From the NCBI RefSeq assembly GCF_001990485.1, contig NZ_LBFC01000021.1:1-64000 (forward strand): a stretch of 64,000 bases of DNA, read 5' to 3'. Below, piece by piece: positions 1 to 64,000 of the stretch. The first letter of the stretch is position 1. Every line of letters begins with the position of its first letter. The DNA comes from Thermosipho affectus (GTDB taxonomy: Bacteria > Thermotogota > Thermotogae > Thermotogales > Fervidobacteriaceae). The notes beneath the pieces are model-generated. The model ran no database searches. It worked only from the letters and a program-made list of their open reading frames with translations, and was not told where the DNA came from. A program made the translations under genes and the position numbers.

Positions 1-30
1 AACGCACTTATGTTATGATTAATTCTCATA
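1..30 (-). CDS. fliC: Flagellin, N-terminal start only (runs off left edge)
   Basis: Reading leftward, an ATG at 30-28 opens MRINHNISA before the window ends. This is the strongly conserved first segment of bacterial flagellins (MRINHNISALN in Thermotogae). A strong Shine-Dalgarno GGAGGTGGG lies at 34-42, and a sigma-28 type promoter lies further upstream at 79-105. Only nine full codons are visible, so the identification rests on this signature plus the promoter class. Flagellin is the exported filament subunit, and its chaperone FliS is encoded near 14.2 kb in this window. Confidence 0.8.
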
Positions 31-78
31 CCTTACCCACCTCCGTGTGTGTTATTCAGAGTGCCTTGGACATTAATC

Positions 79-105
79 TTATCGGAATTTTTGGAAAAAA
101 CTTTA
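79..105 (-). promoter_or_regulatory. Sigma-28 (FliA) promoter for flagellin
   Basis: On the minus strand TAAA (105-102) is followed by exactly 15 bases and TCCGATAA (86-79). The bacterial flagellar sigma-28 consensus is TAAA-N15-GCCGATAA, so only the first base of the -10 box differs. Transcription would start near 72, giving a leader of about 40 bases before the flagellin ATG. Confidence 0.8.
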
Positions 106-119
106 AAGTTTTTTTGTGG

Positions 120-125
120 TATAAT
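120..125 (+). promoter_or_regulatory. Possible -10 box for the AmrS-like gene
   Basis: TATAAT lies 21 bases ahead of the chosen ATG at 147. No good -35 is seen at 17 bases; TTGGAA at 91-96 is 23 bases away. It sits just upstream of, and back to back with, the flagellin sigma-28 promoter. Confidence 0.35.
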
Positions 126-146
126 TTTTTTAGGGTGGTGTTAATT

Positions 147-1127
147 ATGAAAAAAATGGCAACGTTTTTTGATGAAAAAGATGGTGGGATTGTTTGTGAA
201 CTTTGTCCACGTAAATGTTTTTTAAAAGATGATCAAATGGGTTTTTGTAAAGTTAGAAGAAATGAAGATGGAATTTTGTATACCATGAATTACGGTGAAA
301 TAAGTGCTATTGCAATGGAGCCAATTGAAAAGAAACCGTTTTTTCATTTTAGACCAAAAGATAAAGTATTTTCCATAGGTTCCTGGGGATGTAATTTTTC
401 ATGTGGTTTTTGCCAAAATTGGGAAATTTCTCAGGTTAAACCTGCTGTAAAAACTGTTACTCCTGTACAAATTGTTGAGATGGCTAAAAATAGTAATTCA
501 GGTGGGATAGCATTTACTTATAATGAACCTATTGTGGGATATGAATTTGTGCTTGATACTAGTAGAATTTCTCATAAGGAAGGTTTGTATAATGTTTTAG
601 TTACTAATGGTTATATAGAATTGGAACCACTTTCGGTATTAATACAAAATATTGATGCGATAAATATTGATGTAAAGGGAAACGAGAGTTTTTACAGGGA
701 AATTGGGGGGGATTATAATCATATTTTAAAGGTTATTGAATTTTTAAAATCAAGAGGAATACATGTAGAGGTTACAACACTTGTTATTCCAGGGAAAAAT
801 GATAATGAAGGGGATTTATCAAAGATTTTCGAAGATATTTCGAAAATTGATAGAGATATCCCATTGCATTTAACTAGGTATTTTCCAGCGTATAAATATG
901 ATATTTCTCCAACTCCTATTGAAAAATTGGAAAAATTATTTTATATTGCAAAGGAATTTTTGAATTTTGTATATCTTGGAAATGTATTTGATAAAAAGTT
1001 TGAAACCACTTTTTGTCCAGAGTGTCATACGGAGTTGATTGTAAGGGACGGTTATAAAGTTGAGGTAAAGAATCTTACAGAAGGAGGAATTTGTAAAGTA
1101 TGCGGAAAAAAAATAGTAAAGATTTGA
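147..1127 (+). CDS. amrS: AmrS-like radical SAM protein (COG1180, PflA-like)
   Basis: A 326-residue radical SAM enzyme of the AmmeMemoRadiSam system type, related to pyruvate formate-lyase activating enzymes. The cluster ligands are Cys82, Cys86 and Cys89 (CNFSCGFC). An N-terminal Cys set (17, 20, 24, 34) and a C-terminal zinc-ribbon-like CPEC...CKVC pair flank the core. The frame is open from 15, but ATG 147 follows GGGTGG at 133-138 and starts where family members begin. The usual partner proteins (AmmeMemo, AMMECR1) are not nearby. The natural substrate of this family is poorly known. Confidence 0.88.
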   Translation: MKKMATFFDEKDGGIVCELCPRKCFLKDDQMGFCKVRRNEDGILYTMNYGEISAIAMEPIEKKPFFHFRPKDKVFSIGSWGCNFSCGFCQNWEISQVKPAVKTVTPVQIVEMAKNSNSGGIAFTYNEPIVGYEFVLDTSRISHKEGLYNVLVTNGYIELEPLSVLIQNIDAINIDVKGNESFYREIGGDYNHILKVIEFLKSRGIHVEVTTLVIPGKNDNEGDLSKIFEDISKIDRDIPLHLTRYFPAYKYDISPTPIEKLEKLFYIAKEFLNFVYLGNVFDKKFETTFCPECHTELIVRDGYKVEVKNLTEGGICKVCGKKIVKI

Positions 1128-2155
1128 ATCGACTTTCGAGAATTTCTTTGATATTTACAATTCTTTTGGTAGTGTTGATTGGTGTAGTTTTAATTACAAG
1201 TTTTTTTAAAAAAAATGTAAAGTATGAAACTTTTGAAACATTTTCTTTAGGGACATATGTACAGTTGAGAATTTCGACAAAATCCAATGCAACGATAATT
1301 GCAAGAGAGATTTTTCAAGAGCTTAATAGAATAACAAAAAAATTTGATCCGTACAATCCAGAATCAATTATTTACAAATTGAACAACAGCAATGGATGGT
1401 TAGAAGTTGACGATGAAACTTTTGCCGTAGTTGATTTGTCACTACAATATGCGAAAATTACAAATGGAAGTTTTGACCCTACTTTGGGAAGACTTGTAAA
1501 ACTTTGGGGATTTGATAAGTTTGCGGAAAAAGAAAATAAAACCTTTAAAGTTCCAGCGAGAGTGGAAATTGATAAAGTGCTAAAAAAGTGTGGTTATGAA
1601 AAAGTAGAAATGGATTACAAAAATAGAAGGATAAAGACGAATGGTGTTTGGCTTGATCTTGGAGGGATTGTAAAAGGATATGCACTTGAAAGGGCTTATC
1701 AAATTGCAAAGGAAGCAGATCAAGAATGTACAGGTTTTATAGAAGCAGGAGGAGACATTAGGATATTAGGGCCCAAGTTTGGAAGAGATTATTGGATTAT
1801 AGGGATTAGAAATCCGAGGGGAAGTGACAGTATAGATTATATATACCTTAAAAGTGGAGCTGTCGCAACCAGCGGAGATTATGAGAGGTTTTTTGTAGTA
1901 AATGGAAAAAGATATCATCATATATTGGATATTTCTACAGGATATCCCGCGACAAGTGCTATAAGTGCGACTGTTATTGCAGACGACGCTATAAAAGCCG
2001 ATGCATTTTCTACTGCAGCTTTTGTTTTAGGAAAGAATAAATGGCTTTATACAAGGACTATTATGCCCAAAAATAATGCGGATGTATTTTTGGTTACCGA
2101 TGAGTTGAAATATTTAAAAACAGATGGTTTTGTATATTATGAAAATACATATTAA
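1100..2155 (+). CDS. apbE: FAD:protein FMN transferase (ApbE family)
   Basis: A 351-residue protein with a basic N-terminus and one membrane anchor at about residues 14-35, so the catalytic part is predicted outside the membrane. ApbE enzymes transfer FMN from FAD to Thr/Ser of redox proteins such as Rnf or Nqr subunits. Visible family motifs are FDPTLGRL, EAGGDIRILG, a GY/ISTGYPA segment, and an Asp-Ala-x-Ser-Thr metal/flavin site (DAFST) near the C-terminus. There is no lipobox Cys. The start overlaps the AmrS gene by 28 bases and has GGAGG at 1083-1087, 12 bases ahead of the ATG. Confidence 0.93.
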   Translation: MRKKNSKDLNRLSRISLIFTILLVVLIGVVLITSFFKKNVKYETFETFSLGTYVQLRISTKSNATIIAREIFQELNRITKKFDPYNPESIIYKLNNSNGWLEVDDETFAVVDLSLQYAKITNGSFDPTLGRLVKLWGFDKFAEKENKTFKVPARVEIDKVLKKCGYEKVEMDYKNRRIKTNGVWLDLGGIVKGYALERAYQIAKEADQECTGFIEAGGDIRILGPKFGRDYWIIGIRNPRGSDSIDYIYLKSGAVATSGDYERFFVVNGKRYHHILDISTGYPATSAISATVIADDAIKADAFSTAAFVLGKNKWLYTRTIMPKNNADVFLVTDELKYLKTDGFVYYENTY

Positions 2156-2167
2156 GGAGGTTTTGAA

Positions 2168-2509
2168 ATGAAAAAATTGAAAAGTTTTGGTGGAAAGAAC
2201 CTTGGTGGTAAATCTATGAATCAACTTCAAAAAATTCAAGAGGAAATGCAAAAGAAACTTCAGGAAGTAGAGGGAAGTTTTGCAAATATGGAAGTTGAAG
2301 TTAGTGTTGGAGGGGGAGCAATAAAAATAGTAGCAACAGCAGATAGAAAGGTAAAGGATATAGAATTAGACGAAGATTTATTAGAAGATGGTGAAACACT
2401 TAAGGACTTGTTAATTGCTGGTATGAACGAGTTGATGGAAAAAATTGAAAAACTAAGAGAAGAGGAAATGGCAAAAATTACTCAAAGCTTTCTTCCATTT
2501 GGAATATGA
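2168..2509 (+). CDS. ybaB: Nucleoid-associated protein, YbaB/EbfC family
   Basis: A 113-residue protein with the family layout: a glutamine/lysine-rich first helix, then [20 protein letters not shown] and an acidic second half ending in a long helix. YbaB proteins are dimeric DNA-binding proteins, often linked to recombination genes. Here the N-terminus carries about 15 extra residues rich in Lys and Gly. AAGGAGG precedes the ATG with good spacing. It is part of a tight rightward run with apbE and the rhomboid gene. Confidence 0.93.
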
Positions 2510-2517
2510 GGTGAATT

Positions 2518-3183
2518 ATGAAAAAAGAAAGTTTTTATTACCTTATATTAGTGAATGTTGTTATTTTACTCTTAATTGAAATACTGAAATTTTTTAGTTA
2601 CAATGAGGTTATGTTATATTTGATGTTTGGTGCACAGTATGGTCCGTTGGTTTCCAGTGGACAGTGGTATAGAATTATTACTGCAATGTTTGTCCATGGA
2701 GGTTTTATTCATTTAATATTTAACATGTATGCTTTGTATTTTTTAGGACGTATCGTTGAGAATGTGTATGGTACTGATAAGTTTTTATCGCTTTATTTTT
2801 TGACTGGTATTGTTGGAAATGTAGCAACCCATTTGTTTTATTACAAATCTTTTTCAGTAGGGGCTAGTGGAGCCATTTTTGGATTAGTTGGAGTGTTATT
2901 TGCAGCAGGGTTTAGAAGAGATACGCCATATACTTTAAAATCTCTAACTGGTAGTGCTTTATTACCGATGATTTTGGTAAATATCTTTTTAGGATTTATG
3001 CCTGGTTCTAATATAAATAATGCTGCACATTTGGGTGGTTTCTTTACTGGAATGGTTTTGGGATATTTTGTTCCTATATATGATTATTCTTGGAATGTCA
3101 GAAAAATCTGGAAGATATTAAAATGGATTTTAATTTTGTTGGTTATAATTTCGTATTTTTTATTATTCATTAATGAGGTGTAA
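2518..3183 (+). CDS. Rhomboid family intramembrane serine protease
   Basis: A 221-residue polytopic membrane protein with about six transmembrane helices. The catalytic dyad is Ser117 in GASGAIFG and His171 in AAHLGGFFTG; the oxyanion/loop signature HLIFNM with Asn69 is also present. Rhomboids cleave transmembrane substrates within the bilayer. It starts eight bases after ybaB. The substrate is unknown; the downstream secreted protein could be a neighbour by chance. Confidence 0.94.
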   Translation: MKKESFYYLILVNVVILLLIEILKFFSYNEVMLYLMFGAQYGPLVSSGQWYRIITAMFVHGGFIHLIFNMYALYFLGRIVENVYGTDKFLSLYFLTGIVGNVATHLFYYKSFSVGASGAIFGLVGVLFAAGFRRDTPYTLKSLTGSALLPMILVNIFLGFMPGSNINNAAHLGGFFTGMVLGYFVPIYDYSWNVRKIWKILKWILILLVIISYFLLFINEV

Positions 3184-3185
3184 AT

Positions 3186-4226
3186 ATGAGAAAAGTTGTA
3201 TTATTTTTTCTTTTCTTTTCTATCTCTTTTTTTGGAGAAATTTTAATGCTTTATCCTGAACATGGGTTACTTGTAAAAAATATTTCTGATGGCTTTATAT
3301 TACCTGAAAAGTGGAAGGTGAAAAGTATTCAAGGTAGTTTTCATGTAAAAGATATTTTTATTGATGAAAAATTAAAATATGTACCAAGTATAAAGGGAAA
3401 TTTTGTTTATAAAAATGGGGAGTTTGTTTCAAATGATGGTAAGGAATACAAAATAATTGATGGATATTTTTTCGAAATAACACAACACCCCAAGGTGGTC
3501 AAGAAGATATTTTTAGATACGAAAAAGGCAACGGCAACTTTTTTGGTAGATGGAAGGTACAGTTTTTCTTATATTTTAAACGAAAATGTTTTATCTCAAT
3601 TTTTAAACATTTATGCAGATGTTGATAGTGCTTTTGTTTTTGTAGTTTCAGAGCCTCAACAAAATAGATGGTTAATGAAAGGTTCAGGCGAAACAAATAT
3701 TCAAGGTAAAAAAGTCTACCAATTAGGTGAAATTGAGGATTTAAGAAATGAAAGAACTATTTTGATTGATAGGATGAAAGTGGAACGCTTAGATTATAAC
3801 TACGTTGAACTATATGATTATGTAACGAATTGGAATCCCACAAAAAGGATGGTATACATAAAGACATTAAGACAGTTACCTGCTGGAAAAATTACGGTTT
3901 GGTCAAAATTATATAATAGGTATTTGCCATTAGATCAGGCTTATTTGCCGGATACAAATGAAGAGATTGAAATATTTTTAGGATATTCATGGAATAATTG
4001 GTATAAATGGAATGTAAAAACATCTCTTAATTTGGGGAATAGAAAGAGAATATCTGGAGAGTTGAGTTTAAAAGGAAGAGGAGTATATAAAATAAAGATA
4101 TTTGGAAAGAACATTGGTAGTATAAAAACCAACGTAGAAGTTATTGAAAAAAACGAAAGTTACATTATTTTACTTGCACATAATACTCAAACTATCTTTA
4201 TTGAATATGAAAAGGATAAAAATTAA
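3186..4226 (+). CDS. Secreted protein, possible DUF4139-like C-terminal region
   Basis: A 346-residue protein with a signal peptide (about residues 1-17, MRKVVLFFLFFSISFFG) and no further membrane segment. The body is beta-rich. A segment around residues 225-275 (LPAGKITVW, then IEIFLGYSW) resembles the beta-sandwich of DUF4139 proteins, which often have such an LPAG-KV-VY motif. That relation is inference from the motif only. It is the last gene of the rightward run and ends in a strong palindromic terminator. Confidence 0.6.
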   Translation: MRKVVLFFLFFSISFFGEILMLYPEHGLLVKNISDGFILPEKWKVKSIQGSFHVKDIFIDEKLKYVPSIKGNFVYKNGEFVSNDGKEYKIIDGYFFEITQHPKVVKKIFLDTKKATATFLVDGRYSFSYILNENVLSQFLNIYADVDSAFVFVVSEPQQNRWLMKGSGETNIQGKKVYQLGEIEDLRNERTILIDRMKVERLDYNYVELYDYVTNWNPTKRMVYIKTLRQLPAGKITVWSKLYNRYLPLDQAYLPDTNEEIEIFLGYSWNNWYKWNVKTSLNLGNRKRISGELSLKGRGVYKIKIFGKNIGSIKTNVEVIEKNESYIILLAHNTQTIFIEYEKDKN

Positions 4227-4250
4227 GCCTGGAAATTTCCAGGCTTAATT
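4221..4250. terminator. Bidirectional terminator between convergent genes
   Basis: A perfect 30-base inverted repeat with 15-base arms runs from 4221 to 4250, with AATTTTT on the right side. It covers the stop codons of both convergent genes (ending at 4226 and 4245). Confidence 0.85.
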
Positions 4251-4772
4251 TTTGGCTATTTTATCTATAAATGTAAGTGTGTCAAAGACTCGAAAATAAT
4301 AATTTGGGCTGTTATTCCAAAAATTCAAAGCTTCTATTACATTAAAGTTAGTTATATTTTTCATTATAAGATATAGGTATCTGTATGATATTCTTATTTG
4401 AAGCTGTGGAAATTTTATAAGTTCATCGTGAGGGATTTTCTGAGCAAGTGTTTTGATTTCAGGAAAGAAAATGGAAACATAATCAACAGCTGACTTGTGG
4501 AGTTGACAATAACCAACTGCATGGCCACTATCACCGTATAAATTTTTAAAACCACTTTCAGATACAATTAGTGATACAAATATTTGATAGGGTACTTGTG
4601 GAAATCTTTCGTATTCTTCAGAAACTGTATATGCGATCAATTTTGCACGTTCTTCAGAGACATTGTAGTATTTTGCAACTTTATATGTGTATTGATAAGC
4701 TTCTTTAAACATGTTATTAGAGAATAGTACTATTGATATAATAATCAATGTTAATACAATATGTTTTTTCAT
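4245..4772 (-). CDS. Lytic transglycosylase-like (SLT) exported protein
   Basis: A 175-residue protein with a signal peptide (about residues 1-18) followed by a goose-lysozyme/SLT-like domain. The motif LIVSESGFKN carries the candidate catalytic Glu, and GDSGHAVGYCQLH corresponds to the GA-GLMQ motif of SLT enzymes. SLT enzymes cleave peptidoglycan glycan strands. It is small for the family, with a minimal domain. GGAGGTGG precedes the ATG. It is transcribed alone, leftward, opposite the L,D-transpeptidase gene. Confidence 0.75.
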   Translation of the reverse strand: MKKHIVLTLIIISIVLFSNNMFKEAYQYTYKVAKYYNVSEERAKLIAYTVSEEYERFPQVPYQIFVSLIVSESGFKNLYGDSGHAVGYCQLHKSAVDYVSIFFPEIKTLAQKIPHDELIKFPQLQIRISYRYLYLIMKNITNFNVIEALNFWNNSPNYYFRVFDTLTFIDKIAKN

Positions 4773-4914
4773 ATCAAGTCCACCTCCATAGATATATTTT
4801 TTGTATTGTGATTATAATATATTTTTTCTTTACTTTTGTGTACACATATATACGATAAAAGAACAAAATCTTCACAAATGTTAACTAATTTGAACTAATA
4901 TTAAGTTTTAAGTG

Positions 4915-4923
4915 TGATATAAT
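4915..4923 (+). promoter_or_regulatory. Extended -10 promoter of the L,D-transpeptidase gene
   Basis: TGATATAAT (TGn plus TATAAT) ends seven bases before the ATG at 4930, so the transcript would begin at or next to the start codon. No Shine-Dalgarno is seen between the -10 box and the ATG. Confidence 0.6.
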
Positions 4924-4929
4924 AAAAAT

Positions 4930-6177
4930 ATGAAGAAAATTTACATGATTTTATATTTATTTCTTACAGTACTACTTTTTTCGGCGCATTATGTAGAAGT
5001 TCATACCGTCACCGCTACGGGGATTGTTTTATCCATAACACCGTATTATAGTGCTGTCAAAGCACCAAAAGTTTATATTTATGGGCCTACAGGTTTTGTA
5101 AGAGCAGAAAATATTGGGAATAATCTTTACGAATTTGAGGATGGGAAATTTAGTTGGATTGTACCTATAATTTTTGGGGAAAATAGATTCGGACAGATTG
5201 TTACCGGTGTACTTCCTACGCCAATTATTGATGTGTACCAATATAAAAAAAATGTTAGTGTTAAGGTGCTTACCAACCCAAAAGATTTGTCTTTAACTGT
5301 GAAGGTGGATACAGATTATGATGTTGTTTCCGGGGATATCGATGGAGATAAAATGATTTTAATTAAGAGCGATAGTGGTTATATACTTTATACAGATAAA
5401 AAAAGAAAAGAACATCAAAATATCTTAAAAATAACTGTTAAGCTTGATGGAAAAAAGAGTAAAGATGTAACGTATAAATTATTTACTTTAAATGGTTTTA
5501 CAACTTATCTTCGAGGTGATTTTACACCGTATGTTTTTAACAAAATCACTACCCATGTAGTAAAGAAAGGAGAAACATTGTGGGAAATTGCTAAAAAGTA
5601 CGGTGTAAGAACGGCTGATTTACAAATTATAAACGAATTGGATGATCCTAATAAGATATATGCAGGTATGAGATTAGATATAGGAAAGGTGCAGTTTACA
5701 GAAGGATTAACATCTATAGTTGTTAACCTTGCAACTTCTAGGTTAGCGGTATATTATGCGGGGAAATTAGTAAAAATCTTTCCCGTGGCAATTGGAAGAA
5801 GTGATTCAATGCCCCCGGGAATTTATTGGATTTTTGATAAACAAATTGATCCCGCACTTTATTGGTTTGGAGAATATATTCCTCCTCGTTCACCGATTAA
5901 TGGATTGGGAACTAGGTTTTTGCAACTTTCGAATCCCAAATATGGAATTCACGGAACAACAAAGCCATGGGAAATAGGTAGGAGAATATCACATGGTTGT
6001 GTTAGAATGTTTAATAGAGATGTTGAAACATTAGATTCTTTTGTTGATTTGGGAAGTCCCGTATTTGTGGTAAAAAATTTTAAAGATTTTCCGGAGAATT
6101 TGTCTAATATTCCTGAGTTTGTTAAATTTAAGATTCAAACGAAAAAAATAAAAAACAGGGAGGATAAGGGAGGATAG
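4930..6177 (+). CDS. L,D-transpeptidase with LysM domain
   Basis: A 415-residue exported protein: signal peptide (about 1-18), a beta-rich N-terminal region to about residue 200, a LysM domain at about 208-252 (VVKKGETLWEIAKKYGV), then a YkuD domain at about 263-394. The YkuD active site is SHGCVRM with His355 and catalytic Cys357. Such enzymes make 3-3 peptidoglycan cross-links or attach proteins to the wall. The mRNA may be leaderless, because the -10 box is so close to the ATG. It is followed two bases later by a dehydrogenase gene. Confidence 0.93.
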   Translation: MKKIYMILYLFLTVLLFSAHYVEVHTVTATGIVLSITPYYSAVKAPKVYIYGPTGFVRAENIGNNLYEFEDGKFSWIVPIIFGENRFGQIVTGVLPTPIIDVYQYKKNVSVKVLTNPKDLSLTVKVDTDYDVVSGDIDGDKMILIKSDSGYILYTDKKRKEHQNILKITVKLDGKKSKDVTYKLFTLNGFTTYLRGDFTPYVFNKITTHVVKKGETLWEIAKKYGVRTADLQIINELDDPNKIYAGMRLDIGKVQFTEGLTSIVVNLATSRLAVYYAGKLVKIFPVAIGRSDSMPPGIYWIFDKQIDPALYWFGEYIPPRSPINGLGTRFLQLSNPKYGIHGTTKPWEIGRRISHGCVRMFNRDVETLDSFVDLGSPVFVVKNFKDFPENLSNIPEFVKFKIQTKKIKNREDKGG

Positions 6178-6178
6178 T

Positions 6179-6805
6179 ATGAATATATTAATTACAGGGG
6201 CAAATAGGGGAATTGGTCGAGCATTACTCCTTGAAGCACAAAGACGGGGATACACAACTATTGCCACAATGAGAAATCCGGTTGAGAGTGCATATTATTT
6301 AGATTTATCAGAAAAAGATTCAATAGATAAATTTGCAGATGAGTTGGTTGAAACTGTAGATATCTTAATAAATAATGCAGGAGTTTTGTATAAGGATAAT
6401 TTTGGTAATTTAGATTATGAAAATTTCATAAAAACTTTTAAAGTTAATACTTTGGGAGCTTTGTTTCTTACAGAGGCTCTGTATAAAAGAGGAAAATTAA
6501 GACAGGGAGGGAAAGTTGTAAATATTTCTTCCGTGTTGGGATCTATCGAATTGACAAGTGGAACGAATAGTTTTTCGTATTCCCTTTCTAAAGCAGCCCT
6601 TAATATGGTAACCAAACTTTTATCGAATAAATTGAAAGGTATATCAGTTATTTCCGTACATCCAGGTTGGGTAAAAACAGAGATGGGAGGAAAAGAAGCA
6701 CCAGTCTTACCAAATGATTCTGCAAAGGGTATATTGAATGTAATTGAAGAGATAAATGATACAGGCGTATTTGTAGATTATACAGGTAAATTGCTGCCTT
6801 GGTGA
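6179..6805 (+). CDS. Short-chain dehydrogenase/reductase (SDR)
   Basis: A 208-residue classical SDR with TGANRGIG at the cofactor site, NNAG, a Ser in NISSVLGS, and Tyr134-x3-Lys138 (YSLSK). It oxidises or reduces a carbonyl/alcohol with NAD(P)H; the substrate cannot be read from sequence. It is shorter than the usual 240-250 residues, mainly at the C-terminus. GGGAGGATAGT precedes the ATG, which itself overlaps the end of the L,D-transpeptidase transcript. Its 3' end overlaps glgX by 28 bases, tail to tail. Confidence 0.92.
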   Translation: MNILITGANRGIGRALLLEAQRRGYTTIATMRNPVESAYYLDLSEKDSIDKFADELVETVDILINNAGVLYKDNFGNLDYENFIKTFKVNTLGALFLTEALYKRGKLRQGGKVVNISSVLGSIELTSGTNSFSYSLSKAALNMVTKLLSNKLKGISVISVHPGWVKTEMGGKEAPVLPNDSAKGILNVIEEINDTGVFVDYTGKLLPW

Positions 6806-8967
6806 TTTTTTTTACTAATTAATATAACCGAACTTCTAGGTTGAGTGGTATATTTAAATCCTATTTGTTCAGGTATATCTAAGAAATCATTTGGTGAATC
6901 TTTAGATGTATCAACAACACGATACCAAGTTTTTTCGTGCAATATGGGGAGTGTAAAGGTAAGTGGTTCTCTCCATTGGTTCAAGATAACAAATATGTCA
7001 TTATCCTCCGTGGCATTTTCACACAAAAAGTCGTTTCCACTTATCATAAAGGCCAAAGAATGCGAATGGTAGGACCAATCTGGTTCAAATGGTTTTATAC
7101 CGTGCCAACTAATATCTGCAATACCATCACCAGTTAAGTCTTTCCCGGTGAAAAAGTGTTTTCTACGAAGGGCATGGTGTTTTTTTCTAAAATCAATCAT
7201 TTTTTTGAAAAATCTAAAAATATCGTAGTGTTTTTCTTTAAATGTCCAATTAAGCCATGTTTTTTCATTGTCTTGACAATACGCATTATTGTTTCCGTAT
7301 TGTGTTCTGTATATTTCATCTCCCATTAAGATCATTGGAGTGCCATGCGATATCATAAGGATTGTTATAAAGTTTTTTACTTGACGCTTTCTTAATTTTA
7401 TAATTTCGGGATTATCTGTTTCACCTTCAACTCCATAATTATAACTAAAGTTTTCATTAGTGCCATCTTGATTATTTTCTCCATTTTCTTCATTGTGTTT
7501 TTCGTTGTAACTTACTAAATCTCTCATTGTAAAACCGTCGTGGCAAGTTATAAAATTTATACTAGCGTGTGGATTTTTCTTCCCGTATAAGTCTTTACTC
7601 CCTGTTATTCTTTGTGCAAGTTCAACAATTACCCCCTCATCCCCCCTAACGAATCTTCTAATTGTATCTCTGTATTTTCCGTTCCATTCTGCCCAACCTT
7701 TTGGGAATTCGCCTAAGAAATATCCTCCAGCTGCATCCCAGCCTTCTGCAATAAGTTTTAGGTTATGTAAAATTGGATCTTCTGCTATGTCCTTTAAAAG
7801 TGATAAATCTCCTATCCATCTTCCATCTGGAGTTCTCCCAAGTACTGCGGCAAGGTCAAATCTAAAACCATCTACATGCATTTCAGTTGCCCAATATCTT
7901 AAACTGTCTATAATCATTTCTTTTACAACTGGATGATTACAATTTAACGTGTTACCGCATCCTGAATAATTAAGGTAATACCTTTTGTTTTTAGGATTTA
8001 GCATATAGTATATTTCATTGTCAATTCCCCTGAAATTTAAAGTTGGCCCCAATTCGTTTCCTTCACCTGTGTGATTGTAAACAACATCTAGAATAACTTC
8101 AAAACCATTTTTGTGCATTTCTTTTACAAAATCTTTGAATAAGAATACTTGCTCACCAAGTTTTAAACCTATTGAATAGTTTCCGGTAACTGCAAAAAAA
8201 CTCAAAGGATTATATCCCCAAACATCTTTAAGTCTTTCACCAGTAATAGGATTAATTCTATCAATGGAATTAACGTTAAATTCAAAAATAGGCATTAATT
8301 CAATTGTAGTTACTCCTAATTCTTTTAAATGATCTAGTTTTTCAATAATTCCAAGAAAGGTTCCAGAAAATTTTATCTTAGAAGTAGGACTTATTGTGAA
8401 TAGTCTAACGTGCATTTCATAGATTATAGTGTCTTCCCAAGGTATATGCAATTGCTTGTCATTGCCCCAATCGTACTTTGAATCATCTATTACAATTGAT
8501 TTTGTTGGACTTTTTGCAGAATCTTCTGTGGAGAAAGATAAATCTTTTAAAGGAGAATTTATATCATATCCGTATGCAGAAGATGAATCCCAATCAAATG
8601 AACTAGAAATAGCTTTGGAATATGGATCGACTAGTAACTTGTTATGATTAAACCTTTTTCCATTTTCTGGATCATATGGGCCAAATATTCTCCAACCGTA
8701 ATATTGTCCATGTTTTACACCGTATATGTAAATATGCCAAATATCCCCTGTTTTATTTGATACAGGATCTAATTCAAATCTATGAGAAGGTTCATCGTCA
8801 TAGTAGTTTTGATAAAGTTCCAAAACTACTTTTTCGGCATTTCTGGAAAAAATACCAAAATTTACACCTGTATCATCTGGTGTAGCACCAAGTTTTGGAT
8901 ATCCCTTTTTTGTTTTTAAAATAATACTTGAATCGGGATTGTTATACTGTAGAGGATAATCTGCCAT
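6778..8967 (-). CDS. glgX: Glycogen debranching enzyme GlgX / isoamylase family
   Basis: A GH13 debranching enzyme of about 729 residues. An N-terminal CBM48-like domain (VNFGIFSRNAEKVVLEL) precedes the catalytic barrel. Key segments are DVVYNHTGEG, the nucleophile in DGFRFDLA, the acid in LIAEGWD, and FITCHDGFT with the third Asp. It hydrolyses alpha-1,6 branches of glycogen or pullulan; no signal peptide, so cytoplasmic. I prefer ATG 8967, one base after the OsmC stop codon, over the in-frame TTG at 8982; this suggests translational coupling. Its end overlaps the SDR gene tail to tail. Confidence 0.93.
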   Translation of the reverse strand: MADYPLQYNNPDSSIILKTKKGYPKLGATPDDTGVNFGIFSRNAEKVVLELYQNYYDDEPSHRFELDPVSNKTGDIWHIYIYGVKHGQYYGWRIFGPYDPENGKRFNHNKLLVDPYSKAISSSFDWDSSSAYGYDINSPLKDLSFSTEDSAKSPTKSIVIDDSKYDWGNDKQLHIPWEDTIIYEMHVRLFTISPTSKIKFSGTFLGIIEKLDHLKELGVTTIELMPIFEFNVNSIDRINPITGERLKDVWGYNPLSFFAVTGNYSIGLKLGEQVFLFKDFVKEMHKNGFEVILDVVYNHTGEGNELGPTLNFRGIDNEIYYMLNPKNKRYYLNYSGCGNTLNCNHPVVKEMIIDSLRYWATEMHVDGFRFDLAAVLGRTPDGRWIGDLSLLKDIAEDPILHNLKLIAEGWDAAGGYFLGEFPKGWAEWNGKYRDTIRRFVRGDEGVIVELAQRITGSKDLYGKKNPHASINFITCHDGFTMRDLVSYNEKHNEENGENNQDGTNENFSYNYGVEGETDNPEIIKLRKRQVKNFITILMISHGTPMILMGDEIYRTQYGNNNAYCQDNEKTWLNWTFKEKHYDIFRFFKKMIDFRKKHHALRRKHFFTGKDLTGDGIADISWHGIKPFEPDWSYHSHSLAFMISGNDFLCENATEDNDIFVILNQWREPLTFTLPILHEKTWYRVVDTSKDSPNDFLDIPEQIGFKYTTQPRSSVILISKKNHQGSNLPV

Positions 8968-8968
8968 A

Positions 8969-9394
8969 TTATTCGTATACAATCTCGTAAGTAAATTCTG
9001 GTACTACTTTTTTCAACATTGCAGAGACTGCGCAGTATCTGTTCTGAGAAAGATTTACTGCTTTTTCTACTTTTTCTTTTGGAGGTTCTCCGTTGAATTT
9101 GAATATGTATTTTAAATGAATTTTGGTATATACTTTTGGATGTTCAGATGCGTTTTCATAATCTGCTTCTAACTTGAAAGATTCCATTTGGTCAATAACT
9201 CTCATTTTTCTTAATAATGAAACTACATCCATTCCAGTACATCCCATAAGAGAGTATAAAATTAATTCTTTAGGTCTTGCTCCTGCATCTTTTCCACCTA
9301 CATTTTCAGAAGCATCAAGGATTAAATCATGACCTGATGTCGTTTTTGAATAAAATAACATACCATTGTAAAAATTCATTTCAGCTTTTGCCAC
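8969..9394 (-). CDS. OsmC/YhfA family peroxide-handling protein
   Basis: A 141-residue OsmC-fold protein with the two conserved cysteines, Cys52 (LMGCTGMD) and Cys121 (RYCAVS). OsmC proteins reduce organic peroxides with the paired thiols. The chosen start is GTG 9394, with AAAGGAGTG just upstream; the longer open frame to 9493 lies inside ccdA and lacks a ribosome site. It follows ccdA by 14 bases and precedes glgX, so it appears to be part of the leftward thiol-redox run. Confidence 0.9.
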
Positions 9395-9408
9395 AAAAAT
9401 CACTCCTT

Positions 9409-10047
9409 TCAAACTACCATTTTTCCAAACATTATTAGAACACCAAGTAATATTAAAAAGGTTCCACCAATAATTCTTAATGTGAGCTCCCATCTAGGTG
9501 CTTTAAAACTTGCAGTCATTAATTTTGATATAGATGATCCAATAGTCAAAAAAGGTATTGATATACCAAGAGAATATACAAAAAGAAGGACAGCACCTTT
9601 TAGCGAATTTGCACTTGCAGCGATTGCTAATATTGACCCTAATATTGGACTACTACATGGGATCCAAATAATGCCAATAACTCCTCCAAGTAAAAAACCA
9701 GTAATAAAACTGCCGCCTTTGAATTTCCACACATTTACTTTCCTTGGTTTTAGTAGTTCTTTTTGAAAAATATATAATGTCCCCATCAATATGATTATAG
9801 AACCAAATACATAATTAATTATACTACCATACTTTGCAAAGAAAAAACCAAAAATTGATGAAAAAACACCGATAACTGTGAAGAATATGGAAAAACCAGA
9901 TAAAAAGCCTAAAAGTTTAAGAAGTTTATTTTTAGCAGTAAAAAGTATTCCCAAAAATGCAGGAATTAATGGTAAAATACATGGACTAAAAAAAGATAGT
10001 ATACCATGACCTAGAGCTACCCAAACACTTATATCTTTATAGAACAT
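9409..10047 (-). CDS. ccdA: CcdA-type thiol/disulfide membrane transporter
   Basis: A 212-residue protein with six predicted membrane helices. The paired redox cysteines are Cys23 in [13 protein letters not shown] and Cys131 in [10 protein letters not shown], as in CcdA/DsbD-beta. Such proteins carry reducing power from cytoplasmic thioredoxin to exported thiol proteins. It starts one base after the exported thioredoxin gene ends, so the two are an evident pair. GGAGGAGTAAT precedes the ATG. Confidence 0.93.
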
Positions 10048-10048
10048 A

Positions 10049-10720
10049 TTACTCCTCCAATATAAGTACTCTTAAGGCGCCATTTTTACTTAATTTTTTA
10101 GCAATATCTTTGGATTTAGTTAAGTAGACGTTATAGGGATTTATATCTTTATTTAAGCTATCTAAAAATATTGAGTTTTTATCGTTCTCTTTTACAAAAT
10201 CAAAGTCATCTTTTGAAACAGAAATTATTTGTTTATTCCCTAAATAGAAATCATCTTTTTTTGAGTATACCTTAAAAGTTTCTTTGTAATCTTCGTATAA
10301 AAATCTTAGGATATACATAAGTGCTTTTTTAAAGTCGTTTAATGGCATATAACCAGGTATTGAGGTAATCGCCTTATCTTGATGCCAAAATACAAATGTT
10401 GGAGTTCCCCTAATACCAAACGCCGAAAAAAGTTCGTTGTTTGTAAACTCTTTGTCTAAAAACACTGTTTTTTTATTGTTTGGATTTATTTTTACAAATA
10501 TATATGCAGCTTTCAAAATTTCTTGAAATTCTTTTGATGATAGTACTTCATTTTCAAACTTTTTGCAGTAAATGCACGAAGGAGAGGAGAAATATATTAA
10601 AAGGGGTTTGTCTTCTATGTTTGAAATTTTGTGTGCAATACCAAGGTCATAGAAAGTATAATCATATGAAAATACAAAAACTGATGTAAGTACCAACAAA
10701 GATAGTAACATATTTTTCAT
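10049..10720 (-). CDS. Exported thioredoxin-like protein
   Basis: A 223-residue protein with a signal peptide (about 1-18), then a thioredoxin fold with Cys49-Ile-Tyr-Cys52 (SPSCIYCKKFE) and the cis-Pro loop RGTPTFVFW. The fold ends near residue 145, and about 80 C-terminal residues are unrecognised. Its likely electron donor is the adjacent CcdA; likely substrates are oxidised exported proteins. Its ATG overlaps the stop of a 33-codon small ORF (ATGA). Confidence 0.88.
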   Translation of the reverse strand: MKNMLLSLLVLTSVFVFSYDYTFYDLGIAHKISNIEDKPLLIYFSSPSCIYCKKFENEVLSSKEFQEILKAAYIFVKINPNNKKTVFLDKEFTNNELFSAFGIRGTPTFVFWHQDKAITSIPGYMPLNDFKKALMYILRFLYEDYKETFKVYSKKDDFYLGNKQIISVSKDDFDFVKENDKNSIFLDSLNKDINPYNVYLTKSKDIAKKLSKNGALRVLILEE

Positions 10721-10818
10721 GGATTTACCTTCTTTCTTACTTTAAATTTCCTCATTCCAAATTTTTTAAAAAAGCTTATAACGGGACATCTCATTTTCAA
10801 TTTTTCAAAAAATTTCAT
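10717..10818 (-). CDS. Small basic ORF (33 residues) coupled to the thioredoxin gene
   Basis: ATG at 10818-10816 follows TTTAGGAGTGATAGT, a good ribosome site, and runs 33 codons to a TGA that overlaps the thioredoxin ATG (ATGA). The product is strongly basic, with Lys/Arg/Phe patches and one Cys in the segment MRCPVISFFKK. It starts directly after a terminator-like hairpin. It could be a true microprotein or a leader peptide setting thioredoxin translation. No function is claimed. Confidence 0.55.
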   Translation of the reverse strand: MKFFEKLKMRCPVISFFKKFGMRKFKVRKKVNP

Positions 10819-10830
10819 ACTATCACTCCT

Positions 10831-10865
10831 AAAAAACTAAGGGCAGGTGTAACCCTGCCTTAGTT
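10831..10865 (-). terminator. Intra-operon terminator after glutaredoxin gene
   Basis: AACTAA and GGCAGG pair with CCTGCC and TTAGTT (12 pairs, one bulged G, six-base loop) and are followed on the minus strand by a run of six T. The hairpin covers the glutaredoxin stop codon. Because genes continue leftward, it may reduce rather than stop transcription into ccdA. Confidence 0.75.
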
Positions 10866-11102
10866 TATATTTAATAACCTGTCTATTTTAGCTTTGTCGA
10901 ATCCTACAATAACTTGATTTCCAATCTCAATTACAGGCACACCAAGTTGTTTGCTTTTTTTGTACATTCTTTCAGCGGCTTTTTGATCTTTTGAAACATC
11001 GTATTCTTTAAATTTTAATCCAAGTTGCTTAAAATATTGTTTTGCCTTTTTACAATATGGGCAAGTTGGAGTGGTGTAAACAATAATTTTAACGTGTTGC
11101 AT
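10860..11102 (-). CDS. Glutaredoxin-like protein
   Basis: An 80-residue NrdH/Grx-type protein with Cys14-Pro-Tyr-Cys17 (TPTCPYCKKA), the cis-Pro loop GVPVIEIG, and GFDKAKIDRLL at the glutathione/partner-binding end. It is cytoplasmic and would take electrons from the adjacent thioredoxin reductase. Start ATG follows AAGGAGGTGGGGTA. Confidence 0.93.
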   Translation of the reverse strand: MQHVKIIVYTTPTCPYCKKAKQYFKQLGLKFKEYDVSKDQKAAERMYKKSKQLGVPVIEIGNQVIVGFDKAKIDRLLNIN

Positions 11103-11114
11103 TACCCCACCTCC

Positions 11115-12065
11115 TTAGAAGTATTTTTTTGCAGCATGTTCAACGGCAATTGCCCCATCTGCGGCAGCTGTTACAATTTGTCTGAGATTTTTCTTTCTTA
11201 CATCTCCGACTGCATAGATTCCTGGGATGTTTGTTTCCATATTCTCGTCGGTAATTATATACCCATAGTCGTCAGTTTGGACTATGTCTTTGATTAAATC
11301 ACTATTCGGTTTAAGTCCAACATAGATGAATACTCCTTCAGCTTTAATAACTTTTTCTTCTTTTGTTTCGTTGTTTACTATAACAACCTCTTCAACTTTA
11401 TTAGTTCCTCTGATTTCTTTTACTAGAGAGTTGAGGATTACTTTTACGTTCTTGTTTTGCATAAGCCTATCTTGAAGTACTTTTGCGGCAGTAAGATAAG
11501 GCAAATTTTGTACCATAGTAATGCTATTTACCATTTTTGCAAGAAAATGTGCTTCATCACATGCACTATCTCCACCACCAACTACAACAACGTCTTTTCC
11601 AGAGAATAAATAACCATCACATGCTGCACAGTAAGTAACACCTCTACCTCTAAATTTTTCTTCTCCGGGAACACCTAATTTTCTTGGAACAGCACCTGTT
11701 GCGAAAATAATAACCTTTCCTTTAATTTTCTTACTGTTATCAAGTTCGACGTATTTGTGCTCGTTATCGTATGAAATCTTTACTACTTGTGCTGTAACAA
11801 TTTCCGCTCCAAAAGCTTTTGCATGCGCTGCAAATTTTTCTCCAAGTTCGCCACCTTCAATTTTAATAAACCCTGGCCAGTTTTCTACAATATGAGTTTG
11901 TGTTACAGCACCACCTTCTAATGCTTTTTCAAGAACAACGGCGGATAACCCCGCACGTCCAGCATAAATTGCTGCGGTAAGACCTGCTGGTCCTGCTCCG
12001 ACAATAATAACATCGTAATATTCCTTTGGCCCGGAGGATATATTTCCCAAGTCAAGGTGAATCAT
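11115..12065 (-). CDS. trxB: Thioredoxin reductase
   Basis: A 316-residue FAD/NAD(P)H flavoprotein of the low-molecular-weight TrxB class. The FAD site GAGPAG is at residues 23-28, the redox pair is Cys146-Ala-Ala-Cys149, the second nucleotide site is GGGDSA, and the C-terminal FAD motif is GIYAVGDVR. It lies between the protein disulfide oxidoreductase and glutaredoxin genes, which are its likely partners. AAGGAGGTG precedes the ATG. Confidence 0.96.
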   Translation of the reverse strand: MIHLDLGNISSGPKEYYDVIIVGAGPAGLTAAIYAGRAGLSAVVLEKALEGGAVTQTHIVENWPGFIKIEGGELGEKFAAHAKAFGAEIVTAQVVKISYDNEHKYVELDNSKKIKGKVIIFATGAVPRKLGVPGEEKFRGRGVTYCAACDGYLFSGKDVVVVGGGDSACDEAHFLAKMVNSITMVQNLPYLTAAKVLQDRLMQNKNVKVILNSLVKEIRGTNKVEEVVIVNNETKEEKVIKAEGVFIYVGLKPNSDLIKDIVQTDDYGYIITDENMETNIPGIYAVGDVRKKNLRQIVTAAADGAIAVEHAAKKYF

Positions 12066-12077
12066 ATTTTCACCTCC

Positions 12078-12740
12078 TTATCTAATAGCTTTTAATACTT
12101 CTTCAAGGTATTGTGGCTCAGGATATGCTCCTATAAAGAATGTATTTGGATTTCTGTTGATTACTATATGAGGAACTGATGATACACCAAATTGATTACT
12201 CAATTCAAAAAATTCATTTGCTTCAATCATTTCGGCTTTTATAAGTGGATTTACTAATGCAAAGTTATGAGCTGTTAACACTGCACGTGGACAGTATGGA
12301 CATGTAGGAGTTACAAAAACACTAATTGTAACGGGCTTGTCAATTGATTTGAGTTTTTCAATTGTTTCTGCTGAAAGCTCTGGTGTAGCACCTTTTCCAA
12401 AAGTTACAATGTCTTGTACAAGTGTGCCGAATTCGTGACCAGATGGTATGCCATAAAATCTTACACCTTTATCTTCACCATCTTCAAGTGTTAGGATAAG
12501 TGCAGGGGTCATTTCGACACCAAATTTTTCTGCTAAATCTTTGTTTTCAATTACGTTATATTTCTCCACAACTATCTTATCGGAAAGATTACTTGCTTCA
12601 TCTAAAATTTGCTCTTCAAGTTCGCAATATTCACAATTTTCCTTTGAATCGCCAAAGTAAATGAGTTTTACAGTGTTTTTAAGTTCTTTTGAAAATAAAT
12701 CTTCAAGGTATTTCTTGTCTTCGTTTGATAAAAGTGCCAT
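12078..12740 (-). CDS. Protein disulfide oxidoreductase (two Trx folds, PDO)
   Basis: A 220-residue protein made of two thioredoxin-fold units, with redox motifs Cys36-Glu-Tyr-Cys39 in the first and Cys147-Pro-Tyr-Cys150 in the second. The second unit has a cis-Pro loop (VSSVPHIVI). PDOs of hyperthermophiles handle disulfides in cytoplasmic proteins and are reduced by thioredoxin reductase, encoded next to it. It is the first gene of the leftward redox operon, with a promoter at 12795-12824. Confidence 0.94.
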   Translation of the reverse strand: MALLSNEDKKYLEDLFSKELKNTVKLIYFGDSKENCEYCELEEQILDEASNLSDKIVVEKYNVIENKDLAEKFGVEMTPALILTLEDGEDKGVRFYGIPSGHEFGTLVQDIVTFGKGATPELSAETIEKLKSIDKPVTISVFVTPTCPYCPRAVLTAHNFALVNPLIKAEMIEANEFFELSNQFGVSSVPHIVINRNPNTFFIGAYPEPQYLEEVLKAIR

Positions 12741-12794
12741 AATATTACACCTCCAAAAAAATTAATTAATTTCTCCCAGGTTTGGGTCCCTTTT

Positions 12795-12824
12795 ATTATA
12801 CACCAATTTATGTAAATTAGTCTA
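12795..12824 (-). promoter_or_regulatory. Promoter of the redox operon
   Basis: On the minus strand TAGACT (12824-12819), an 18-base spacer, then TATAAT (12800-12795). The leader of about 50 bases contains GGGACCCAAACCTGGG, a short hairpin, before the ribosome site. Confidence 0.6.
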
Positions 12825-12871
12825 AACTTAATGTTACAATTTCGGATATAATTTGTCGGGTTTAAATGTTG

Positions 12872-12899
12872 TTGAAATTTTTATAATTTATGGTAATAT
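12872..12899 (+). promoter_or_regulatory. Promoter of tRNA-Ser
   Basis: TTGAAA (12872-12877), a 16-base spacer, then TAATAT (12894-12899), preceded by TGG. The predicted start lies about four bases ahead of the mature tRNA 5' end at 12910. Confidence 0.65.
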
Positions 12900-12909
12900 A
12901 TTGATGATT

Positions 12910-12999
12910 GGAGGCGTGCACCGAATTGGCTAAGGGGCCGGTCTCGAAAACCGGTGGGCGTTTTTGCCCTTGTGGGTTCGAGTCCCACCGCCTCCGCCA
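12910..12999 (+). tRNA. tRNA-Ser (anticodon CGA)
   Basis: A 90-base class II tRNA. The acceptor GGAGGCG pairs with CGCCTCC, followed by G and encoded CCA. The anticodon stem CCGGT/ACCGG holds loop CTCGAAA with anticodon CGA. The long variable arm pairs GGGC with GCCC, and the T-arm is GTGGG-TTCGAGT-CCCAC. It reads UCG codons. A terminator follows directly. Confidence 0.96.
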
Positions 13000-13028
13000 A
13001 ATGGCAGGGTTATCCCTGCCATTTTTTT
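13000..13028 (+). terminator. Terminator after tRNA-Ser
   Basis: A 10-base stem (AATGGCAGGG with CCCTGCCATT) and a TTAT loop, followed by five further T. Confidence 0.9.
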
Positions 13029-13032
13029 GTAG

Positions 13033-13038
13033 TATAAT
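13033..13038 (+). promoter_or_regulatory. Possible -10 box of the Nudix operon
   Basis: TATAAT lies 31 bases ahead of the Nudix ATG and just after the tRNA terminator. No clear -35 is seen; the expected place overlaps the hairpin. Confidence 0.4.
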
Positions 13039-13069
13039 TAAGATGAGAATAGATAAGAGGGGGAGAATA

Positions 13070-13609
13070 ATGGAAAAACTTTTAAAGAGCCAAGAAATTT
13101 TTAAAGGAGTATTATTACACGTGAAAAAGGATGAGGTACTTCTTGAAAATGGTAGAAAAAGCACAAGAGAGTATGTGTTACATCCTGGGGCAGTTGCAGT
13201 TGTTCCAATTTTGGACGATAATAAAGTTGTGATGGTGAAGCAGTATAGATATCCAATTGGTAGAGAGTTACTTGAAATACCTGCGGGAAAGTTTGATTTT
13301 AAAGGGGAAGATCCACTTGAATGTGCCAAAAGAGAACTAAAAGAAGAGACGGGTTTCCAGGCAAAAGATTATACGTATTTGGGATATATACATACTACCC
13401 CGGGTTTTTCAAATGAAGTGATTTACATATATCTTGCTAGGAATTTAGTGAAGGGAGATGCCGAACCAGATGAAGATGAGATAATCAAGATAGAAGTCAA
13501 GGATATCGAAGAAGTTTTGGAGAAATGTATAAGTGGTGATATTACAGATTCAAAGACTATAATAGGTATTTTTAAAACGTATTTTTTCTTAAGGAGTGGA
13601 AAAGAATGA
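13070..13609 (+). CDS. Nudix hydrolase, ADP-ribose pyrophosphatase type
   Basis: A 179-residue Nudix protein. The box reads G-KFDFKG-E, seven residues, then RELKEETGF, with catalytic REL-EE intact but one residue more than the standard GX5E spacing. HTTPGFSNE and upstream QYRYPIGRELLEIPAG match the ADP-ribose pyrophosphatase subfamily. It hydrolyses ADP-ribose or related nucleotide sugars. The frame is open back through the tRNA, but ATG 13070, preceded by GAGGGGGAGAATA, is the sensible start. It overlaps the next gene by four bases. Confidence 0.92.
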   Translation: MEKLLKSQEIFKGVLLHVKKDEVLLENGRKSTREYVLHPGAVAVVPILDDNKVVMVKQYRYPIGRELLEIPAGKFDFKGEDPLECAKRELKEETGFQAKDYTYLGYIHTTPGFSNEVIYIYLARNLVKGDAEPDEDEIIKIEVKDIEEVLEKCISGDITDSKTIIGIFKTYFFLRSGKE

Positions 13610-14205
13610 TAAAGTTAGTGGTAAATGGGAAGGTTGAAAAATTCGAATCTTCGAAATATGCGAATTTTGGAGAGCTTTTGGACAAAGTTTCTATGAATTT
13701 AAAAGGAATGGTTTTAAGTGAAGTAAAGATTAATAAAAAATTGGTTCCGATTAGTAGAATTGATGAATTAAGAAATGCTATTTTAGATGATGAACTTGAA
13801 ATTGAAATGAATTTTGTACCGCTACAAGAATTTTTTATAACAACCCTATCAGATGTTATTGAATATATCGATAATATCACAAACCTTCTTGGTAAAGTTT
13901 CAGATAATATATTGTTAGGGGATAATGAAGGATTTAGCAATATTGTGGATCTTGCAGAGGGTATTTCTTCTATGGAGAATTTGAGGGTAAATTCCATGAA
14001 AATGACGGGTTTTTCACCTTCTGATTTTCAATTAAAAGTAGATGGTAATGAAGTTGCAGATATATTGAGAAATTTTGTGGAAGCCCTTGAAAGTAAAGAT
14101 TTACTAGAACTTTCTGATCTATTGAAGGAAAAGATACCTGTTGTTTTAGATTACTATAAAAGTTATTTTCAAAATATTTTAAAAACCTTGAAACAAAATA
14201 ATTAG
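13606..14205 (+). CDS. Unknown protein between Nudix and FliS genes
   Basis: A 199-residue soluble protein I do not recognise. The first 70 residues look like a small mixed alpha/beta domain (IKLVVNGKVEKFESS, then VKINKKLVPISR); the rest is mostly helical and acidic. No signal peptide, membrane helix or cysteine motif is seen. It overlaps the Nudix stop (ATGA) and is 11 bases from fliS, so a link to flagellar assembly is possible but is only inferred from position. Confidence 0.8.
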   Translation: MIKLVVNGKVEKFESSKYANFGELLDKVSMNLKGMVLSEVKINKKLVPISRIDELRNAILDDELEIEMNFVPLQEFFITTLSDVIEYIDNITNLLGKVSDNILLGDNEGFSNIVDLAEGISSMENLRVNSMKMTGFSPSDFQLKVDGNEVADILRNFVEALESKDLLELSDLLKEKIPVVLDYYKSYFQNILKTLKQNN

Positions 14206-14215
14206 GGAAGGTGAA

Positions 14216-14629
14216 ATGATGGATTATACAGAACAAATGGTGAGAACTGCTAGTCCAGCAAAGTTGATAGAAATGTTATACCAAAGGGCTGTAGAGTTGT
14301 TAGATTTATCTATCGAGGGTATTAATAAAAAAGATTTTCTAAGTGCGAACGAATACATAAAGAAGTGTCAGGATATTATTACCGAACTTAATTTGTCGCT
14401 AGACATGAAGCAAGGAGGAGAAATTGCCAAAAATTTGAGGGCATTATATAATTACATGTTTAAAGCATTAGTGGAAGCAAATATTAAGAAGGATATAGAA
14501 AAAATAACAGAAGTTAGGAATTATCTTTTTGAGCTTTTAGAAACGTGGAAAGAAGCCATGAAAAACGTAGGAAATACGGCAAATAGATTACCTGATCCCA
14601 ATAGACCAAGACTTAATGTGAGTCTTTGA
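14216..14629 (+). CDS. fliS: Flagellar export chaperone FliS
   Basis: A 137-residue helical protein with the FliS layout: YTEQMVRTASPAKLIEMLYQ near the start, then ELNLSLDMKQGGEIAKNLRA and LYNYM. FliS binds the C-terminus of unassembled flagellin in the cytoplasm until export. GGAAGGTGAA precedes the ATG; a second ATG follows at once. The flagellin start at the left edge of the window is the expected client. Confidence 0.94.
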   Translation: MMDYTEQMVRTASPAKLIEMLYQRAVELLDLSIEGINKKDFLSANEYIKKCQDIITELNLSLDMKQGGEIAKNLRALYNYMFKALVEANIKKDIEKITEVRNYLFELLETWKEAMKNVGNTANRLPDPNRPRLNVSL

Positions 14630-14642
14630 GGGTGTGAAAGAT

Positions 14643-14843
14643 ATGAAATTTGTTTCGAATATTTTCTTTGTTTTAAGCATTGGTTTATTTATAATTTCTG
14701 CCGTGTTTTTTGAGATTTCATTGAGATATATGAGAAGGCAAAATGAAAAAAAGAAAAAAGAAAGTGCAAATTTAGGAATAAAGTTTTTAGTATTTGGAGG
14801 TATAGTTTTTGTGATTTCAGGTATTTTTGCTTTTTTTGCCTAA
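14643..14843 (+). CDS. Small two-helix membrane protein
   Basis: A 66-residue protein (from ATG 14643; a GTG at 14634 is also in frame) with two membrane helices around a highly charged stretch of Arg, Lys and Glu (MRRQNEKKKKES). GAGGGTG at 14627-14633 is the ribosome site. Function unknown. It is the last gene of the Nudix-fliS operon, closed by a terminator. Confidence 0.75.
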   Translation: MKFVSNIFFVLSIGLFIISAVFFEISLRYMRRQNEKKKKESANLGIKFLVFGGIVFVISGIFAFFA

Positions 14844-14868
14844 AAAAACCCCCAATCCGGGGGTTTTT
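14844..14868. terminator. Bidirectional terminator
   Basis: AAAAACCCCC and GGGGGTTTTT pair around a five-base loop. The hairpin serves the rightward fliS operon and the leftward DUF1015 gene, whose stop lies at 14867. Confidence 0.9.
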
Positions 14869-16099
14869 ACATTAAATGTACAATTATTCCGCTTTTTAAT
14901 TTTGGCTCAAACCATGTAGATTTTGGAGGCATTGTTTTTTCTTCGTCAGCAACTCTTAAAAGATCTTCGATATCCGTTGGGTATAATGCAAATGCCACTT
15001 TATATTCTCCGTTGTTTACCAGCCTTTCAAGTTCTTCAATTCCTTTAATTCCACCAACGAAGTTAATTCTTTTGTCTGTTCTTGGGTTTTCAATGCCTAA
15101 TATAGGTTTTAATAGATTTTCTTGTAATATCGAAACATCTAGTGAGGAAACCACGTCATTTTCGTTGTATGTTCCCTTTTTAGCTGTTAATCGATACCAT
15201 TTTTCATCAAGGTACATGCCAAATTCGTGTTTTTTAGATGGTTTAAATTTTTCTGTTTCTTCAATGTTGAAATTTTCACTTATTTTTTTCAGGAATTCTT
15301 CTTTTGAATGTCCATTGAGATCTTTTACAACTCTATTGTAGTCCAATATATGAAGTTGTGTGTGAGGAAATAGTACTGCAAGAAAATAGTTGTATTCTTC
15401 TTCACCTGTATGATTTGGATTTTCTTTTGCTAGTTCTTCGGCTGCTCTTGCAGCAGCAGCAGCTCTATGGTGTCCATCTGCAATGTAGAATGCGTCTATC
15501 TTTTTGAATGCTTCAACAATTTCGTTGATTTCATTTTCATTTTTAACTATCCAAAGTATATGGTGTATACCGGATTCATCTGTATAATCATATTCCGGTT
15601 CTTTTGATGTGTGCTTTATTATTAAATTGTCGACTTCTGGGATGGAACGGTACATTAGAAAAACAGGGCCAGTATGTGCTTTCATTAATTTTACATGTCT
15701 TGCTCTTTCGTCTTCTTTATCTTTTCTTGTAAGTTCATGTTTTTTGATTTTTCCATCTTTGTACTCTTTGGTTGAGAAAGTTGCGTAAATTCCCGTTTGT
15801 GAGTATCCCTTCCATTCTTCTCTATACACGTAAATAGCTGGTTTATCTTCCAATATCATTATCCCATCTTTTTGGAATTGCTCCAATACCTCTTTGCCTT
15901 TTAGAATGACTTCGTCTGAATGTGTATCAACCTCACCATCAAAATTAATTTCTGGCCTTGTTATTTTATAGAATGTATATGGATTTTTTTGTGCTTCTTT
16001 TCTTGCTTCTTCGGTTGTTACTACATCATATGGTTTTGCAGCTACTTTTTCAATCATGTCTCTTCTTGGTCTTAAACCTCTGAAAGGTCTTACTATCAT
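14867..16099 (-). CDS. DUF1015 family protein
   Basis: A 410-residue cytoplasmic protein of the widespread DUF1015 (COG4198) family. Typical features are the start IVRPFRGLRP, KPYDVV, and the conserved YIADGHHRAAAAAR near residue 205. No experimentally firm function is known to me. It has its own promoter (16133-16161) and ribosome site GGAGGGGG, and is transcribed alone. Confidence 0.88.
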   Translation of the reverse strand: MIVRPFRGLRPRRDMIEKVAAKPYDVVTTEEARKEAQKNPYTFYKITRPEINFDGEVDTHSDEVILKGKEVLEQFQKDGIMILEDKPAIYVYREEWKGYSQTGIYATFSTKEYKDGKIKKHELTRKDKEDERARHVKLMKAHTGPVFLMYRSIPEVDNLIIKHTSKEPEYDYTDESGIHHILWIVKNENEINEIVEAFKKIDAFYIADGHHRAAAAARAAEELAKENPNHTGEEEYNYFLAVLFPHTQLHILDYNRVVKDLNGHSKEEFLKKISENFNIEETEKFKPSKKHEFGMYLDEKWYRLTAKKGTYNENDVVSSLDVSILQENLLKPILGIENPRTDKRINFVGGIKGIEELERLVNNGEYKVAFALYPTDIEDLLRVADEEKTMPPKSTWFEPKLKSGIIVHLM

Positions 16100-16132
16100 C
16101 TTTTCCCCCTCCTTTTTTTTATTTGCAGAAAG

Positions 16133-16161
16133 ATTTTAGCATACGAGTTATACATTTGCAA
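16133..16161 (-). promoter_or_regulatory. Promoter of the DUF1015 gene
   Basis: On the minus strand TTGCAA (16161-16156), a 17-base spacer, then TAAAAT (16138-16133). Confidence 0.6.
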
Positions 16162-16235
16162 TTTTGGTTAGGAATAAAATTTTAAAATAATCAAGTGCTA
16201 GCTTATTTTTTCTAAGTTATACAGTTTTATGTATA

Positions 16236-16266
16236 ATAAAAGTCCTAGTTCTTTTGAACTAGGACT
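16236..16266 (-). terminator. Terminator of the opp operon
   Basis: AGTCCTAGTTC and GAACTAGGACT pair over 11 bases around TTTT, followed on the minus strand by TTTTATT. The oppF stop codon lies in the hairpin. Confidence 0.85.
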
Positions 16267-17269
16267 AAATTTTTCCTTCTTCAACTAAATAGCAAGAAAC
16301 ATAATGTTCATTTCCCAAGTTTTTTAATGGTGGATGTGGATTATCTTTACAAAGATTAGTTCTAAATGGGCATCTATTGTAAAATCTACACCTTTGAGGA
16401 GGATTTATTGGTTTACTTACAGAACCGATTATATTTGGTTCTTCTTTTTTATAGTCTGGGTCTGGAACTGGAACCGCGGAAAGCAATGCTTTGGTGTATG
16501 GGTGTAATGGATTGAACAATATTTCTTCTGCATCTGCATACTCAACGATTTTTCCCAAATACATTACTGCTATTTTATCACACATGTATCTAGCAACTGC
16601 GAAATCGTGCGTGATATACAAATAGCTCATATTATATTTTTCTTGTAAATCCATTAGAAGGTTCATAACACCTGTTCTAACTGAGACATCTAACATTGAA
16701 GTTGGTTCATCTGCCACTATAAAACTAGGTTCTAGTACAAGTGCCCTTGCTATTGCAACCCTTTGTCTTTGTCCACCAGAAAGTTCGTGTGGATATCTCC
16801 ACAAGAAACTAGATGGAGGAGTAAGACCTACGTCTTGTAATAATTTTTCAACTTTTTCTTCTCTGTCTTTCAATGTTCCTATGTTGTATATGTTTAGTGG
16901 TTCTGCAATAATATCAAATATTGTCATTCTTGGATTCAAAGATTCATATGGATCTTGAAATATCATTTGTACTTTTTTGTGATATTCCAGATGTGAAGAA
17001 AATTGATGTATTTCTTTACCTTCAATGTAAACTTTTCCATCGGTTGGTTTTTCAAGCCCTACAATGACCTTTCCCGTTGTGGTTTTTCCGCATCCAGATT
17101 CACCAACAAGTCCCAATGACTTACCACGTTTTATTTCAAATGAAACATCATCGACTGCGTGAACAAAATGATGTACTTTTGAAAATAACCCCCTATCTGC
17201 CGGAAAAAATTTTTTTAACCTTTCAACTTTTAATATAGTATCGACTTTATTAGAGCTTAGTTTTTGCAT
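16265..17269 (-). CDS. oppF: Oligopeptide ABC transporter ATP-binding protein OppF
   Basis: A 334-residue ATPase. Walker A is GESGCGKTT, the signature is LSGGQRQRVAIARAL, and Walker B is FIVADEPTSMLDVS. The C-terminal OppD/F extension has the cysteine-containing segment CRFYNRCPFRTNLC, which in this family can bind an iron-sulfur cluster. It powers peptide uptake with OppD. The ATG overlaps oppD by 20 bases and has AGAGGTGAG ahead. Confidence 0.95.
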   Translation of the reverse strand: MQKLSSNKVDTILKVERLKKFFPADRGLFSKVHHFVHAVDDVSFEIKRGKSLGLVGESGCGKTTTGKVIVGLEKPTDGKVYIEGKEIHQFSSHLEYHKKVQMIFQDPYESLNPRMTIFDIIAEPLNIYNIGTLKDREEKVEKLLQDVGLTPPSSFLWRYPHELSGGQRQRVAIARALVLEPSFIVADEPTSMLDVSVRTGVMNLLMDLQEKYNMSYLYITHDFAVARYMCDKIAVMYLGKIVEYADAEEILFNPLHPYTKALLSAVPVPDPDYKKEEPNIIGSVSKPINPPQRCRFYNRCPFRTNLCKDNPHPPLKNLGNEHYVSCYLVEEGKI

Positions 17270-18254
17270 TTTTTCTCACCTCTTCATTTAAAGGATACCA
17301 ACATGCTACAAAGTGCCCATTTTCAATTTCCTTGTATTCAGGTTCTTCATTTTTACATTTTTCAGTTGCCCACGGACATCTTGGAGCAAACCTACAACCT
17401 TTTGGTGGTTTTAGAAGGTTAGGTGGTTCACCTGGAATTGTTAAAAGTTTTTTCTTTTCACCTACAGTACTTGGAAATGCGTTCATTAGCAAAAATGTAT
17501 AAGGATGCATTGGATTTTTGAATATATCATGGGAGCTTCCAAGTTCAACAAATTTTCCCGCGTACATAACCGCAATTTTGTCACTTACTTCGGCTATAAC
17601 TGCTATGTCATGGGAAATGTAAATCATAGCCATGTTTAATTGTTTTTGAATTTTTTTCATTTCTTTTAGTATCTTATCTTGAACAATTACGTCAAGAGCC
17701 GTTGTTGGTTCGTCGGCTATTATAACTTTTGGGTCACAAGATAAAGCTAGTGCTATAACTGCTCTTTGCTTCATTCCACCACTGTATTGATGAGGATATT
17801 GTTCCATTCTTTTTGGATCAAGGCCTACGAGTTCAAATAACTTTGCTACTTTATTTTTTGCGTCATCAATACTCATTTCCGGATAGTGTGTTAAAATAGC
17901 CTCTACGATTTGATCACCAACCTTGTATACGGGATTTAAGGAATTCATAGCTGCTTGAAAAATCATTGCAAGACCTTTCCATCTGTATTTCCTCATTTTA
18001 TCTTCTGGAAGCGAAACAAGATCAACCATCTTTCCATTGTCGTTAAAAAGCACTTGACCTTTCTTGAATTCGCCATTTTCTGGTAATAGTCTTAGCATTG
18101 TCATTGAAACAGATGTTTTTCCGCATCCGGATTCTCCTACTATTCCTAGACTTTCGCCACTATTAAGGGTAAAATTTATACCATCGACGGCTTTAACGTA
18201 CCCCATTTTGGTTTTGTAATGCATTTTTAAGTTTTTTACTTCAAGTAACGCCAC
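17250..18254 (-). CDS. oppD: Oligopeptide ABC transporter ATP-binding protein OppD
   Basis: A 334-residue ATPase. Walker A is GESGCGKTS, the signature is YSGGMKQRAVIALAL, and Walker B is VIIADEPTTALDV. The C-terminal extension carries CRFAPRCPWATEKC. The start codon is GTG, preceded by AGAGGTGAT. It lies six bases after oppC and overlaps oppF. Confidence 0.95.
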   Translation of the reverse strand: MALLEVKNLKMHYKTKMGYVKAVDGINFTLNSGESLGIVGESGCGKTSVSMTMLRLLPENGEFKKGQVLFNDNGKMVDLVSLPEDKMRKYRWKGLAMIFQAAMNSLNPVYKVGDQIVEAILTHYPEMSIDDAKNKVAKLFELVGLDPKRMEQYPHQYSGGMKQRAVIALALSCDPKVIIADEPTTALDVIVQDKILKEMKKIQKQLNMAMIYISHDIAVIAEVSDKIAVMYAGKFVELGSSHDIFKNPMHPYTFLLMNAFPSTVGEKKKLLTIPGEPPNLLKPPKGCRFAPRCPWATEKCKNEEPEYKEIENGHFVACWYPLNEEVRKNAKTKL

Positions 18255-18260
18255 TTTAAA

Positions 18261-20783
18261 TCACCTCTTTCTAAGTCTTGGGTTTACAATTTCTTCAAGT
18301 CCTCTTCCAAGGAAGTAGAAGCCAGAACAGAATATAGTTATTATTAACCCTGCTGGGACCCATAGCCACCAGTATGATCCTATATTTCCAGATGAAAGAT
18401 ATCCTGACGTCCACGCAGTGTTTATCATTATACCCCAACTTATTCTTATTCTTAAAAGTCCAAAAAAGCTTAAAGAGGCTTCTGAAAATACCGCACCTGT
18501 TACATTAAACATCATATAAAGGAATGAAAGAGGCATTACATTGGGAATTATGTGGTTGAATATAATATATCTATTACTTGCACCTGCAACTTTTGCAGCT
18601 TCAATGTATGGTTTTACCTTTATTGTTAGTGCTTGTGCTTTAATTACAAGTGTTATCCCACCAAAACCGCCTAGTAAACCAAGTATCAATGCAAGCCAAA
18701 ATAGGTTTAATTTGAAAAATCCTGATAAAACAATCAAGAAAGCAATACCTGGGAATAGTAACATTAAATCGGCAAGTCTCATAAAGAAAGTATCTATAAA
18801 TCCACCATAATATGCTGCAGTAGTACCAATAATAGTACCAATTGTTACGGTTATAATTGCAGCTAAAAAACCAAGCATAAATTCACTTGGGGTGCTCCTC
18901 CAAAGTTGCATAAAGATATCTCTACCACCTGGATCAGTTCCCAAAATATGCCACCTGTTTGGAGGTAATGGATGTTGAATTCCAAGCTTGGATTCAAGGG
19001 CAAGTTTGTTGTAGATTGATACTATAAGTTTTTCTGCATCTTTTTTTGATAATTTGATCGGTTTGTTTAAGTGTTCAACGGCTTTTGAAAGATCAGTTTG
19101 AGTGTTTAATACATCACTATATTTTTTTACCCAATAACTTTTGTCGTTTAATTTGGATATATATTTTTCTAAAAGAGATTTAAGTAAGTATTTTGATATT
19201 ACATAGTAATCATTGAATTTATTTAAAAAGTTTATTTCTTCCGTTAGTTGTGGAGTTTTTTCTAATTTTTCAACTATATCCAATCTTTGATAATTAATAT
19301 CCCCTGCGCTTTTAATGTTATTTATTATAAGATCAAAGTGTTTTGTACCTTTGGTAGCGTATGACAAAAGATTTGTCATAGGAGAGTCAAGTTCTGGAAT
19401 CAGCTTGGTGTAATCAAGTGAAAGGTAAATTTCGGGTATATTTATTTTGTCAATTGGTTCATTATAAATATTTGATATTATTGTGAGCATGAAAGCTCTT
19501 GAGTTTGCAACAATTTTGTAAAGTTCTTCTTGTTTTTTTCTAAAACTTTTTTGGATTTCCGGATATTTTTCTAAGTTATTTTCAAGTTTTGCTTTAGTTT
19601 CCGGAGAAAGGTCAAAAGAAATAATGGCAAGGTTAATACCAGAAAGGTTATCTAAAATTATTTGTGGATGATTTAAATCAAATGTTAGATCAAGTTTTTC
19701 AAAAATTTTCTTGAGTTCTGAGAAATATTGATTAATTCTATCTAAGTTTGAATTTTTGTTTTCCGGATTTTCTAAGTTAGGTATTTTTTCTTCAGCCAAT
19801 TTTAGTAAGTTTTTGTAATGTGAATTTTCCAATTTTGATATTATGTTTTTGTCCTTTTTTATTTTTGCGTATGTTAATATGTCCACTAACGTATTGAAAA
19901 TGGTTGATTTTGCTAAATCAAATGTAGGAATCTTATTTGTTCTGATGATATTTTCAAGGTCATTTTGGCTGTTAACAGAAATTTGTATCTCTATGTCACC
20001 ATTTTTTACAAGCTCGTTAACTGCGGAGAAGATTTTGTTCTTGGCTTCTGATTTTTCAAATTCAGAATATGTGTTTTTCAACATTTCGTTAAATTTATTC
20101 CTTTCATTTTTTCCTTTTATTATTTTTATCCATAAACCTATTGTGGAAACTTCACGACTGTTTTTGTATTCTGAAAGTGCAATTGCTAATGTTTTTGTAT
20201 CTGCTTTTTTCAATAATTTTTTAAATGAAATTAGTGAAAACTTTTTCCTATTACCAATTTCAATAATGTTTGACAATGGTTTAATTGAAATAAGGTTATG
20301 CTCTAAAAGTTGAGAAACTTGGGTTTGAAATCTCATTCTTTCTTTTATTGGGAAATAGCTGTCAACGATGGTATCTAAAATATGTCGAAAGGCTTGAGCA
20401 TAATCAAGGTTTACAAATTGTCTTTGTGCGGCGTCTATTTTTTGTTCTATTTGTTTTTTGAAATCTTCTCCTTGATCTAAAAATGAATACGTGAAGATTC
20501 TTGCAGGTGGAATTTCTATGCCTTTAATTACATTTTGTGGAGACATGTATTTTGATATGTATGAAATATCTTGTACCCTTGGATCCGTACCAGTAACAGG
20601 ATTATAGATACTGTGATCTACAAATTGCCAAGCGATAGGATATGTTAGTGCAAAAATTCCGAAAATTATAATTATTGATAAACCAAAGATTCCCATTTTA
20701 TTTTCTTTAAATAAATTCCAGTTCTTTTTAAAATTTCTCAAAAATAGCTTAAATTTAATTTTTGTAATGGATTCATTTGCCAT
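18261..20783 (-). CDS. oppC: Oligopeptide ABC permease OppC with large extracytoplasmic insertion
   Basis: An 840-residue permease, against about 300 for a normal OppC. Residues 1-55 hold the usual N-terminal tail and first membrane helix (about 31-53). The usual start of the core, HILGTDPGGRD, comes only at about residue 612, followed by five helices and the EAA-loop region (EAAKVAGASNRYIIFNHIIPN). About 550 residues between them are charged, helical and without membrane segments; topology places them outside the membrane. The frame is intact throughout. This segment might bind the peptide-binding protein OppA or peptides. Comparable long OppC proteins may occur in other Thermotogae; I cannot check this here. 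Confidence 0.93.
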   Translation of the reverse strand: MANESITKIKFKLFLRNFKKNWNLFKENKMGIFGLSIIIIFGIFALTYPIAWQFVDHSIYNPVTGTDPRVQDISYISKYMSPQNVIKGIEIPPARIFTYSFLDQGEDFKKQIEQKIDAAQRQFVNLDYAQAFRHILDTIVDSYFPIKERMRFQTQVSQLLEHNLISIKPLSNIIEIGNRKKFSLISFKKLLKKADTKTLAIALSEYKNSREVSTIGLWIKIIKGKNERNKFNEMLKNTYSEFEKSEAKNKIFSAVNELVKNGDIEIQISVNSQNDLENIIRTNKIPTFDLAKSTIFNTLVDILTYAKIKKDKNIISKLENSHYKNLLKLAEEKIPNLENPENKNSNLDRINQYFSELKKIFEKLDLTFDLNHPQIILDNLSGINLAIISFDLSPETKAKLENNLEKYPEIQKSFRKKQEELYKIVANSRAFMLTIISNIYNEPIDKINIPEIYLSLDYTKLIPELDSPMTNLLSYATKGTKHFDLIINNIKSAGDINYQRLDIVEKLEKTPQLTEEINFLNKFNDYYVISKYLLKSLLEKYISKLNDKSYWVKKYSDVLNTQTDLSKAVEHLNKPIKLSKKDAEKLIVSIYNKLALESKLGIQHPLPPNRWHILGTDPGGRDIFMQLWRSTPSEFMLGFLAAIITVTIGTIIGTTAAYYGGFIDTFFMRLADLMLLFPGIAFLIVLSGFFKLNLFWLALILGLLGGFGGITLVIKAQALTIKVKPYIEAAKVAGASNRYIIFNHIIPNVMPLSFLYMMFNVTGAVFSEASLSFFGLLRIRISWGIMINTAWTSGYLSSGNIGSYWWLWVPAGLIITIFCSGFYFLGRGLEEIVNPRLRKR

Positions 20784-20796
20784 CTATTTTCACCCC

Positions 20797-22230
20797 TCAA
20801 TATCTAATTCTAGGATCAAGTATTGCATATAGGATATCTGCAACCAAATGAGCTATAAGTATAAAAACACCGGTAAACGTTAAACATCCCATTGCAAGAG
20901 GTGTATCTTGGACAAGTGTGGCGTTTAAAAGAGTAAGTCCCATACCTTTCCAAGAAAACATTGTTTCGGTAATAACACCGCCACTAACTGTAGTTGCAAG
21001 TGAAAGTACAAAACTTGTAACTAAAGGTAGAAGAGCTGTTCTTGCTGCATGTTTATCTCTTACCACTTTGTCTGGAAGACCTTTAGCTTTAGCAGTTGTA
21101 ATGTAATCTTCTTTTATTATTTCGAGCATGGTATCTCTCATTACTAACATACTACCTGCAAATCCCAATATTGTGAGGGATAAAACTGGTAATATCACAT
21201 GGTAAATTATATCCAATGCGTAGTATCCGTATCCATTAAACAACCAGTATAATATAATAATTGAGATCCCAGAAAAGGTTATACTAAGCATAGATACTGT
21301 CTTAGATTTTTTAGTTTTCATAAATGTGGCAACAATTAGTCCAACTGTCCAGAAAACAACCATTAAAAATGCACTTAAAAGTAATCTAATAAACACATCC
21401 TGTGTTGAAAAACTTACATTTAACCACTTCGATGGTTCTATAAACCCACTAATTGGGAAGATTTTCAGAACAACACCAAAAAGCCAAATCATAATGAGCA
21501 TAAAGAAAGGCGTAAATATTGTCCAAAAAATAATTCCAACAAAAGTTGCCACTTTATCTGAAATGCCACCGCGTTTCCAAGCTATTCTTTTTCCAAGATT
21601 GTATCCTAAGATATATGATGAAAGGGTTGTCATTAAAAATAGAAATACTGTTCGAGGGAGCCTTTCGGCAATGATTTCTTCAACAGGTTTTGGATATTCG
21701 GAAAATGATATGCCAAGTTCTAAGTTAAAGAAATTTCGCATATGCTTTGCGTATTTTACGTACCACGGGTCACCAACACCAAATAATTTTTTTATTTTTT
21801 CCATCATCTCAGGTTGTTTCATGATTTTTGGATCAAGAAATTTAGAAGTATAATCACCTGGCATTGCAAGGAATATGAAAAATACAACGGTTATATATAT
21901 TATTAACAAGATTAACATCTGATATATTCTGTTTCTTATAAACTTAAAGAGGCCGGGTAATGGTAGTGAAAATAAGTACAAAACAATAGAAAGCAAATAA
22001 TTAAATCTTGGACTAAATATAAAGAAGTATTTAAATCCAAAAAACGCTGAAAAATAAAGTAAAAGTGAAATAATCAAAAATATATAATGATGAATTTTTT
22101 TTGTATTAAATGCTGTTGTAATTATTGCGAACAGTGGTAATATTACTCCAAAAGAAGTGTATGGATGGATAAATAACAATACAAAAAATACTAATACTAT
22201 TATTAACTGCATCCAAAGTTTTGTATTCAT
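20797..22230 (-). CDS. oppB: Oligopeptide ABC permease OppB, N-terminally extended
   Basis: A 477-residue permease. The family core is clear: PGDY about residue 124, RLPRTVFLFLMTTL, and the loop DYITTAKAKGLPDKVV with LPLVTSFVLSL. The family is usually near 310-340 residues. Here about 95 extra N-terminal residues hold several hydrophobic helices before the usual first helix. ATG 22230 follows AAGGAGAGGTGAAA; a GTG two codons earlier is less well spaced. With OppC it forms the membrane channel. Confidence 0.92.
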   Translation of the reverse strand: MNTKLWMQLIIVLVFFVLLFIHPYTSFGVILPLFAIITTAFNTKKIHHYIFLIISLLLYFSAFFGFKYFFIFSPRFNYLLSIVLYLFSLPLPGLFKFIRNRIYQMLILLIIYITVVFFIFLAMPGDYTSKFLDPKIMKQPEMMEKIKKLFGVGDPWYVKYAKHMRNFFNLELGISFSEYPKPVEEIIAERLPRTVFLFLMTTLSSYILGYNLGKRIAWKRGGISDKVATFVGIIFWTIFTPFFMLIMIWLFGVVLKIFPISGFIEPSKWLNVSFSTQDVFIRLLLSAFLMVVFWTVGLIVATFMKTKKSKTVSMLSITFSGISIIILYWLFNGYGYYALDIIYHVILPVLSLTILGFAGSMLVMRDTMLEIIKEDYITTAKAKGLPDKVVRDKHAARTALLPLVTSFVLSLATTVSGGVITETMFSWKGMGLTLLNATLVQDTPLAMGCLTFTGVFILIAHLVADILYAILDPRIRY

Positions 22231-22255
22231 TTTCACCTCTCCTTTTTGTAGAATT

Positions 22256-22276
22256 CCCCCTCGAAAAACGAGGGGG
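22256..22276 (-). other. Hairpin between oppA and oppB
   Basis: CCCCCTCG pairs with CGAGGGGG around AAAAA, right after the oppA stop. No T-run follows, so it looks like an mRNA 3' stabiliser or partial attenuator that sets a higher oppA dose, as known for other binding-protein operons. Confidence 0.65.
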
Positions 22277-22282
22277 GAAGGT

Positions 22283-24106
22283 TTATTTTACTTTCATTAC
22301 GTTTTCTGGGAATCCATTGTAGTTTTGAATACCATCAAGTGTATCTGTATATGGAAATTGTATGGTATCTCTATATGCTTCGTAAATTGGTGTTGTAAAG
22401 AGTATTATATATGGAAGATCATCTGCAAGTAATTGTTGAGCTTCTTTTATGGCAGCAACAGCTTCGTCAAAATTATCAGCCATTTCAAATTCTTCAACTA
22501 AGGCATCAAATTCTGGATTGTTGTATCCTGGGGTGTTAAAACCTTCTGGAGCCATTTGGTCAGATGACCAGAAACTCTTAAAGTATGTTGGAACTCTTCC
22601 GATACCCCAACCAAGCATGTACATATCAAAATCAACTTCGTCAAATGCCCTTGTTACAATTTCATTAAAATCGGTGAGTTTCACATCGACGGGTATTCCG
22701 AGGTCTTTAGCCCATTGTTCAATGTAAATTGCCGTTGTTGCTCTCATTGGGTCATATTCTCCGGATGGGGAAAGTAATTCAAGATCTGGAACGTATTTTC
22801 CATCGGGACCTTTGAGCCCTTTTCCGCGTTTGCTTATAGGATTTGCTGGGTTATTCGGGTTAATTACAGGTTCTTGATCCCAACTAAATCCGGCTTTTTT
22901 GAGGAGTTCAACTGCTAGTTGGTATCTTTCGGCTCTTGAGAGCCCTTCTCCTATAGTCTTCACATCAGGATTAAACCAGAACGTATTTGCGGGTGGAACG
23001 GGAGTTGCAAGAGGAATTGCTTTTCCCTGAAGGACTCTGTTACAAATATAATCTCTATCTATCAACGCGGCAATTGCTTGCCTGAATTCTTTTATGTTAA
23101 ATGGGAATTTTCTCATGTTAAACGCAAGGTATCTGAAACCAAGTGATGGATTTACCGTTAATTTTATACCAGGTACGCCTTTCAGAGATTCAAATTCACC
23201 AGAGGTCAGACCATTTGGATTAAGAACGAAATCCACGTCACCTTTTTGAAGTGCTTGGAGCGCGACAGATTTGTTTCCGTATATTCTGTATATAATTTTA
23301 TCAATGTATGGACCGTTGGCTACTTCGAGCTTTATGTTTCCATCCGGTTTTGGATTGTTGCTTGTCCATTTATAACCGCTGTTTGGATTTTCAACAACGA
23401 AACCTCCATTCTCAAAGTATATGGATTTTTCGCCTTTTGCCCAATAGAAATTATCTTCTACTTCCTTTTTAACTTCTACAAATGCACCTTTTTCGATTTT
23501 TCCAAGATTTAATGCTGTAATTCCTGGATCGACTACTTCTTGGCTTAATAACCAGTTAACTGGATTTTCTTGTTTTTTTGCCTTTTCCACATATGTTTCC
23601 CAGAAGTTTTTGCATACTATTGCAGTCATAAGGGTGTCATAGTAAATAGTCATAGTTTTTTTCTCTTCAAAATAGAACTTAACTGTCCAAGGATCAATTT
23701 TTTCAACTTTTTTTGGTTCATATGCTCCCGTCCAATTACCACCTGGGATTTGGAGTTCTTGGATGGTATTAAAGGTGAATACCACATCATCTGCGGTAAA
23801 TGGTGAACCATCGCTCCACCTTAAGTCTTTTCTGATTTTTACAGTAACTGTATACATTCCGTCTTCTTCAACTATTTTTGGAATTTCAGCAGCAGCCGCT
23901 GGTATTAACATTCCATCTTTATTCATAGATAAGAGTGAAGGATATTTCCAAAGTTGTACATAAAAGTTCCAAGAAGATGAACCTGAACCAAGTAAATTCC
24001 AAATATTTGTTGTTGTGATATCTTCGAGTAAAGCATAGTTAACCACTGTTTCAGCAAATAGAAAAATACTAAATAAAATAGTTAGAAATACTAACAAACG
24101 TTTCAT
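22283..24106 (-). CDS. oppA: Oligopeptide-binding protein OppA (SBP family 5)
   Basis: A 607-residue exported solute-binding protein with a signal peptide of about 18 residues (MKRLLVFLTILFSIFLFA) and no lipobox cysteine. It has family 5 segments, for example LRWSDGSPFTADDVVFTFN and RQAIAALIDRDYI. It delivers peptides, or possibly oligosaccharides as some Thermotoga homologues do, to OppBC. ATG 24106 follows GGAGGGGG; the frame stays open to 24163 but without a ribosome site. It is the first gene of oppABCDF. Confidence 0.94.
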   Translation of the reverse strand: MKRLLVFLTILFSIFLFAETVVNYALLEDITTTNIWNLLGSGSSSWNFYVQLWKYPSLLSMNKDGMLIPAAAAEIPKIVEEDGMYTVTVKIRKDLRWSDGSPFTADDVVFTFNTIQELQIPGGNWTGAYEPKKVEKIDPWTVKFYFEEKKTMTIYYDTLMTAIVCKNFWETYVEKAKKQENPVNWLLSQEVVDPGITALNLGKIEKGAFVEVKKEVEDNFYWAKGEKSIYFENGGFVVENPNSGYKWTSNNPKPDGNIKLEVANGPYIDKIIYRIYGNKSVALQALQKGDVDFVLNPNGLTSGEFESLKGVPGIKLTVNPSLGFRYLAFNMRKFPFNIKEFRQAIAALIDRDYICNRVLQGKAIPLATPVPPANTFWFNPDVKTIGEGLSRAERYQLAVELLKKAGFSWDQEPVINPNNPANPISKRGKGLKGPDGKYVPDLELLSPSGEYDPMRATTAIYIEQWAKDLGIPVDVKLTDFNEIVTRAFDEVDFDMYMLGWGIGRVPTYFKSFWSSDQMAPEGFNTPGYNNPEFDALVEEFEMADNFDEAVAAIKEAQQLLADDLPYIILFTTPIYEAYRDTIQFPYTDTLDGIQNYNGFPENVMKVK

Positions 24107-24168
24107 ATAAAGACCCCCTCCTTTTAAGAAATGTAATGTTGGCAAAGTTTTGGTAACCGACATGATAT

Positions 24169-24198
24169 ATTATACATAAATTGAAACAAAAAAGTCAA
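24169..24198 (-). promoter_or_regulatory. Promoter of the oppABCDF operon
   Basis: On the minus strand TTGACT (24198-24193), an 18-base spacer, then TATAAT (24174-24169). The transcript would have a leader of about 55 bases. Confidence 0.75.
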
Positions 24199-24255
24199 AT
24201 AAAATAGATAGAAATATTGATAGAATATGTTTATATTAGAGGTAGAGGTGATAGT

Positions 24256-24795
24256 GTGTTGTACATTGAATCTGGGAAGTTTAAAGGAACAAAAATTGAA
24301 ACAGTTCCAAATGTGAAAACTAGGTATACACCAAGTATAGTAAGGTTGGCTCTCGTAAATATGTTGGATTTGGAAGGAAAAGATGTACTGGATTTATGTG
24401 CGGGAAGTGGTGTTGTGGGAATTGAATTTTTAAGTAATGGTGCAGGTTTAGTAACTTTTGTTGATGTTTCTGCAAAGTCCGTCAAGACTATTAATAAGAA
24501 TATAAATAAAATTAATTTGAAAGAAAAGATTAAAATCGTAAAAAAAGATGCAAGGGTTTTTTTAAGAACATCAAAAGATAAATACGATATAGTGTTTATG
24601 GATCCACCTTTTGGTCTTGGGATAGTTAATGAATTATTACAATATACGCACAAAGTTTTAAAAATAAATGGAATTTTAGTTGTTGAACATTCTAAGAGAG
24701 AAAAAATAATACCTCCAGACGGTTTGGAGGTATTAAAAATAAAACGGTATGGAGATGTTGTTATAGATATGTATAAGTTAAAAAATATACTTTAA
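24256..24795 (+). CDS. rsmD: RsmD-like rRNA (guanine-N2) methyltransferase
   Basis: A 179-residue class I methyltransferase. The SAM site is VLDLCAGSGVVGIEF and the catalytic motif is DPPF at residues 116-119. The start IESGKFKGTKI and TRYTPSIVRLALVNML match RsmD, which methylates G966 of 16S rRNA. I chose GTG 24256 after AGAGGTG at 24244-24250; TTG 24259 and the upstream ATG 24217 are alternatives. It is alone, and its 3' end overlaps potC by 18 bases tail to tail. Confidence 0.87.
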   Translation: MLYIESGKFKGTKIETVPNVKTRYTPSIVRLALVNMLDLEGKDVLDLCAGSGVVGIEFLSNGAGLVTFVDVSAKSVKTINKNINKINLKEKIKIVKKDARVFLRTSKDKYDIVFMDPPFGLGIVNELLQYTHKVLKINGILVVEHSKREKIIPPDGLEVLKIKRYGDVVIDMYKLKNIL

Positions 24796-25548
24796 GTATT
24801 TTTTCATTGAAACACTTAATAGGATAGTTCCAATTAACATTATAGTTGAAATTGCGTTTATTGTTGGTGATATTCCAAATCGTATCATGGAATATATTTT
24901 TAAAGGAAGTGTTGTTGAACCGGGGCCAGCTACAAAAAATGTAATTACAAAATCATCAATTGAAAGCGTAAGTGACATGAAAAATGCGGCTAATATGCCT
25001 GGAAAACTCGCAGGAATTATGATTTTTGTCAATGTTTCAAATTTTGTTGCCCCAAGGTCATATGCTGCATCTATTATACTTTTATCAAAATCTTGTAACC
25101 TGGAAAATACTATCATCATTGCATAGGGAAGGGAAAAGGTGGTATGTGCTACAAAGATTGTAAATAAACTTAATCTTATGTTTATCATGACAAAAAATAT
25201 TAAAAGAGAAACTCCAATAATAATATCGGGTATTATTAATGGTAAATATGAAAGTATCCAAATGTACTTCTTTGATTTAAATTTCTCCCAATACAATCCT
25301 ATTGCCGCTAGTGTCCCAAAAGAGGTTGCAACAAAACTTGATAATAGTGCGACAAAGATTGAGTTGAAGAAGGCATGCCAAATATCGAATGCATTAAAAA
25401 ATAGTTCTTTATACCAGTGAAAACTAAATCCTACCCATACAGGTGATTTTGAGTTATTAAAAGAGAAGACCACTACAATAAAAATTGGTATGTAAAAAAA
25501 TATTAAAACGAGAATTGTTAATATTTTTGATAATTTTCCTGGTGTCAT
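24778..25548 (-). CDS. potC: Polyamine ABC permease PotC
   Basis: A 256-residue permease with six membrane helices and the EAA loop DAAYDLGATKFETLTKIIIPA. With PotB it forms the spermidine/putrescine channel. Its ATG overlaps the potB stop by four bases. It is the last gene of the leftward potDABC set. Confidence 0.94.
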   Translation of the reverse strand: MTPGKLSKILTILVLIFFYIPIFIVVVFSFNNSKSPVWVGFSFHWYKELFFNAFDIWHAFFNSIFVALLSSFVATSFGTLAAIGLYWEKFKSKKYIWILSYLPLIIPDIIIGVSLLIFFVMINIRLSLFTIFVAHTTFSLPYAMMIVFSRLQDFDKSIIDAAYDLGATKFETLTKIIIPASFPGILAAFFMSLTLSIDDFVITFFVAGPGSTTLPLKIYSMIRFGISPTINAISTIMLIGTILLSVSMKKYLKYIF

Positions 25549-26354
25549 CTTTTTTCACCTTTTTCTGCTTGTTTTACAAATAAAAGTACACCAATGAGTG
25601 TGAAAATGGTTAATATTGCAGAAATGGCAGATGCAGCTGGCCAGTTTTTTGCAACGGTTAATTGTCTTACTATTTCATTTCCAATCATTTTGGAATTTTT
25701 TCCGCCAATGAGGTCTGGAATCGCGTATGAACCTAGTGCGGGTATAAATACAAAAATTGTAGATGTGACGATTCCAGACTTTATATTTGGTATTAATACT
25801 TTAAAAAAAGCTTTGACTTTGTTTGAACCAAGGTCAAGAGCAGCTTCTATCATTGACTTATCAATTCTATCAATGGATGCAAAAAGGGGAATTATTGCGT
25901 AAGGTAAATATGTGTACACTATGACTAAAATTACCGCAAAAGGATTATACAAGAATTGTACATAATGATTTGTGACTTTTGAAATAATTTGGTTTATAAT
26001 TCCGTTATTTCCAAGAACAAATATCCATGCATAAATCCGTATAAGTGAATTTGTCCAAAACGGTATTACAACTAAAAGAAGCAAGAAATCTTTAAGTTTA
26101 CTGTTTGCAATAAAATAAGCAGTTGGAAGGGCAAGTAAGACTGTAAATATAGTTGCAATCAATGATATCCAGATACTCCTCCATAGTATTTTCAGATAGC
26201 TAACAGAAAATAAAGATTTGTATCCATCTAATGAAAATGAAAAATTAATACCACCGTATAGAGATTTTTGCATAAAACTAAAGCTAAGTACTATTAAAAT
26301 TGGTATGAGAAAGAAAAAAATTAGCCAGAAACTATATCCAAATGTGTACTTCAT
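25545..26354 (-). CDS. potB: Polyamine ABC permease PotB
   Basis: A 269-residue permease with six helices and the EAA loop EAALDLGSNKVKAFFKVLIPN. The segment GSYAIPDLIGGKNSKMIGNEI is typical of PotB. It starts directly after potA and overlaps potC. Confidence 0.94.
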   Translation of the reverse strand: MKYTFGYSFWLIFFFLIPILIVLSFSFMQKSLYGGINFSFSLDGYKSLFSVSYLKILWRSIWISLIATIFTVLLALPTAYFIANSKLKDFLLLLVVIPFWTNSLIRIYAWIFVLGNNGIINQIISKVTNHYVQFLYNPFAVILVIVYTYLPYAIIPLFASIDRIDKSMIEAALDLGSNKVKAFFKVLIPNIKSGIVTSTIFVFIPALGSYAIPDLIGGKNSKMIGNEIVRQLTVAKNWPAASAISAILTIFTLIGVLLFVKQAEKGEKR

Positions 26355-27446
26355 CTATTCCACCTCAACAATAAAGCTATCGTTTGGATCCCAACTTACA
26401 AATACTTCATCTTTCCAGGTTAATATCGTTTCATCCAATAGATAATTTATATGTTGTTTGTAAACCTTTAGGATGTAACCATTATCTAGTTTTACAAAAT
26501 ACCTAGTTTGATATCCCATATATATTTCTTCTTCAATTATTCCGTGAAAAACGTTTTTTCCGTTTAAAGATTTTTTAGAAATTTTTATTTTTTCAGGTCT
26601 TAGGGTAATTAAGATATTATCATTTGATGATACATCCTTATCTTTATAGCATATAAATTCACCGATTCCAGGTGTAGTAACTTTGATAAACTCTTCATTT
26701 ATTTCTATAACTTTACTTTTCATAAGATTTGTTTCCCCAATAAAAGTTGCAACAAATTTATTAGCAGGACTTTCATAAATTTCATAGGGGGTTCCATATT
26801 GTACAACTTTTCCTTCATTCATTACTGCAACATGATCAGATATACTTAACGCTTCTGCTTGGTCATGAGTTACGTATATAAATGTTATACCCACTTGATC
26901 GTGCAAATTGTCCAATTCTATTAAGAGTTCTTGTCTTAATTTTGCATCGAGAGCACTTACTGGTTCGTCTAGTAAAAGTACTTTTGGTTCGTTTGCGAGT
27001 GCTCTTGCAATGGCAACCCTTTGTTTTTGCCCACCTGAGAGTTGATGAGGTTTTTTCATAGCATGTTCTTCAAGTTTTACAAGATTCAATAGTTTTTCAA
27101 CCTTTTCTTTTATTTCAGTTTCTGAAAATTTTTTTAATCGCATAGAGAAAGCAATGTTTTCAAATACGGTTAGATGAGGAAATAGAGCATAATTTTGAAA
27201 GATAGTGTTTACCGGTCTTTTATTTGGGGGGATGTTTAACACTGAGGTGTTATCAAAAAGGATATCCCCTGTGTCTGTATCTTCAAGTCCAGCTATAATT
27301 CTTAAAAGGGTTGTTTTGCCGCATCCTGAAGGACCAAGAAGGGAGAAAAATTCTCCCTTTTTGATTTCTAAATTTATGTCTTTTAAAACTTTAAAGTCAT
27401 CGAAGGATTTATTTATATTTTTTATAGTGACTGTACTCCCAATCAT
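26355..27446 (-). CDS. potA: Polyamine ABC ATP-binding protein PotA
   Basis: A 363-residue ATPase. Walker A is GPSGCGKTTLLR, the signature is LSGGQKQRVAIARAL, Walker B is VLLLDEPVSALD, and a C-terminal TOBE-like domain starts near residue 275. It drives polyamine uptake. TAAGGAGAAGTTAA precedes the ATG; potD lies 11 bases upstream. Confidence 0.95.
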   Translation of the reverse strand: MIGSTVTIKNINKSFDDFKVLKDINLEIKKGEFFSLLGPSGCGKTTLLRIIAGLEDTDTGDILFDNTSVLNIPPNKRPVNTIFQNYALFPHLTVFENIAFSMRLKKFSETEIKEKVEKLLNLVKLEEHAMKKPHQLSGGQKQRVAIARALANEPKVLLLDEPVSALDAKLRQELLIELDNLHDQVGITFIYVTHDQAEALSISDHVAVMNEGKVVQYGTPYEIYESPANKFVATFIGETNLMKSKVIEINEEFIKVTTPGIGEFICYKDKDVSSNDNILITLRPEKIKISKKSLNGKNVFHGIIEEEIYMGYQTRYFVKLDNGYILKVYKQHINYLLDETILTWKDEVFVSWDPNDSFIVEVE

Positions 27447-27457
27447 TTAACTTCTCC

Positions 27458-28480
27458 TTACATTATTATTTCTTGCCATGCTTTGTTATAAAGTTCTATT
27501 GCACTTCCTATATCATTTATAAATTCACAGTTTTTGAGGTCTTCAATTGTGTAGATGGGTTTTTCTTTAATGTATTTTCTTGCTTCTATATTTGGCGAAG
27601 GTAATGCAAGGAAATCTGCTATTATAGCCGCATTTTTGGGATCTAAAATGTGGTTTATAAATTTGTATGCAAGGTCAACGTTTTTTGCACCTTTAAGGAT
27701 TACCATGTTATCTATCCAAAGTGTGCCTCCTTCTTCTGGTATAAAGAAGTCAAAGTTATCTTCTTCACCTTCGGGGATTCTTTGGAATATGTCTTCACCA
27801 TAGCCGTGGACAACCCAGTATTCACCATTTACAATACCATTTGCATAAGAAGATGCGTCAAATTTAACTATGTTTTCCTTCCATTTGAGTATTAATTGTT
27901 TAGCTTCTTCAATTTCTTTTGGATTTGTTGTGTTTACAGAGTATCCCAAGTATTTTAAAGCCCCACCAAAAACTTCTCTCATGTCGTCGAGTAATGTCAT
28001 TCTTCCTTTTAGTTTTTGATCTAAAAATATGTTCCATGAGTGACTATAATCTTTTACGTATTTTTTGTTTACACAAATTCCCGTTGAACCCATCATATAT
28101 GGTACGCTATATTCGTGATTTTCATCGTAAATAGTTTTTCCCAATATCTCAGGATCAAGATACTTGAAATTTGGAATTTTGTTAAGATCTAATTTTAGAA
28201 GCAACCCTTCTTTTTTCATTATTGAAACATGATCGCCAGATGGAAATACAATATCGTATCCACCACCGCCAGCTTTTATTTTTGCATACATTTCTTCATT
28301 TGAGGCAAATGAATCGTACACAACTTTGCAGTTATACTTTTCTTCAAAGGATTTGATAACTTCATCAGGTATATATTCTTCCCAATTGTATATATAGAGT
28401 ACTTTTTTTCTAGGAACTACAAAGAAAGTAACTGCAACAAAAATAGCAATTAGCCCAAGTGTGAACCAGAATTTTTTCAT
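27458..28480 (-). CDS. potD: Spermidine/putrescine-binding protein PotD
   Basis: A 340-residue solute-binding protein. The N-terminal hydrophobic segment (about residues 4-22) has no lipobox cysteine, so it may be anchored by an uncleaved helix. Polyamine-binding protein features include LYIYNWEEYIPDEVI, GGYDIVFPSGDHV and a C-terminal AYKFINHILDP. ATG 28480 follows AAGGAGGGGAAGTGC. It follows the speE terminator and leads potDABC. Confidence 0.94.
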   Translation of the reverse strand: MKKFWFTLGLIAIFVAVTFFVVPRKKVLYIYNWEEYIPDEVIKSFEEKYNCKVVYDSFASNEEMYAKIKAGGGGYDIVFPSGDHVSIMKKEGLLLKLDLNKIPNFKYLDPEILGKTIYDENHEYSVPYMMGSTGICVNKKYVKDYSHSWNIFLDQKLKGRMTLLDDMREVFGGALKYLGYSVNTTNPKEIEEAKQLILKWKENIVKFDASSYANGIVNGEYWVVHGYGEDIFQRIPEGEEDNFDFFIPEEGGTLWIDNMVILKGAKNVDLAYKFINHILDPKNAAIIADFLALPSPNIEARKYIKEKPIYTIEDLKNCEFINDIGSAIELYNKAWQEIIM

Positions 28481-28501
28481 GCACTTCCCCTCCTTTTCCA
28501 A

Positions 28502-28529
28502 TAAAAACGGATGGACGTAAAGTCCATCC
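28502..28529 (-). terminator. Terminator between speE and potD
   Basis: GGATGGAC pairs with GTCCATCC around a five-base loop, followed on the minus strand by GTTTTTATT. It separates the spe and pot halves of the polyamine locus. No clear separate promoter for potD is seen downstream, so readthrough may occur. Confidence 0.8.
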
Positions 28530-28551
28530 TCTTATTGAATTTTTTTAGGCA

Positions 28552-29460
28552 TTATAGCTGCTCCAATTCATTTTTTAAGAATGTAGGTAAAGCAAATGCT
28601 GCTTTATGAATTTCTTCGTTATAATATTTCAATTCTTCTTGGAAAGATTTAACTTTTTCGGGAGCAAAATCTTTTAATGGATCAAGTCCTTTTGATGCAA
28701 ATGTATAAGACCACATTCCACTTGGGTATGTTGGCATAAATCCAAGATAAAGTTTGGTTATAGGAAATGTCTTTCTAATTCTTGAATAAGCAAGTCTCAT
28801 CCATGCACCATCATATAACCAATCTTCTGATTCAGCTGAAAGTGTACCATTTTCGGTTAATGCGTCGTAACATGCCTTGTAAAAATCTTCAGTGAATAAG
28901 TGTCCACCTTCACCAGCAGTTGGATCTGTAGAATCTATAATTATTACATCAAATTCGTTTTTGAAATTTCTGACAAATTGAGAACCATCTTCGTAAACAA
29001 GTTCTACTCTAGGATCATCAAGTTTTGAAGCTGTTACAGGAAGATATTTTTTTGCGGCTTCAACAACCATTTGGTCAATTTCACACATGACAACTTTCTC
29101 TACGCTTTTGTGTTTTAAAACTTCCCTAACACTTCCGCCATCTCCGCCACCGATTACGAGCACTTTTTTTGGATTGGGGTGCATAAACATAGGTACATGA
29201 ACGAGCATTTCGTGATAGAAAAAGTCGTCTTTTTCAGTGGTCATCGTGATACCATCTAAAGAAAATACCCTTCCAAAAAAATCAGTTTCAAAAATATCAA
29301 TTCTCTGATATTTACTTTGAGCAGAATATAATGGTTTGTTTATTTTCATAAATATCCCCGTGTTTCCAGGGGTATAGTATTCAAAATACCAAAGATGTCT
29401 ATTAGGAACAAATCCATATTGGAAATCTTTCATTATTTTCTTTTCTATATTTTCATTCAT
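28552..29460 (-). CDS. speE: Spermidine synthase (polyamine aminopropyltransferase)
   Basis: A 302-residue enzyme. The decarboxylated-SAM site is VLVIGGGDGGSVREVL, and the catalytic segment is IIIDSTDPTAGEGGHLFTEDFY. It transfers aminopropyl groups from decarboxylated AdoMet to putrescine or longer amines, as needed for thermophile polyamines. It follows speD by three bases, with GGAGGTGTAAACT ahead of the ATG. Confidence 0.95.
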   Translation of the reverse strand: MNENIEKKIMKDFQYGFVPNRHLWYFEYYTPGNTGIFMKINKPLYSAQSKYQRIDIFETDFFGRVFSLDGITMTTEKDDFFYHEMLVHVPMFMHPNPKKVLVIGGGDGGSVREVLKHKSVEKVVMCEIDQMVVEAAKKYLPVTASKLDDPRVELVYEDGSQFVRNFKNEFDVIIIDSTDPTAGEGGHLFTEDFYKACYDALTENGTLSAESEDWLYDGAWMRLAYSRIRKTFPITKLYLGFMPTYPSGMWSYTFASKGLDPLKDFAPEKVKSFQEELKYYNEEIHKAAFALPTFLKNELEQL

Positions 29461-29463
29461 AGT

Positions 29464-29856
29464 TTACACCTCCATTTTGTGTGGGGAATTTTCTGGAATA
29501 CCAATCTCATCATATTTTCCTCTCAAGTGTTCTACAACATGCACTCTTTGAGATTTAAGAGCTCTTTTTAAATAAGAAAATGCCTTCCAAGGATCTACAT
29601 CATCGCCACAGGTAAATAAATCCACAGCTGCATAACCATACTCAGGCCAGGTATGTATGGTTAAATGTGATTCGGAAATAACTACTACTCCACTTACTCC
29701 ATATGGGAGGAATCTATGGAATGAGGAGTTTACTAATGTAGCACCAGTTTCGTATGCTGCATCTTTCATTGATTTTTCAATAACTTCAACATCATCCAGT
29801 ATTTCCTTATCACAGTCGTAAAATTCTGCTATAATATGTCTTCCTAAGCTTTTCAT
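29464..29856 (-). CDS. speD: S-adenosylmethionine decarboxylase proenzyme (short prokaryotic type)
   Basis: A 130-residue proenzyme. Cleavage is expected between Glu62 and Ser63 in [11 protein letters not shown], making the pyruvoyl group from Ser63. His68 and Cys83 ([10 protein letters not shown]), the known processing and catalytic residues of the Thermotoga enzyme, are in place. It supplies decarboxylated AdoMet to SpeE, encoded next. It follows the Xre-cupin regulator by 21 bases. Confidence 0.96.
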
Positions 29857-29877
29857 GTTAATCCCTCCCTTTCTTTT

Positions 29878-30411
29878 TTATTCAATATCAATCCAAATGA
29901 ATTTTACTTTGGATTTATAAGGATTTTTTATTTTATGCCTTCTGTCGGCGCAATAATAAAAACAATCTCCTTCGTTTACTTTATATTTTTTTCCATCTAA
30001 TATCAATTCCAGCTTTCCACTTATAACAAATCCGAATTCATCTCCCTCATGGGGTTCTTCTTCTTCAGTTTCAGAACCTGGTTCCATCTCAATTAACTTT
30101 GGATCAATTGACTTGTCTTCGATATTGTCCATTAAAATAAAACCTTTTATGCCTAATTCATCTAAATACATTGGAACTCTATCGCTTACTTTAAAAACTA
30201 TCTTTTCTTGTTTTTTGTCTGTTGAGAAAAATGTTTTTAAATCACTTCCTAGGACTCTTAATATTCTTTCTAAAGTGTCTATCGAAGGTGAAACCTGGTC
30301 ATTTTCAAGCTGAGATATGAAACTTCTAGAAAGATCACATCTATCCGCTAATTCTTCTTGAGTGTACCCCCTAGCCACTCTTAAAGTCCTTATTTTAGAG
30401 CCTAATTTCAA
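29878..30411 (-). CDS. Xre-cupin transcriptional regulator of polyamine genes (PuuR-like)
   Basis: A 177-residue regulator. An N-terminal helix-turn-helix (YTQEELADRCDLSRSFISQ, about residues 17-35) is followed by a cupin domain from about residue 105 (EPHEGDEFGFVISGK, GDCFYYCADRRHKIKNP). This architecture is that of PuuR-like regulators. Position as first gene before speD and speE makes polyamine control likely, by inference. The start is TTG, preceded by GGGGTGGG. A candidate operator lies at 30440-30456. Confidence 0.87.
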   Translation of the reverse strand: MKLGSKIRTLRVARGYTQEELADRCDLSRSFISQLENDQVSPSIDTLERILRVLGSDLKTFFSTDKKQEKIVFKVSDRVPMYLDELGIKGFILMDNIEDKSIDPKLIEMEPGSETEEEEPHEGDEFGFVISGKLELILDGKKYKVNEGDCFYYCADRRHKIKNPYKSKVKFIWIDIE

Positions 30412-30439
30412 CTTCCCACCCCGTTGATGTCTATAATAC

Positions 30440-30456
30440 TAAACAAAAAATGTTTA
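30440..30456. promoter_or_regulatory. Candidate operator of the Xre-cupin regulator
   Basis: Perfect inverted repeat TAAACA-N5-TGTTTA, placed about 7-23 bases downstream of the predicted transcription start of the regulator-speD-speE operon. That position suits autorepression by blocking. Confidence 0.5.
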
Positions 30457-30469
30457 TGATACACAACAT

Positions 30470-30497
30470 ATTATATAATCTTTTCACTTTCTTTCAA
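30470..30497 (-). promoter_or_regulatory. Promoter of regulator-speD-speE operon
   Basis: On the minus strand TTGAAA (30497-30492), a 16-base spacer, then TATAAT (30475-30470). The start would lie near 30463. Confidence 0.6.
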
Positions 30498-30572
30498 GTT
30501 AATTTTGTGTAAAATAAAGGTAACGAAATAAGAGAAAAATGCGTTAAAAATAGCACTTATTAGATTTTTAGG

Positions 30573-30581
30573 TGTTATAAT
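30573..30581 (+). promoter_or_regulatory. Extended -10 promoter of the phosphohexomutase gene
   Basis: TGTTATAAT (TGn plus TATAAT) lies about 30 bases ahead of the ATG at 30613. No strong -35 is seen. Confidence 0.55.
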
Positions 30582-30612
30582 TACAAAGAAGATGATGAGA
30601 GGAGGTTTGATA

Positions 30613-32034
30613 ATGATATTATTTGGAACTGGTGGAATTAGAGGAGTAATGAGAGAGGGAGAATTTGACGAAAAAACAGTTATGGTTGCAAGTAAAGGTG
30701 TTTCTAATTATATGAAAGATAATAATTTAAAAAGTGTAGTTATTGCATACGATACTAGAAATAATTCAAAAAAATTTGCAGATTTATCTGCAAGGGTCTT
30801 TGCATCAGATGGTCATAAAGTTTTTTTGTTTTCACAGCCGGTTCCTACTCCTGTTTTATCGTTTGCGGTAAGGCAATTAAAATGTGATATGGGGATTGTT
30901 ATAACTGCAAGTCATAATCCACCTGAATATAATGGATATAAGGTTTATACTTTTGATGGAGTCCAAGCTATACCTAAAATTACAAATGTTTTGGCAGATT
31001 ATGTGGAAAAAGCATGGAATATGCCTATAGAACTTTCAGAAAATTTTGAATACGTCCAAGATGAATTGCTTGATCAATACATAGAAAAAGTAACCAGTTT
31101 AATTTCAACAGATTTAAATGGACTTAAAATAGTGTATACACCGTTACATGGAACTGGTTTAAAACCAGTTATGTCTGTATTAAAAAAATTAGGTGCGCAA
31201 TTAATACCTGTTTCGGAGCAGTGCACATTTGACGGAAATTTTCCCACTGTAAAATCTCCAAATCCGGAAGATGATGGAGCGTTAACTTTATTGAGAAAGT
31301 ACATGAAAAAACATAATGTAGATCTTGGAATTGCAACTGATCCAGATTGTGATAGAGTAGGAGTTGTTTATAAAGGAATACGTTTAACAGGCAATCAAGT
31401 GGGAGTTCTTATATCTGATTACTTATTAAACTATGCAGATGAAGACAGTATGATAGTTAAAACTATTGTGACTACGGATATGGTGAAACCCATGTGTAAG
31501 GAAAAGGGAGTAAGATTATTTGAGACACCAACTGGCTTTAAATATATAGGCTATCTCGCAGAAAATAGTAAATATAAATTTTTATTTGGTTTTGAAGAGA
31601 GTTGTGGATATCTTACGGGAGATCTTTCAAGAGATAAAGATGGAGTGATAGGTTCTGCGTTAGTTGCCGTGGTTTCAAAGAAATACGATTTATTGGATAG
31701 ATTAGAGGAACTTTATCAAAAATATGGATATTACCAAGAAAAGCTTTTAAACTTTAAATTTAAGAGTGTAAATATAGCCAAAGAAATTTATGGAAGAATA
31801 AAGAAAATGGATTTGGATATAATAGATTATTCAAAAGGATATGGTAATGTTGAACCTAACGAAACTATTCAAATAATGTTTGAGGAAGGTAAAATTTTTG
31901 TACGACCTTCTGGAACTGAACCAAAATTGAAAGCATATGTTATGACCGTATCTGAAGACAAGGAAAAATCCATAGAGAATTTAGAAGTACTTGTAAAAAA
32001 GTTTAAAGATATATTAGAAAAAACGAAAGGGTAA
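30613..32034 (+). CDS. Phosphoglucomutase/phosphomannomutase family
   Basis: A 473-residue alpha-D-phosphohexomutase. Active serine loop TASHNPPEYNGYKVY, metal loop DPDCDRVG, sugar loop GFEESCGYL and phosphate loop RPSGTEPKLKAY occur in order. It interconverts 1- and 6-phosphohexoses. The size fits the bacterial PgcA/ManB group but is shorter than the 570-residue PgcA. ATG 30613 follows GAGGAGG; an earlier ATG at 30592 has no ribosome site. Confidence 0.92.
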   Translation: MILFGTGGIRGVMREGEFDEKTVMVASKGVSNYMKDNNLKSVVIAYDTRNNSKKFADLSARVFASDGHKVFLFSQPVPTPVLSFAVRQLKCDMGIVITASHNPPEYNGYKVYTFDGVQAIPKITNVLADYVEKAWNMPIELSENFEYVQDELLDQYIEKVTSLISTDLNGLKIVYTPLHGTGLKPVMSVLKKLGAQLIPVSEQCTFDGNFPTVKSPNPEDDGALTLLRKYMKKHNVDLGIATDPDCDRVGVVYKGIRLTGNQVGVLISDYLLNYADEDSMIVKTIVTTDMVKPMCKEKGVRLFETPTGFKYIGYLAENSKYKFLFGFEESCGYLTGDLSRDKDGVIGSALVAVVSKKYDLLDRLEELYQKYGYYQEKLLNFKFKSVNIAKEIYGRIKKMDLDIIDYSKGYGNVEPNETIQIMFEEGKIFVRPSGTEPKLKAYVMTVSEDKEKSIENLEVLVKKFKDILEKTKG

Positions 32035-32048
32035 TTACCCTTTCGTTT
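32021..32048. terminator. Bidirectional terminator
   Basis: A perfect 28-base inverted repeat containing both stop codons (32034 and 32047), followed by ATTTTT on the right and a poly-A run on the left. Confidence 0.85.
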
Positions 32049-32820
32049 ATTTTTCCTCTTTTATAGATAATATTACTTGGATAAATGAATCGAAAAGAGG
32101 GCATAGTTCTGGGAATTTACCACAAAATAGTTCCATTTCTGCGTTTATTATTTCCAAATCTTCCCTGACAATAGGGCCGGTTATAGTCTTAATTGTTCCG
32201 TAATTTTTGATATTTTCAATTGTATTTTTTAGCAAGCTTTCCATTACTTTAAAGAATAATTCTTTTGGTAATTTTGCATCATCGTATATCTTTTCTGCAA
32301 TATATATCAAAGAATGAGTAAAGTTACTCATTATTACCGCAGAGAGATGATAGTTAATTTTAGCATTTGTTGGTATTATAAAAGATATACCACCTAAGAG
32401 GTCCACTATTTTCTTTGCTAAATCTACATTTCCTTCTATCCCAAAAGGTACATTTGTAAATTTTGTATTTTCGTTTATTACTGGACAATTTGGATGGATA
32501 GACGCAGGATTCCATTTTTCTGGAAAAATAGTTGAGGGGTAAAATCCACTAAAATGTATTACAGATGTATTAGTAGGTATAAACTTTTCTAGCATATTTT
32601 TTGCTTCAGGAAGAAATGTATCGTTGTATCCTACTAAAACTACATCTTCAAACTTAAAGGAATCGCTATATGATACGGGAGTGCCCTTTCCAATTTTTTT
32701 TGAGAATATTTTTGCTTTTTCTTTGTCTCTTGATAAAATGTATCCAATTTCAACTTTGTCTTTTAAATTGAAAAGCAGGGCAGATGTAACTTTTCCAAGT
32801 CCGGCAACATTGATTTTCAT
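32047..32820 (-). CDS. Rossmann-like / DUF2520 protein
   Basis: A 257-residue protein. The N-terminus has a dinucleotide site (VAGLGKVTSALL) and the second half is the helical DUF2520 type, with IHPNCPV between. The architecture resembles ketopantoate reductase-like or prephenate-type dehydrogenases, but the substrate is unknown. AGGGAGGAAAATAAAA precedes the ATG. Confidence 0.83.
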   Translation of the reverse strand: MKINVAGLGKVTSALLFNLKDKVEIGYILSRDKEKAKIFSKKIGKGTPVSYSDSFKFEDVVLVGYNDTFLPEAKNMLEKFIPTNTSVIHFSGFYPSTIFPEKWNPASIHPNCPVINENTKFTNVPFGIEGNVDLAKKIVDLLGGISFIIPTNAKINYHLSAVIMSNFTHSLIYIAEKIYDDAKLPKELFFKVMESLLKNTIENIKNYGTIKTITGPIVREDLEIINAEMELFCGKFPELCPLFDSFIQVILSIKEEK

Positions 32821-32834
32821 TTTTATTTTCCTCC

Positions 32835-33505
32835 CTAAAATAAATTAACCAAAAATACTAAAAGAGGGCAGATTAACAATGCGGGCAAAAAATTTCCTAC
32901 TCTAGTATCTTTAATTTCAAGAATTTTTAGACCAATGCCTAATACCATAACACCACCTGCGGCTATTAAATCATTTAAGTAAGCGGGAGTAGTTAGAAAT
33001 GATAATTTTGAGGAAAAGATAACCAGTAGACCTTGAATAACAAGTACAGAAAAACCAGATAATAGTACTCCAAGGCCATAGATAGAAGATAGAACAATTG
33101 AGGAGATACCGTCTAAAAGTGATTTCATATAAATTAGTGAACCGTCATTTGTAAGTCCAGCGGTAATTGAACCTATTATTGTTAAAGGACCAACAAGGAA
33201 TAAAAGAGATGATGTAACAAAACCTGTAGAAAAATCTCCTTCTTTTATTGTATCACCTATCTTTTTCAGTTTGCCTTCTATATTTATAAGTTCGCCTATA
33301 ATTCCACCTATTGCAAGCGATGATAGAACGATGAGGAAATTATTTGTCTTTAGGATCATTGTTAAAGATAAACCTATTGTTGATAATCCAACTGCGTAAA
33401 ATAAAATATTCTGTATGTTTTTTGGAACCCCTTTTTTTATAAATATTCCAATAAGACTTCCTATAACTATCGAAATAGTATTTATTATCGGTGTAAAAAT
33501 AACAT
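32835..33505 (-). CDS. DUF554 family membrane protein, start displaced by a frame change
   Basis: A polytopic membrane protein of the DUF554 (YdfK) family. An ATG exists at 33359, but the same frame stays open for 47 more codons (IFTPIINTISIVIGSLIG and on), giving the N-terminal helices the family expects. The only well-placed ATG (33505, after AAGGAGG) is in another frame and stops after six codons. One extra T in the TTTTT at 33495-33499 would join it, or the gene starts at ATT 33500. So it is either a recent one-base loss, a sequence error, or a rare start. Function unknown. Confidence 0.75.
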
Positions 33506-33531
33506 ATCCCTCCTTTTTATCTATACCCTAT

Positions 33532-33939
33532 TTATAGATTGAATTTTTTTAAGTATTTTTCGTAATACTTGTTTTGTATTTTAAACATTAATTCTGCGTT
33601 AGTTGTGTCGTATTCATGGTCATATCCACAACAGTGTAAAGAAGCATGTATTAAGACCATTAACAATTCTTTTTCAAATGAATTTGAAAATGTTTCGGCG
33701 TTTCTTTTAATAACATCTTCGCATATGTATATTTCTGCAAATAAGTCATCATCTCCGTATACAAAGGTTAGCACATCTGTCTCTGTATCCTTTTTTCGAA
33801 AGGTGTTGTTTAGTTTTTTGATTTCTTCTTTTGAAACAAAGATAATATTTATGTTTACTTCTTTTCCCAATTCATTTTTTGTAATTTCTTTAACTATCTT
33901 GGTGTATTTTTTATCTATTTCTTTGTTAGTTGTTATCAC
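33532..33939 (-). CDS. ybeY: Endoribonuclease YbeY
   Basis: A 135-residue metallo-endoribonuclease. The zinc motif H-x3-H-x5-H appears as [11 protein letters not shown]. It acts in 16S rRNA maturation and quality control. Start GTG follows GGTGGTG and overlaps the end of the upstream HD protein gene by 14 bases. In many bacteria ybeY lies next to phoH, as it does here with one gene between. Confidence 0.94.
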
Positions 33940-35302
33940 TTGATTGCACCACCTTTTTAATTTCTTCTTTTGGATATTCTATTCTACTCTTTGTAATATT
34001 AATAATCACTTTTATAAATTCATCGATTATAAGTTCCAATTCTTTAAGAGTTAAACCAGATTCATCTAGTTGTTTTTCGTTGTATATACCAGACACAATT
34101 TCTTCGACTTTGTCTTTAATTCTTTGATAGTTTGAGGTGTTTATACTCTTTAATGCTGCTTCTACACTGTCTGCAAGCATTATTATTCCTGCCTCTTTGA
34201 ATTGTGGCTTGGGACCAGGATATCTAAAAGAATCTTCATCTACATTTTCTTCAATTTCTTTTGCTTTAAAGTAAAAATATTTTTGTACTCTTGTTCCATG
34301 ATGTTGTGGAATTATAAACTCTATTCTTAAAGGAAGTCTATACTTTCGTGCAAATTCAACACCAGATTTTACATGATCTTCCAGGATAATATGACTAAGA
34401 AAAGGGCTTATTTGATTGTGCGGATTTTGATTTTTATCTTTCAAATTTTCGACAAAAAAATATGGTCGTACCATTTTTCCAATATCATGAAAGTACGAGG
34501 CAACTCTTGCAAATGTAGAGTTTGCACCTATTCTTTCTGCAGCAGCTTCTGCAAGTGTTGCAACCATAATACTGTGATAATACGTTCCAGGGGCTTGTAT
34601 GGATAGTCTTTTTAAAAGAGGATGATTCATATTTGCAAGCTCTGCAAGACCGATATTAGAATATATTCTTGAAAAATATTCTATATAGGGAAGTACTCCA
34701 AGAATTATGACAGTTGATACAAATGGATTTAGAATAGCATATATAAAGGTATATACGTTTAGATAGAAAGGTTTAAGTGGACTTTGAGCAACGACAAGTA
34801 GAATTGCCGTTAACGAAGTAAAAGTAGCAGCTTTTGCTATTTCAATTCTTCTTACAATGTTTTTTATTAGATAGTTCATAATTACAATTTGTGGGACAAA
34901 GAAAAATAGGGAGTAAAAATTTCCAAGATGAAATGAAAGAATTACACTTTGTAATATTCCTGCAGCTATGCCTACTTCGTATGTGGTAAGTAAGGTGAGA
35001 AGAAGCGATGAAATCAAAAATGGGGAAAGACTGACATCCCAATTTTTCATTGATGGATAAGTAATCAAAATTCCTATTATGAATAAAAAATAAAATGTGT
35101 ATTTATAAATTTTGTGGAGTTTGAAATAATAAATATATTTGAACAACAATTCAATGACCAAATACCATAAAAGAGTTAAAAAAATAAACTCATTTGTAGC
35201 TTTTACGAGATTAAAGTCGAATGAATTAATTATAATTACTGATATAAGCGAAACAACTATTCCTTCGAAGTCAATCTTTTTCATTTTTTTCCCCTTTTTC
35301 AT
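33926..35302 (-). CDS. PgpH-like 7TM-HD phosphohydrolase lacking the extracellular domain
   Basis: A 458-residue protein with about seven membrane helices (residues 14-215), then an HD domain with [23 protein letters not shown] and QHHGT. PgpH enzymes hydrolyse cyclic di-AMP. Full-length PgpH, about 700 residues, has an N-terminal 7TMR-HDED domain outside the cell; it is missing here, and the first helix starts at once. The phoH-pgpH-ybeY order is the standard one. ATG 35302 overlaps phoH; ATG 35284, with AAGGGGA upstream, is an alternative. Confidence 0.9.
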
Positions 35303-36227
35303 ATTTTTCGTATGCTTTGATTATCTTTTTTACAAGAGGATGCCTTACTACATCTGCTTCAGTTAAATGAACAAATTCTATCCCATCTATACTTTTAAGT
35401 ATCTTTTCTGCCATCACCAAACCAGAATTTTCTTTTATGTCTATTTGTGTTATATCTCCGGTAATAATTGCTTTGGAACTGAATCCAATCCGAGTTAAGA
35501 ACATTTTCATTTGTTCATAAGTAGTGTTTTGAGCCTCGTCTAAAATTATAAATGCATTGTTTAATGTTCTACCTCTCATGTAAGCAAGGGGAGCAATTTC
35601 AATAATATTTCTTTCCCTGTATGATATGAATTTTTCAAAAGGTATTAAATCAATTAAGGAATCAAATAAAGGTCTTAAATAAGGATCTACTTTTTCAGAT
35701 AAATCTCCAGGTAAAAAACCTAACTTTTCTCCAGCTTCAACAGCAGGCCTTGTGAGTATTATTCTATTTATTTTTCCGCTTTTTAAGTAATCTACAGCAA
35801 GCGCAGATGCCAAATAAGTTTTTCCAGTACCAGCAGGACCTATAACAAAAACTATATCACTTTTTTCAACGGCTTCTATGTACTTTTTTTGGCCTCTTGT
35901 TTTTGGTTTTACCCTACCATGGATAATAGTTTTCGTGATAACTTCAGTTAATATTTCAGAGTTTTTTTCTGTTTCCTTTTCCGATACCAAATATTCAAAT
36001 TCTTGTTTATCCAGTAAATGTCCTTCTCGTGTAATATTTATCATTTCATTTATTATGCCTTCAACGATTTTTATGTTTTCTTCATTTTTTCCTTTTAAAA
36101 AAACTTCATTTCCCCTAACAGATATATCAAGTCCAAATTTTTTTTCCAAATATCTAAGCCTATTGTCATACTGACCAAAAATTTCGACTATGAATATGTC
36201 TTTTGGAATTGTTATTTTTTTTATCAC
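35271..36227 (-). CDS. PhoH family ATPase
   Basis: A 318-residue protein: an N-terminal KH-like or small domain, then a P-loop ATPase with GPAGTGKT near residue 135 and LDEAQNTTYEQMKMFLTR. PhoH is linked to RNA metabolism and the YbeY system. GTG start after GAGGTG. Overlaps the HD protein gene by 32 bases. Confidence 0.93.
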   Translation of the reverse strand: MIKKITIPKDIFIVEIFGQYDNRLRYLEKKFGLDISVRGNEVFLKGKNEENIKIVEGIINEMINITREGHLLDKQEFEYLVSEKETEKNSEILTEVITKTIIHGRVKPKTRGQKKYIEAVEKSDIVFVIGPAGTGKTYLASALAVDYLKSGKINRIILTRPAVEAGEKLGFLPGDLSEKVDPYLRPLFDSLIDLIPFEKFISYRERNIIEIAPLAYMRGRTLNNAFIILDEAQNTTYEQMKMFLTRIGFSSKAIITGDITQIDIKENSGLVMAEKILKSIDGIEFVHLTEADVVRHPLVKKIIKAYEKYEKGEKNEKD

Positions 36228-36295
36228 TCATGCACCTCACTTTTGTTCTTCTAAGTTAGTAAATAAAAAGTTTCCCTATCCCCCAAGTGTCTTTT

Positions 36296-37174
36296 TTAAA
36301 TTATACCACATAATTTATTAAGAGTTTTTTCTACCAAAGTTGAGACTCTTTCTTCAGGTTCAATTTTGGAAATTATCTCTTTTACCTTCCTAATTACTAT
36401 TGTTTCTGCATGCCTTTTTTGTCTTTGTTTTTTTCTTGTATTTAGCTCTCCATTTTCTTTGAATTTATTTAATAAATCATTTATATTTTCTAAAAGTTGT
36501 TTAATTCCTTTTCCAGAAGTAGCAATAGTTTCAACTATTGTTTTTTTAGAATTTGAGAGTGATAAGATATGTTCAAGTTGGATCTTTAAAGATGCTGTTC
36601 CATCTAAATCTGCTTTATTTATAACATAAATATCACCAATTTCCATTATTCCAGCTTTTAACAGTTGAATTTCATCTCCTGCTCCTGGCGAAAGTACGAG
36701 TGTAACTAGATCAGATACGTTTACTATATCAATTTCACTTTGGCCGGCTCCTACAGTTTCAATTAATATATAATCAAATCCAAATGCATCCATTAGTTTT
36801 ATCACGTCAAAAATACTTTCGTTAAGACCTCCAAGACTATTTCCACTGCCCATACTTCTTATGAAAACACCTTTGTCAAGGAAGTGTTTTTTCATCCTTA
36901 TTCTGTCACCCAAAAATGCGCCGCCGGTAAAAGGGCTTGTAGGATCTACCGCAATTACCCCAACAGTTTTTTCTGTTGCTCTAATTTCAGAAATTAGAGC
37001 ATTTACTAAAGAACTTTTTCCCGCTCCTGGGCTTCCAGTAATTCCAATAACAAACGAATCATTTGTCCATAAATCGTCAACAAAATTATTTTCAGTATTA
37101 TTTTCAACGTAAGTTATAAGCTTTGCAAGTGCTCTCTGATCTTTTTGTTTTAATTTTTCTAAGAGTTCTTTCAA
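36296..37174 (-). CDS. meaB: Methylmalonyl-CoA mutase GTPase chaperone MeaB/ArgK
   Basis: A 292-residue G3E GTPase. The P-loop is GSPGAGKS at residues 47-54, the Mg site ends in DPTSPF, and NKAD binds the guanine. MeaB loads and protects B12 on methylmalonyl-CoA mutase. It overlaps the B12-binding subunit gene by four bases, which supports this role. The catalytic large mutase subunit is not in the window. Confidence 0.94.
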
Positions 37175-37572
37175 TTTTTAACCTCCGTAAAGAAATTTTG
37201 TATTTTTTTAACGATTGTGTTTAAGGGTGTCCCAGGTCCGAATACTTCTTTTATCCCCATCTTCTTTAATTCAACTGCGTCGTTTGCTGGAATTATACCA
37301 CCAACAAAAACAGGTACGTTAAAATCATTTTCTTCCATTAATTTTAGTATTTTTTTACAGATACTCATATGTGCTCCTGATAATATGGAAAGCCCGATTA
37401 CATCCACGTCTTCTTGTATAGCAGATTGAATAATTTGTTCTGGAGTTTGTCTTAATCCCGTATATATAACTTCCATACCAGCGTCTCTTAATGCTTTTGC
37501 AACAACTTTTGCACCTCTATCATGACCATCAAGTCCTGGTTTTGCAATAAGTACCCTTATTTTTTTTTCCAT
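37171..37572 (-). CDS. Methylmalonyl-CoA mutase small (B12-binding) subunit
   Basis: A 133-residue stand-alone cobalamin-binding domain. The B12 motif DGHDRG has His17 as the lower axial ligand, followed by SILSGAH and GGIIP. It corresponds to the C-terminal domain of the fused mutase. ATG 37572 follows AGGAGGGGGAAA; a longer reading from 37590 is less likely. It needs a large subunit encoded elsewhere. Confidence 0.92.
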
Positions 37573-37582
37573 TTTCCCCCTC

Positions 37583-37990
37583 CTATTCAAGTTCGATTAA
37601 TGCTTGTCCTGTGTCGACATTATCTCCTTCTTTTACGAGGACATTTTTCACAGTTCCTCCTACCTCGGCTATAATTTCATTTTCCATTTTCATGGCCTCT
37701 AAAATTACAACTTTGTCACCAGGTTTTACATTTTGGCCTTGGGAGATTAACACTTTTAAGACAAGCCCAGACATAGGGGCGTTAATAGTATGACTACCTG
37801 AAGATGATTTCTTTGGTTCAATTTTTTCAGTTTCAGGTTTAGATTGTGTTTTTTCCTCTACTTTTGGTGTTTTTACGTTTTCTACATTTGATGGTGTTTT
37901 TTCTTGCAGAATTTGTGTGTGAGCTTGTAAATCCTCAACTTCTACTATGTATTCTTTTCCATTTACCCTAACTTTGAACTTTTTGACCAT
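37583..37990 (-). CDS. Biotin carboxyl carrier protein (decarboxylase gamma subunit)
   Basis: A 135-residue carrier. A short N-terminal part is followed by a Pro/Glu/Lys linker (about 30-65) and the biotinyl domain with Lys101 in EAMKMENEI. It carries CO2 between decarboxylase/carboxylase subunits. ATG 37990 follows GGAGAGGTG; the open frame further upstream overlaps the delta subunit gene. Confidence 0.92.
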
Positions 37991-38283
37991 CCTTTTACAC
38001 CTCTCCATCCAGTTTTTTTCCAGACAGTCCAACCTCTGTTTTCATTTTTTTTATAAACTTTCTTTACTGTTACTGGACCTAACATACTATATATTGCAGC
38101 CATAATTGCTGCTATTTCTTCTTCTTCTTCATTATTTAAAGTTAAGTCCTCGTGTGATTCTATTTTTTGAGGCAATTTTATTGCAGCTTTTTTTGAGAAA
38201 AATCCAAATAGTAAAAAGACAAAGTACAGTATCGTAAAAACCAAAAAAACTGTTACTAATCCTATAATGGTTATTATAAACAT
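37963..38283 (-). CDS. Decarboxylase delta subunit (OadG family)
   Basis: A 106-residue protein with one N-terminal membrane helix (about 3-30), an acidic linker, and a basic C-terminus, typical of OadG/MmdD subunits that hold sodium-pumping decarboxylase together at the membrane. The coding end overlaps the biotin carrier start by 28 bases. It lies 10 bases after the carboxyltransferase gene. Confidence 0.85.
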   Translation of the reverse strand: MFIITIIGLVTVFLVFTILYFVFLLFGFFSKKAAIKLPQKIESHEDLTLNNEEEEEIAAIMAAIYSMLGPVTVKKVYKKNENRGWTVWKKTGWRGVKGWSKSSKLG

Positions 38284-38293
38284 TCATTTCACC

Positions 38294-39832
38294 TCATAAT
38301 GGAATGTTTCCATGCTTTTTCTTTGGTCTTGGTTCAACTTTTGTTTTGCCGTATTCAATTGATTTAGCTATCCATTTTCTTGTATTTCTTGGATCAATTA
38401 TTGCATCGATGTAACCTCTTGACGCGGCAACGTATGGATTTGAGAATGCGTTTTTATATTCTTCTATCTTTTTAATTCTCATTTCCTCTGGATTTTCGGC
38501 ATTTGCTATTTCTTTTTTGAAAATTATATTTGCTGCTCCTTCAGGTCCCATTACTGCGATTTCTGCGGTAGGCCATGCGGCTACAAAGTCTGCACCTAGA
38601 TGTTTACTACCCATTGCAATATAGGCGCCACCGTATGCTTTTCTCAATATTATGGTAATTTTCAATGTTGTGGCTTCACTATATGCGTATAACATCTTTG
38701 CACCATGTCTTATTATTCCACCGTGTTCTTGTTTTGTTCCTGGGAGATATCCAGGTGTATCTACAAATGTGATAATTGGAATATTAAAGGAATCTAAGAA
38801 TCTTATAAACCGTGCAGCTTTGTCTGAGGAATCTATATCCAAGACACCTGCAAATACGTTGGGTTGGTTTGCAACTATACCGACTGGATATCCATTAATT
38901 CTTGCAAAGCCTACCACTATATTTTTGGCAAAGTGTTCGTGAACTTCAAGAAATTCTCCATTGTCCACTATTTTTTTGATTACATTTTTTACATCATAAC
39001 CTTTTTTAGAATCGGAAGATACTATATTAAGTATTGAATCATCAATTTCAAGGTTACCGCCACTTGATATTTCTGGATCTTCCATGTTGTTTTGCGGAAG
39101 GTATGACAAAAGATTTTTAATTAGTAGGATGGCATCTTCTTCAGATTTTGTAATGAAGTGTGCGTTTCCACTTTTTGAGTTGTGAATAAAAGCTCCCCCT
39201 AAATCTTCTTTTGAGATTTCTTCTCCTGTTACGGCTTTGATAACATTTGGTCCGGTTATAAACATTTGGGCTACTTTATCCACCATTATAACAAAATCTG
39301 TAATGGCAGGTGAATAAACAGCACCACCGGCACATGGTCCTGCTATTAAAGTTATTTGTGGTATTACACCAGAAGCGAGTGTATTTCTAAAGAATATTTC
39401 TCCGTAACCATATAGCGAATCTACACCTTCTTGTATTCTGGCACCACCTGAATCATTTATACCAATTATTGGGATTCCCATTTTAAGGGCAAGATCCATT
39501 ATTTTGGCAATTTTTTTTGCGTGCATCTCACCTAAGGAACCACCCATAACGGTAAAATCTTGTGAAAATACAGCGACTGGTTTTCCGTTAATTTTTCCAA
39601 TACCCGTTATAACTCCATCTGCAGGTAATTCTTTTTTATCTAATCCAAATTGTGTATTTCTATGTTTGACGAACTTGTCAATTTCTTCGAATGTTCCTTC
39701 ATCAAATAAGAGTTGTAATCGTTCTCTTGCTGTTAGTTTTCCATTTTTGTGTTGTTTTTCAATTTGTTTTTCTCCTCCACCTTTTTCTATTTTTTCTTCC
39801 ATTTCCTTTAGTTTTTTAATTAATTCTTCCAT
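38294..39832 (-). CDS. mmdA: Methylmalonyl-CoA carboxyltransferase / decarboxylase alpha subunit
   Basis: A 512-residue acyl-CoA carboxyltransferase. N- and C-terminal crotonase-like halves show GGSLGEMHAKKI, NDSGGARIQEGV, GPCAGGAVYSP, VDTPGYLPGTKQEHGG and MGPEGAANI. It moves carboxyl from methylmalonyl-CoA to biotin, or the reverse as propionyl-CoA carboxylase. GGAGGAAAAAAC precedes the ATG; the biotin carrier, delta subunit, epimerase, and mutase-subunit genes surround it. Confidence 0.95.
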   Translation of the reverse strand: MEELIKKLKEMEEKIEKGGGEKQIEKQHKNGKLTARERLQLLFDEGTFEEIDKFVKHRNTQFGLDKKELPADGVITGIGKINGKPVAVFSQDFTVMGGSLGEMHAKKIAKIMDLALKMGIPIIGINDSGGARIQEGVDSLYGYGEIFFRNTLASGVIPQITLIAGPCAGGAVYSPAITDFVIMVDKVAQMFITGPNVIKAVTGEEISKEDLGGAFIHNSKSGNAHFITKSEEDAILLIKNLLSYLPQNNMEDPEISSGGNLEIDDSILNIVSSDSKKGYDVKNVIKKIVDNGEFLEVHEHFAKNIVVGFARINGYPVGIVANQPNVFAGVLDIDSSDKAARFIRFLDSFNIPIITFVDTPGYLPGTKQEHGGIIRHGAKMLYAYSEATTLKITIILRKAYGGAYIAMGSKHLGADFVAAWPTAEIAVMGPEGAANIIFKKEIANAENPEEMRIKKIEEYKNAFSNPYVAASRGYIDAIIDPRNTRKWIAKSIEYGKTKVEPRPKKKHGNIPL

Positions 39833-39846
39833 GTTTTTTCCTCCTT

Positions 39847-40254
39847 TTAGTGATTACCTTCAACTAATTCCAATAATATTCCACCAGTGGTTTTTGGATG
39901 AATGAAAAGAACCTTTGTTCCTCCTGCTCCTTTTTGTGGTTCTTCTGATAGAGGTTTTAATCCCATTTCTTTTGCAAGGGATATAGCTTCATTTATACCG
40001 GATACATTTACAGCTATATGATGTATACCTTCCCCTTTCTTTTCTAAAAATTTAGAAACTTCCGAATTTTCATTTATTGGTTCTAAGAGTTCAAAGCGTG
40101 TTTCTCCTATTTTCACAAAATAAACCTTTAATCCTCTTTCTGGTATTGTTTCTATATGTGTAACTTCAAGCCCTAAAAAATTCTTATATAAATTTAATCT
40201 TTCTTCTGCGTTTTTGACAACAATACCAATATGATCTATTTTGTTTGTTTTCAA
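39847..40254 (-). CDS. mce: Methylmalonyl-CoA epimerase
   Basis: A 135-residue glyoxalase-fold protein with the family start KIDHIGIVVKNAEERL and ETRFELLEP, GIHHIAVNV and HPKTTGGILLELVE. The metal ligands His, Gln/Glu and Glu are in these segments. It interconverts (R)- and (S)-methylmalonyl-CoA. TTG 40254, spaced well from GGAGGTGG, is the likely start; GTG 40263 is an alternative. A small inverted repeat (CCGGT...ACCGG, 40266-40286) overlaps the ribosome site and might hide it. Confidence 0.92.
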   Translation of the reverse strand: MKTNKIDHIGIVVKNAEERLNLYKNFLGLEVTHIETIPERGLKVYFVKIGETRFELLEPINENSEVSKFLEKKGEGIHHIAVNVSGINEAISLAKEMGLKPLSEEPQKGAGGTKVLFIHPKTTGGILLELVEGNH

Positions 40255-40318
40255 ACTAACCACCTCCGGTTAAATTGTAACACCGGTTTTTTATATTATC
40301 AAATTTCAAAATTATTGA

Positions 40319-40636
40319 TTAAAGCCATCCAAGTATTTTCATAGTCCTTTTAGTAAATGATTTAAGTGCTTTTTTCTCAACATCAGTTCCACTGTATAAT
40401 TCTTTGAATTCATCTGGTGAGAGTTGGTTTAGTTTTACTTTTGTTTTTGCAATGGCAGTTTCAGTGTACGGTTCGTTTAATATGGATTCTATTCCTATAA
40501 CTTCGTTTTGTTGAAGAATTTCTTCAAAGTTATTGTATATTATTTTCACTTCACCTGATTTAATTATATAAATATATGTTCCGTTATCTCCTTTTTCAAA
40601 GATTTTACTTTCTTGATTTAATTCAATTGTTTTCAT
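40319..40636 (-). CDS. Cyclic nucleotide-binding-domain-like protein
   Basis: A 105-residue stand-alone cyclic-nucleotide-binding-like beta-roll (FEKGDNGTYIYIIKSGEVKI, then NEVIGIESILNEPYTETAIA). The phosphate-binding cassette motif is not classical, and no DNA-binding domain follows. It may be a sensor or a structural domain. Its ATG, after GGGGTGAT, overlaps the upstream gene by 14 bases. Confidence 0.75.
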   Translation of the reverse strand: MKTIELNQESKIFEKGDNGTYIYIIKSGEVKIIYNNFEEILQQNEVIGIESILNEPYTETAIAKTKVKLNQLSPDEFKELYSGTDVEKKALKSFTKRTMKILGWL

Positions 40637-41339
40637 TTTGCATCACCCCAACGTATTTAGCGATATCTGAGTAAAATATCCACATTATATTTCCCTCTTC
40701 TTTGTATACTAATGCAAGTAAATTAAGTGCATCATGACAAATTTGTAAATTGTCGGAATAATGTAGTAATATCTTTTTACATAATAATTTTGTTATATAT
40801 CTATCACCAATTGTTGAATAAACTTTTTTGGCTGTATCCAAAATTAATTCTGCTCCAGATTTTGAATCTGGGAATTTTTTTATAAAGTTTTTTAGATAAT
40901 TTACCTTTGTTATTAATTTCGAATCGTCTATATTTTCTATTAAATGTAAGGCTGTTTCTTCATCATCTGGAAGTTCACCCACACTTAACGATAATAACGT
41001 TTCCATGTGTTCAATTACATTATCAAGATTTTCATCGTCTACTATGAAATCTTCAAGAGAAAAGTTTTTTTCCGTGTTTTCCTTCCTTAAGTTTATTAAC
41101 TTTCTTAGAATATTTTCAAATTCTTCTGATAAAGATACTTCTTCAATTTCAGATTCTTCTATTGCTGAAATATCACCGGACAACGGAATTTCCAGTAGAT
41201 ATTCTGAAACTGCTATATAATCTCCTGCTTCTAATATTACAGGTCCTGATTTTTTCATTTCTCTTACTTTACCCGATTTTAATACGTATAGTTTTCTTGG
41301 GATTTCATTTACTGTAAATATTATTCCTTGGACTTTCAA
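40623..41339 (-). CDS. CNB-like N-terminal domain plus helical protein next to secA
   Basis: A 238-residue protein with a short beta-rich N-terminus (LYVLKSGKVREMKKSGPVIL, then LEAGDYIAVSEYLL), like half of a cyclic-nucleotide-binding domain, and a helical C-terminal part from about residue 75 that may be TPR-like. Start TTG after AGAGGTGAAAAT. Function unknown. Together with the next gene it looks like two halves of one regulatory module. Confidence 0.72.
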   Translation of the reverse strand: MKVQGIIFTVNEIPRKLYVLKSGKVREMKKSGPVILEAGDYIAVSEYLLEIPLSGDISAIEESEIEEVSLSEEFENILRKLINLRKENTEKNFSLEDFIVDDENLDNVIEHMETLLSLSVGELPDDEETALHLIENIDDSKLITKVNYLKNFIKKFPDSKSGAELILDTAKKVYSTIGDRYITKLLCKKILLHYSDNLQICHDALNLLALVYKEEGNIMWIFYSDIAKYVGVMQNENN

Positions 41340-41343
41340 ATTT

Positions 41344-43911
41344 TCACCTCTTTACTTTTAATCTTTTTTTTCCTTTTTTGTCTACAGCTCTTCGTTTGCG
41401 CCTATTAACCAAACTAAATTCATCGTGTTGTGTGTTGATTTTTTCCAATTCTTTTTTAGATTGTCTTTCTGTTTCATCTGAAAGCCTTTGAATGTTTAAC
41501 GTATAGATTATTGTCTGTTCAAAGATCCTTGACATCATTCCATCAAACATTCTGTATGTTTCCTTTTTAAACTCTATTATCGGATCTTTTTGTCCGTATG
41601 CCCTGAGGCTTACTGCTTCTTTTACATGTTCAACTTCTTCAAGGTATTGTCTCCAATTTTCATCAATTACCCTTAATGCAATAAATTTTCCTATTTTGTG
41701 GAAATCTTCACCAAATTCTTTTTTCTTTTCTTCAAACTTTTCGATTAGTTTGTTTTTCAAAAATTCTTTTAATTCTTCTCTTATGTCTGGTATCTCTCCC
41801 GTTATATTTACAATTTTTAGACTTTCTTTTACCTTGTTGACATCACAAACATTTTGTTCGCAAAATTCTTCTAATCTTCTTTCTGTAAAATCTTCAATGG
41901 CATCTTTAAAGTGCTCATCTATATTTCCTGAGAGTAAATATTCTCTGTAGCTATAAATGGCTTTTCTTTGTGCATCCAATACAGTATCCATTTGTAGAAG
42001 ATTTTTCCTGATACCAAAATTTATACTTTCTACTTTCTTTTGTACTTTTTCAATGAGTTTTGTGAGCATTGGGTGGTAGATTGGTTCTCCTTTTTCTATT
42101 TTGACTATGTTCATTATTTTTTCTAATTTTTCACCACCAAATATCCTTATTAAATCATCTTCGAGTGATAAGAAAAATATGGATTCACCTGGATCACCTT
42201 GTCTTCCAGCTCTACCCCTTAGTTGGTTATCGATTCTTCTACTTTCGTGTCTTTCTGTTCCAATTATTAAAAGTCCGCCAAGTTCTTTAACGCCGGGGCC
42301 AAGTTTGATGTCTGTTCCCCTTCCTGCCATATTCGTTGCAATTGTTACTGAATTTTTTTGACCGGCTTTTGAGATTATCTCTGCTTCTTTTTCATGATGT
42401 TTTGCATTAAGAACGTTATGAGGTATGTTTTCTTTTTTTAGCATTTTGCTAAGTCTTTCACTTTTTTCTATAGAGGTAGTTCCTACAAGTACAGGTTGCC
42501 CCTTTTCGTATCTCTTTTTAATTTCATTAACAACTGCTTGAAATTTTTCTTCTTGTGTTCTATATATCAAATCGTCTCTATCTTTTCTTATCATAGGTTT
42601 GTGTGTTGGAATTACAACAACATCCATTCCATAAATTTGCTTGAATTCTTCTTCTTCTGTTTTTGCAGTCCCGGTCATACCGGCAAGTTTTTCATACATT
42701 CTAAAGTAGTTTTGATAAGTTATAGTTGCATAAGTTATCGATTCTTCTTTTATAGAAACACCTTCTTTTGCTTCGATAGCTTGGTGGAGACCTCCGCTAT
42801 ACCTTCTTCCTGGAAGAAGTCTTCCTGTAAATTCATCGACAATTACAACTTCTCCTTTATGAATAATATAATCTACATCCTTTTTAAACAAATATTGTGC
42901 TTTTAATGCGTTTAGTAAAAAATACATCTTGTTTACATGTTCAGGGTCATATAGATTGTCGATATTTAACAATTTTTCCACATGTTCGATTCCTTCGTCG
43001 GTCAATATAACCGTTTTTTTCTTTTCGTCTACTGTAAAATGTTTGTCTTTAATTAGTTTTTTGGCAATTTGGTTAAATCTTTTATAATCTGAGGCCTTTG
43101 TTTTAGATGGACCACTAATTATTAGGGGAGTTCTTGCCTCGTCTATTAAGATGCTATCTACTTCATCGACAATGGCGTAGTAGTGGCCCCTTTGAACTCT
43201 ATCGGAGAGGTCTATGACTAAATTGTCCCTCAAGTAATCAAAACCAAATTCCGTATTTGTTCCATATGTAATATCGCAATGGTATGCTTCTTTTCTACTT
43301 ATTTCTTTTATTTCTATTTCAAATGCAAGGGTTGCATTTTTTACCTTCTTTTCTTCGGGTAAAAATTCGTCGGAAAAATCTAATGGCCATACACTCAAGT
43401 TTTCTTTTACAGCATTTTCAAAAGCTTCTTTATTTTTCCAGATAATTTCGTACGATTTGTTTTGTGTGTTTATTATTCCTACTCTTAGTCCCAAAGCAAG
43501 ATATATAGGTCCCATCCACATTGCATCTCTTTTGGCAAGATAATCATTTACAGTTACAAGATGTACACCTTTCCCCAAAAGGGCATTTAGTACAACAGGC
43601 ATAGTTGCTACAAGTGTCTTTCCTTCGCCGGTTTTCATTTCGGCAACTTTACTATCGTGTAATACCATTCCACCAATAAGCTGCACATCAAAGGGTCTTA
43701 ATCCGATGGTTCTTTTTGCAACTTCTCTTACTATTGCAAAAACTTCATATAGATAATCATCTATGGTTTCTTGGGTAATTTCCTTTTTTATTTTGTTTAT
43801 TCTTTCAATTAATTCACTAAATTTTGAATTTTCTAAGTTTATTTCGTTGATTTTTTTTACCTTTTTCCAATATTTTTTTAAAACTCTTTCATTCTTGTCG
43901 AATAATTTCAC
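41344..43911 (-). CDS. secA: Preprotein translocase ATPase SecA
   Basis: An 855-residue SecA. Walker A is MKTGEGKT (residues 92-99), Walker B is [20 protein letters not shown], and the second motor domain has [15 protein letters not shown] and [13 protein letters not shown]. It drives protein export through SecYEG. The C-terminus is basic and lacks the usual zinc-binding cysteine motif. A Lys/Glu-rich insertion lies at about 155-210. Start GTG after GGAGGAAAAACT; overlaps minC by four bases. Confidence 0.96.
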
Positions 43912-44525
43912 AGTTTTTCCTCCCTTTGAACGATTTCATCAAATATTAATTTTCCACCTTTTGAATATATAAAAGTGGGATTATTATATGTTTTTGATAA
44001 TTGATGTTTTATATCATTTATTTGAATTAGTGGGCTATTTAAAGAAAGTGTAAGTATATATGCAGGTGTTATTCTTAAACCGGCCTTAATTAGTCCGTGA
44101 CAAGAACCGAAAATTACAACAGAACCTCCTGCATTTATTTCTGAACCCACATGTACGTTTCCAACTAAAATAATATTTCCATTGTGAGTTATTTTTTGAC
44201 CGGATCTTAGATTTTTAATGAGAATGATAGTCTTCTCTTTTTCTTCTTCTTTATTTTCTACAGTTACATTTTTTTCATCGAATTCATCAGTTATTATAGC
44301 TTTAGTTTTGATATTATATTCTTCTAATTTTTCTATTATTTTTGGAACATCGCAAATTTTTTCCTTTAAATTTTTCATTTTTAAAAGTACTTTTTCTCTG
44401 CCATCAAAAAAGTGTTTGATTTCTTTCATTTTTGAATCAATATTTGAGAGTAAATTTTGAATTTTATCGTACTCATCAATGTAGAAAACAATATCGGATT
44501 TAAATGCTTTTAAGTCAAATGACAA
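43908..44525 (-). CDS. minC: Septum site-determining protein MinC
   Basis: A 205-residue protein. The C-terminal beta-helix domain (about 105-205) has the MinC repeats [37 protein letters not shown] and GLIKAG. The N-terminal half matches a MinC FtsZ-inhibiting domain only loosely. It blocks FtsZ ring assembly away from mid-cell. Start TTG. MinD is not in the window. The coupling to secA is by overlap. Confidence 0.9.
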
Positions 44526-44537
44526 AACACTCCCCCC

Positions 44538-45584
44538 TTAGAAGACAATGTCTTCTATTTCATCAATCCATTCTCCTAAATCTAATTTTTCAAATGTTTT
44601 CAAATGTTTTTTTAGATCGAAAAATACGTTTCTAAATGTTATTTCTTTGTTACCTGAAAATATTTCAAGTGAGCATTCTAATAAAGCGGCAAAATAATCT
44701 GCAATTCTAACTATTTGACCTTCAAAGGTAGAAAAAGGATCCGAAACCATATTTTCGTACTTTTTCAAATATGAAATTTTTGGATTTTCCTTTAACCATT
44801 CATTAAACATTTCTTTTTCTACCATGGATACCAACATGTCTAATTCTTTTGTTTTTTTCTTGGTTGGAGTTATAACATCTCCAGTAAAAGCTTCTGGTAA
44901 GTCGTGTAATAGTGCTCTTTTTATTATGTTTTCAACACTATCTTTTTCAAGATTTAACAGTTTTGCTATTATAAATGAAATTGCCACAACAATGAAAGAA
45001 TGTCCTGCAACGGTTGTTTTTATGTTTCTATATATCCTATTCCACCTTACCATGGATACCATATTCAGCGCAATTGAAAAAAATATTTTTGGTATATCAT
45101 CTGGGAAGTTATTATTATATTTATTAAGTTTTTCTTCAAGTTCAAGAATTGGTTTTTTAAAATCAAAAACTTTATCATTTACTTTTGCTTCAAAAAAACT
45201 TGTGTAAATATCTGCAAATTTATCAATTGGTTCAAATTTTTCGTCTGTAAGGTTATCTAGTTGGTCTTTTTCTACTATGTTGTATAGATCTTTGAATGCT
45301 TTGTCTCTTACTTTTTCCCAGACATCTGGAGAAAGTCTTTCTACGCGCTCTTTAAGTTCAAGTGAAACATCTGAAAGTACAAGTTTGGGTAGTATTCTAC
45401 TCATTCTCCATTTTACCGCTTTTTCGATTTCCATATTGTAGTATTCTCTTAAGGCAAAGGAAATTAAAAGAGTTGAATAAGCATTGTCAGCTTCGGAAAA
45501 TTTTACAACCGCTGGCTTGTTATTCCATCTTTGTATTGTAAATAAATTTCCCATCATAAATATTAATTTACCGATTCCCAACAT
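44538..45584 (-). CDS. HD-domain protein (YfbR-like)
   Basis: A 348-residue protein. The C-terminal half has an HD motif set: TVAGHSFIVVAISF, LLHDLPEAFTGDVITP and RIADYFAAL, as in HD/YfbR-type nucleotidases. The N-terminal half is helical and may be a second degenerate HD-like unit (SEADNAYSTLLISFALREYY). Phosphohydrolase activity is likely from the motif; the substrate is unknown. AAAGGAGGGAGA precedes the ATG. Confidence 0.85.
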   Translation of the reverse strand: MLGIGKLIFMMGNLFTIQRWNNKPAVVKFSEADNAYSTLLISFALREYYNMEIEKAVKWRMSRILPKLVLSDVSLELKERVERLSPDVWEKVRDKAFKDLYNIVEKDQLDNLTDEKFEPIDKFADIYTSFFEAKVNDKVFDFKKPILELEEKLNKYNNNFPDDIPKIFFSIALNMVSMVRWNRIYRNIKTTVAGHSFIVVAISFIIAKLLNLEKDSVENIIKRALLHDLPEAFTGDVITPTKKKTKELDMLVSMVEKEMFNEWLKENPKISYLKKYENMVSDPFSTFEGQIVRIADYFAALLECSLEIFSGNKEITFRNVFFDLKKHLKTFEKLDLGEWIDEIEDIVF

Positions 45585-45613
45585 TCTCCCTCCTTTGAAA
45601 ATATTTTAACACA

Positions 45614-46266
45614 TTAAATTCTTATTGTTTCAAAGTAATTGTCTTGAAGATCAAAAAAAAGTAATTTGTTTACGAGTGCATCTTCAAGATTTCCAGATAA
45701 AATTTTTATTGCTTCCAAAACTTGAAATGATGCAGTAATTAAAACAGCAGGTGGAAATACTTGGGGTGTTGTTGGAAAAACATATCCCTTTAATATATTT
45801 AATAAGGACTTTGTAACATTTGGTAAGATTACTGTTATTTGTCCAGAAAATCTTTCTACAGCACCGTGTATTAGAGGAATATTTAATTTGTGTGATAAAT
45901 CATCCAGTATAAGTCTTCCTTCTATATTATCTAGACAGTCAAATATCAAATCAACTTTTTTGGAAAAGTTTTTTGTTATTTTTGAGCGAAGATTTCAACG
46001 TTGCAGTTTGGATTAATCCTTTTCAATTTTTCTTTTGCGATTATAACTTTTTGTTTGTTTACGTCGAAATAATCAAATAGTATTTGACGATTTAAATCTG
46101 GTGGATCTATACTTTTTGGATCGTATACAACGATGTTTTTAAAACCGAGTCTAACTAGCAATTCCAAATTGGTTAAACCTAACCCACCTGCACCTGCAAC
46201 CAAAATTTTTTTACTTAATATGTTTTTATCAATTAGTTTTTCATGTCTTGAAATTAATTTTTTCAT
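45614..46266 (-). pseudogene. ThiF/MoeB-like E1 protein, one-base frameshift
   Basis: Two adjoining frames together form one ThiF/MoeB-type adenylyltransferase of about 217 residues. The first (46266-45976) has the ATP loop GAGGLGLTNLE and DLNRQILF, then stops after AQK. The second continues with ITKNFSKKVD, LIFDCLDNIEGR, and IHGAVERFSGQ to 45614. Adding one A in the AAAAA at about 45979-45983 joins them exactly. Such proteins activate MoaD/ThiS-type sulfur carriers, encoded next door and also frameshifted. Real gene decay is likely; a sequence error cannot be excluded. Confidence 0.75.
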
Positions 46267-46270
46267 AATA

Positions 46271-46548
46271 TTATCCCCCTCCAACTGGTATTAATATTAT
46301 TAGTTCTCCGTCTTCTATGCTTTCTTTGTTTAGGATATTTCACCATTATTTAGGATTATAACAGATACTTTAGTTTTTATTTTATCGTTTAATAGTAAGA
46401 AAGTTTTTTCATTTTCTATCAAAAACGATATTTTCTTATGTGTTTTTTGGCTAATTTGTTTTGAAATTTCATCGAGTGTACCAAAATTTACTTCAATTGT
46501 ATTTACTCCAATTATATTTCTGGCAGCTTCTGAAAATTTTATTTTCAT
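46271..46548 (-). pseudogene. MoaD/ThiS-like sulfur carrier, one-base frameshift
   Basis: ATG 46548 after AAGGAGCG opens a ubiquitin-like MoaD/ThiS protein (KIKFSEAARNIIGV), which stops at 46330 after NNGEIS. A second frame carries the rest: NILNKESIEDGELIILIPVGGG, ending in the required Gly-Gly type C-terminus. One extra A in the AAA at about 46338-46340 restores a 92-residue protein. It is followed after four bases by the frameshifted ThiF/MoeB-like gene, its normal partner. Confidence 0.7.
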
Positions 46549-46563
46549 ACTTTCGCTCCTTAT

Positions 46564-46592
46564 TTGATATATTCCTGTTAATATTATATAAT
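46564..46592 (+). promoter_or_regulatory. Promoter of the phosphatase gene
   Basis: TTGATA (46564-46569), a 17-base spacer, then TATAAT (46587-46592). The leader before ATG 46609 would be about 10 bases. Confidence 0.65.
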
Positions 46593-46608
46593 TTTTCTGG
46601 TGATTTAT

Positions 46609-47298
46609 ATGATAGTTGTTTTTAGTGATATCCATGGTTGTTTTGAGCAATTTAAAAGGTTAGTTAATTATATTGAAAGAGTTTACAGTGATATAAGGTA
46701 TATATTCTTGGGCGATTTTATTGATAGAGGTAATGATTCTAAGAAAGTTGTGGACTTGGTTTTAGAGATAAAAAATAAAGTGGTACTTTTGGGTAATCAT
46801 GAAGAAATGATGTTAAGATACATGCAAGGGAAACCGTCTAGTTGGCTTTCTCAAAACAATGGTGGGTTAAAGACATTGAAATCTTTTGGCAAAAAACTAA
46901 ACAATTATATTCCTTTTTTCCAGGAACTTAGTTTTATACACTTTGAAAAGATAAAAGATTTTAATTTTGTATTCTCTCATGCAAATATATCAATGTCATT
47001 TCCGCTAAGAGAAGCCTTAAGTTTTAAAGGAAATTTTTGGAAATTTTTAGAAGAATATAATGTACCTTTAAAGGGGAGCAATATATGGTATAGAGTACCA
47101 GAATATATAGATGGATATGTAGTTGTGCACGGTCATACCCCCGTAAATGAACCTGTTGTTTTGAAGAAGGATGGAAAAATTTATGATATTAACATAGATA
47201 CAGGATGTGTTTATGGTGGTAATTTGACGGCTATGATTATTGAAGAAAATATAACGTTTATTAACGATGATCTTAAATATTTGGAGGGGAGAATATGA
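46609..47298 (+). CDS. Serine/threonine protein phosphatase-type metallophosphoesterase
   Basis: A 229-residue metallophosphoesterase with FSDIHGCFEQF, FLGDFIDRGNDSKKV, LLGNHEEMMLRY and VVHGHTPVNEPV, as in PrpA or bis(5'-nucleosyl)-tetraphosphatase-like phosphatases. It holds two metals. Substrate (phosphoprotein or nucleotide) cannot be fixed. ATG 46609 is preferred over the GTG at 46600. Its stop overlaps the EamA gene start by four bases. Confidence 0.9.
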   Translation: MIVVFSDIHGCFEQFKRLVNYIERVYSDIRYIFLGDFIDRGNDSKKVVDLVLEIKNKVVLLGNHEEMMLRYMQGKPSSWLSQNNGGLKTLKSFGKKLNNYIPFFQELSFIHFEKIKDFNFVFSHANISMSFPLREALSFKGNFWKFLEEYNVPLKGSNIWYRVPEYIDGYVVVHGHTPVNEPVVLKKDGKIYDINIDTGCVYGGNLTAMIIEENITFINDDLKYLEGRI

Positions 47299-48128
47299 AA
47301 GTTGTTGCAATAATAAATTTATTGATTGTAACTTTGATTTGGGGATTAACTTTTCCCATACAAAAGATGATTTTACCAAATATTTCTCCTTTTGCGTATA
47401 ATGCGATTCGATTTTGGATTGCGACTTTACTTTCGTATTTTATTTTTGGAAGAGGGAATAAATACGGTATAATTTTAGGTGTTGTGTTAGGAATATCATA
47501 TGCAACTCAAACTTGGGGACTTTCAATAACTACATCTTCAAAAAGTGGATTTATTACCGCATTTTACATAATGCTTATTCCGGTGTTTTCGTATTACATA
47601 GAAAAAAAGAAACCATCAAAAATTCAAGTCTTCTCATTTTTGATTGCTATTGTTGGTGAATATCTTCTTTCTGGAGGTATTAATAGTATAAATATTGGTG
47701 ATATTCTTACGTTTTTCTGTGCTATTTTTTATGCTTTACATGTTGTTTTAGTAACGCACTATTCCAAAAAGTCTAATGAAAAGGATTTGTTAACTTCTCA
47801 GTTTTTTATGGTAGCTTTGCTAAATACTTTATTTGGAATAAAAGGTACTTGGAATTTTAGTTTAAATGTTTTATCTGTTGCCTTGTTTACTGCGGTATTT
47901 GCCACTATATATGCGTTGATTGCACAAGCAAAATACCAAAAAATTGTAGGAAGCAATACAGCTGCATTAATTTTTGTGGGTGAGCCGATTTTTACAACGC
48001 TTTTTTCCATTTTACTTTTATCTGAGAGACTTTCGCTAATGCAAGTATTTGGGATGATTTTGACTTTGTTGGCTTTGATTTTGGCTATAATTCCCAAGAA
48101 ATTTTTAGGATTTTTAAGAGAGATGTAG
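47295..48128 (+). CDS. EamA/DMT family membrane transporter
   Basis: A 277-residue protein with ten predicted helices and two EamA repeats (TLIWGLTFPIQK in the first; FVGEPIFTTLFSILLLSERL in the second). DMT transporters export metabolites such as amino acids; the substrate is unknown. Start ATG after GGAGGGGAGAAT. It is followed by flgB after a short gap. Confidence 0.9.
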   Translation: MKVVAIINLLIVTLIWGLTFPIQKMILPNISPFAYNAIRFWIATLLSYFIFGRGNKYGIILGVVLGISYATQTWGLSITTSSKSGFITAFYIMLIPVFSYYIEKKKPSKIQVFSFLIAIVGEYLLSGGINSINIGDILTFFCAIFYALHVVLVTHYSKKSNEKDLLTSQFFMVALLNTLFGIKGTWNFSLNVLSVALFTAVFATIYALIAQAKYQKIVGSNTAALIFVGEPIFTTLFSILLLSERLSLMQVFGMILTLLALILAIIPKKFLGFLREM

Positions 48129-48153
48129 AATGATTAGAATGAGGAGGGGAAAG

Positions 48154-48537
48154 ATGTTTAATACGAATTTTCATACATTAAAGATTGCAATGGATGTAGC
48201 TTTAAAAAGGCAAGAAATACATTCACAAAATATTGCAAATGCGGAAACTCCAAATTATAAAAGAAAATATATAGCATTTGAAGAATTATTAAGTGAATCG
48301 AAGATGAAGTTAAAATTAAGAACTACTTCTGCTAATCATATAAGTAATATTAAGGAAAGCATAAATCCTATCTTAAAGACACAGGAAAACACCTCCTTAA
48401 CTAATGATAAGAATAACGTAGATATTGATGTCGAAATGGCTGAGATGGTTAAAAATGCTTTAAAGTATCAAACACTTTCTAGACTAATAAGTGCAAACAT
48501 TGAAAGGTATAACACAGTTGTAAGAAATATTAGATAA
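48154..48537 (+). CDS. flgB: Flagellar basal-body rod protein FlgB
   Basis: A 127-residue proximal rod protein. The N-terminal QEIHSQNIANAETPNYKRK motif is typical of FlgB/FlgC rod proteins, and the C-terminus has the helical VEMAEMVKNALKYQTLSRLIS. ATG 48154 follows GAGGAGGGG; the open frame begins at 48130 without a better site. First of flgB-flgC-fliE. Confidence 0.94.
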   Translation: MFNTNFHTLKIAMDVALKRQEIHSQNIANAETPNYKRKYIAFEELLSESKMKLKLRTTSANHISNIKESINPILKTQENTSLTNDKNNVDIDVEMAEMVKNALKYQTLSRLISANIERYNTVVRNIR

Positions 48538-48548
48538 GGAGGATTTGT

Positions 48549-48962
48549 ATGAACGAATTTAATATAATGACAATTGCTGCAACAGGTATGTCAGCTCAAA
48601 GATTGAGAATAGATGTTATTACAAATAATCTTGCAAATTCTGAAACTACACGTACAAAAAATGGGGAACCGTACAGAAGAAAGGTTCCGGTCTTTCAAGA
48701 ATTGGTTAGGAATATTAAAGGTAGGGTGGAAAATGGAGGAGTTATTGTTAAAAAAATATATGAAGATCAATCTCCTTTTAGAATAGTTTACGATCCTACT
48801 CATCCGGATGCTGATGAAAATGGTTATGTGAAATTACCAAATGTTAATGTAGTAAGGGAAATGGTTGATATGATAAATGCTCAACGTGCGTATGAGGCAA
48901 ATGTTACTGCTTTTAATACCACTAAAGCGATGATTAATAGTGCGCTCCAAATTGGGAGGTGA
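48549..48962 (+). CDS. flgC: Flagellar basal-body rod protein FlgC
   Basis: A 137-residue rod protein with N-terminal ATGMSAQRLRIDVITNNLAN, the segment YVKLPNVNVVREMVDMI, and a C-terminal helix RAYEANVTAFNTTKAM. It forms the proximal rod with FlgB. AAGGAGGATTTGT precedes the ATG. Confidence 0.96.
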   Translation: MNEFNIMTIAATGMSAQRLRIDVITNNLANSETTRTKNGEPYRRKVPVFQELVRNIKGRVENGGVIVKKIYEDQSPFRIVYDPTHPDADENGYVKLPNVNVVREMVDMINAQRAYEANVTAFNTTKAMINSALQIGR

Positions 48963-48967
48963 TTTGA

Positions 48968-49255
48968 ATGATAGATAAGGTAAATGGAATAGGAAATTAT
49001 GGGAATTTAAAACCAAATTCTTTGAAAAAGCAAAATAGTGATTTTACAAGTATATTGAATGATGCTATAAAAAGTGTTAATCAACAGCAAAAAAAGGCAG
49101 AACAAATGGCAGACGATTTTGCCACAGGGAAGATAAGTAATATACACGAGGTAATTGTGGAAGCTGAAAAGGCATCAATTTCACTTAGGCTTACTGTTGA
49201 GGTAAGAAATAAGATAGTAGATGCGTATAAAGAGATAATGAGGATGCAATTTTAA
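48968..49255 (+). CDS. fliE: Flagellar hook-basal body protein FliE
   Basis: A 95-residue protein with the FliE C-terminal half (KISNIHEVIVEAEKASISLR, then LTVEVRNKIVDAYKEIMRM). FliE joins the MS ring to the rod. Starts five bases after flgC. A strong terminator follows, so the operon ends here. Confidence 0.95.
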   Translation: MIDKVNGIGNYGNLKPNSLKKQNSDFTSILNDAIKSVNQQQKKAEQMADDFATGKISNIHEVIVEAEKASISLRLTVEVRNKIVDAYKEIMRMQF

Positions 49256-49287
49256 AAAAGGCTTCGGGAATTCCCGAAGCCTTTTTT
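49254..49287. terminator. Bidirectional terminator between fliE and hsp20
   Basis: A perfect 34-base inverted repeat with a GC-rich core and T-runs on both sides. It ends both the flgBC-fliE operon and the dnaK-hsp20 operon. Confidence 0.92.
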
Positions 49288-49715
49288 TATTCTACCTTTA
49301 TATCTATAATTTTCTTTTCTTTTTCTACTTTTTTAGGAAGTTCAATTTTTAAAACACCATCGTTAAATTTAGCGCTTATTTTTTCTACATCTACATAATC
49401 TGGTAATACAAATGCCCTTTCAAATTGACCTTCGACTCTTTCGATAACTCTGTAGTTCTTGTTTTTATCTTCTCTGTTAAATTTTCTTTCTCCCTTTATT
49501 ATTAAGACTCCATCTTCTATTGTTATTTTTACATCATCCTTTTTCATTCCAGGAAGTTCTGCCTCGATTACAACTTCATTTTCCGTTTCATATATGTCCA
49601 CTTTTGGGAAGTGAATTCTGGAACTTCTTGAAGGTTCCATGAAATCTTCAAATAATCTATCAATTTCCCTTTGAAGTTCTACAAATGGATCAAAGTAACC
49701 TCTTCTTGCTAACAT
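49287..49715 (-). CDS. Small heat shock protein Hsp20
   Basis: A 142-residue alpha-crystallin-type chaperone. The domain from about residue 38 has VDIYETENEVVIEAELPGM, and the C-terminal part has KISAKFNDGVLKIELPK. It holds unfolding proteins. ATG 49715 follows AAGGAGGTGAAACT; an earlier in-frame ATG at 49784 lies inside dnaK. It follows dnaK by 16 bases and is controlled with it. Confidence 0.94.
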   Translation of the reverse strand: MLARRGYFDPFVELQREIDRLFEDFMEPSRSSRIHFPKVDIYETENEVVIEAELPGMKKDDVKITIEDGVLIIKGERKFNREDKNKNYRVIERVEGQFERAFVLPDYVDVEKISAKFNDGVLKIELPKKVEKEKKIIDIKVE

Positions 49716-49731
49716 AGTTTCACCTCCTTTT

Positions 49732-51522
49732 TTATTTACTATTTTCTGATTGTTGATTACCATTTTGTTTGTATATATATTCACCTATTTTGTTTTTCTC
49801 CCTATCAAGCTCGTCAAACAACATCTTTATTCTTGGTATATCGTTTTTGTTTATAGCATCTCTTAAGTCTTTTACTAAGTTTTCAAGTTTTTGTTTTTCG
49901 TCTTGAGGAATCTTATCACCATATTCCTTTAGGGATTTTTCTATGTAGTATGCAAGGTCGTCTGCTTTGTTCTTTAATTCCACTTCTTCTCTTCTTCTTT
50001 TATCTTGTTCTTCGAATTTCTTTGCATCCTCTATTATCTTGTTAATATCATTTTCAGAAAGTTTATGTCTTCCAGAGACAACCATAGATTGTTCTTTTCC
50101 AGTTCCTAAATCTTTTGCAGAGACATGTACTATACCGTCGCTGTCAATGTCAAAAGTAACTTCAATTTGAGGAACTCCTCTGGGAGCAGGTGGAATTCCA
50201 ACTAATCTAAAGCTACCAAGCAATATATTATCCGCTGCAATTGGTCTTTCGCCTTGATATACTCTAACTTCTACCTCGGTTTGACCATCTTCTGCTGTTG
50301 TAAATACTTTACTCTTCTTAATTGGTATTGTTGAATTTCTAGGAATAATTGGTTCAAATAATCCGCCTTTTACTTCAATTCCCAATGTTAATGGAGTGAC
50401 ATCTACTAGGACAATATCTTTACCTTGTGCACCTTCTTCGCCAGCTAATATTGCCGCTTGAATAGCTGCTCCAACTGCAACAGCTTCATCGGGGTTTACT
50501 CCTTTATTCGGTTCTTTTCCAAAAATTTCTTTGATAAAGTTTTGTACCATAGGTACTCTTGTCATTCCGCCAACCAATATTATTTCATCAATATCTTCTG
50601 GTCTAAGTTTTGCGTCTGATAAAGCTTGTTCTATAGGTTTTCTCGTCATTTCTACTAGATCTCTAGTAAGAGATTCAAACATCGAACGTGTTAGTCTCAT
50701 TTCAAGATGCAACGGACCTTCTGCGGTAGCTGTTATGTAAGGAAGACTTATATCTGTTTCTAACTTACTTGAAAGCTCAATTTTTGCTTTTTCAGCTGCA
50801 TCTCTTAACCTTTGTAATGCTTGTTTGTCTTCTCTAAGGTCAACACCATGTTGTTTTTTGAATTCTTCAGCTAACCAGTCAATTATTTTTTGATCAAAGT
50901 CGTCTCCTCCAAGATGGTTATTACCAGATGTTGCGATTACTTGAATAACTCCATCCCCTATTTCAAGGATCGAAACGTCAAATGTACCTCCACCTAAGTC
51001 GTATACCAAAACTTTTTTTTCTTTTCCTTTTTTGTCGAGACCATACGCAAGTGCAGCGGCTGTAGGTTCGTTTATTATTCTTAAGACTTCAAAACCAGCT
51101 ATTCTTCCAGCGTCTTTTGTTGCTTGCCTTTGTGCATCGTTAAAATATGCAGGACATGTGATTACCGCTTTTTTTATTTCGCCACCCAAATATTCTTCAG
51201 CATCTCTTTTTAACTTTTTTAATACAAATGCACTAATCTCTTGTGGGGTGTATTCCTTGTCGTCGATTTTTACTTTGTAATCTGTTCCCATTTTCCTTTT
51301 AATTGATTTTATAGTCCTATCAGAATTCAAGATTAATTGTCTTTTGGCAGGTTCGCCAACCAATATTTCACCCGATTTACTAAAAGCGACTATTGATGGT
51401 GTAGTTCTTGTACCTTCAGCATTTGGAATAACCTCAACATTTGAATCTGGTTTCATCCATGCGATTACACTATTTGTTGTTCCCAAGTCTATACCTACAA
51501 CGTATTCTTTCTTATTTGCCAT
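49732..51522 (-). CDS. dnaK: Chaperone DnaK (Hsp70)
   Basis: A 596-residue Hsp70. The N-terminal ATPase has [22 protein letters not shown] and [12 protein letters not shown]; the substrate domain has [13 protein letters not shown]; the lid is helical. GrpE and DnaJ genes are not adjacent. Start ATG after GGAGGTGGAAAA. The promoter overlaps a CIRCE element. Confidence 0.97.
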
Positions 51523-51542
51523 TTTTCCACCTCCCAGTTTAT

Positions 51543-51571
51543 ATTATATGATATTAGCACTCTATTGTCAA
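51543..51571 (-). promoter_or_regulatory. Promoter of dnaK-hsp20
   Basis: On the minus strand TTGACA (51571-51566), a 17-base spacer, then TATAAT (51548-51543): a perfect sigma-A consensus. Confidence 0.85.
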
Positions 51572-51580
51572 GAGTGATAA
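51554..51580. promoter_or_regulatory. CIRCE element (HrcA operator)
   Basis: TTAGCACTC-N9-GAGTGATAA, against the consensus TTAGCACTC-N9-GAGTGCTAA, with one mismatch. The spacer holds the -35 box of the dnaK promoter. HrcA binding here would block dnaK-hsp20 until heat stress. Confidence 0.92.
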
Positions 51581-51590
51581 CACAAAATTC

Positions 51591-51627
51591 TAAAAAACAG
51601 GAAGGCTCATGAATAAATGCCTTCCTG
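51591..51627 (-). terminator. Terminator of the GntR/ABC operon
   Basis: CAGGAAGGC pairs with GCCTTCCTG around a 12-base loop, followed on the minus strand by a run of T. It lies after the YbjQ gene, which ends at 51672. Confidence 0.85.
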
Positions 51628-51671
51628 CGTGTTAATTTGTTGTTTACTTAAAATTATAGCAAACGTAACTT

Positions 51672-52004
51672 TTAATTGTTATCGGTTGTTGAGGATAATT
51701 TTACTGCTGTACCATATGCTAATATTTCTGCGGCACCACTCATTACTGCAGCGCTGGAAAATCTTATTGACACTATAGCATCGGCTCCTAGCTTTTCTGC
51801 TTCGTCGATCATCCTTTCTATTGCTTTGTTTCTTGCTTCAGTCATCATTTCTGTATAGGATTTGATTTCACCACCGGCCAATGTTTTAAATGCTGCGGCT
51901 ATGTCTTTCCCAAGATGTTTGGAATGTACTATGTTTCCCATGACTACTCCCAATATTTTTGTTATTTTGTACCCTGGAACTTTTTCCGTGGTAGATATTA
52001 ACAT
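51672..52004 (-). CDS. YbjQ / UPF0145 (DUF74) protein
   Basis: A 110-residue protein with the DUF74 start LISTTEKVPGYKITKILGVVMGN, the segment AEKLGADAIVSIRFSSA, and the C-terminal AEILAYGTAVKL. The family forms pentameric rings and has no firm function; heavy-metal binding has been suggested. AAAGGAGGAGAACAT precedes the ATG. It ends the leftward GntR/ABC/hydrolase run. Confidence 0.92.
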   Translation of the reverse strand: MLISTTEKVPGYKITKILGVVMGNIVHSKHLGKDIAAAFKTLAGGEIKSYTEMMTEARNKAIERMIDEAEKLGADAIVSIRFSSAAVMSGAAEILAYGTAVKLSSTTDNN

Positions 52005-52031
52005 AATGTTCTCCTCCTTTAATTTTTTACT

Positions 52032-53231
52032 TTAATTTTTTATAAATTTTATAATTTCATCAATAACTTTTGCATCAACATGATTTTCGATTAAGTATGC
52101 ATTTGGTGTTTTTTCACCTGGTATAAATAAATGAGTTAATCCATTAAAGAGTATAATTTTGGTATTGTTAGTTAAGTGTTCTTTGAATATGTTGTAGTCT
52201 TTTAAAGTTACTTGATAATCATTTTTTCCAAAAAGTATTAAAGTTTTCACCTTTCCTAAGTATTTTAATGGGTTGTAGCTTCGTAAATCATACCAATATT
52301 TTGCTTTTGCGCCTAATACAAATTCGTCATTTGGTATTTTATTTTCTTTAAGCTCTTGTAGTTTCTGTAATATTTCATTACTTGTATTTTGGAGAAATTT
52401 TAATTGATCAGCTATTACATCTTCTAAATTTCTTGCAGGTGGGGCAAGCAATATTAATCCTGAAATATTATCATTTATTGTTGCAATGTATGGGGCTACA
52501 TATGCACCAAGGCTATGTCCAAGTAGATATATCTCTTTGTAGTTATAATCCTTGAGTAATTTTATTGCTTTTAGAACATCGTTTATTATTTCTTCTTTAA
52601 TTGTTATATTTTCATTTGCTTGATACAAAGTTCTTTTGTTATATCTTAATACTGCTATATTGTTACTTGACAAGGCATATGCTATATCTTTAAATATTTT
52701 GTTTGGTCCAATTGTTTCGTCCATATCTTGTGGCCCTGAACCATGTATTAAAATTACCGCGTATTTTGTGTGCTCTTTTGGAATTGTTAATTTTCCTGGA
52801 AGATCACCAACTTTTACGTCTTTTTCCACAAATTTATCACTTTTAACGTACTGTGGTATTTTATATTCTACATTTTGCGCAGGAGAGAAAAACAAGCCAT
52901 CGATTTTTCCTTCTTTGTTTAGAGTGATAGATATATTTAAATTGCTTTTTTTAAACTTAGATGTGAATATGAAGACTTTATATGGTGGTTTTTCTATTAT
53001 TTGCAATTTTACTATCTTTTCAAATTTTCCGTATGTTGATGTTATTTGCTGCCATATTTTTTTTATTTTTTCTATTGGAAGATGTTGTTTCATTATATTG
53101 GATGATAGATTGTACGCCACTTTGTAGTTTTCATTTACAAGTGCATAAAAATAATTGTAAGCTATTTTTTCAAAATTTGATGAAAATAAAAAAGTTGAGA
53201 AGATTACAATAGAAATTATCCATCTTTTCAT
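52032..53231 (-). CDS. Exported alpha/beta hydrolase with DUF3887-like domain
   Basis: A 399-residue protein with a signal peptide (about 1-17), an N-terminal DUF3887-like domain (about 20-120), then an alpha/beta hydrolase. HGSGPQDMDETIGP is the oxyanion region, the nucleophile is in GHSLGAY, and His lies in GLTHLF. It is likely an esterase or peptidase acting outside the cytoplasm. It is adjacent to the ABC genes and starts two bases before the ABC permease gene, so it probably shares the GntR-controlled transcript. Confidence 0.85.
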   Translation of the reverse strand: MKRWIISIVIFSTFLFSSNFEKIAYNYFYALVNENYKVAYNLSSNIMKQHLPIEKIKKIWQQITSTYGKFEKIVKLQIIEKPPYKVFIFTSKFKKSNLNISITLNKEGKIDGLFFSPAQNVEYKIPQYVKSDKFVEKDVKVGDLPGKLTIPKEHTKYAVILIHGSGPQDMDETIGPNKIFKDIAYALSSNNIAVLRYNKRTLYQANENITIKEEIINDVLKAIKLLKDYNYKEIYLLGHSLGAYVAPYIATINDNISGLILLAPPARNLEDVIADQLKFLQNTSNEILQKLQELKENKIPNDEFVLGAKAKYWYDLRSYNPLKYLGKVKTLILFGKNDYQVTLKDYNIFKEHLTNNTKIILFNGLTHLFIPGEKTPNAYLIENHVDAKVIDEIIKFIKN

Positions 53232-53233
53232 TT

Positions 53234-53977
53234 TTACACCTCCTTATTTTCAAATAAGTAATACGAAAAGGATAAAAGTATTGTTCCAATTAAAATTAGT
53301 GATGTTGAATATGTAAAGTCTATTGTGGATTCTTTAAAAATTTTGTAGCCAAGAACATATTTATAGGTGTTAAGAAAACTTATGGGTCTTAAAAATCCGA
53401 GGGTAGTTGAAATACCTAGTATTGCAAAAGAAGTTAGCAAGGGTTTAACTTGATCGTTAAAAATCACAGAGAACATAAAAGATATGGAATACCAGAAAAA
53501 TGCACCGATAAAAGAATGTATGAAAAATTTTGTAGTTGTCTCAAAAGAAAGTGTTTTATTTGTGATTATGGAGTAAATATATGGAATGTAAGATAGAACA
53601 AAGATTTCTATAGAAAGTACAATAAAGCTGACGATAAACTTGTTGTAAAATATGTTTTTTCTTGATTTTCTTACAAGTAAAAATGAGATTGTTTCATTTT
53701 CAAATTCCCTTGAAAATAGTGGAAATGAAAGTATTATACCAATTATAGGAATTATTTGTCCAAAATTTTTCCCAAACCACTGTGATAATATGTAAAAATC
53801 CCAATTTTTGAGTTTTTCAACAAAATTATTTCCTACGAATCTTTGTATGACCTCTGAGTTTTTGTTTAGAAGATCTATCACAAAATTTTGAAATGGTGCA
53901 ATAGAAAAAAAGAGTATTAACATTACAACAAAGGTGAGAATACTTCTAGTTTTCATATCTATCCATTCTTTTTTCAT
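53234..53977 (-). CDS. ABC-2 type membrane permease
   Basis: A 247-residue membrane protein with six predicted helices of the ABC-2 layout; LFSREFENETISFLLVRKSRK lies in the expected loop after helix two. It partners the ATPase encoded just upstream, overlapping it by four bases. Substrate unknown; the set resembles exporter-type systems such as those controlled by YtrA. Confidence 0.85.
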   Translation of the reverse strand: MKKEWIDMKTRSILTFVVMLILFFSIAPFQNFVIDLLNKNSEVIQRFVGNNFVEKLKNWDFYILSQWFGKNFGQIIPIIGIILSFPLFSREFENETISFLLVRKSRKNIFYNKFIVSFIVLSIEIFVLSYIPYIYSIITNKTLSFETTTKFFIHSFIGAFFWYSISFMFSVIFNDQVKPLLTSFAILGISTTLGFLRPISFLNTYKYVLGYKIFKESTIDFTYSTSLILIGTILLSFSYYLFENKEV

Positions 53978-54750
53978 AACTTTTCCCCCTTTACAAGAGC
54001 CTCAAATATTATTTCGAAAGTTGCGGATTTTATATTCCCTTTTGCATTTTCTTTCTTGCAAAGGATTATTTTTTCGTTTCCTGTTTTTTTGTATAAAAGT
54101 CCTTTGATATTTTCGTTAGTAACACATAAAACATATTTTTCTTTGATGTTATCCATGTAATCGTATTCGACAATTTTTCCATTGGACATAATTGCAATTT
54201 TGTCTGCAATTTTTTCTACTTCGGAGAGTATGTGACTTGTTAAAAATACAGTTTTTTCTTCAAATGATAGTTTTCTAATGATTTCGATTACTTTTTTTTG
54301 CATTAGAGGGTCAAGCCCCCATGTGGGTTCGTCAAAAAAGTATATATCGACGTTTTCAGATAGTACAATTGCAAGATATAACAATGTTGTCATTCCATGT
54401 GATAATGTTGCAATTTTTTCATTGAGCGGAAGTTGAAATTCATTGACAAAATCCAATGATTTTTCCAATGAAAAGTTTGAAGAAAGTTCTTTGGTTATTT
54501 CCAATATTTTTTTTACTGTTAAATATTTATATAATTCTTTTTTTTCGGGAAGATATGTATATGTTCCATTGAGTATGATTTCTCCTTTGTCTTTTTTCCT
54601 TAAGTTTAATATGCACTTTAAGGTTGTTGTTTTACCAGCACCGTTGGGACCTAAAAGTGCAAATATTTCGCCTTTGTTTACTTCAAATGAGATATTATCT
54701 ACCGCTTTTTTTGAACCATATGCTTTTTTTAAATTTTTAACTTTTATCAA
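53974..54750 (-). CDS. ABC transporter ATP-binding protein
   Basis: A 258-residue ATPase. Walker A is GPNGAGKTT, the signature is LSHGMTTLLYLAIVL (a weakened LSGGQ), and Walker B is IYFFDEPTWGLDP. The likely start is TTG 54750 after GAGGGGGTGATTTCC; GTG 54759 is also possible. It overlaps the GntR gene by 14 bases and the permease gene by four. Confidence 0.9.
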   Translation of the reverse strand: MIKVKNLKKAYGSKKAVDNISFEVNKGEIFALLGPNGAGKTTTLKCILNLRKKDKGEIILNGTYTYLPEKKELYKYLTVKKILEITKELSSNFSLEKSLDFVNEFQLPLNEKIATLSHGMTTLLYLAIVLSENVDIYFFDEPTWGLDPLMQKKVIEIIRKLSFEEKTVFLTSHILSEVEKIADKIAIMSNGKIVEYDYMDNIKEKYVLCVTNENIKGLLYKKTGNEKIILCKKENAKGNIKSATFEIIFEALVKGEKL

Positions 54751-55105
54751 GGAAATCACCCCCTCTAATAAATTCACAAATTTCATTTATTGAAATTCCT
54801 GCTTTTAGGCATTTTTTTACAATTTCAGATAGTTCTTGTAGTATTTCCATATTGAATTTTTCCAAAGAATCCTTTATTACTATATATCCTTCACCGCGAA
54901 CTGCTTTAATAACATTTTCGTTGGCTAATTCTCTGTATGCTCTTGCTACAGTGTTTAAATTTACATTTAGATCATTAGCTAATTTCCTTATAGAAGGAAG
55001 AAAATCACCGTTTTTTAATCTACCCTTTAAGATTTCAAGCTTTATATTTTCAACAATTTGTTTATATACAGGGATGTGAGATGAAAAATTTATACTAAAC
55101 CACAT
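54737..55105 (-). CDS. GntR family repressor (YtrA-like)
   Basis: A 122-residue short GntR regulator. The winged helix has ILKGRLKNGDFLPSIRKLAN and LNVNLNTVARAYRELAN; the C-terminal tail is short, as in YtrA proteins. It controls an adjacent ABC exporter, by analogy with Bacillus YtrA. ATG 55105 follows TAGGAGGTGTAAT; the earlier open frame overlaps the operator. A perfect 24-base palindrome overlaps its promoter. Confidence 0.9.
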   Translation of the reverse strand: MWFSINFSSHIPVYKQIVENIKLEILKGRLKNGDFLPSIRKLANDLNVNLNTVARAYRELANENVIKAVRGEGYIVIKDSLEKFNMEILQELSEIVKKCLKAGISINEICEFIRGGDFLDKS

Positions 55106-55119
55106 ATTACACCTCCTAC

Positions 55120-55143
55120 ACTGTAATATTATAATATTACAGT
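55120..55143. promoter_or_regulatory. Operator of the GntR repressor (24-base palindrome)
   Basis: A perfect inverted repeat centred between 55131 and 55132 (arm ACTGTAATATTA). It covers the -10 box and part of the spacer of the GntR promoter, so repressor binding would block RNA polymerase. Confidence 0.75.
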
Positions 55144-55156
55144 ATGCATAAGTCAA
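55128..55156 (-). promoter_or_regulatory. Promoter of the GntR/ABC operon
   Basis: On the minus strand TTGACT (55156-55151), a 17-base spacer, then TATAAT (55133-55128). Confidence 0.8.
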
Positions 55157-55160
55157 ATAA

Positions 55161-55196
55161 AAAAATCCAAGTAATCCTTAAAGATTACTTGGATTT
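55161..55196 (-). terminator. Terminator after the thiolase gene
   Basis: A 14-base stem (AAATCCAAGTAATC with its complement) around CTTAAA, followed on the minus strand by TTTTATTTG. Confidence 0.85.
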
Positions 55197-55212
55197 ATAC
55201 GATTTTTGAGTG

Positions 55213-56415
55213 TTACTGTAAATTTTCAATTATAACGGCAGTGCCCATACCTCCACCGATACATAATGTGGCAAGTCCATATCTTAAATTTCTCTTTTTC
55301 ATTTCGTATAGTAGCGTTACTATTATTCTGTTTCCACTTGCACCTATTGGATGACCAAGAGCTATTGCGCCACCATTTACATTTGTTCTCTCGAGTATCC
55401 AGTCTTTACTTATACCAAATTTTTCGCTCCACAATTTTATTACCGCAAGACTTTGTGCTGCAAATGCTTCGTTTAACTCTATTAGTTCTATATCTTCCAT
55501 CTTTAAATTTGCTTTTTTGAGTACTTTTTCCGTTGCGGGGACAGGGCCAAGTCCCATTTCCATTGGATCCACTCCTGCTTGTGCCCATGCTATTATTCTT
55601 GCAAGTGGCTTTAAATTGTTCTTTTCAACATATTTTTCAGATGCAAGTACTATAGCACTTCCTCCATCGTTTATACCGCTTGCATTTCCCGCGGTTATCG
55701 TGCCGTCTTTTTTAAAAGCTGGTCTTAACTTTGAAAGTTTTTCAAGTGTTACGTCAAGCCTTGGATGTTCATCTGTATCAAAAATTTTAGTTTCTTTTTT
55801 TGTGATTATCTCTACTGGAACAATTTCGTCTTTGAATTTTTCTTCCTCTATTGCTTTTTTGGTCTTCATTTGACTTTCATATGCAAACTTATCCTGTTCT
55901 TCTCTTGAAATTTGGTATTTTTCCGCTAAATGTTCTGCGGTAAGTCCCATGTGTATGTTGTTAAAAACATCGGTAAGTCCATCAATTATCATGTGATCTA
56001 TTACTTCAAAATTTCCAAACTTTACCCCATATCGTGCTTTTGAGGGGAGTAAATAAGGAGAAGCAGACATGTTTTCAATACCCGCAGCAAGAACAAGATC
56101 AGCCTCTTTGGAAATGATATCAACTGCTCCTATCATAACAGCTTTCATGCCGCTGCCACAAAGCATATTGACGGTATACCCAGGTTTTTCCTTTGGAATA
56201 CCTGCATATATCCCCACTTGCCTACCAGGTCCCATACCTTGTCCTGCAGTAAGAATAGAACCAACGATAGTTTCGTCAAAATCTTCTTTTGGAACGTTTG
56301 CCTGTTCAATAGCCGCCTTAGCAGCTATTGCCCCAAGCTTTGGTGCAGGTATATCTTTTAAACTCCCCGCAAATGTACCTATCGCTGTTCTTTTTAGTCC
56401 GAGTATGTATACCAT
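55213..56415 (-). CDS. atoB: Acetyl-CoA acetyltransferase (thiolase)
   Basis: A 400-residue thiolase. Nucleophile Cys86 is in NMLCGSGMKAV, the active His lies in GGAIALGHPIGASG, and the second Cys lies in LCIGGGMG. It condenses or cleaves acetoacetyl-CoA. It follows the CoA-transferase genes and lacks beta-hydroxyacyl-CoA dehydrogenase or crotonase neighbours, so the path ends at acetoacetate from what is visible. Confidence 0.96.
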   Translation of the reverse strand: MVYILGLKRTAIGTFAGSLKDIPAPKLGAIAAKAAIEQANVPKEDFDETIVGSILTAGQGMGPGRQVGIYAGIPKEKPGYTVNMLCGSGMKAVMIGAVDIISKEADLVLAAGIENMSASPYLLPSKARYGVKFGNFEVIDHMIIDGLTDVFNNIHMGLTAEHLAEKYQISREEQDKFAYESQMKTKKAIEEEKFKDEIVPVEIITKKETKIFDTDEHPRLDVTLEKLSKLRPAFKKDGTITAGNASGINDGGSAIVLASEKYVEKNNLKPLARIIAWAQAGVDPMEMGLGPVPATEKVLKKANLKMEDIELIELNEAFAAQSLAVIKLWSEKFGISKDWILERTNVNGGAIALGHPIGASGNRIIVTLLYEMKKRNLRYGLATLCIGGGMGTAVIIENLQ

Positions 56416-56434
56416 TATATCCCTCCTAGTTGGA

Positions 56435-57079
56435 TTAAAATGTTTTTATTTCTTTGTTAATAATTAGATTTGCATCTGTTAATTTAAGTACCTCATCAAT
56501 TGTAGTTTCTTCGGAAATTTCTTTTAATACTAATCCTTCATTTGTAGGTTCAATTACGGCAAGTTCTGTGACTATTAAATCTACACGTCTAACCGAAGTT
56601 AAAGGTAATGTGCATTTTTTAACAATTTTTGGTTTTCCCTTTGCAGTATGGGTCATTGCGACTATAACTTTTTTTGCACCTGTGACTAAATCCATAGCGC
56701 CACCCATACCAGGAATCATTTTGTTTGGAATCATCCAATTTGCAAGGTGTCCTTCTTCGTCTACTTGGAGGCCACCGAGTACAGTAATATCTAAATGTCC
56801 TCCACGGATTATTCCAAAGGAAAAGGCGCTATCAAAGGTCATTGCACCGGGCAATGCTGTAACATAACTTCCACCTGCATTTGTCAAATCTTTGTTTTCA
56901 AGACCTACATTTGGAGCAGGTCCCATACCGATAATACCATTTTCGCTTTGAAAAAACACGTGAATATTTTTTGGAATGTAATTTGCCACTAGAGTGGGTA
57001 ATCCTATTCCAAGATTTACCAATTGCCCATCTTTCAATTCCTTGGCTACTCGTATTGCAATTTTTTCTTTTATATTCAT
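56435..57079 (-). CDS. atoA: Acetate/acetoacetate CoA-transferase beta subunit
   Basis: A 214-residue type I CoA-transferase beta subunit. The acyl-CoA glutamate is Glu46 in [13 protein letters not shown], and the loop [11 protein letters not shown] is typical. It moves CoA between acyl donors and acetate. The ATG overlaps atoD by four bases. Confidence 0.93.
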
Positions 57080-57726
57080 TTTTCCACCCCCACAATGTAA
57101 TCGACGATTACTCCTGGAATTTTTATTTCATTTGGGGCGAGTGAACCTGTGGGGACTGTTTCTTCTACTTCTACTATTACCATTTTGGCGGCAAGTGCCA
57201 TTAGTGGATTGAAATTTTCTGCGGTAAGATTAAATACTAAATTCCCCATGTAGTCTGACTTTTTAGCTTTAATAATGGATATGTCTGCGTGTAATGGGAG
57301 TTCTAAAAGGTATTTTTTTCCATCAATTTCTAATAGTTTTTTTCCGTTTTCTACCACGGTTCCTACTCCAGTAGGTGTTAGTATTCCTCCCAATCCTACC
57401 CCAGCAGCACGAATTCTTTCGGCTAGTGTTCCTTGTGGAACTAATTCAACTTCTAAGCTTCCTTCTATCATTTGTTTTTGAGTTTCTGGATTTGTTCCAA
57501 TGTGTGAAACTATTACTTTTTTACATAACTTATTTTTTATTAATTTACCTATTCCTTTGTCTTCAAATGCCGTATCGTTTGCTATAACAGTGAGACTTGA
57601 GATCTTATTTTTTACTATTTCGTCAATAATTTTTTCTGGAGTACCTACTCCAAGGAACCCACCAATCATTAAAGTAGCTCCTTCGTATATTAGTGTCTTG
57701 ATTTCTGATATATCTATTACTTTCAA
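57076..57726 (-). CDS. atoD: Acetate/acetoacetate CoA-transferase alpha subunit
   Basis: A 216-residue alpha subunit with [18 protein letters not shown] near the start, [17 protein letters not shown], and [18 protein letters not shown]. It works with AtoA. The gene leads the atoD-atoA-thiolase operon, with a promoter at 57765-57793. Confidence 0.93.
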
Positions 57727-57764
57727 AAAATCTCCCCCCTTTTTTGTAAAAATGTTTCAAAGAA

Positions 57765-57793
57765 ATTATAACGTTTTTCTAAAAATTATTCAA
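57765..57793 (-). promoter_or_regulatory. Promoter of atoDA-thiolase operon
   Basis: On the minus strand TTGAAT (57793-57788), a 17-base spacer, then TATAAT (57770-57765). Confidence 0.75.
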
Positions 57794-57840
57794 AAAGGAA
57801 AAGAGCAGAAAATTTAAGGTTTTTTGGTTATAAAACCTAA

Positions 57841-57869
57841 TAAAAAAAAACTCCAGGATTTCCTGGAGT

Positions 57870-57871
<2 letters not shown>
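57841..57871 (-). terminator. Terminator of the nfn operon
   Basis: An 11-base stem (AAACTCCAGGA with TCCTGGAGTTT), followed on the minus strand by a T-run. It overlaps the nfnL stop. Confidence 0.9.
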
Positions 57872-60073
<2,202 letters not shown>

Positions 60074-60086
60074 TAAAAGCCCTCCT

Positions 60087-60914
60087 TTAAATAGTAGATT
60101 TATGACTTTGGATTTTTTTTGCTGCAAATGATATGGAAAAGTTCAATATTTTTTCGATGTCCCATTTTTTTATATATCCATACAAATAAGCTGCAGAAAC
60201 AGCGTCTCCAGCGCCTGTGGTGTTTACTACTTTTACTTTTTTTGCCTTTTTTTGTATCATTTGCTTTTTGTTAGCGTATAAAACACCATCTTTTCCCATC
60301 TTTAAGATAACGTTATTTGTGTATTTTAAAAGATGTTGTATATTGTCTTTTAGAGTTTGTTTTTTTGATATTTGTTGTATTTCTTGAAGATTCAAAGATA
60401 CCATTTCAGGTTTGAATTTTTTAATAATTTCAAATTGGCTAGTTTCTGAAAGTTCTACAAATGAAATTTTTGAATTTTTAAGTGCTCTAATAAGGGTGTT
60501 TTCTGGAATACCTGTTTGGATAAATGAAAGTTCCATTTTTTCCGGAATTTGGTCTTCTGATAAAAATTTATTTGCTCCAAGGTTGTGAAATATTGTGTTA
60601 TTTCCATTTTTATCTATTATTATACTGGTAACAGCAGTAGATGTGTTTGCAATTTTTGGAGTAAATAGTAATATATTTTCAAGTGAATTTTTAATGAATT
60701 TTCCAAAGATATCATTTCCAATACATGAGATAAGCCTTACCTTTAGACCGAGTTTTGATAAATTTACTGCAACATTTGTAGCTTTTCCGCCTGTGGAAAG
60801 AACGGTAAAATTTGAAATGTTGTTGTTTTCTAATTTAATAGAGTCTACGTAGTAAAGTATATCTAGATTTGTTTTTCCTATACATACAATATCAACTTTC
60901 TCTTTGTAAAACAA
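60087..60914 (-). CDS. PfkB family carbohydrate kinase
   Basis: A 275-residue ribokinase-type kinase. STGGKATNVAVNLSKLG is the first motif; the ATP/anion-hole motif NTTGAGDAVSAAYLYG with catalytic Asp is near the C-terminus. Sugar specificity unknown. No ATG fits near the start; TTG 60914 is the best guess, which places 23 bases inside the ROK gene. It is one of two sugar kinases side by side. Confidence 0.87.
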   Translation of the reverse strand: MFYKEKVDIVCIGKTNLDILYYVDSIKLENNNISNFTVLSTGGKATNVAVNLSKLGLKVRLISCIGNDIFGKFIKNSLENILLFTPKIANTSTAVTSIIIDKNGNNTIFHNLGANKFLSEDQIPEKMELSFIQTGIPENTLIRALKNSKISFVELSETSQFEIIKKFKPEMVSLNLQEIQQISKKQTLKDNIQHLLKYTNNVILKMGKDGVLYANKKQMIQKKAKKVKVVNTTGAGDAVSAAYLYGYIKKWDIEKILNFSISFAAKKIQSHKSTI

Positions 60915-61821
60915 TGGAAGCAGCCCCCAATATACCAGCATTTTCGACTAAAGGACTTTGAATAATTTCATATGTGTTTTTAAAAGAAGGCATTACAAGT
61001 TCATCTACCCTTTTCTTAAGTGGATTAAAGAGAATATCTCCTGCTCTTGATACACCGCCTCCGATAATTATAACTTCCGGGTTGAATATGTGGATGAAAC
61101 TTGTAATACCTATTGCAAGTGCTTCTACAACTTCATCTTTAATCATATTAGCCAATCTGTCATTTTGTTTTGCTAAATCAAATATGGATTTAGCGGTAAT
61201 TTCGTTATCTTTAAATATCAGTGAATCTGGGTATTTCTTTTTCCGTTCCTGTGCCATTCTTACTATCGCAGTAGCTGATGCATAGGCTTCAAGACAACCA
61301 TAGTTGCCACAACCACATAAAGGACCGTTTGGATTTATTATTACATGTCCTAATTCTGTGCCGATACCGTTATTTCCAGTAATTAATTTGTTGTGAGATA
61401 TAACTCCTCCTCCTACACCCGTTCCAAGTGTTAATGCCACAATGTGTTTTTTTCCTTTTCCAGCTCCAAACCATTTTTCACCTAAGACAAAAGAATTTGC
61501 ATCATTTTCTATGTAGACTTTTTTATTTAATAATTTTAAAAGTTCTGGTCCAAGCTCAAAGTTATGCCAATCTGGGAAGTTTGGTGAAAACCTCACAATT
61601 CCATTATCTTTATCAATTGAACCAGGAGAACCAATTCCAACAGCGTGAAAATCACCATTTGATAATTCCAAAATTGCATCTGCAATCCTTTTGACTACGG
61701 TTTCTCCGCCAAGATGTACTTTGGTTTCTATTGATGATTTTTTTAAAATTTTTCCTGATTTTGTATCTACTAATCCGATTTTCACGTATGTTCCACCAAG
61801 ATCAACACCTATGATTTTCAT
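60892..61821 (-). CDS. glk: ROK family glucokinase
   Basis: A 309-residue ROK kinase. GVDLGGTYVKIGLVD is the phosphate site, GTGVGGG binds substrate, and the zinc motif is CGCGNYGCLEAYA. It phosphorylates glucose or a related sugar. The lack of a DNA-binding N-terminus argues for an enzyme, not an Xyl/NagC-type repressor. ATG 61821 follows AAAGGAGGCCACAAA and overlaps the radical SAM gene by four bases. Confidence 0.93.
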   Translation of the reverse strand: MKIIGVDLGGTYVKIGLVDTKSGKILKKSSIETKVHLGGETVVKRIADAILELSNGDFHAVGIGSPGSIDKDNGIVRFSPNFPDWHNFELGPELLKLLNKKVYIENDANSFVLGEKWFGAGKGKKHIVALTLGTGVGGGVISHNKLITGNNGIGTELGHVIINPNGPLCGCGNYGCLEAYASATAIVRMAQERKKKYPDSLIFKDNEITAKSIFDLAKQNDRLANMIKDEVVEALAIGITSFIHIFNPEVIIIGGGVSRAGDILFNPLKKRVDELVMPSFKNTYEIIQSPLVENAGILGAASIVLQRES

Positions 61822-62579
61822 TTTGTGGCCTCCTTTGCAAGGTAAAGTGAGCAACATCCTTTATAGTCATAGATTTTGCTTGCAGAATTTACAAAAATAT
61901 CAGGAGAGATGTTGTTTAAAAGTACTTCTCTATATTTTCCATGTGGATGCATGCATCCAAGCACGACGGTTTTAAAATGTTTTTGTGCCATATCAAAAAC
62001 CATTTTTACATCATTTATAGCAGGTGGCTTACAGTTTTCAAATTCGGTTTTTTTCGTTGGGATGAATATGTTTAATACTATAGAATCGAAATATTCTTTT
62101 AACATTTCCAAACTTTTTATTTCATGAGTTATTTTCCCACAGAAAATCCCGATTGTTATATGTGGTATCTTTTGTGCCTTTAATGGTAAAACAGAGTTTA
62201 GTATTTCTTCTGGGGATCTAGAGAGCTTGTATATATCTTTCATTACATCTTTATCTGAGAAAAAATCGAAACTTATGACATCCGCGATTTCGTCTATTTC
62301 AAATGGAGGATTTTTGGGAAAGCCTATGTGAAAATTGTAAATTAAATTATACTTTTCTTTTAGATCTTTTAATTTTTTGATATAACCTTTAAAGGGTATG
62401 GTACCATCAAACATCATTCCACCACTTATTAGAAATGATTTATATCGTTTTGTGTATCTTTCCATATCATCTATGTGTGTCATACTTTTAATATAAACTC
62501 CTCCACAATGTTTACAGTTTATAGGACAGGATTTTGTAACAGATATGGGTAAAGTTCCAGAAGGATTTACTATTACCAC
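61818..62579 (-). CDS. Radical SAM protein of unknown function
   Basis: A 253-residue protein. Cluster cysteines are Cys18, Cys22 and Cys25 in SCPINCKHCGG. Later come GGMMFDGT, possible SAM-glycine motif, and a C-terminal CCSLYLAKE. The middle segment and IPTKKTEFENCKPP resemble proteins related to biotin synthase-like radical SAM enzymes, without a match I can name. It overlaps both the glk gene (ATGA) and the next radical SAM gene, so the three are likely one transcript. Confidence 0.8.
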   Translation of the reverse strand: MVIVNPSGTLPISVTKSCPINCKHCGGVYIKSMTHIDDMERYTKRYKSFLISGGMMFDGTIPFKGYIKKLKDLKEKYNLIYNFHIGFPKNPPFEIDEIADVISFDFFSDKDVMKDIYKLSRSPEEILNSVLPLKAQKIPHITIGIFCGKITHEIKSLEMLKEYFDSIVLNIFIPTKKTEFENCKPPAINDVKMVFDMAQKHFKTVVLGCMHPHGKYREVLLNNISPDIFVNSASKIYDYKGCCSLYLAKEATK

Positions 62580-63430
62580 TTAAAATTCACCGCCTTAGTA
62601 GTTAATTTTTCTTTTTCATCAGTTTGTATCCATCCTTTTAATCCTAGAAGTTCCATGTATTCCACTGCTTCTGTGTATTCTGATTTTGTAATTTTTCTGC
62701 CAATAAGTGGATCGTTTTTTGCTCCAAAATGTGGAATGTACTGTGACATTAGAGAGACAGGTATTCTTGGATCAAGTTCCAATACAAATCTTAAGGCTTT
62801 GAAGTGTCCAGATACATTGTTTGGTAGTACAAGTATTCTAATTATAAGTCCTTTATTTTCAATAAAAGGACCTACTTGCTTGTACATTTCCTTTATTGCA
62901 ACTTGCGCAATTTCCCAATAATTGTCAACTTTTGAGTAAATTTTACCATACATAGAGTTCGTATATCGAATGTCGGCAAGGTATATATCTACATAACCTT
63001 CAAGCATCTTTAAAGTTTCTACATTTTCATAACTTGAGGTATTATACACAACTGGTAATTTGAATCCTTTTGATTTTGCGATATTCAATGCTTCTATTAT
63101 TTGTGGTACATATTGAGTTGCTGTAACTAGATCCAATGTATGTGCACCACTTTCTTGTAGCTTTAAGAATGCATCCGAAAGTTTTTCAACTGATATTTCT
63201 TTACCGATACCTTTTTGTGAAAAACCCATATTTTGACAGTATACACATTTCATTGGACAACCTGAAAAAAATACAATTCCCGCCCCATTTTTTCCGGAAA
63301 TAGGTGGTTCTTCACCTTTGTGAAGTAATATATTTGCAATCTTAATTTTGGAGTCTGCTCCACAAATTCCCCGTTTTTCATATCTATTTATCATGCATTT
63401 TCTTGGGCATAATGTACATCTTTTTAGCAT
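62573..63430 (-). CDS. Radical SAM protein, PflX-like (COG1313)
   Basis: A 285-residue protein. The N-terminal Cys5/8/12/23 set is as in the AmrS type, and the radical SAM site is Cys58, Cys62, Cys65 (CPMKCVYCQN). It belongs to the uncharacterised pyruvate-formate-lyase-activating-enzyme-like group. A second member of this superfamily lies at the other end of the window (147-1127). Its substrate is unknown. It starts two bases after the chemotaxis receptor gene ends. Confidence 0.87.
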   Translation of the reverse strand: MLKRCTLCPRKCMINRYEKRGICGADSKIKIANILLHKGEEPPISGKNGAGIVFFSGCPMKCVYCQNMGFSQKGIGKEISVEKLSDAFLKLQESGAHTLDLVTATQYVPQIIEALNIAKSKGFKLPVVYNTSSYENVETLKMLEGYVDIYLADIRYTNSMYGKIYSKVDNYWEIAQVAIKEMYKQVGPFIENKGLIIRILVLPNNVSGHFKALRFVLELDPRIPVSLMSQYIPHFGAKNDPLIGRKITKSEYTEAVEYMELLGLKGWIQTDEKEKLTTKAVNFKW

Positions 63431-63431
63431 T

Positions 63432-64000
63432 TTACCCTCCTCTTTTGAGTTCTATAAAATGTTTTTCAAATTCTTGGATTTTATTTCTAACCTTATCTAT
63501 AGCATCTTCAACTTGCTCAAGACCTGCATATAATTCTTCAGTTGCTTCGCGGGTAGTTTTAGAAACTTTGATAATTTTATCGATATTATTTATTGTGGAA
63601 TTATTTATTTCGCTTATAGCGTTAAGTGATTCATTTACTTCCAGTATTTCTTTTGAGGCTTTTTCTGAAATTAAAATGTTTGATGTTATAATTTTTTCGA
63701 TATTTGAGAGTGATTCTTTGGAATTTTTGGCAAGTTCTCTCGTGCTATTTGAAAGTTCCATTATCATCTCTGCAATCCTGGAAAGTCCTTCTCTATCAAT
63801 ATTTTCTCTGCTTGTTTCAATTGATGCATTTATTGCAAGAACAGTAATGGTATCTGAAATATCCGTTATTTTTTCCGTTAGATTTCCTAGAACATCTGTT
63901 AAATTTGCAAGTTTAGCACTGGATTCAATTATTTCTTTCATTTGTGCTGTGAAATCTTTGACTTTTTCTGTAGATGTTTCGATTTCAGCAGTTGTTTCTT
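63432..64000 (-). CDS. Methyl-accepting chemotaxis protein, C-terminal part (runs off right edge)
   Basis: The visible 188 residues hold a coiled-coil receptor signalling domain. The hairpin-tip segment ITVLAINASIETSRENIDREG resembles the ...LALNAAIEAARAGE...GRGF tip, but is diverged. No membrane helix is seen in this part. The frame stays open to the window edge beyond the Met at 63941. It senses signals for the CheA-linked flagellar system whose parts are also seen here. No methylation sites can be fixed. Confidence 0.8.
   Translation of the reverse strand, partial: ETTAEIETSTEKVKDFTAQMKEIIESSAKLANLTDVLGNLTEKITDISDTITVLAINASIETSRENIDREGLSRIAEMIMELSNSTRELAKNSKESLSNIEKIITSNILISEKASKEILEVNESLNAISEINNSTINNIDKIIKVSKTTREATEELYAGLEQVEDAIDKVRNKIQEFEKHFIELKRGG

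Follow-up and report, generated by a model that had tools for sequence, protein, structure and literature searches.

A 536-residue helical domain in the first loop of an OppC permease from Thermosipho affectus and its possible role in docking

The opp operon

The window, i.e., the whole stretch of 64,000 nucleotides analyzed from Thermosipho affectus, contains a complete opp operon on its minus strand, with a family-5 solute-binding protein (SBP) OppA, the permeases OppB and OppC, and the ATPases OppD and OppF. Assignments were made from the reading frames and Pfam. OppA (22283..24109) has 607 residues counted from MKRLLV, with a signal peptide and no lipobox; OppB (20797..22236) has 479 residues; OppD and OppF occupy positions 17250..18254 and 16265..17269, respectively. 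No added domain was found in OppA, OppD or OppF. The system shares its core fold, EAA motif, family-5 OppA, OppD/OppF pair and operon order with the Opp/Dpp type I importers (DppBCDF and OppBCDF of E. coli, OppABCD and DppABCD of M. tuberculosis). It differs from them in a 536-residue domain added in the first loop of OppC, and in two OppB segments: an additional N-terminal membrane segment of about 96 residues, and one at residues ~270-335 that is found throughout the subfamily.

The oppC gene (18261..20783, minus strand) encodes 840 residues in a frame with an ATG start and no internal stops, and the giant loop between its first two transmembrane helices is supported by frame, Pfam, model and superposition. 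A K/R-rich, cytoplasmic N-terminus precedes TM1, which hydropathy and the model place at residues ~29-54 (20622..20699). The remaining core, TM2-TM6 with the EAA motif, spans residues 604-840 (18264..18974), as given by Pfam, model and superposition; BPD_transp_1 matches residues 649-839 with an E-value of 6.5e-21. OppC_N (PF12911) scores 18 bits at residues 21-53, under its cut-off of 23.9, and TM1 superposes in the model. The EAA motif reads 'YIEAAKVAGAS', and three transmembrane helices lie between the giant loop and this motif. Compared with DppC of E. coli and with DppC and OppC of M. tuberculosis, the modelled core superposes with Z-scores of 21-25 and 22-28% identity, TM1 being in place, and the Pfam match and superposition together indicate the usual six-helix fold. 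Scores of the locus against the NCBIfam equivalogs are far under their cut-offs.

Position and sidedness of the OppC insert

The insert comprises OppC residues 68-603 (18975..20582, minus strand), lying between 'YNPVTGTD' and 'HPLPPNRWHILGTD'. The segment leading from TM1 to the LGTDPxGRD motif reads '...YDPVVGFDRAMVGRHPAPPSWAHPLGTDP' in ordinary orthologues and 'YNPVTGTDP - insert - HPLPPNRWHILGTDPGGRD' in Thermosipho affectus, such that the few to about 15 loop residues of an ordinary OppC are replaced by about 536. The motif LGTDPGGRD begins at residue 614, with a spacing of approximately 560 residues from TM1. An earlier note had described an unbroken insertion of about 550 residues between these two landmarks, and the orthologue alignment bears this out, with ~536 residues against ~15. 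Members of the OppC family in solved structures and curated families have around 230-340 residues and a short first loop. Given that the identical architecture is found in 18 genomes, a frame error, or a gene fusion created by misassembly, is ruled out.

The giant loop is extracytoplasmic, because of the standard OppC topology, the three transmembrane helices between it and the cytoplasmic EAA motif, and the superposition of the core. This agrees with the proposal of the earlier note that the segment lies outside the membrane. Its description as charged, helix-rich and free of membrane helices also holds: the insert has 82 K+R and 69 D+E residues and a low Gly+Pro content (5.2%), its models are helical, and the hydropathy scan found no hydrophobic segment of transmembrane strength within it. 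The GC content is 28.0% for the insert against 33.9% for the core, the GC3 values being almost the same (22.9 and 24.0). Signs of foreign origin are absent, and recent gene transfer of the insert was rejected.

Distribution and selection

The insert occurs in 18 of the 103 Thermotogota genomes, always at the identical site and in this OppC only. Fifteen carriers belong to the window's family, Fervidobacteriaceae (f1), and three to a second family (f11), these names being tentative; the gene for the long OppC is split across two contigs in one genome (G102). Neither other parts of the Thermotogota genomes nor viral contigs yielded the insert, and it was absent from other phyla in one scan with patterns from close relatives. 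The close relatives that keep the importer also retain the insert, while the genomes of genus g4 and G072 have neither the long OppC nor its OppA. Alignment of the insert with ordinary OppC proteins was ruled out by the orthologue alignment.

Ordinary orthologues are found in f2 (Pseudothermotoga), f8 (Mesoaciditogaceae, Athalassotoga), Bipolaricaulota and Limnochordia. Most have 315-350 residues (range 315-377, leaving out the 441-residue L070, which has overlapping broken OppB frames), and their cores are 61-70% identical to that of the long OppC.

In comparison with the nearest relative (G080), the window's OppC is 95.7% identical outside the insert and 69.6% identical within it, with 94.9% for OppA and 90.8% for OppB. 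Among close species pairs, OppA is 91-95% identical and the insert 62-70%. Where dS is unsaturated, dN/dS in the insert is approximately 0.13 (0.023/0.180, pair L006/L007) and 0.12 (0.028/0.234, pair L012/L014), and these values indicate the insert is under purifying selection, although it evolves faster than the core. For the latter, dN/dS is near 0.005-0.04. In comparisons of more distant pairs, dN in the insert exceeds that in the core by a factor of about 4-12. Invariant positions cluster in OppC residues 52-201 and at the C-terminal junction; in the conservation analysis, the part of the insert richest in positions invariant across three lineages is residues 68-201 (20181..20582). Conservation is low across the distal half of the insert.

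Predicted fold of the insert

AlphaFold modelling of the insert alone, from five sequences, gives a folded, all-helical structure with a mean pLDDT of 70. In the full-length OppC model (37 rows, five of them with the insert), residues 150-425 (19509..20336) form a confident helical core, with pLDDT mostly 82-98 (mostly 70-95 in the insert-alone model), flanked by low confidence at residues ~63-140 and ~458-603. A disordered linker is ruled out by both models.

Residues ~167-266 (19986..20285) match the C-terminal domains of FliG from several PDB entries, with an rmsd of 1.9-2.4 Å over 86-90 residues, 16-24% identity, and Z-scores of 10.5-12.4, a range in which matches between helical folds (Z below ~13) can reflect a common arrangement. 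The match recurs in two separate model runs, both on predicted models, and in the insert-alone search the FliG rows stand well above unrelated ones, the next of which has a Z-score of 6.0; the 1lkv row of that model aligns 114 residues at 3.5 Å. Apart from FliG, the rows obtained by VIA-align for the remainder of the insert are weak and give no fold match, which is not proof of a new fold. Foldseek against the PDB returned no match of E < 0.001 for the insert.

At the sequence level, Pfam and PDB-sequence searches found no significant known domain in the insert. The Pfam family matched by most members is FliG_C (PF01706), with seven of 16 inserts and a best E-value of 0.0048; the best score, 18.9 bits against a cut-off of 23.3, means the insert is not a family member by score. 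When whole genomes were scanned with FliG_C, ten OppC inserts appeared with E-values of 0.002-0.06, ranked among FliG middle domains and MgtE, which are true distant relatives, in a list that includes a few evident false positives (e.g., a DnaE-like protein); since these inserts are orthologous, their matches are not mutually independent. Aligning the insert against FliG_C with hhalign hits the same region with a score of 35.8; block shuffles, 150 in all, reached 28.2 at most, and reversed FliG scored 20.2. A nucleotidyltransferase match (E = 0.01) disappeared with a larger profile, and internal repeats are not significant.

A FliG_C-like armadillo fold at residues ~167-266 is therefore likely from the predicted models, with weak though concordant support from sequence. 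This helical unit of ~90 residues superposes on FliG_C at ~2.0 Å, and the insert may possibly descend from FliG or MgtE_N. It differs from FliG and MgtE in being embedded in an ABC permease and not in a flagellar protein; the sequence likeness is marginal and the rest of the insert is unmatched. Helical armadillo units are protein-binding modules. Domains of the FliG/MgtE_N type also work outside the membrane in MotE, FlgY and FlbB (PMC13023049), and the insert is likewise extracytoplasmic.

As a separate observation, two Thermotogaceae proteins of ~300 residues (L138:1713-2627 and L140:1767-2630) combine an N-terminal membrane helix, a coiled coil and similarity to FliG_C/MgtE_N; they look like E-ring proteins of the FlgY/MotE type.

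OppB additions and a second inflated loop

The OppB of the window has an N-terminal extension of ~96 residues (21949..22236, minus strand) with three to four hydrophobic helices, identified by length comparison and hydropathy and restricted to f1 and f11. The earlier note had pointed to such an extension; wherever OppB and the long OppC of an f1/f11 genome were both read, the extension was present. The OppB proteins of the short-loop neighbours f2 and f8 have neither this addition nor the one found in f3, described below. One Bipolaricaulota group has an OppB of 448-456 residues alongside a short OppC, owing to other small insertions. A further hydrophobic segment relative to standard OppB, at residues ~270-335, is common to the orthologous subfamily, including its short-loop members.

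In f3 (genera g10, g11 and g14), the orthologous OppC has 950-960 residues where complete, with an insert of 645-652 residues. This insert lies before the YDPxTGxD motif, whereas that of f1/f11 lies after it; no homology between the two was detected (hhalign probability 1.9), and the f3 insert has no similarity to FliG. In the OppC core tree, f3 groups with the short-loop f2 (support 100/98), apart from f1 and f11, and the OppB tree agrees. Trees forcing the long forms together are rejected, with p-AU of 0.006 for OppC and 0.0007 for OppB, the grouping having been chosen after the first tree was seen. Given an unrelated, differently placed insert in a family that groups with a short-loop lineage, the first loop of OppC was inflated at least twice. 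Both inflations are paired with gained hydrophobic segments in OppB: ~80-98 residues at the N-terminus in f1/f11 and ~135 residues mid-protein in f3, both strongly hydrophobic, with no homology found between them.

Two candidate correlates of the long loop were discarded. No lipobox is found by pattern in the OppA of either the long-loop or the short-loop group, and extra SBP copies do not follow the loop either: f3 mostly has two OppA-like genes, but so does the short-loop genus g20, and f1 has one. In f3 genus g14, a methyl-accepting chemotaxis protein with a dCache domain, and not OppA, lies upstream of OppB (L078:8806-10950, L079:3-1895), and the OppA orthologue is elsewhere in the genome (G097:C119, G099:C6:230370).

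Other OppC proteins of the phylum also have enlarged first loops. A second OppC of the Thermosipho affectus genome (L081:4199-5824, contig C22) has 541 residues, of which ~240 lie between TM1 and the core and match no Pfam family; an inflated first loop is seen in two of the four OppC detected in this genome. In a 565-residue OppC of f9 (L088:2018-3715), the same loop carries beta-propeller repeats resembling YCF48; the hits, to PSII_BNR (3e-4) and to an HVO_0234-like propeller (2e-5), are both sub-threshold. Five OppC proteins of 464-479 residues from f6, f7, f9 and f10 (L082, L083, L084, L097 and L098) share a loop insert of ~180-200 residues unassigned to a family. The long OppC frames of L094, L095 and L100 look like false N-terminal extensions.

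Discussion

The reading we prefer, with a probability of roughly 0.45, is that the importer is otherwise standard and that its insert serves in the periplasm as a helical platform for docking, most likely of OppA, the partner we infer. The earlier note had likewise suggested that the domain might hold the binding protein. The all-helical, armadillo-like domain of ~536 residues would stand above the permease opening on the periplasmic side and dock proteins, most likely keeping OppA, which is soluble and not lipidated, on or close to the permease; the extra OppB helices might brace or complete the platform. Nothing unusual marks the core, OppA, OppD or OppF, and the insert therefore probably contributes to docking or coupling and not to the transport path.

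The nearest functional parallel is the P2 loop of MalF, which is smaller than the OppC insert and is not armadillo-like. Like the insert, P2 is a sizeable folded domain inserted on the outer side of a type I permease subunit, in the maltose importer MalFGK2, adjoining a soluble binding protein, and according to a title cited in PMC3328499 it interacts with MalE throughout the cycle. The permease family and the loop differ, however, and binding-protein contact has been reported in the case of P2, whereas for the OppC insert such contact is proposed.

Several findings speak against docking. OppA has gained no domain to match the insert, and short-loop orthologues whose OppA is equally non-lipidated manage without such an insert. 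The distal half of the insert shows little conservation, its residues ~63-140 and ~458-603 are modelled with low confidence, and the FliG_C sequence match by itself falls short of the Pfam cut-off. Moreover, given the difference in identity between OppA (91-95%) and the insert (62-70%) among close species, tight co-evolution of the two is not visible.

This much faster divergence is what would be expected of a species-specific partner, and hence fits a rather unlikely alternative in which the insert would be an envelope tether or scaffold to a partner other than OppA, such as the toga (outer sheath), peptidoglycan or another membrane protein. The same fold class is a structural connector in the periplasm, linking flagellar motor parts in FlgY/MotE (PMC13023049), and the additional OppB helices offer a possible binding site for a partner in the membrane. 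However, no partner gene is conserved beside the operon, and the conserved positions cluster toward the insert's N-terminal end, as might be expected if it touched the transporter itself.

It is less probable still that the insert is neutral or structural bulk, i.e., a captured helical domain needed for folding or stability, with no role in transport or docking. Such a view draws on the apparent status of the first OppC loop as a hot spot for domain insertion in Thermotogota, with unrelated domains in other OppC families, and on the ~4-12-fold faster evolution of the insert relative to the core. Yet all 18 carriers have kept it, at a dN/dS of ~0.12-0.13 where dS is unsaturated, and bulk alone does not predict that two lineages would independently pair an insert with new OppB segments. 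Very improbable is a permease carrying its own substrate receptor besides OppA, akin to the peptide capture that the earlier note suggested: topology does place the insert over the translocation path, but sequence and structure searches found no fold typical of binding proteins, of peptide or carbohydrate binding, or of any known ligand binding. Genomes with the long OppC almost always have OppA as well, and the variability of the distal half does not suit a ligand site.

Beyond the docking platform itself, a wider reading is somewhat unlikely at present: that two Thermotogota lineages independently built one new kind of importer, with a giant helical OppC docking tower and an OppB membrane module, stable and possibly permanently loaded with its SBP, one of the towers using a FliG-type armadillo domain. 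In the open-licence literature, no paper was found on an OppC with such a giant loop domain, nor one describing an armadillo fold of the FliG/MgtE type within an ABC transporter, where the present models would place it. A folded 536-residue OppC domain, reinvented in a related lineage together with OppB additions, amounts to a natural experiment on the limits of type I importers, the limit in question being whether substrate is delivered by a diffusing or by a docked binding protein.
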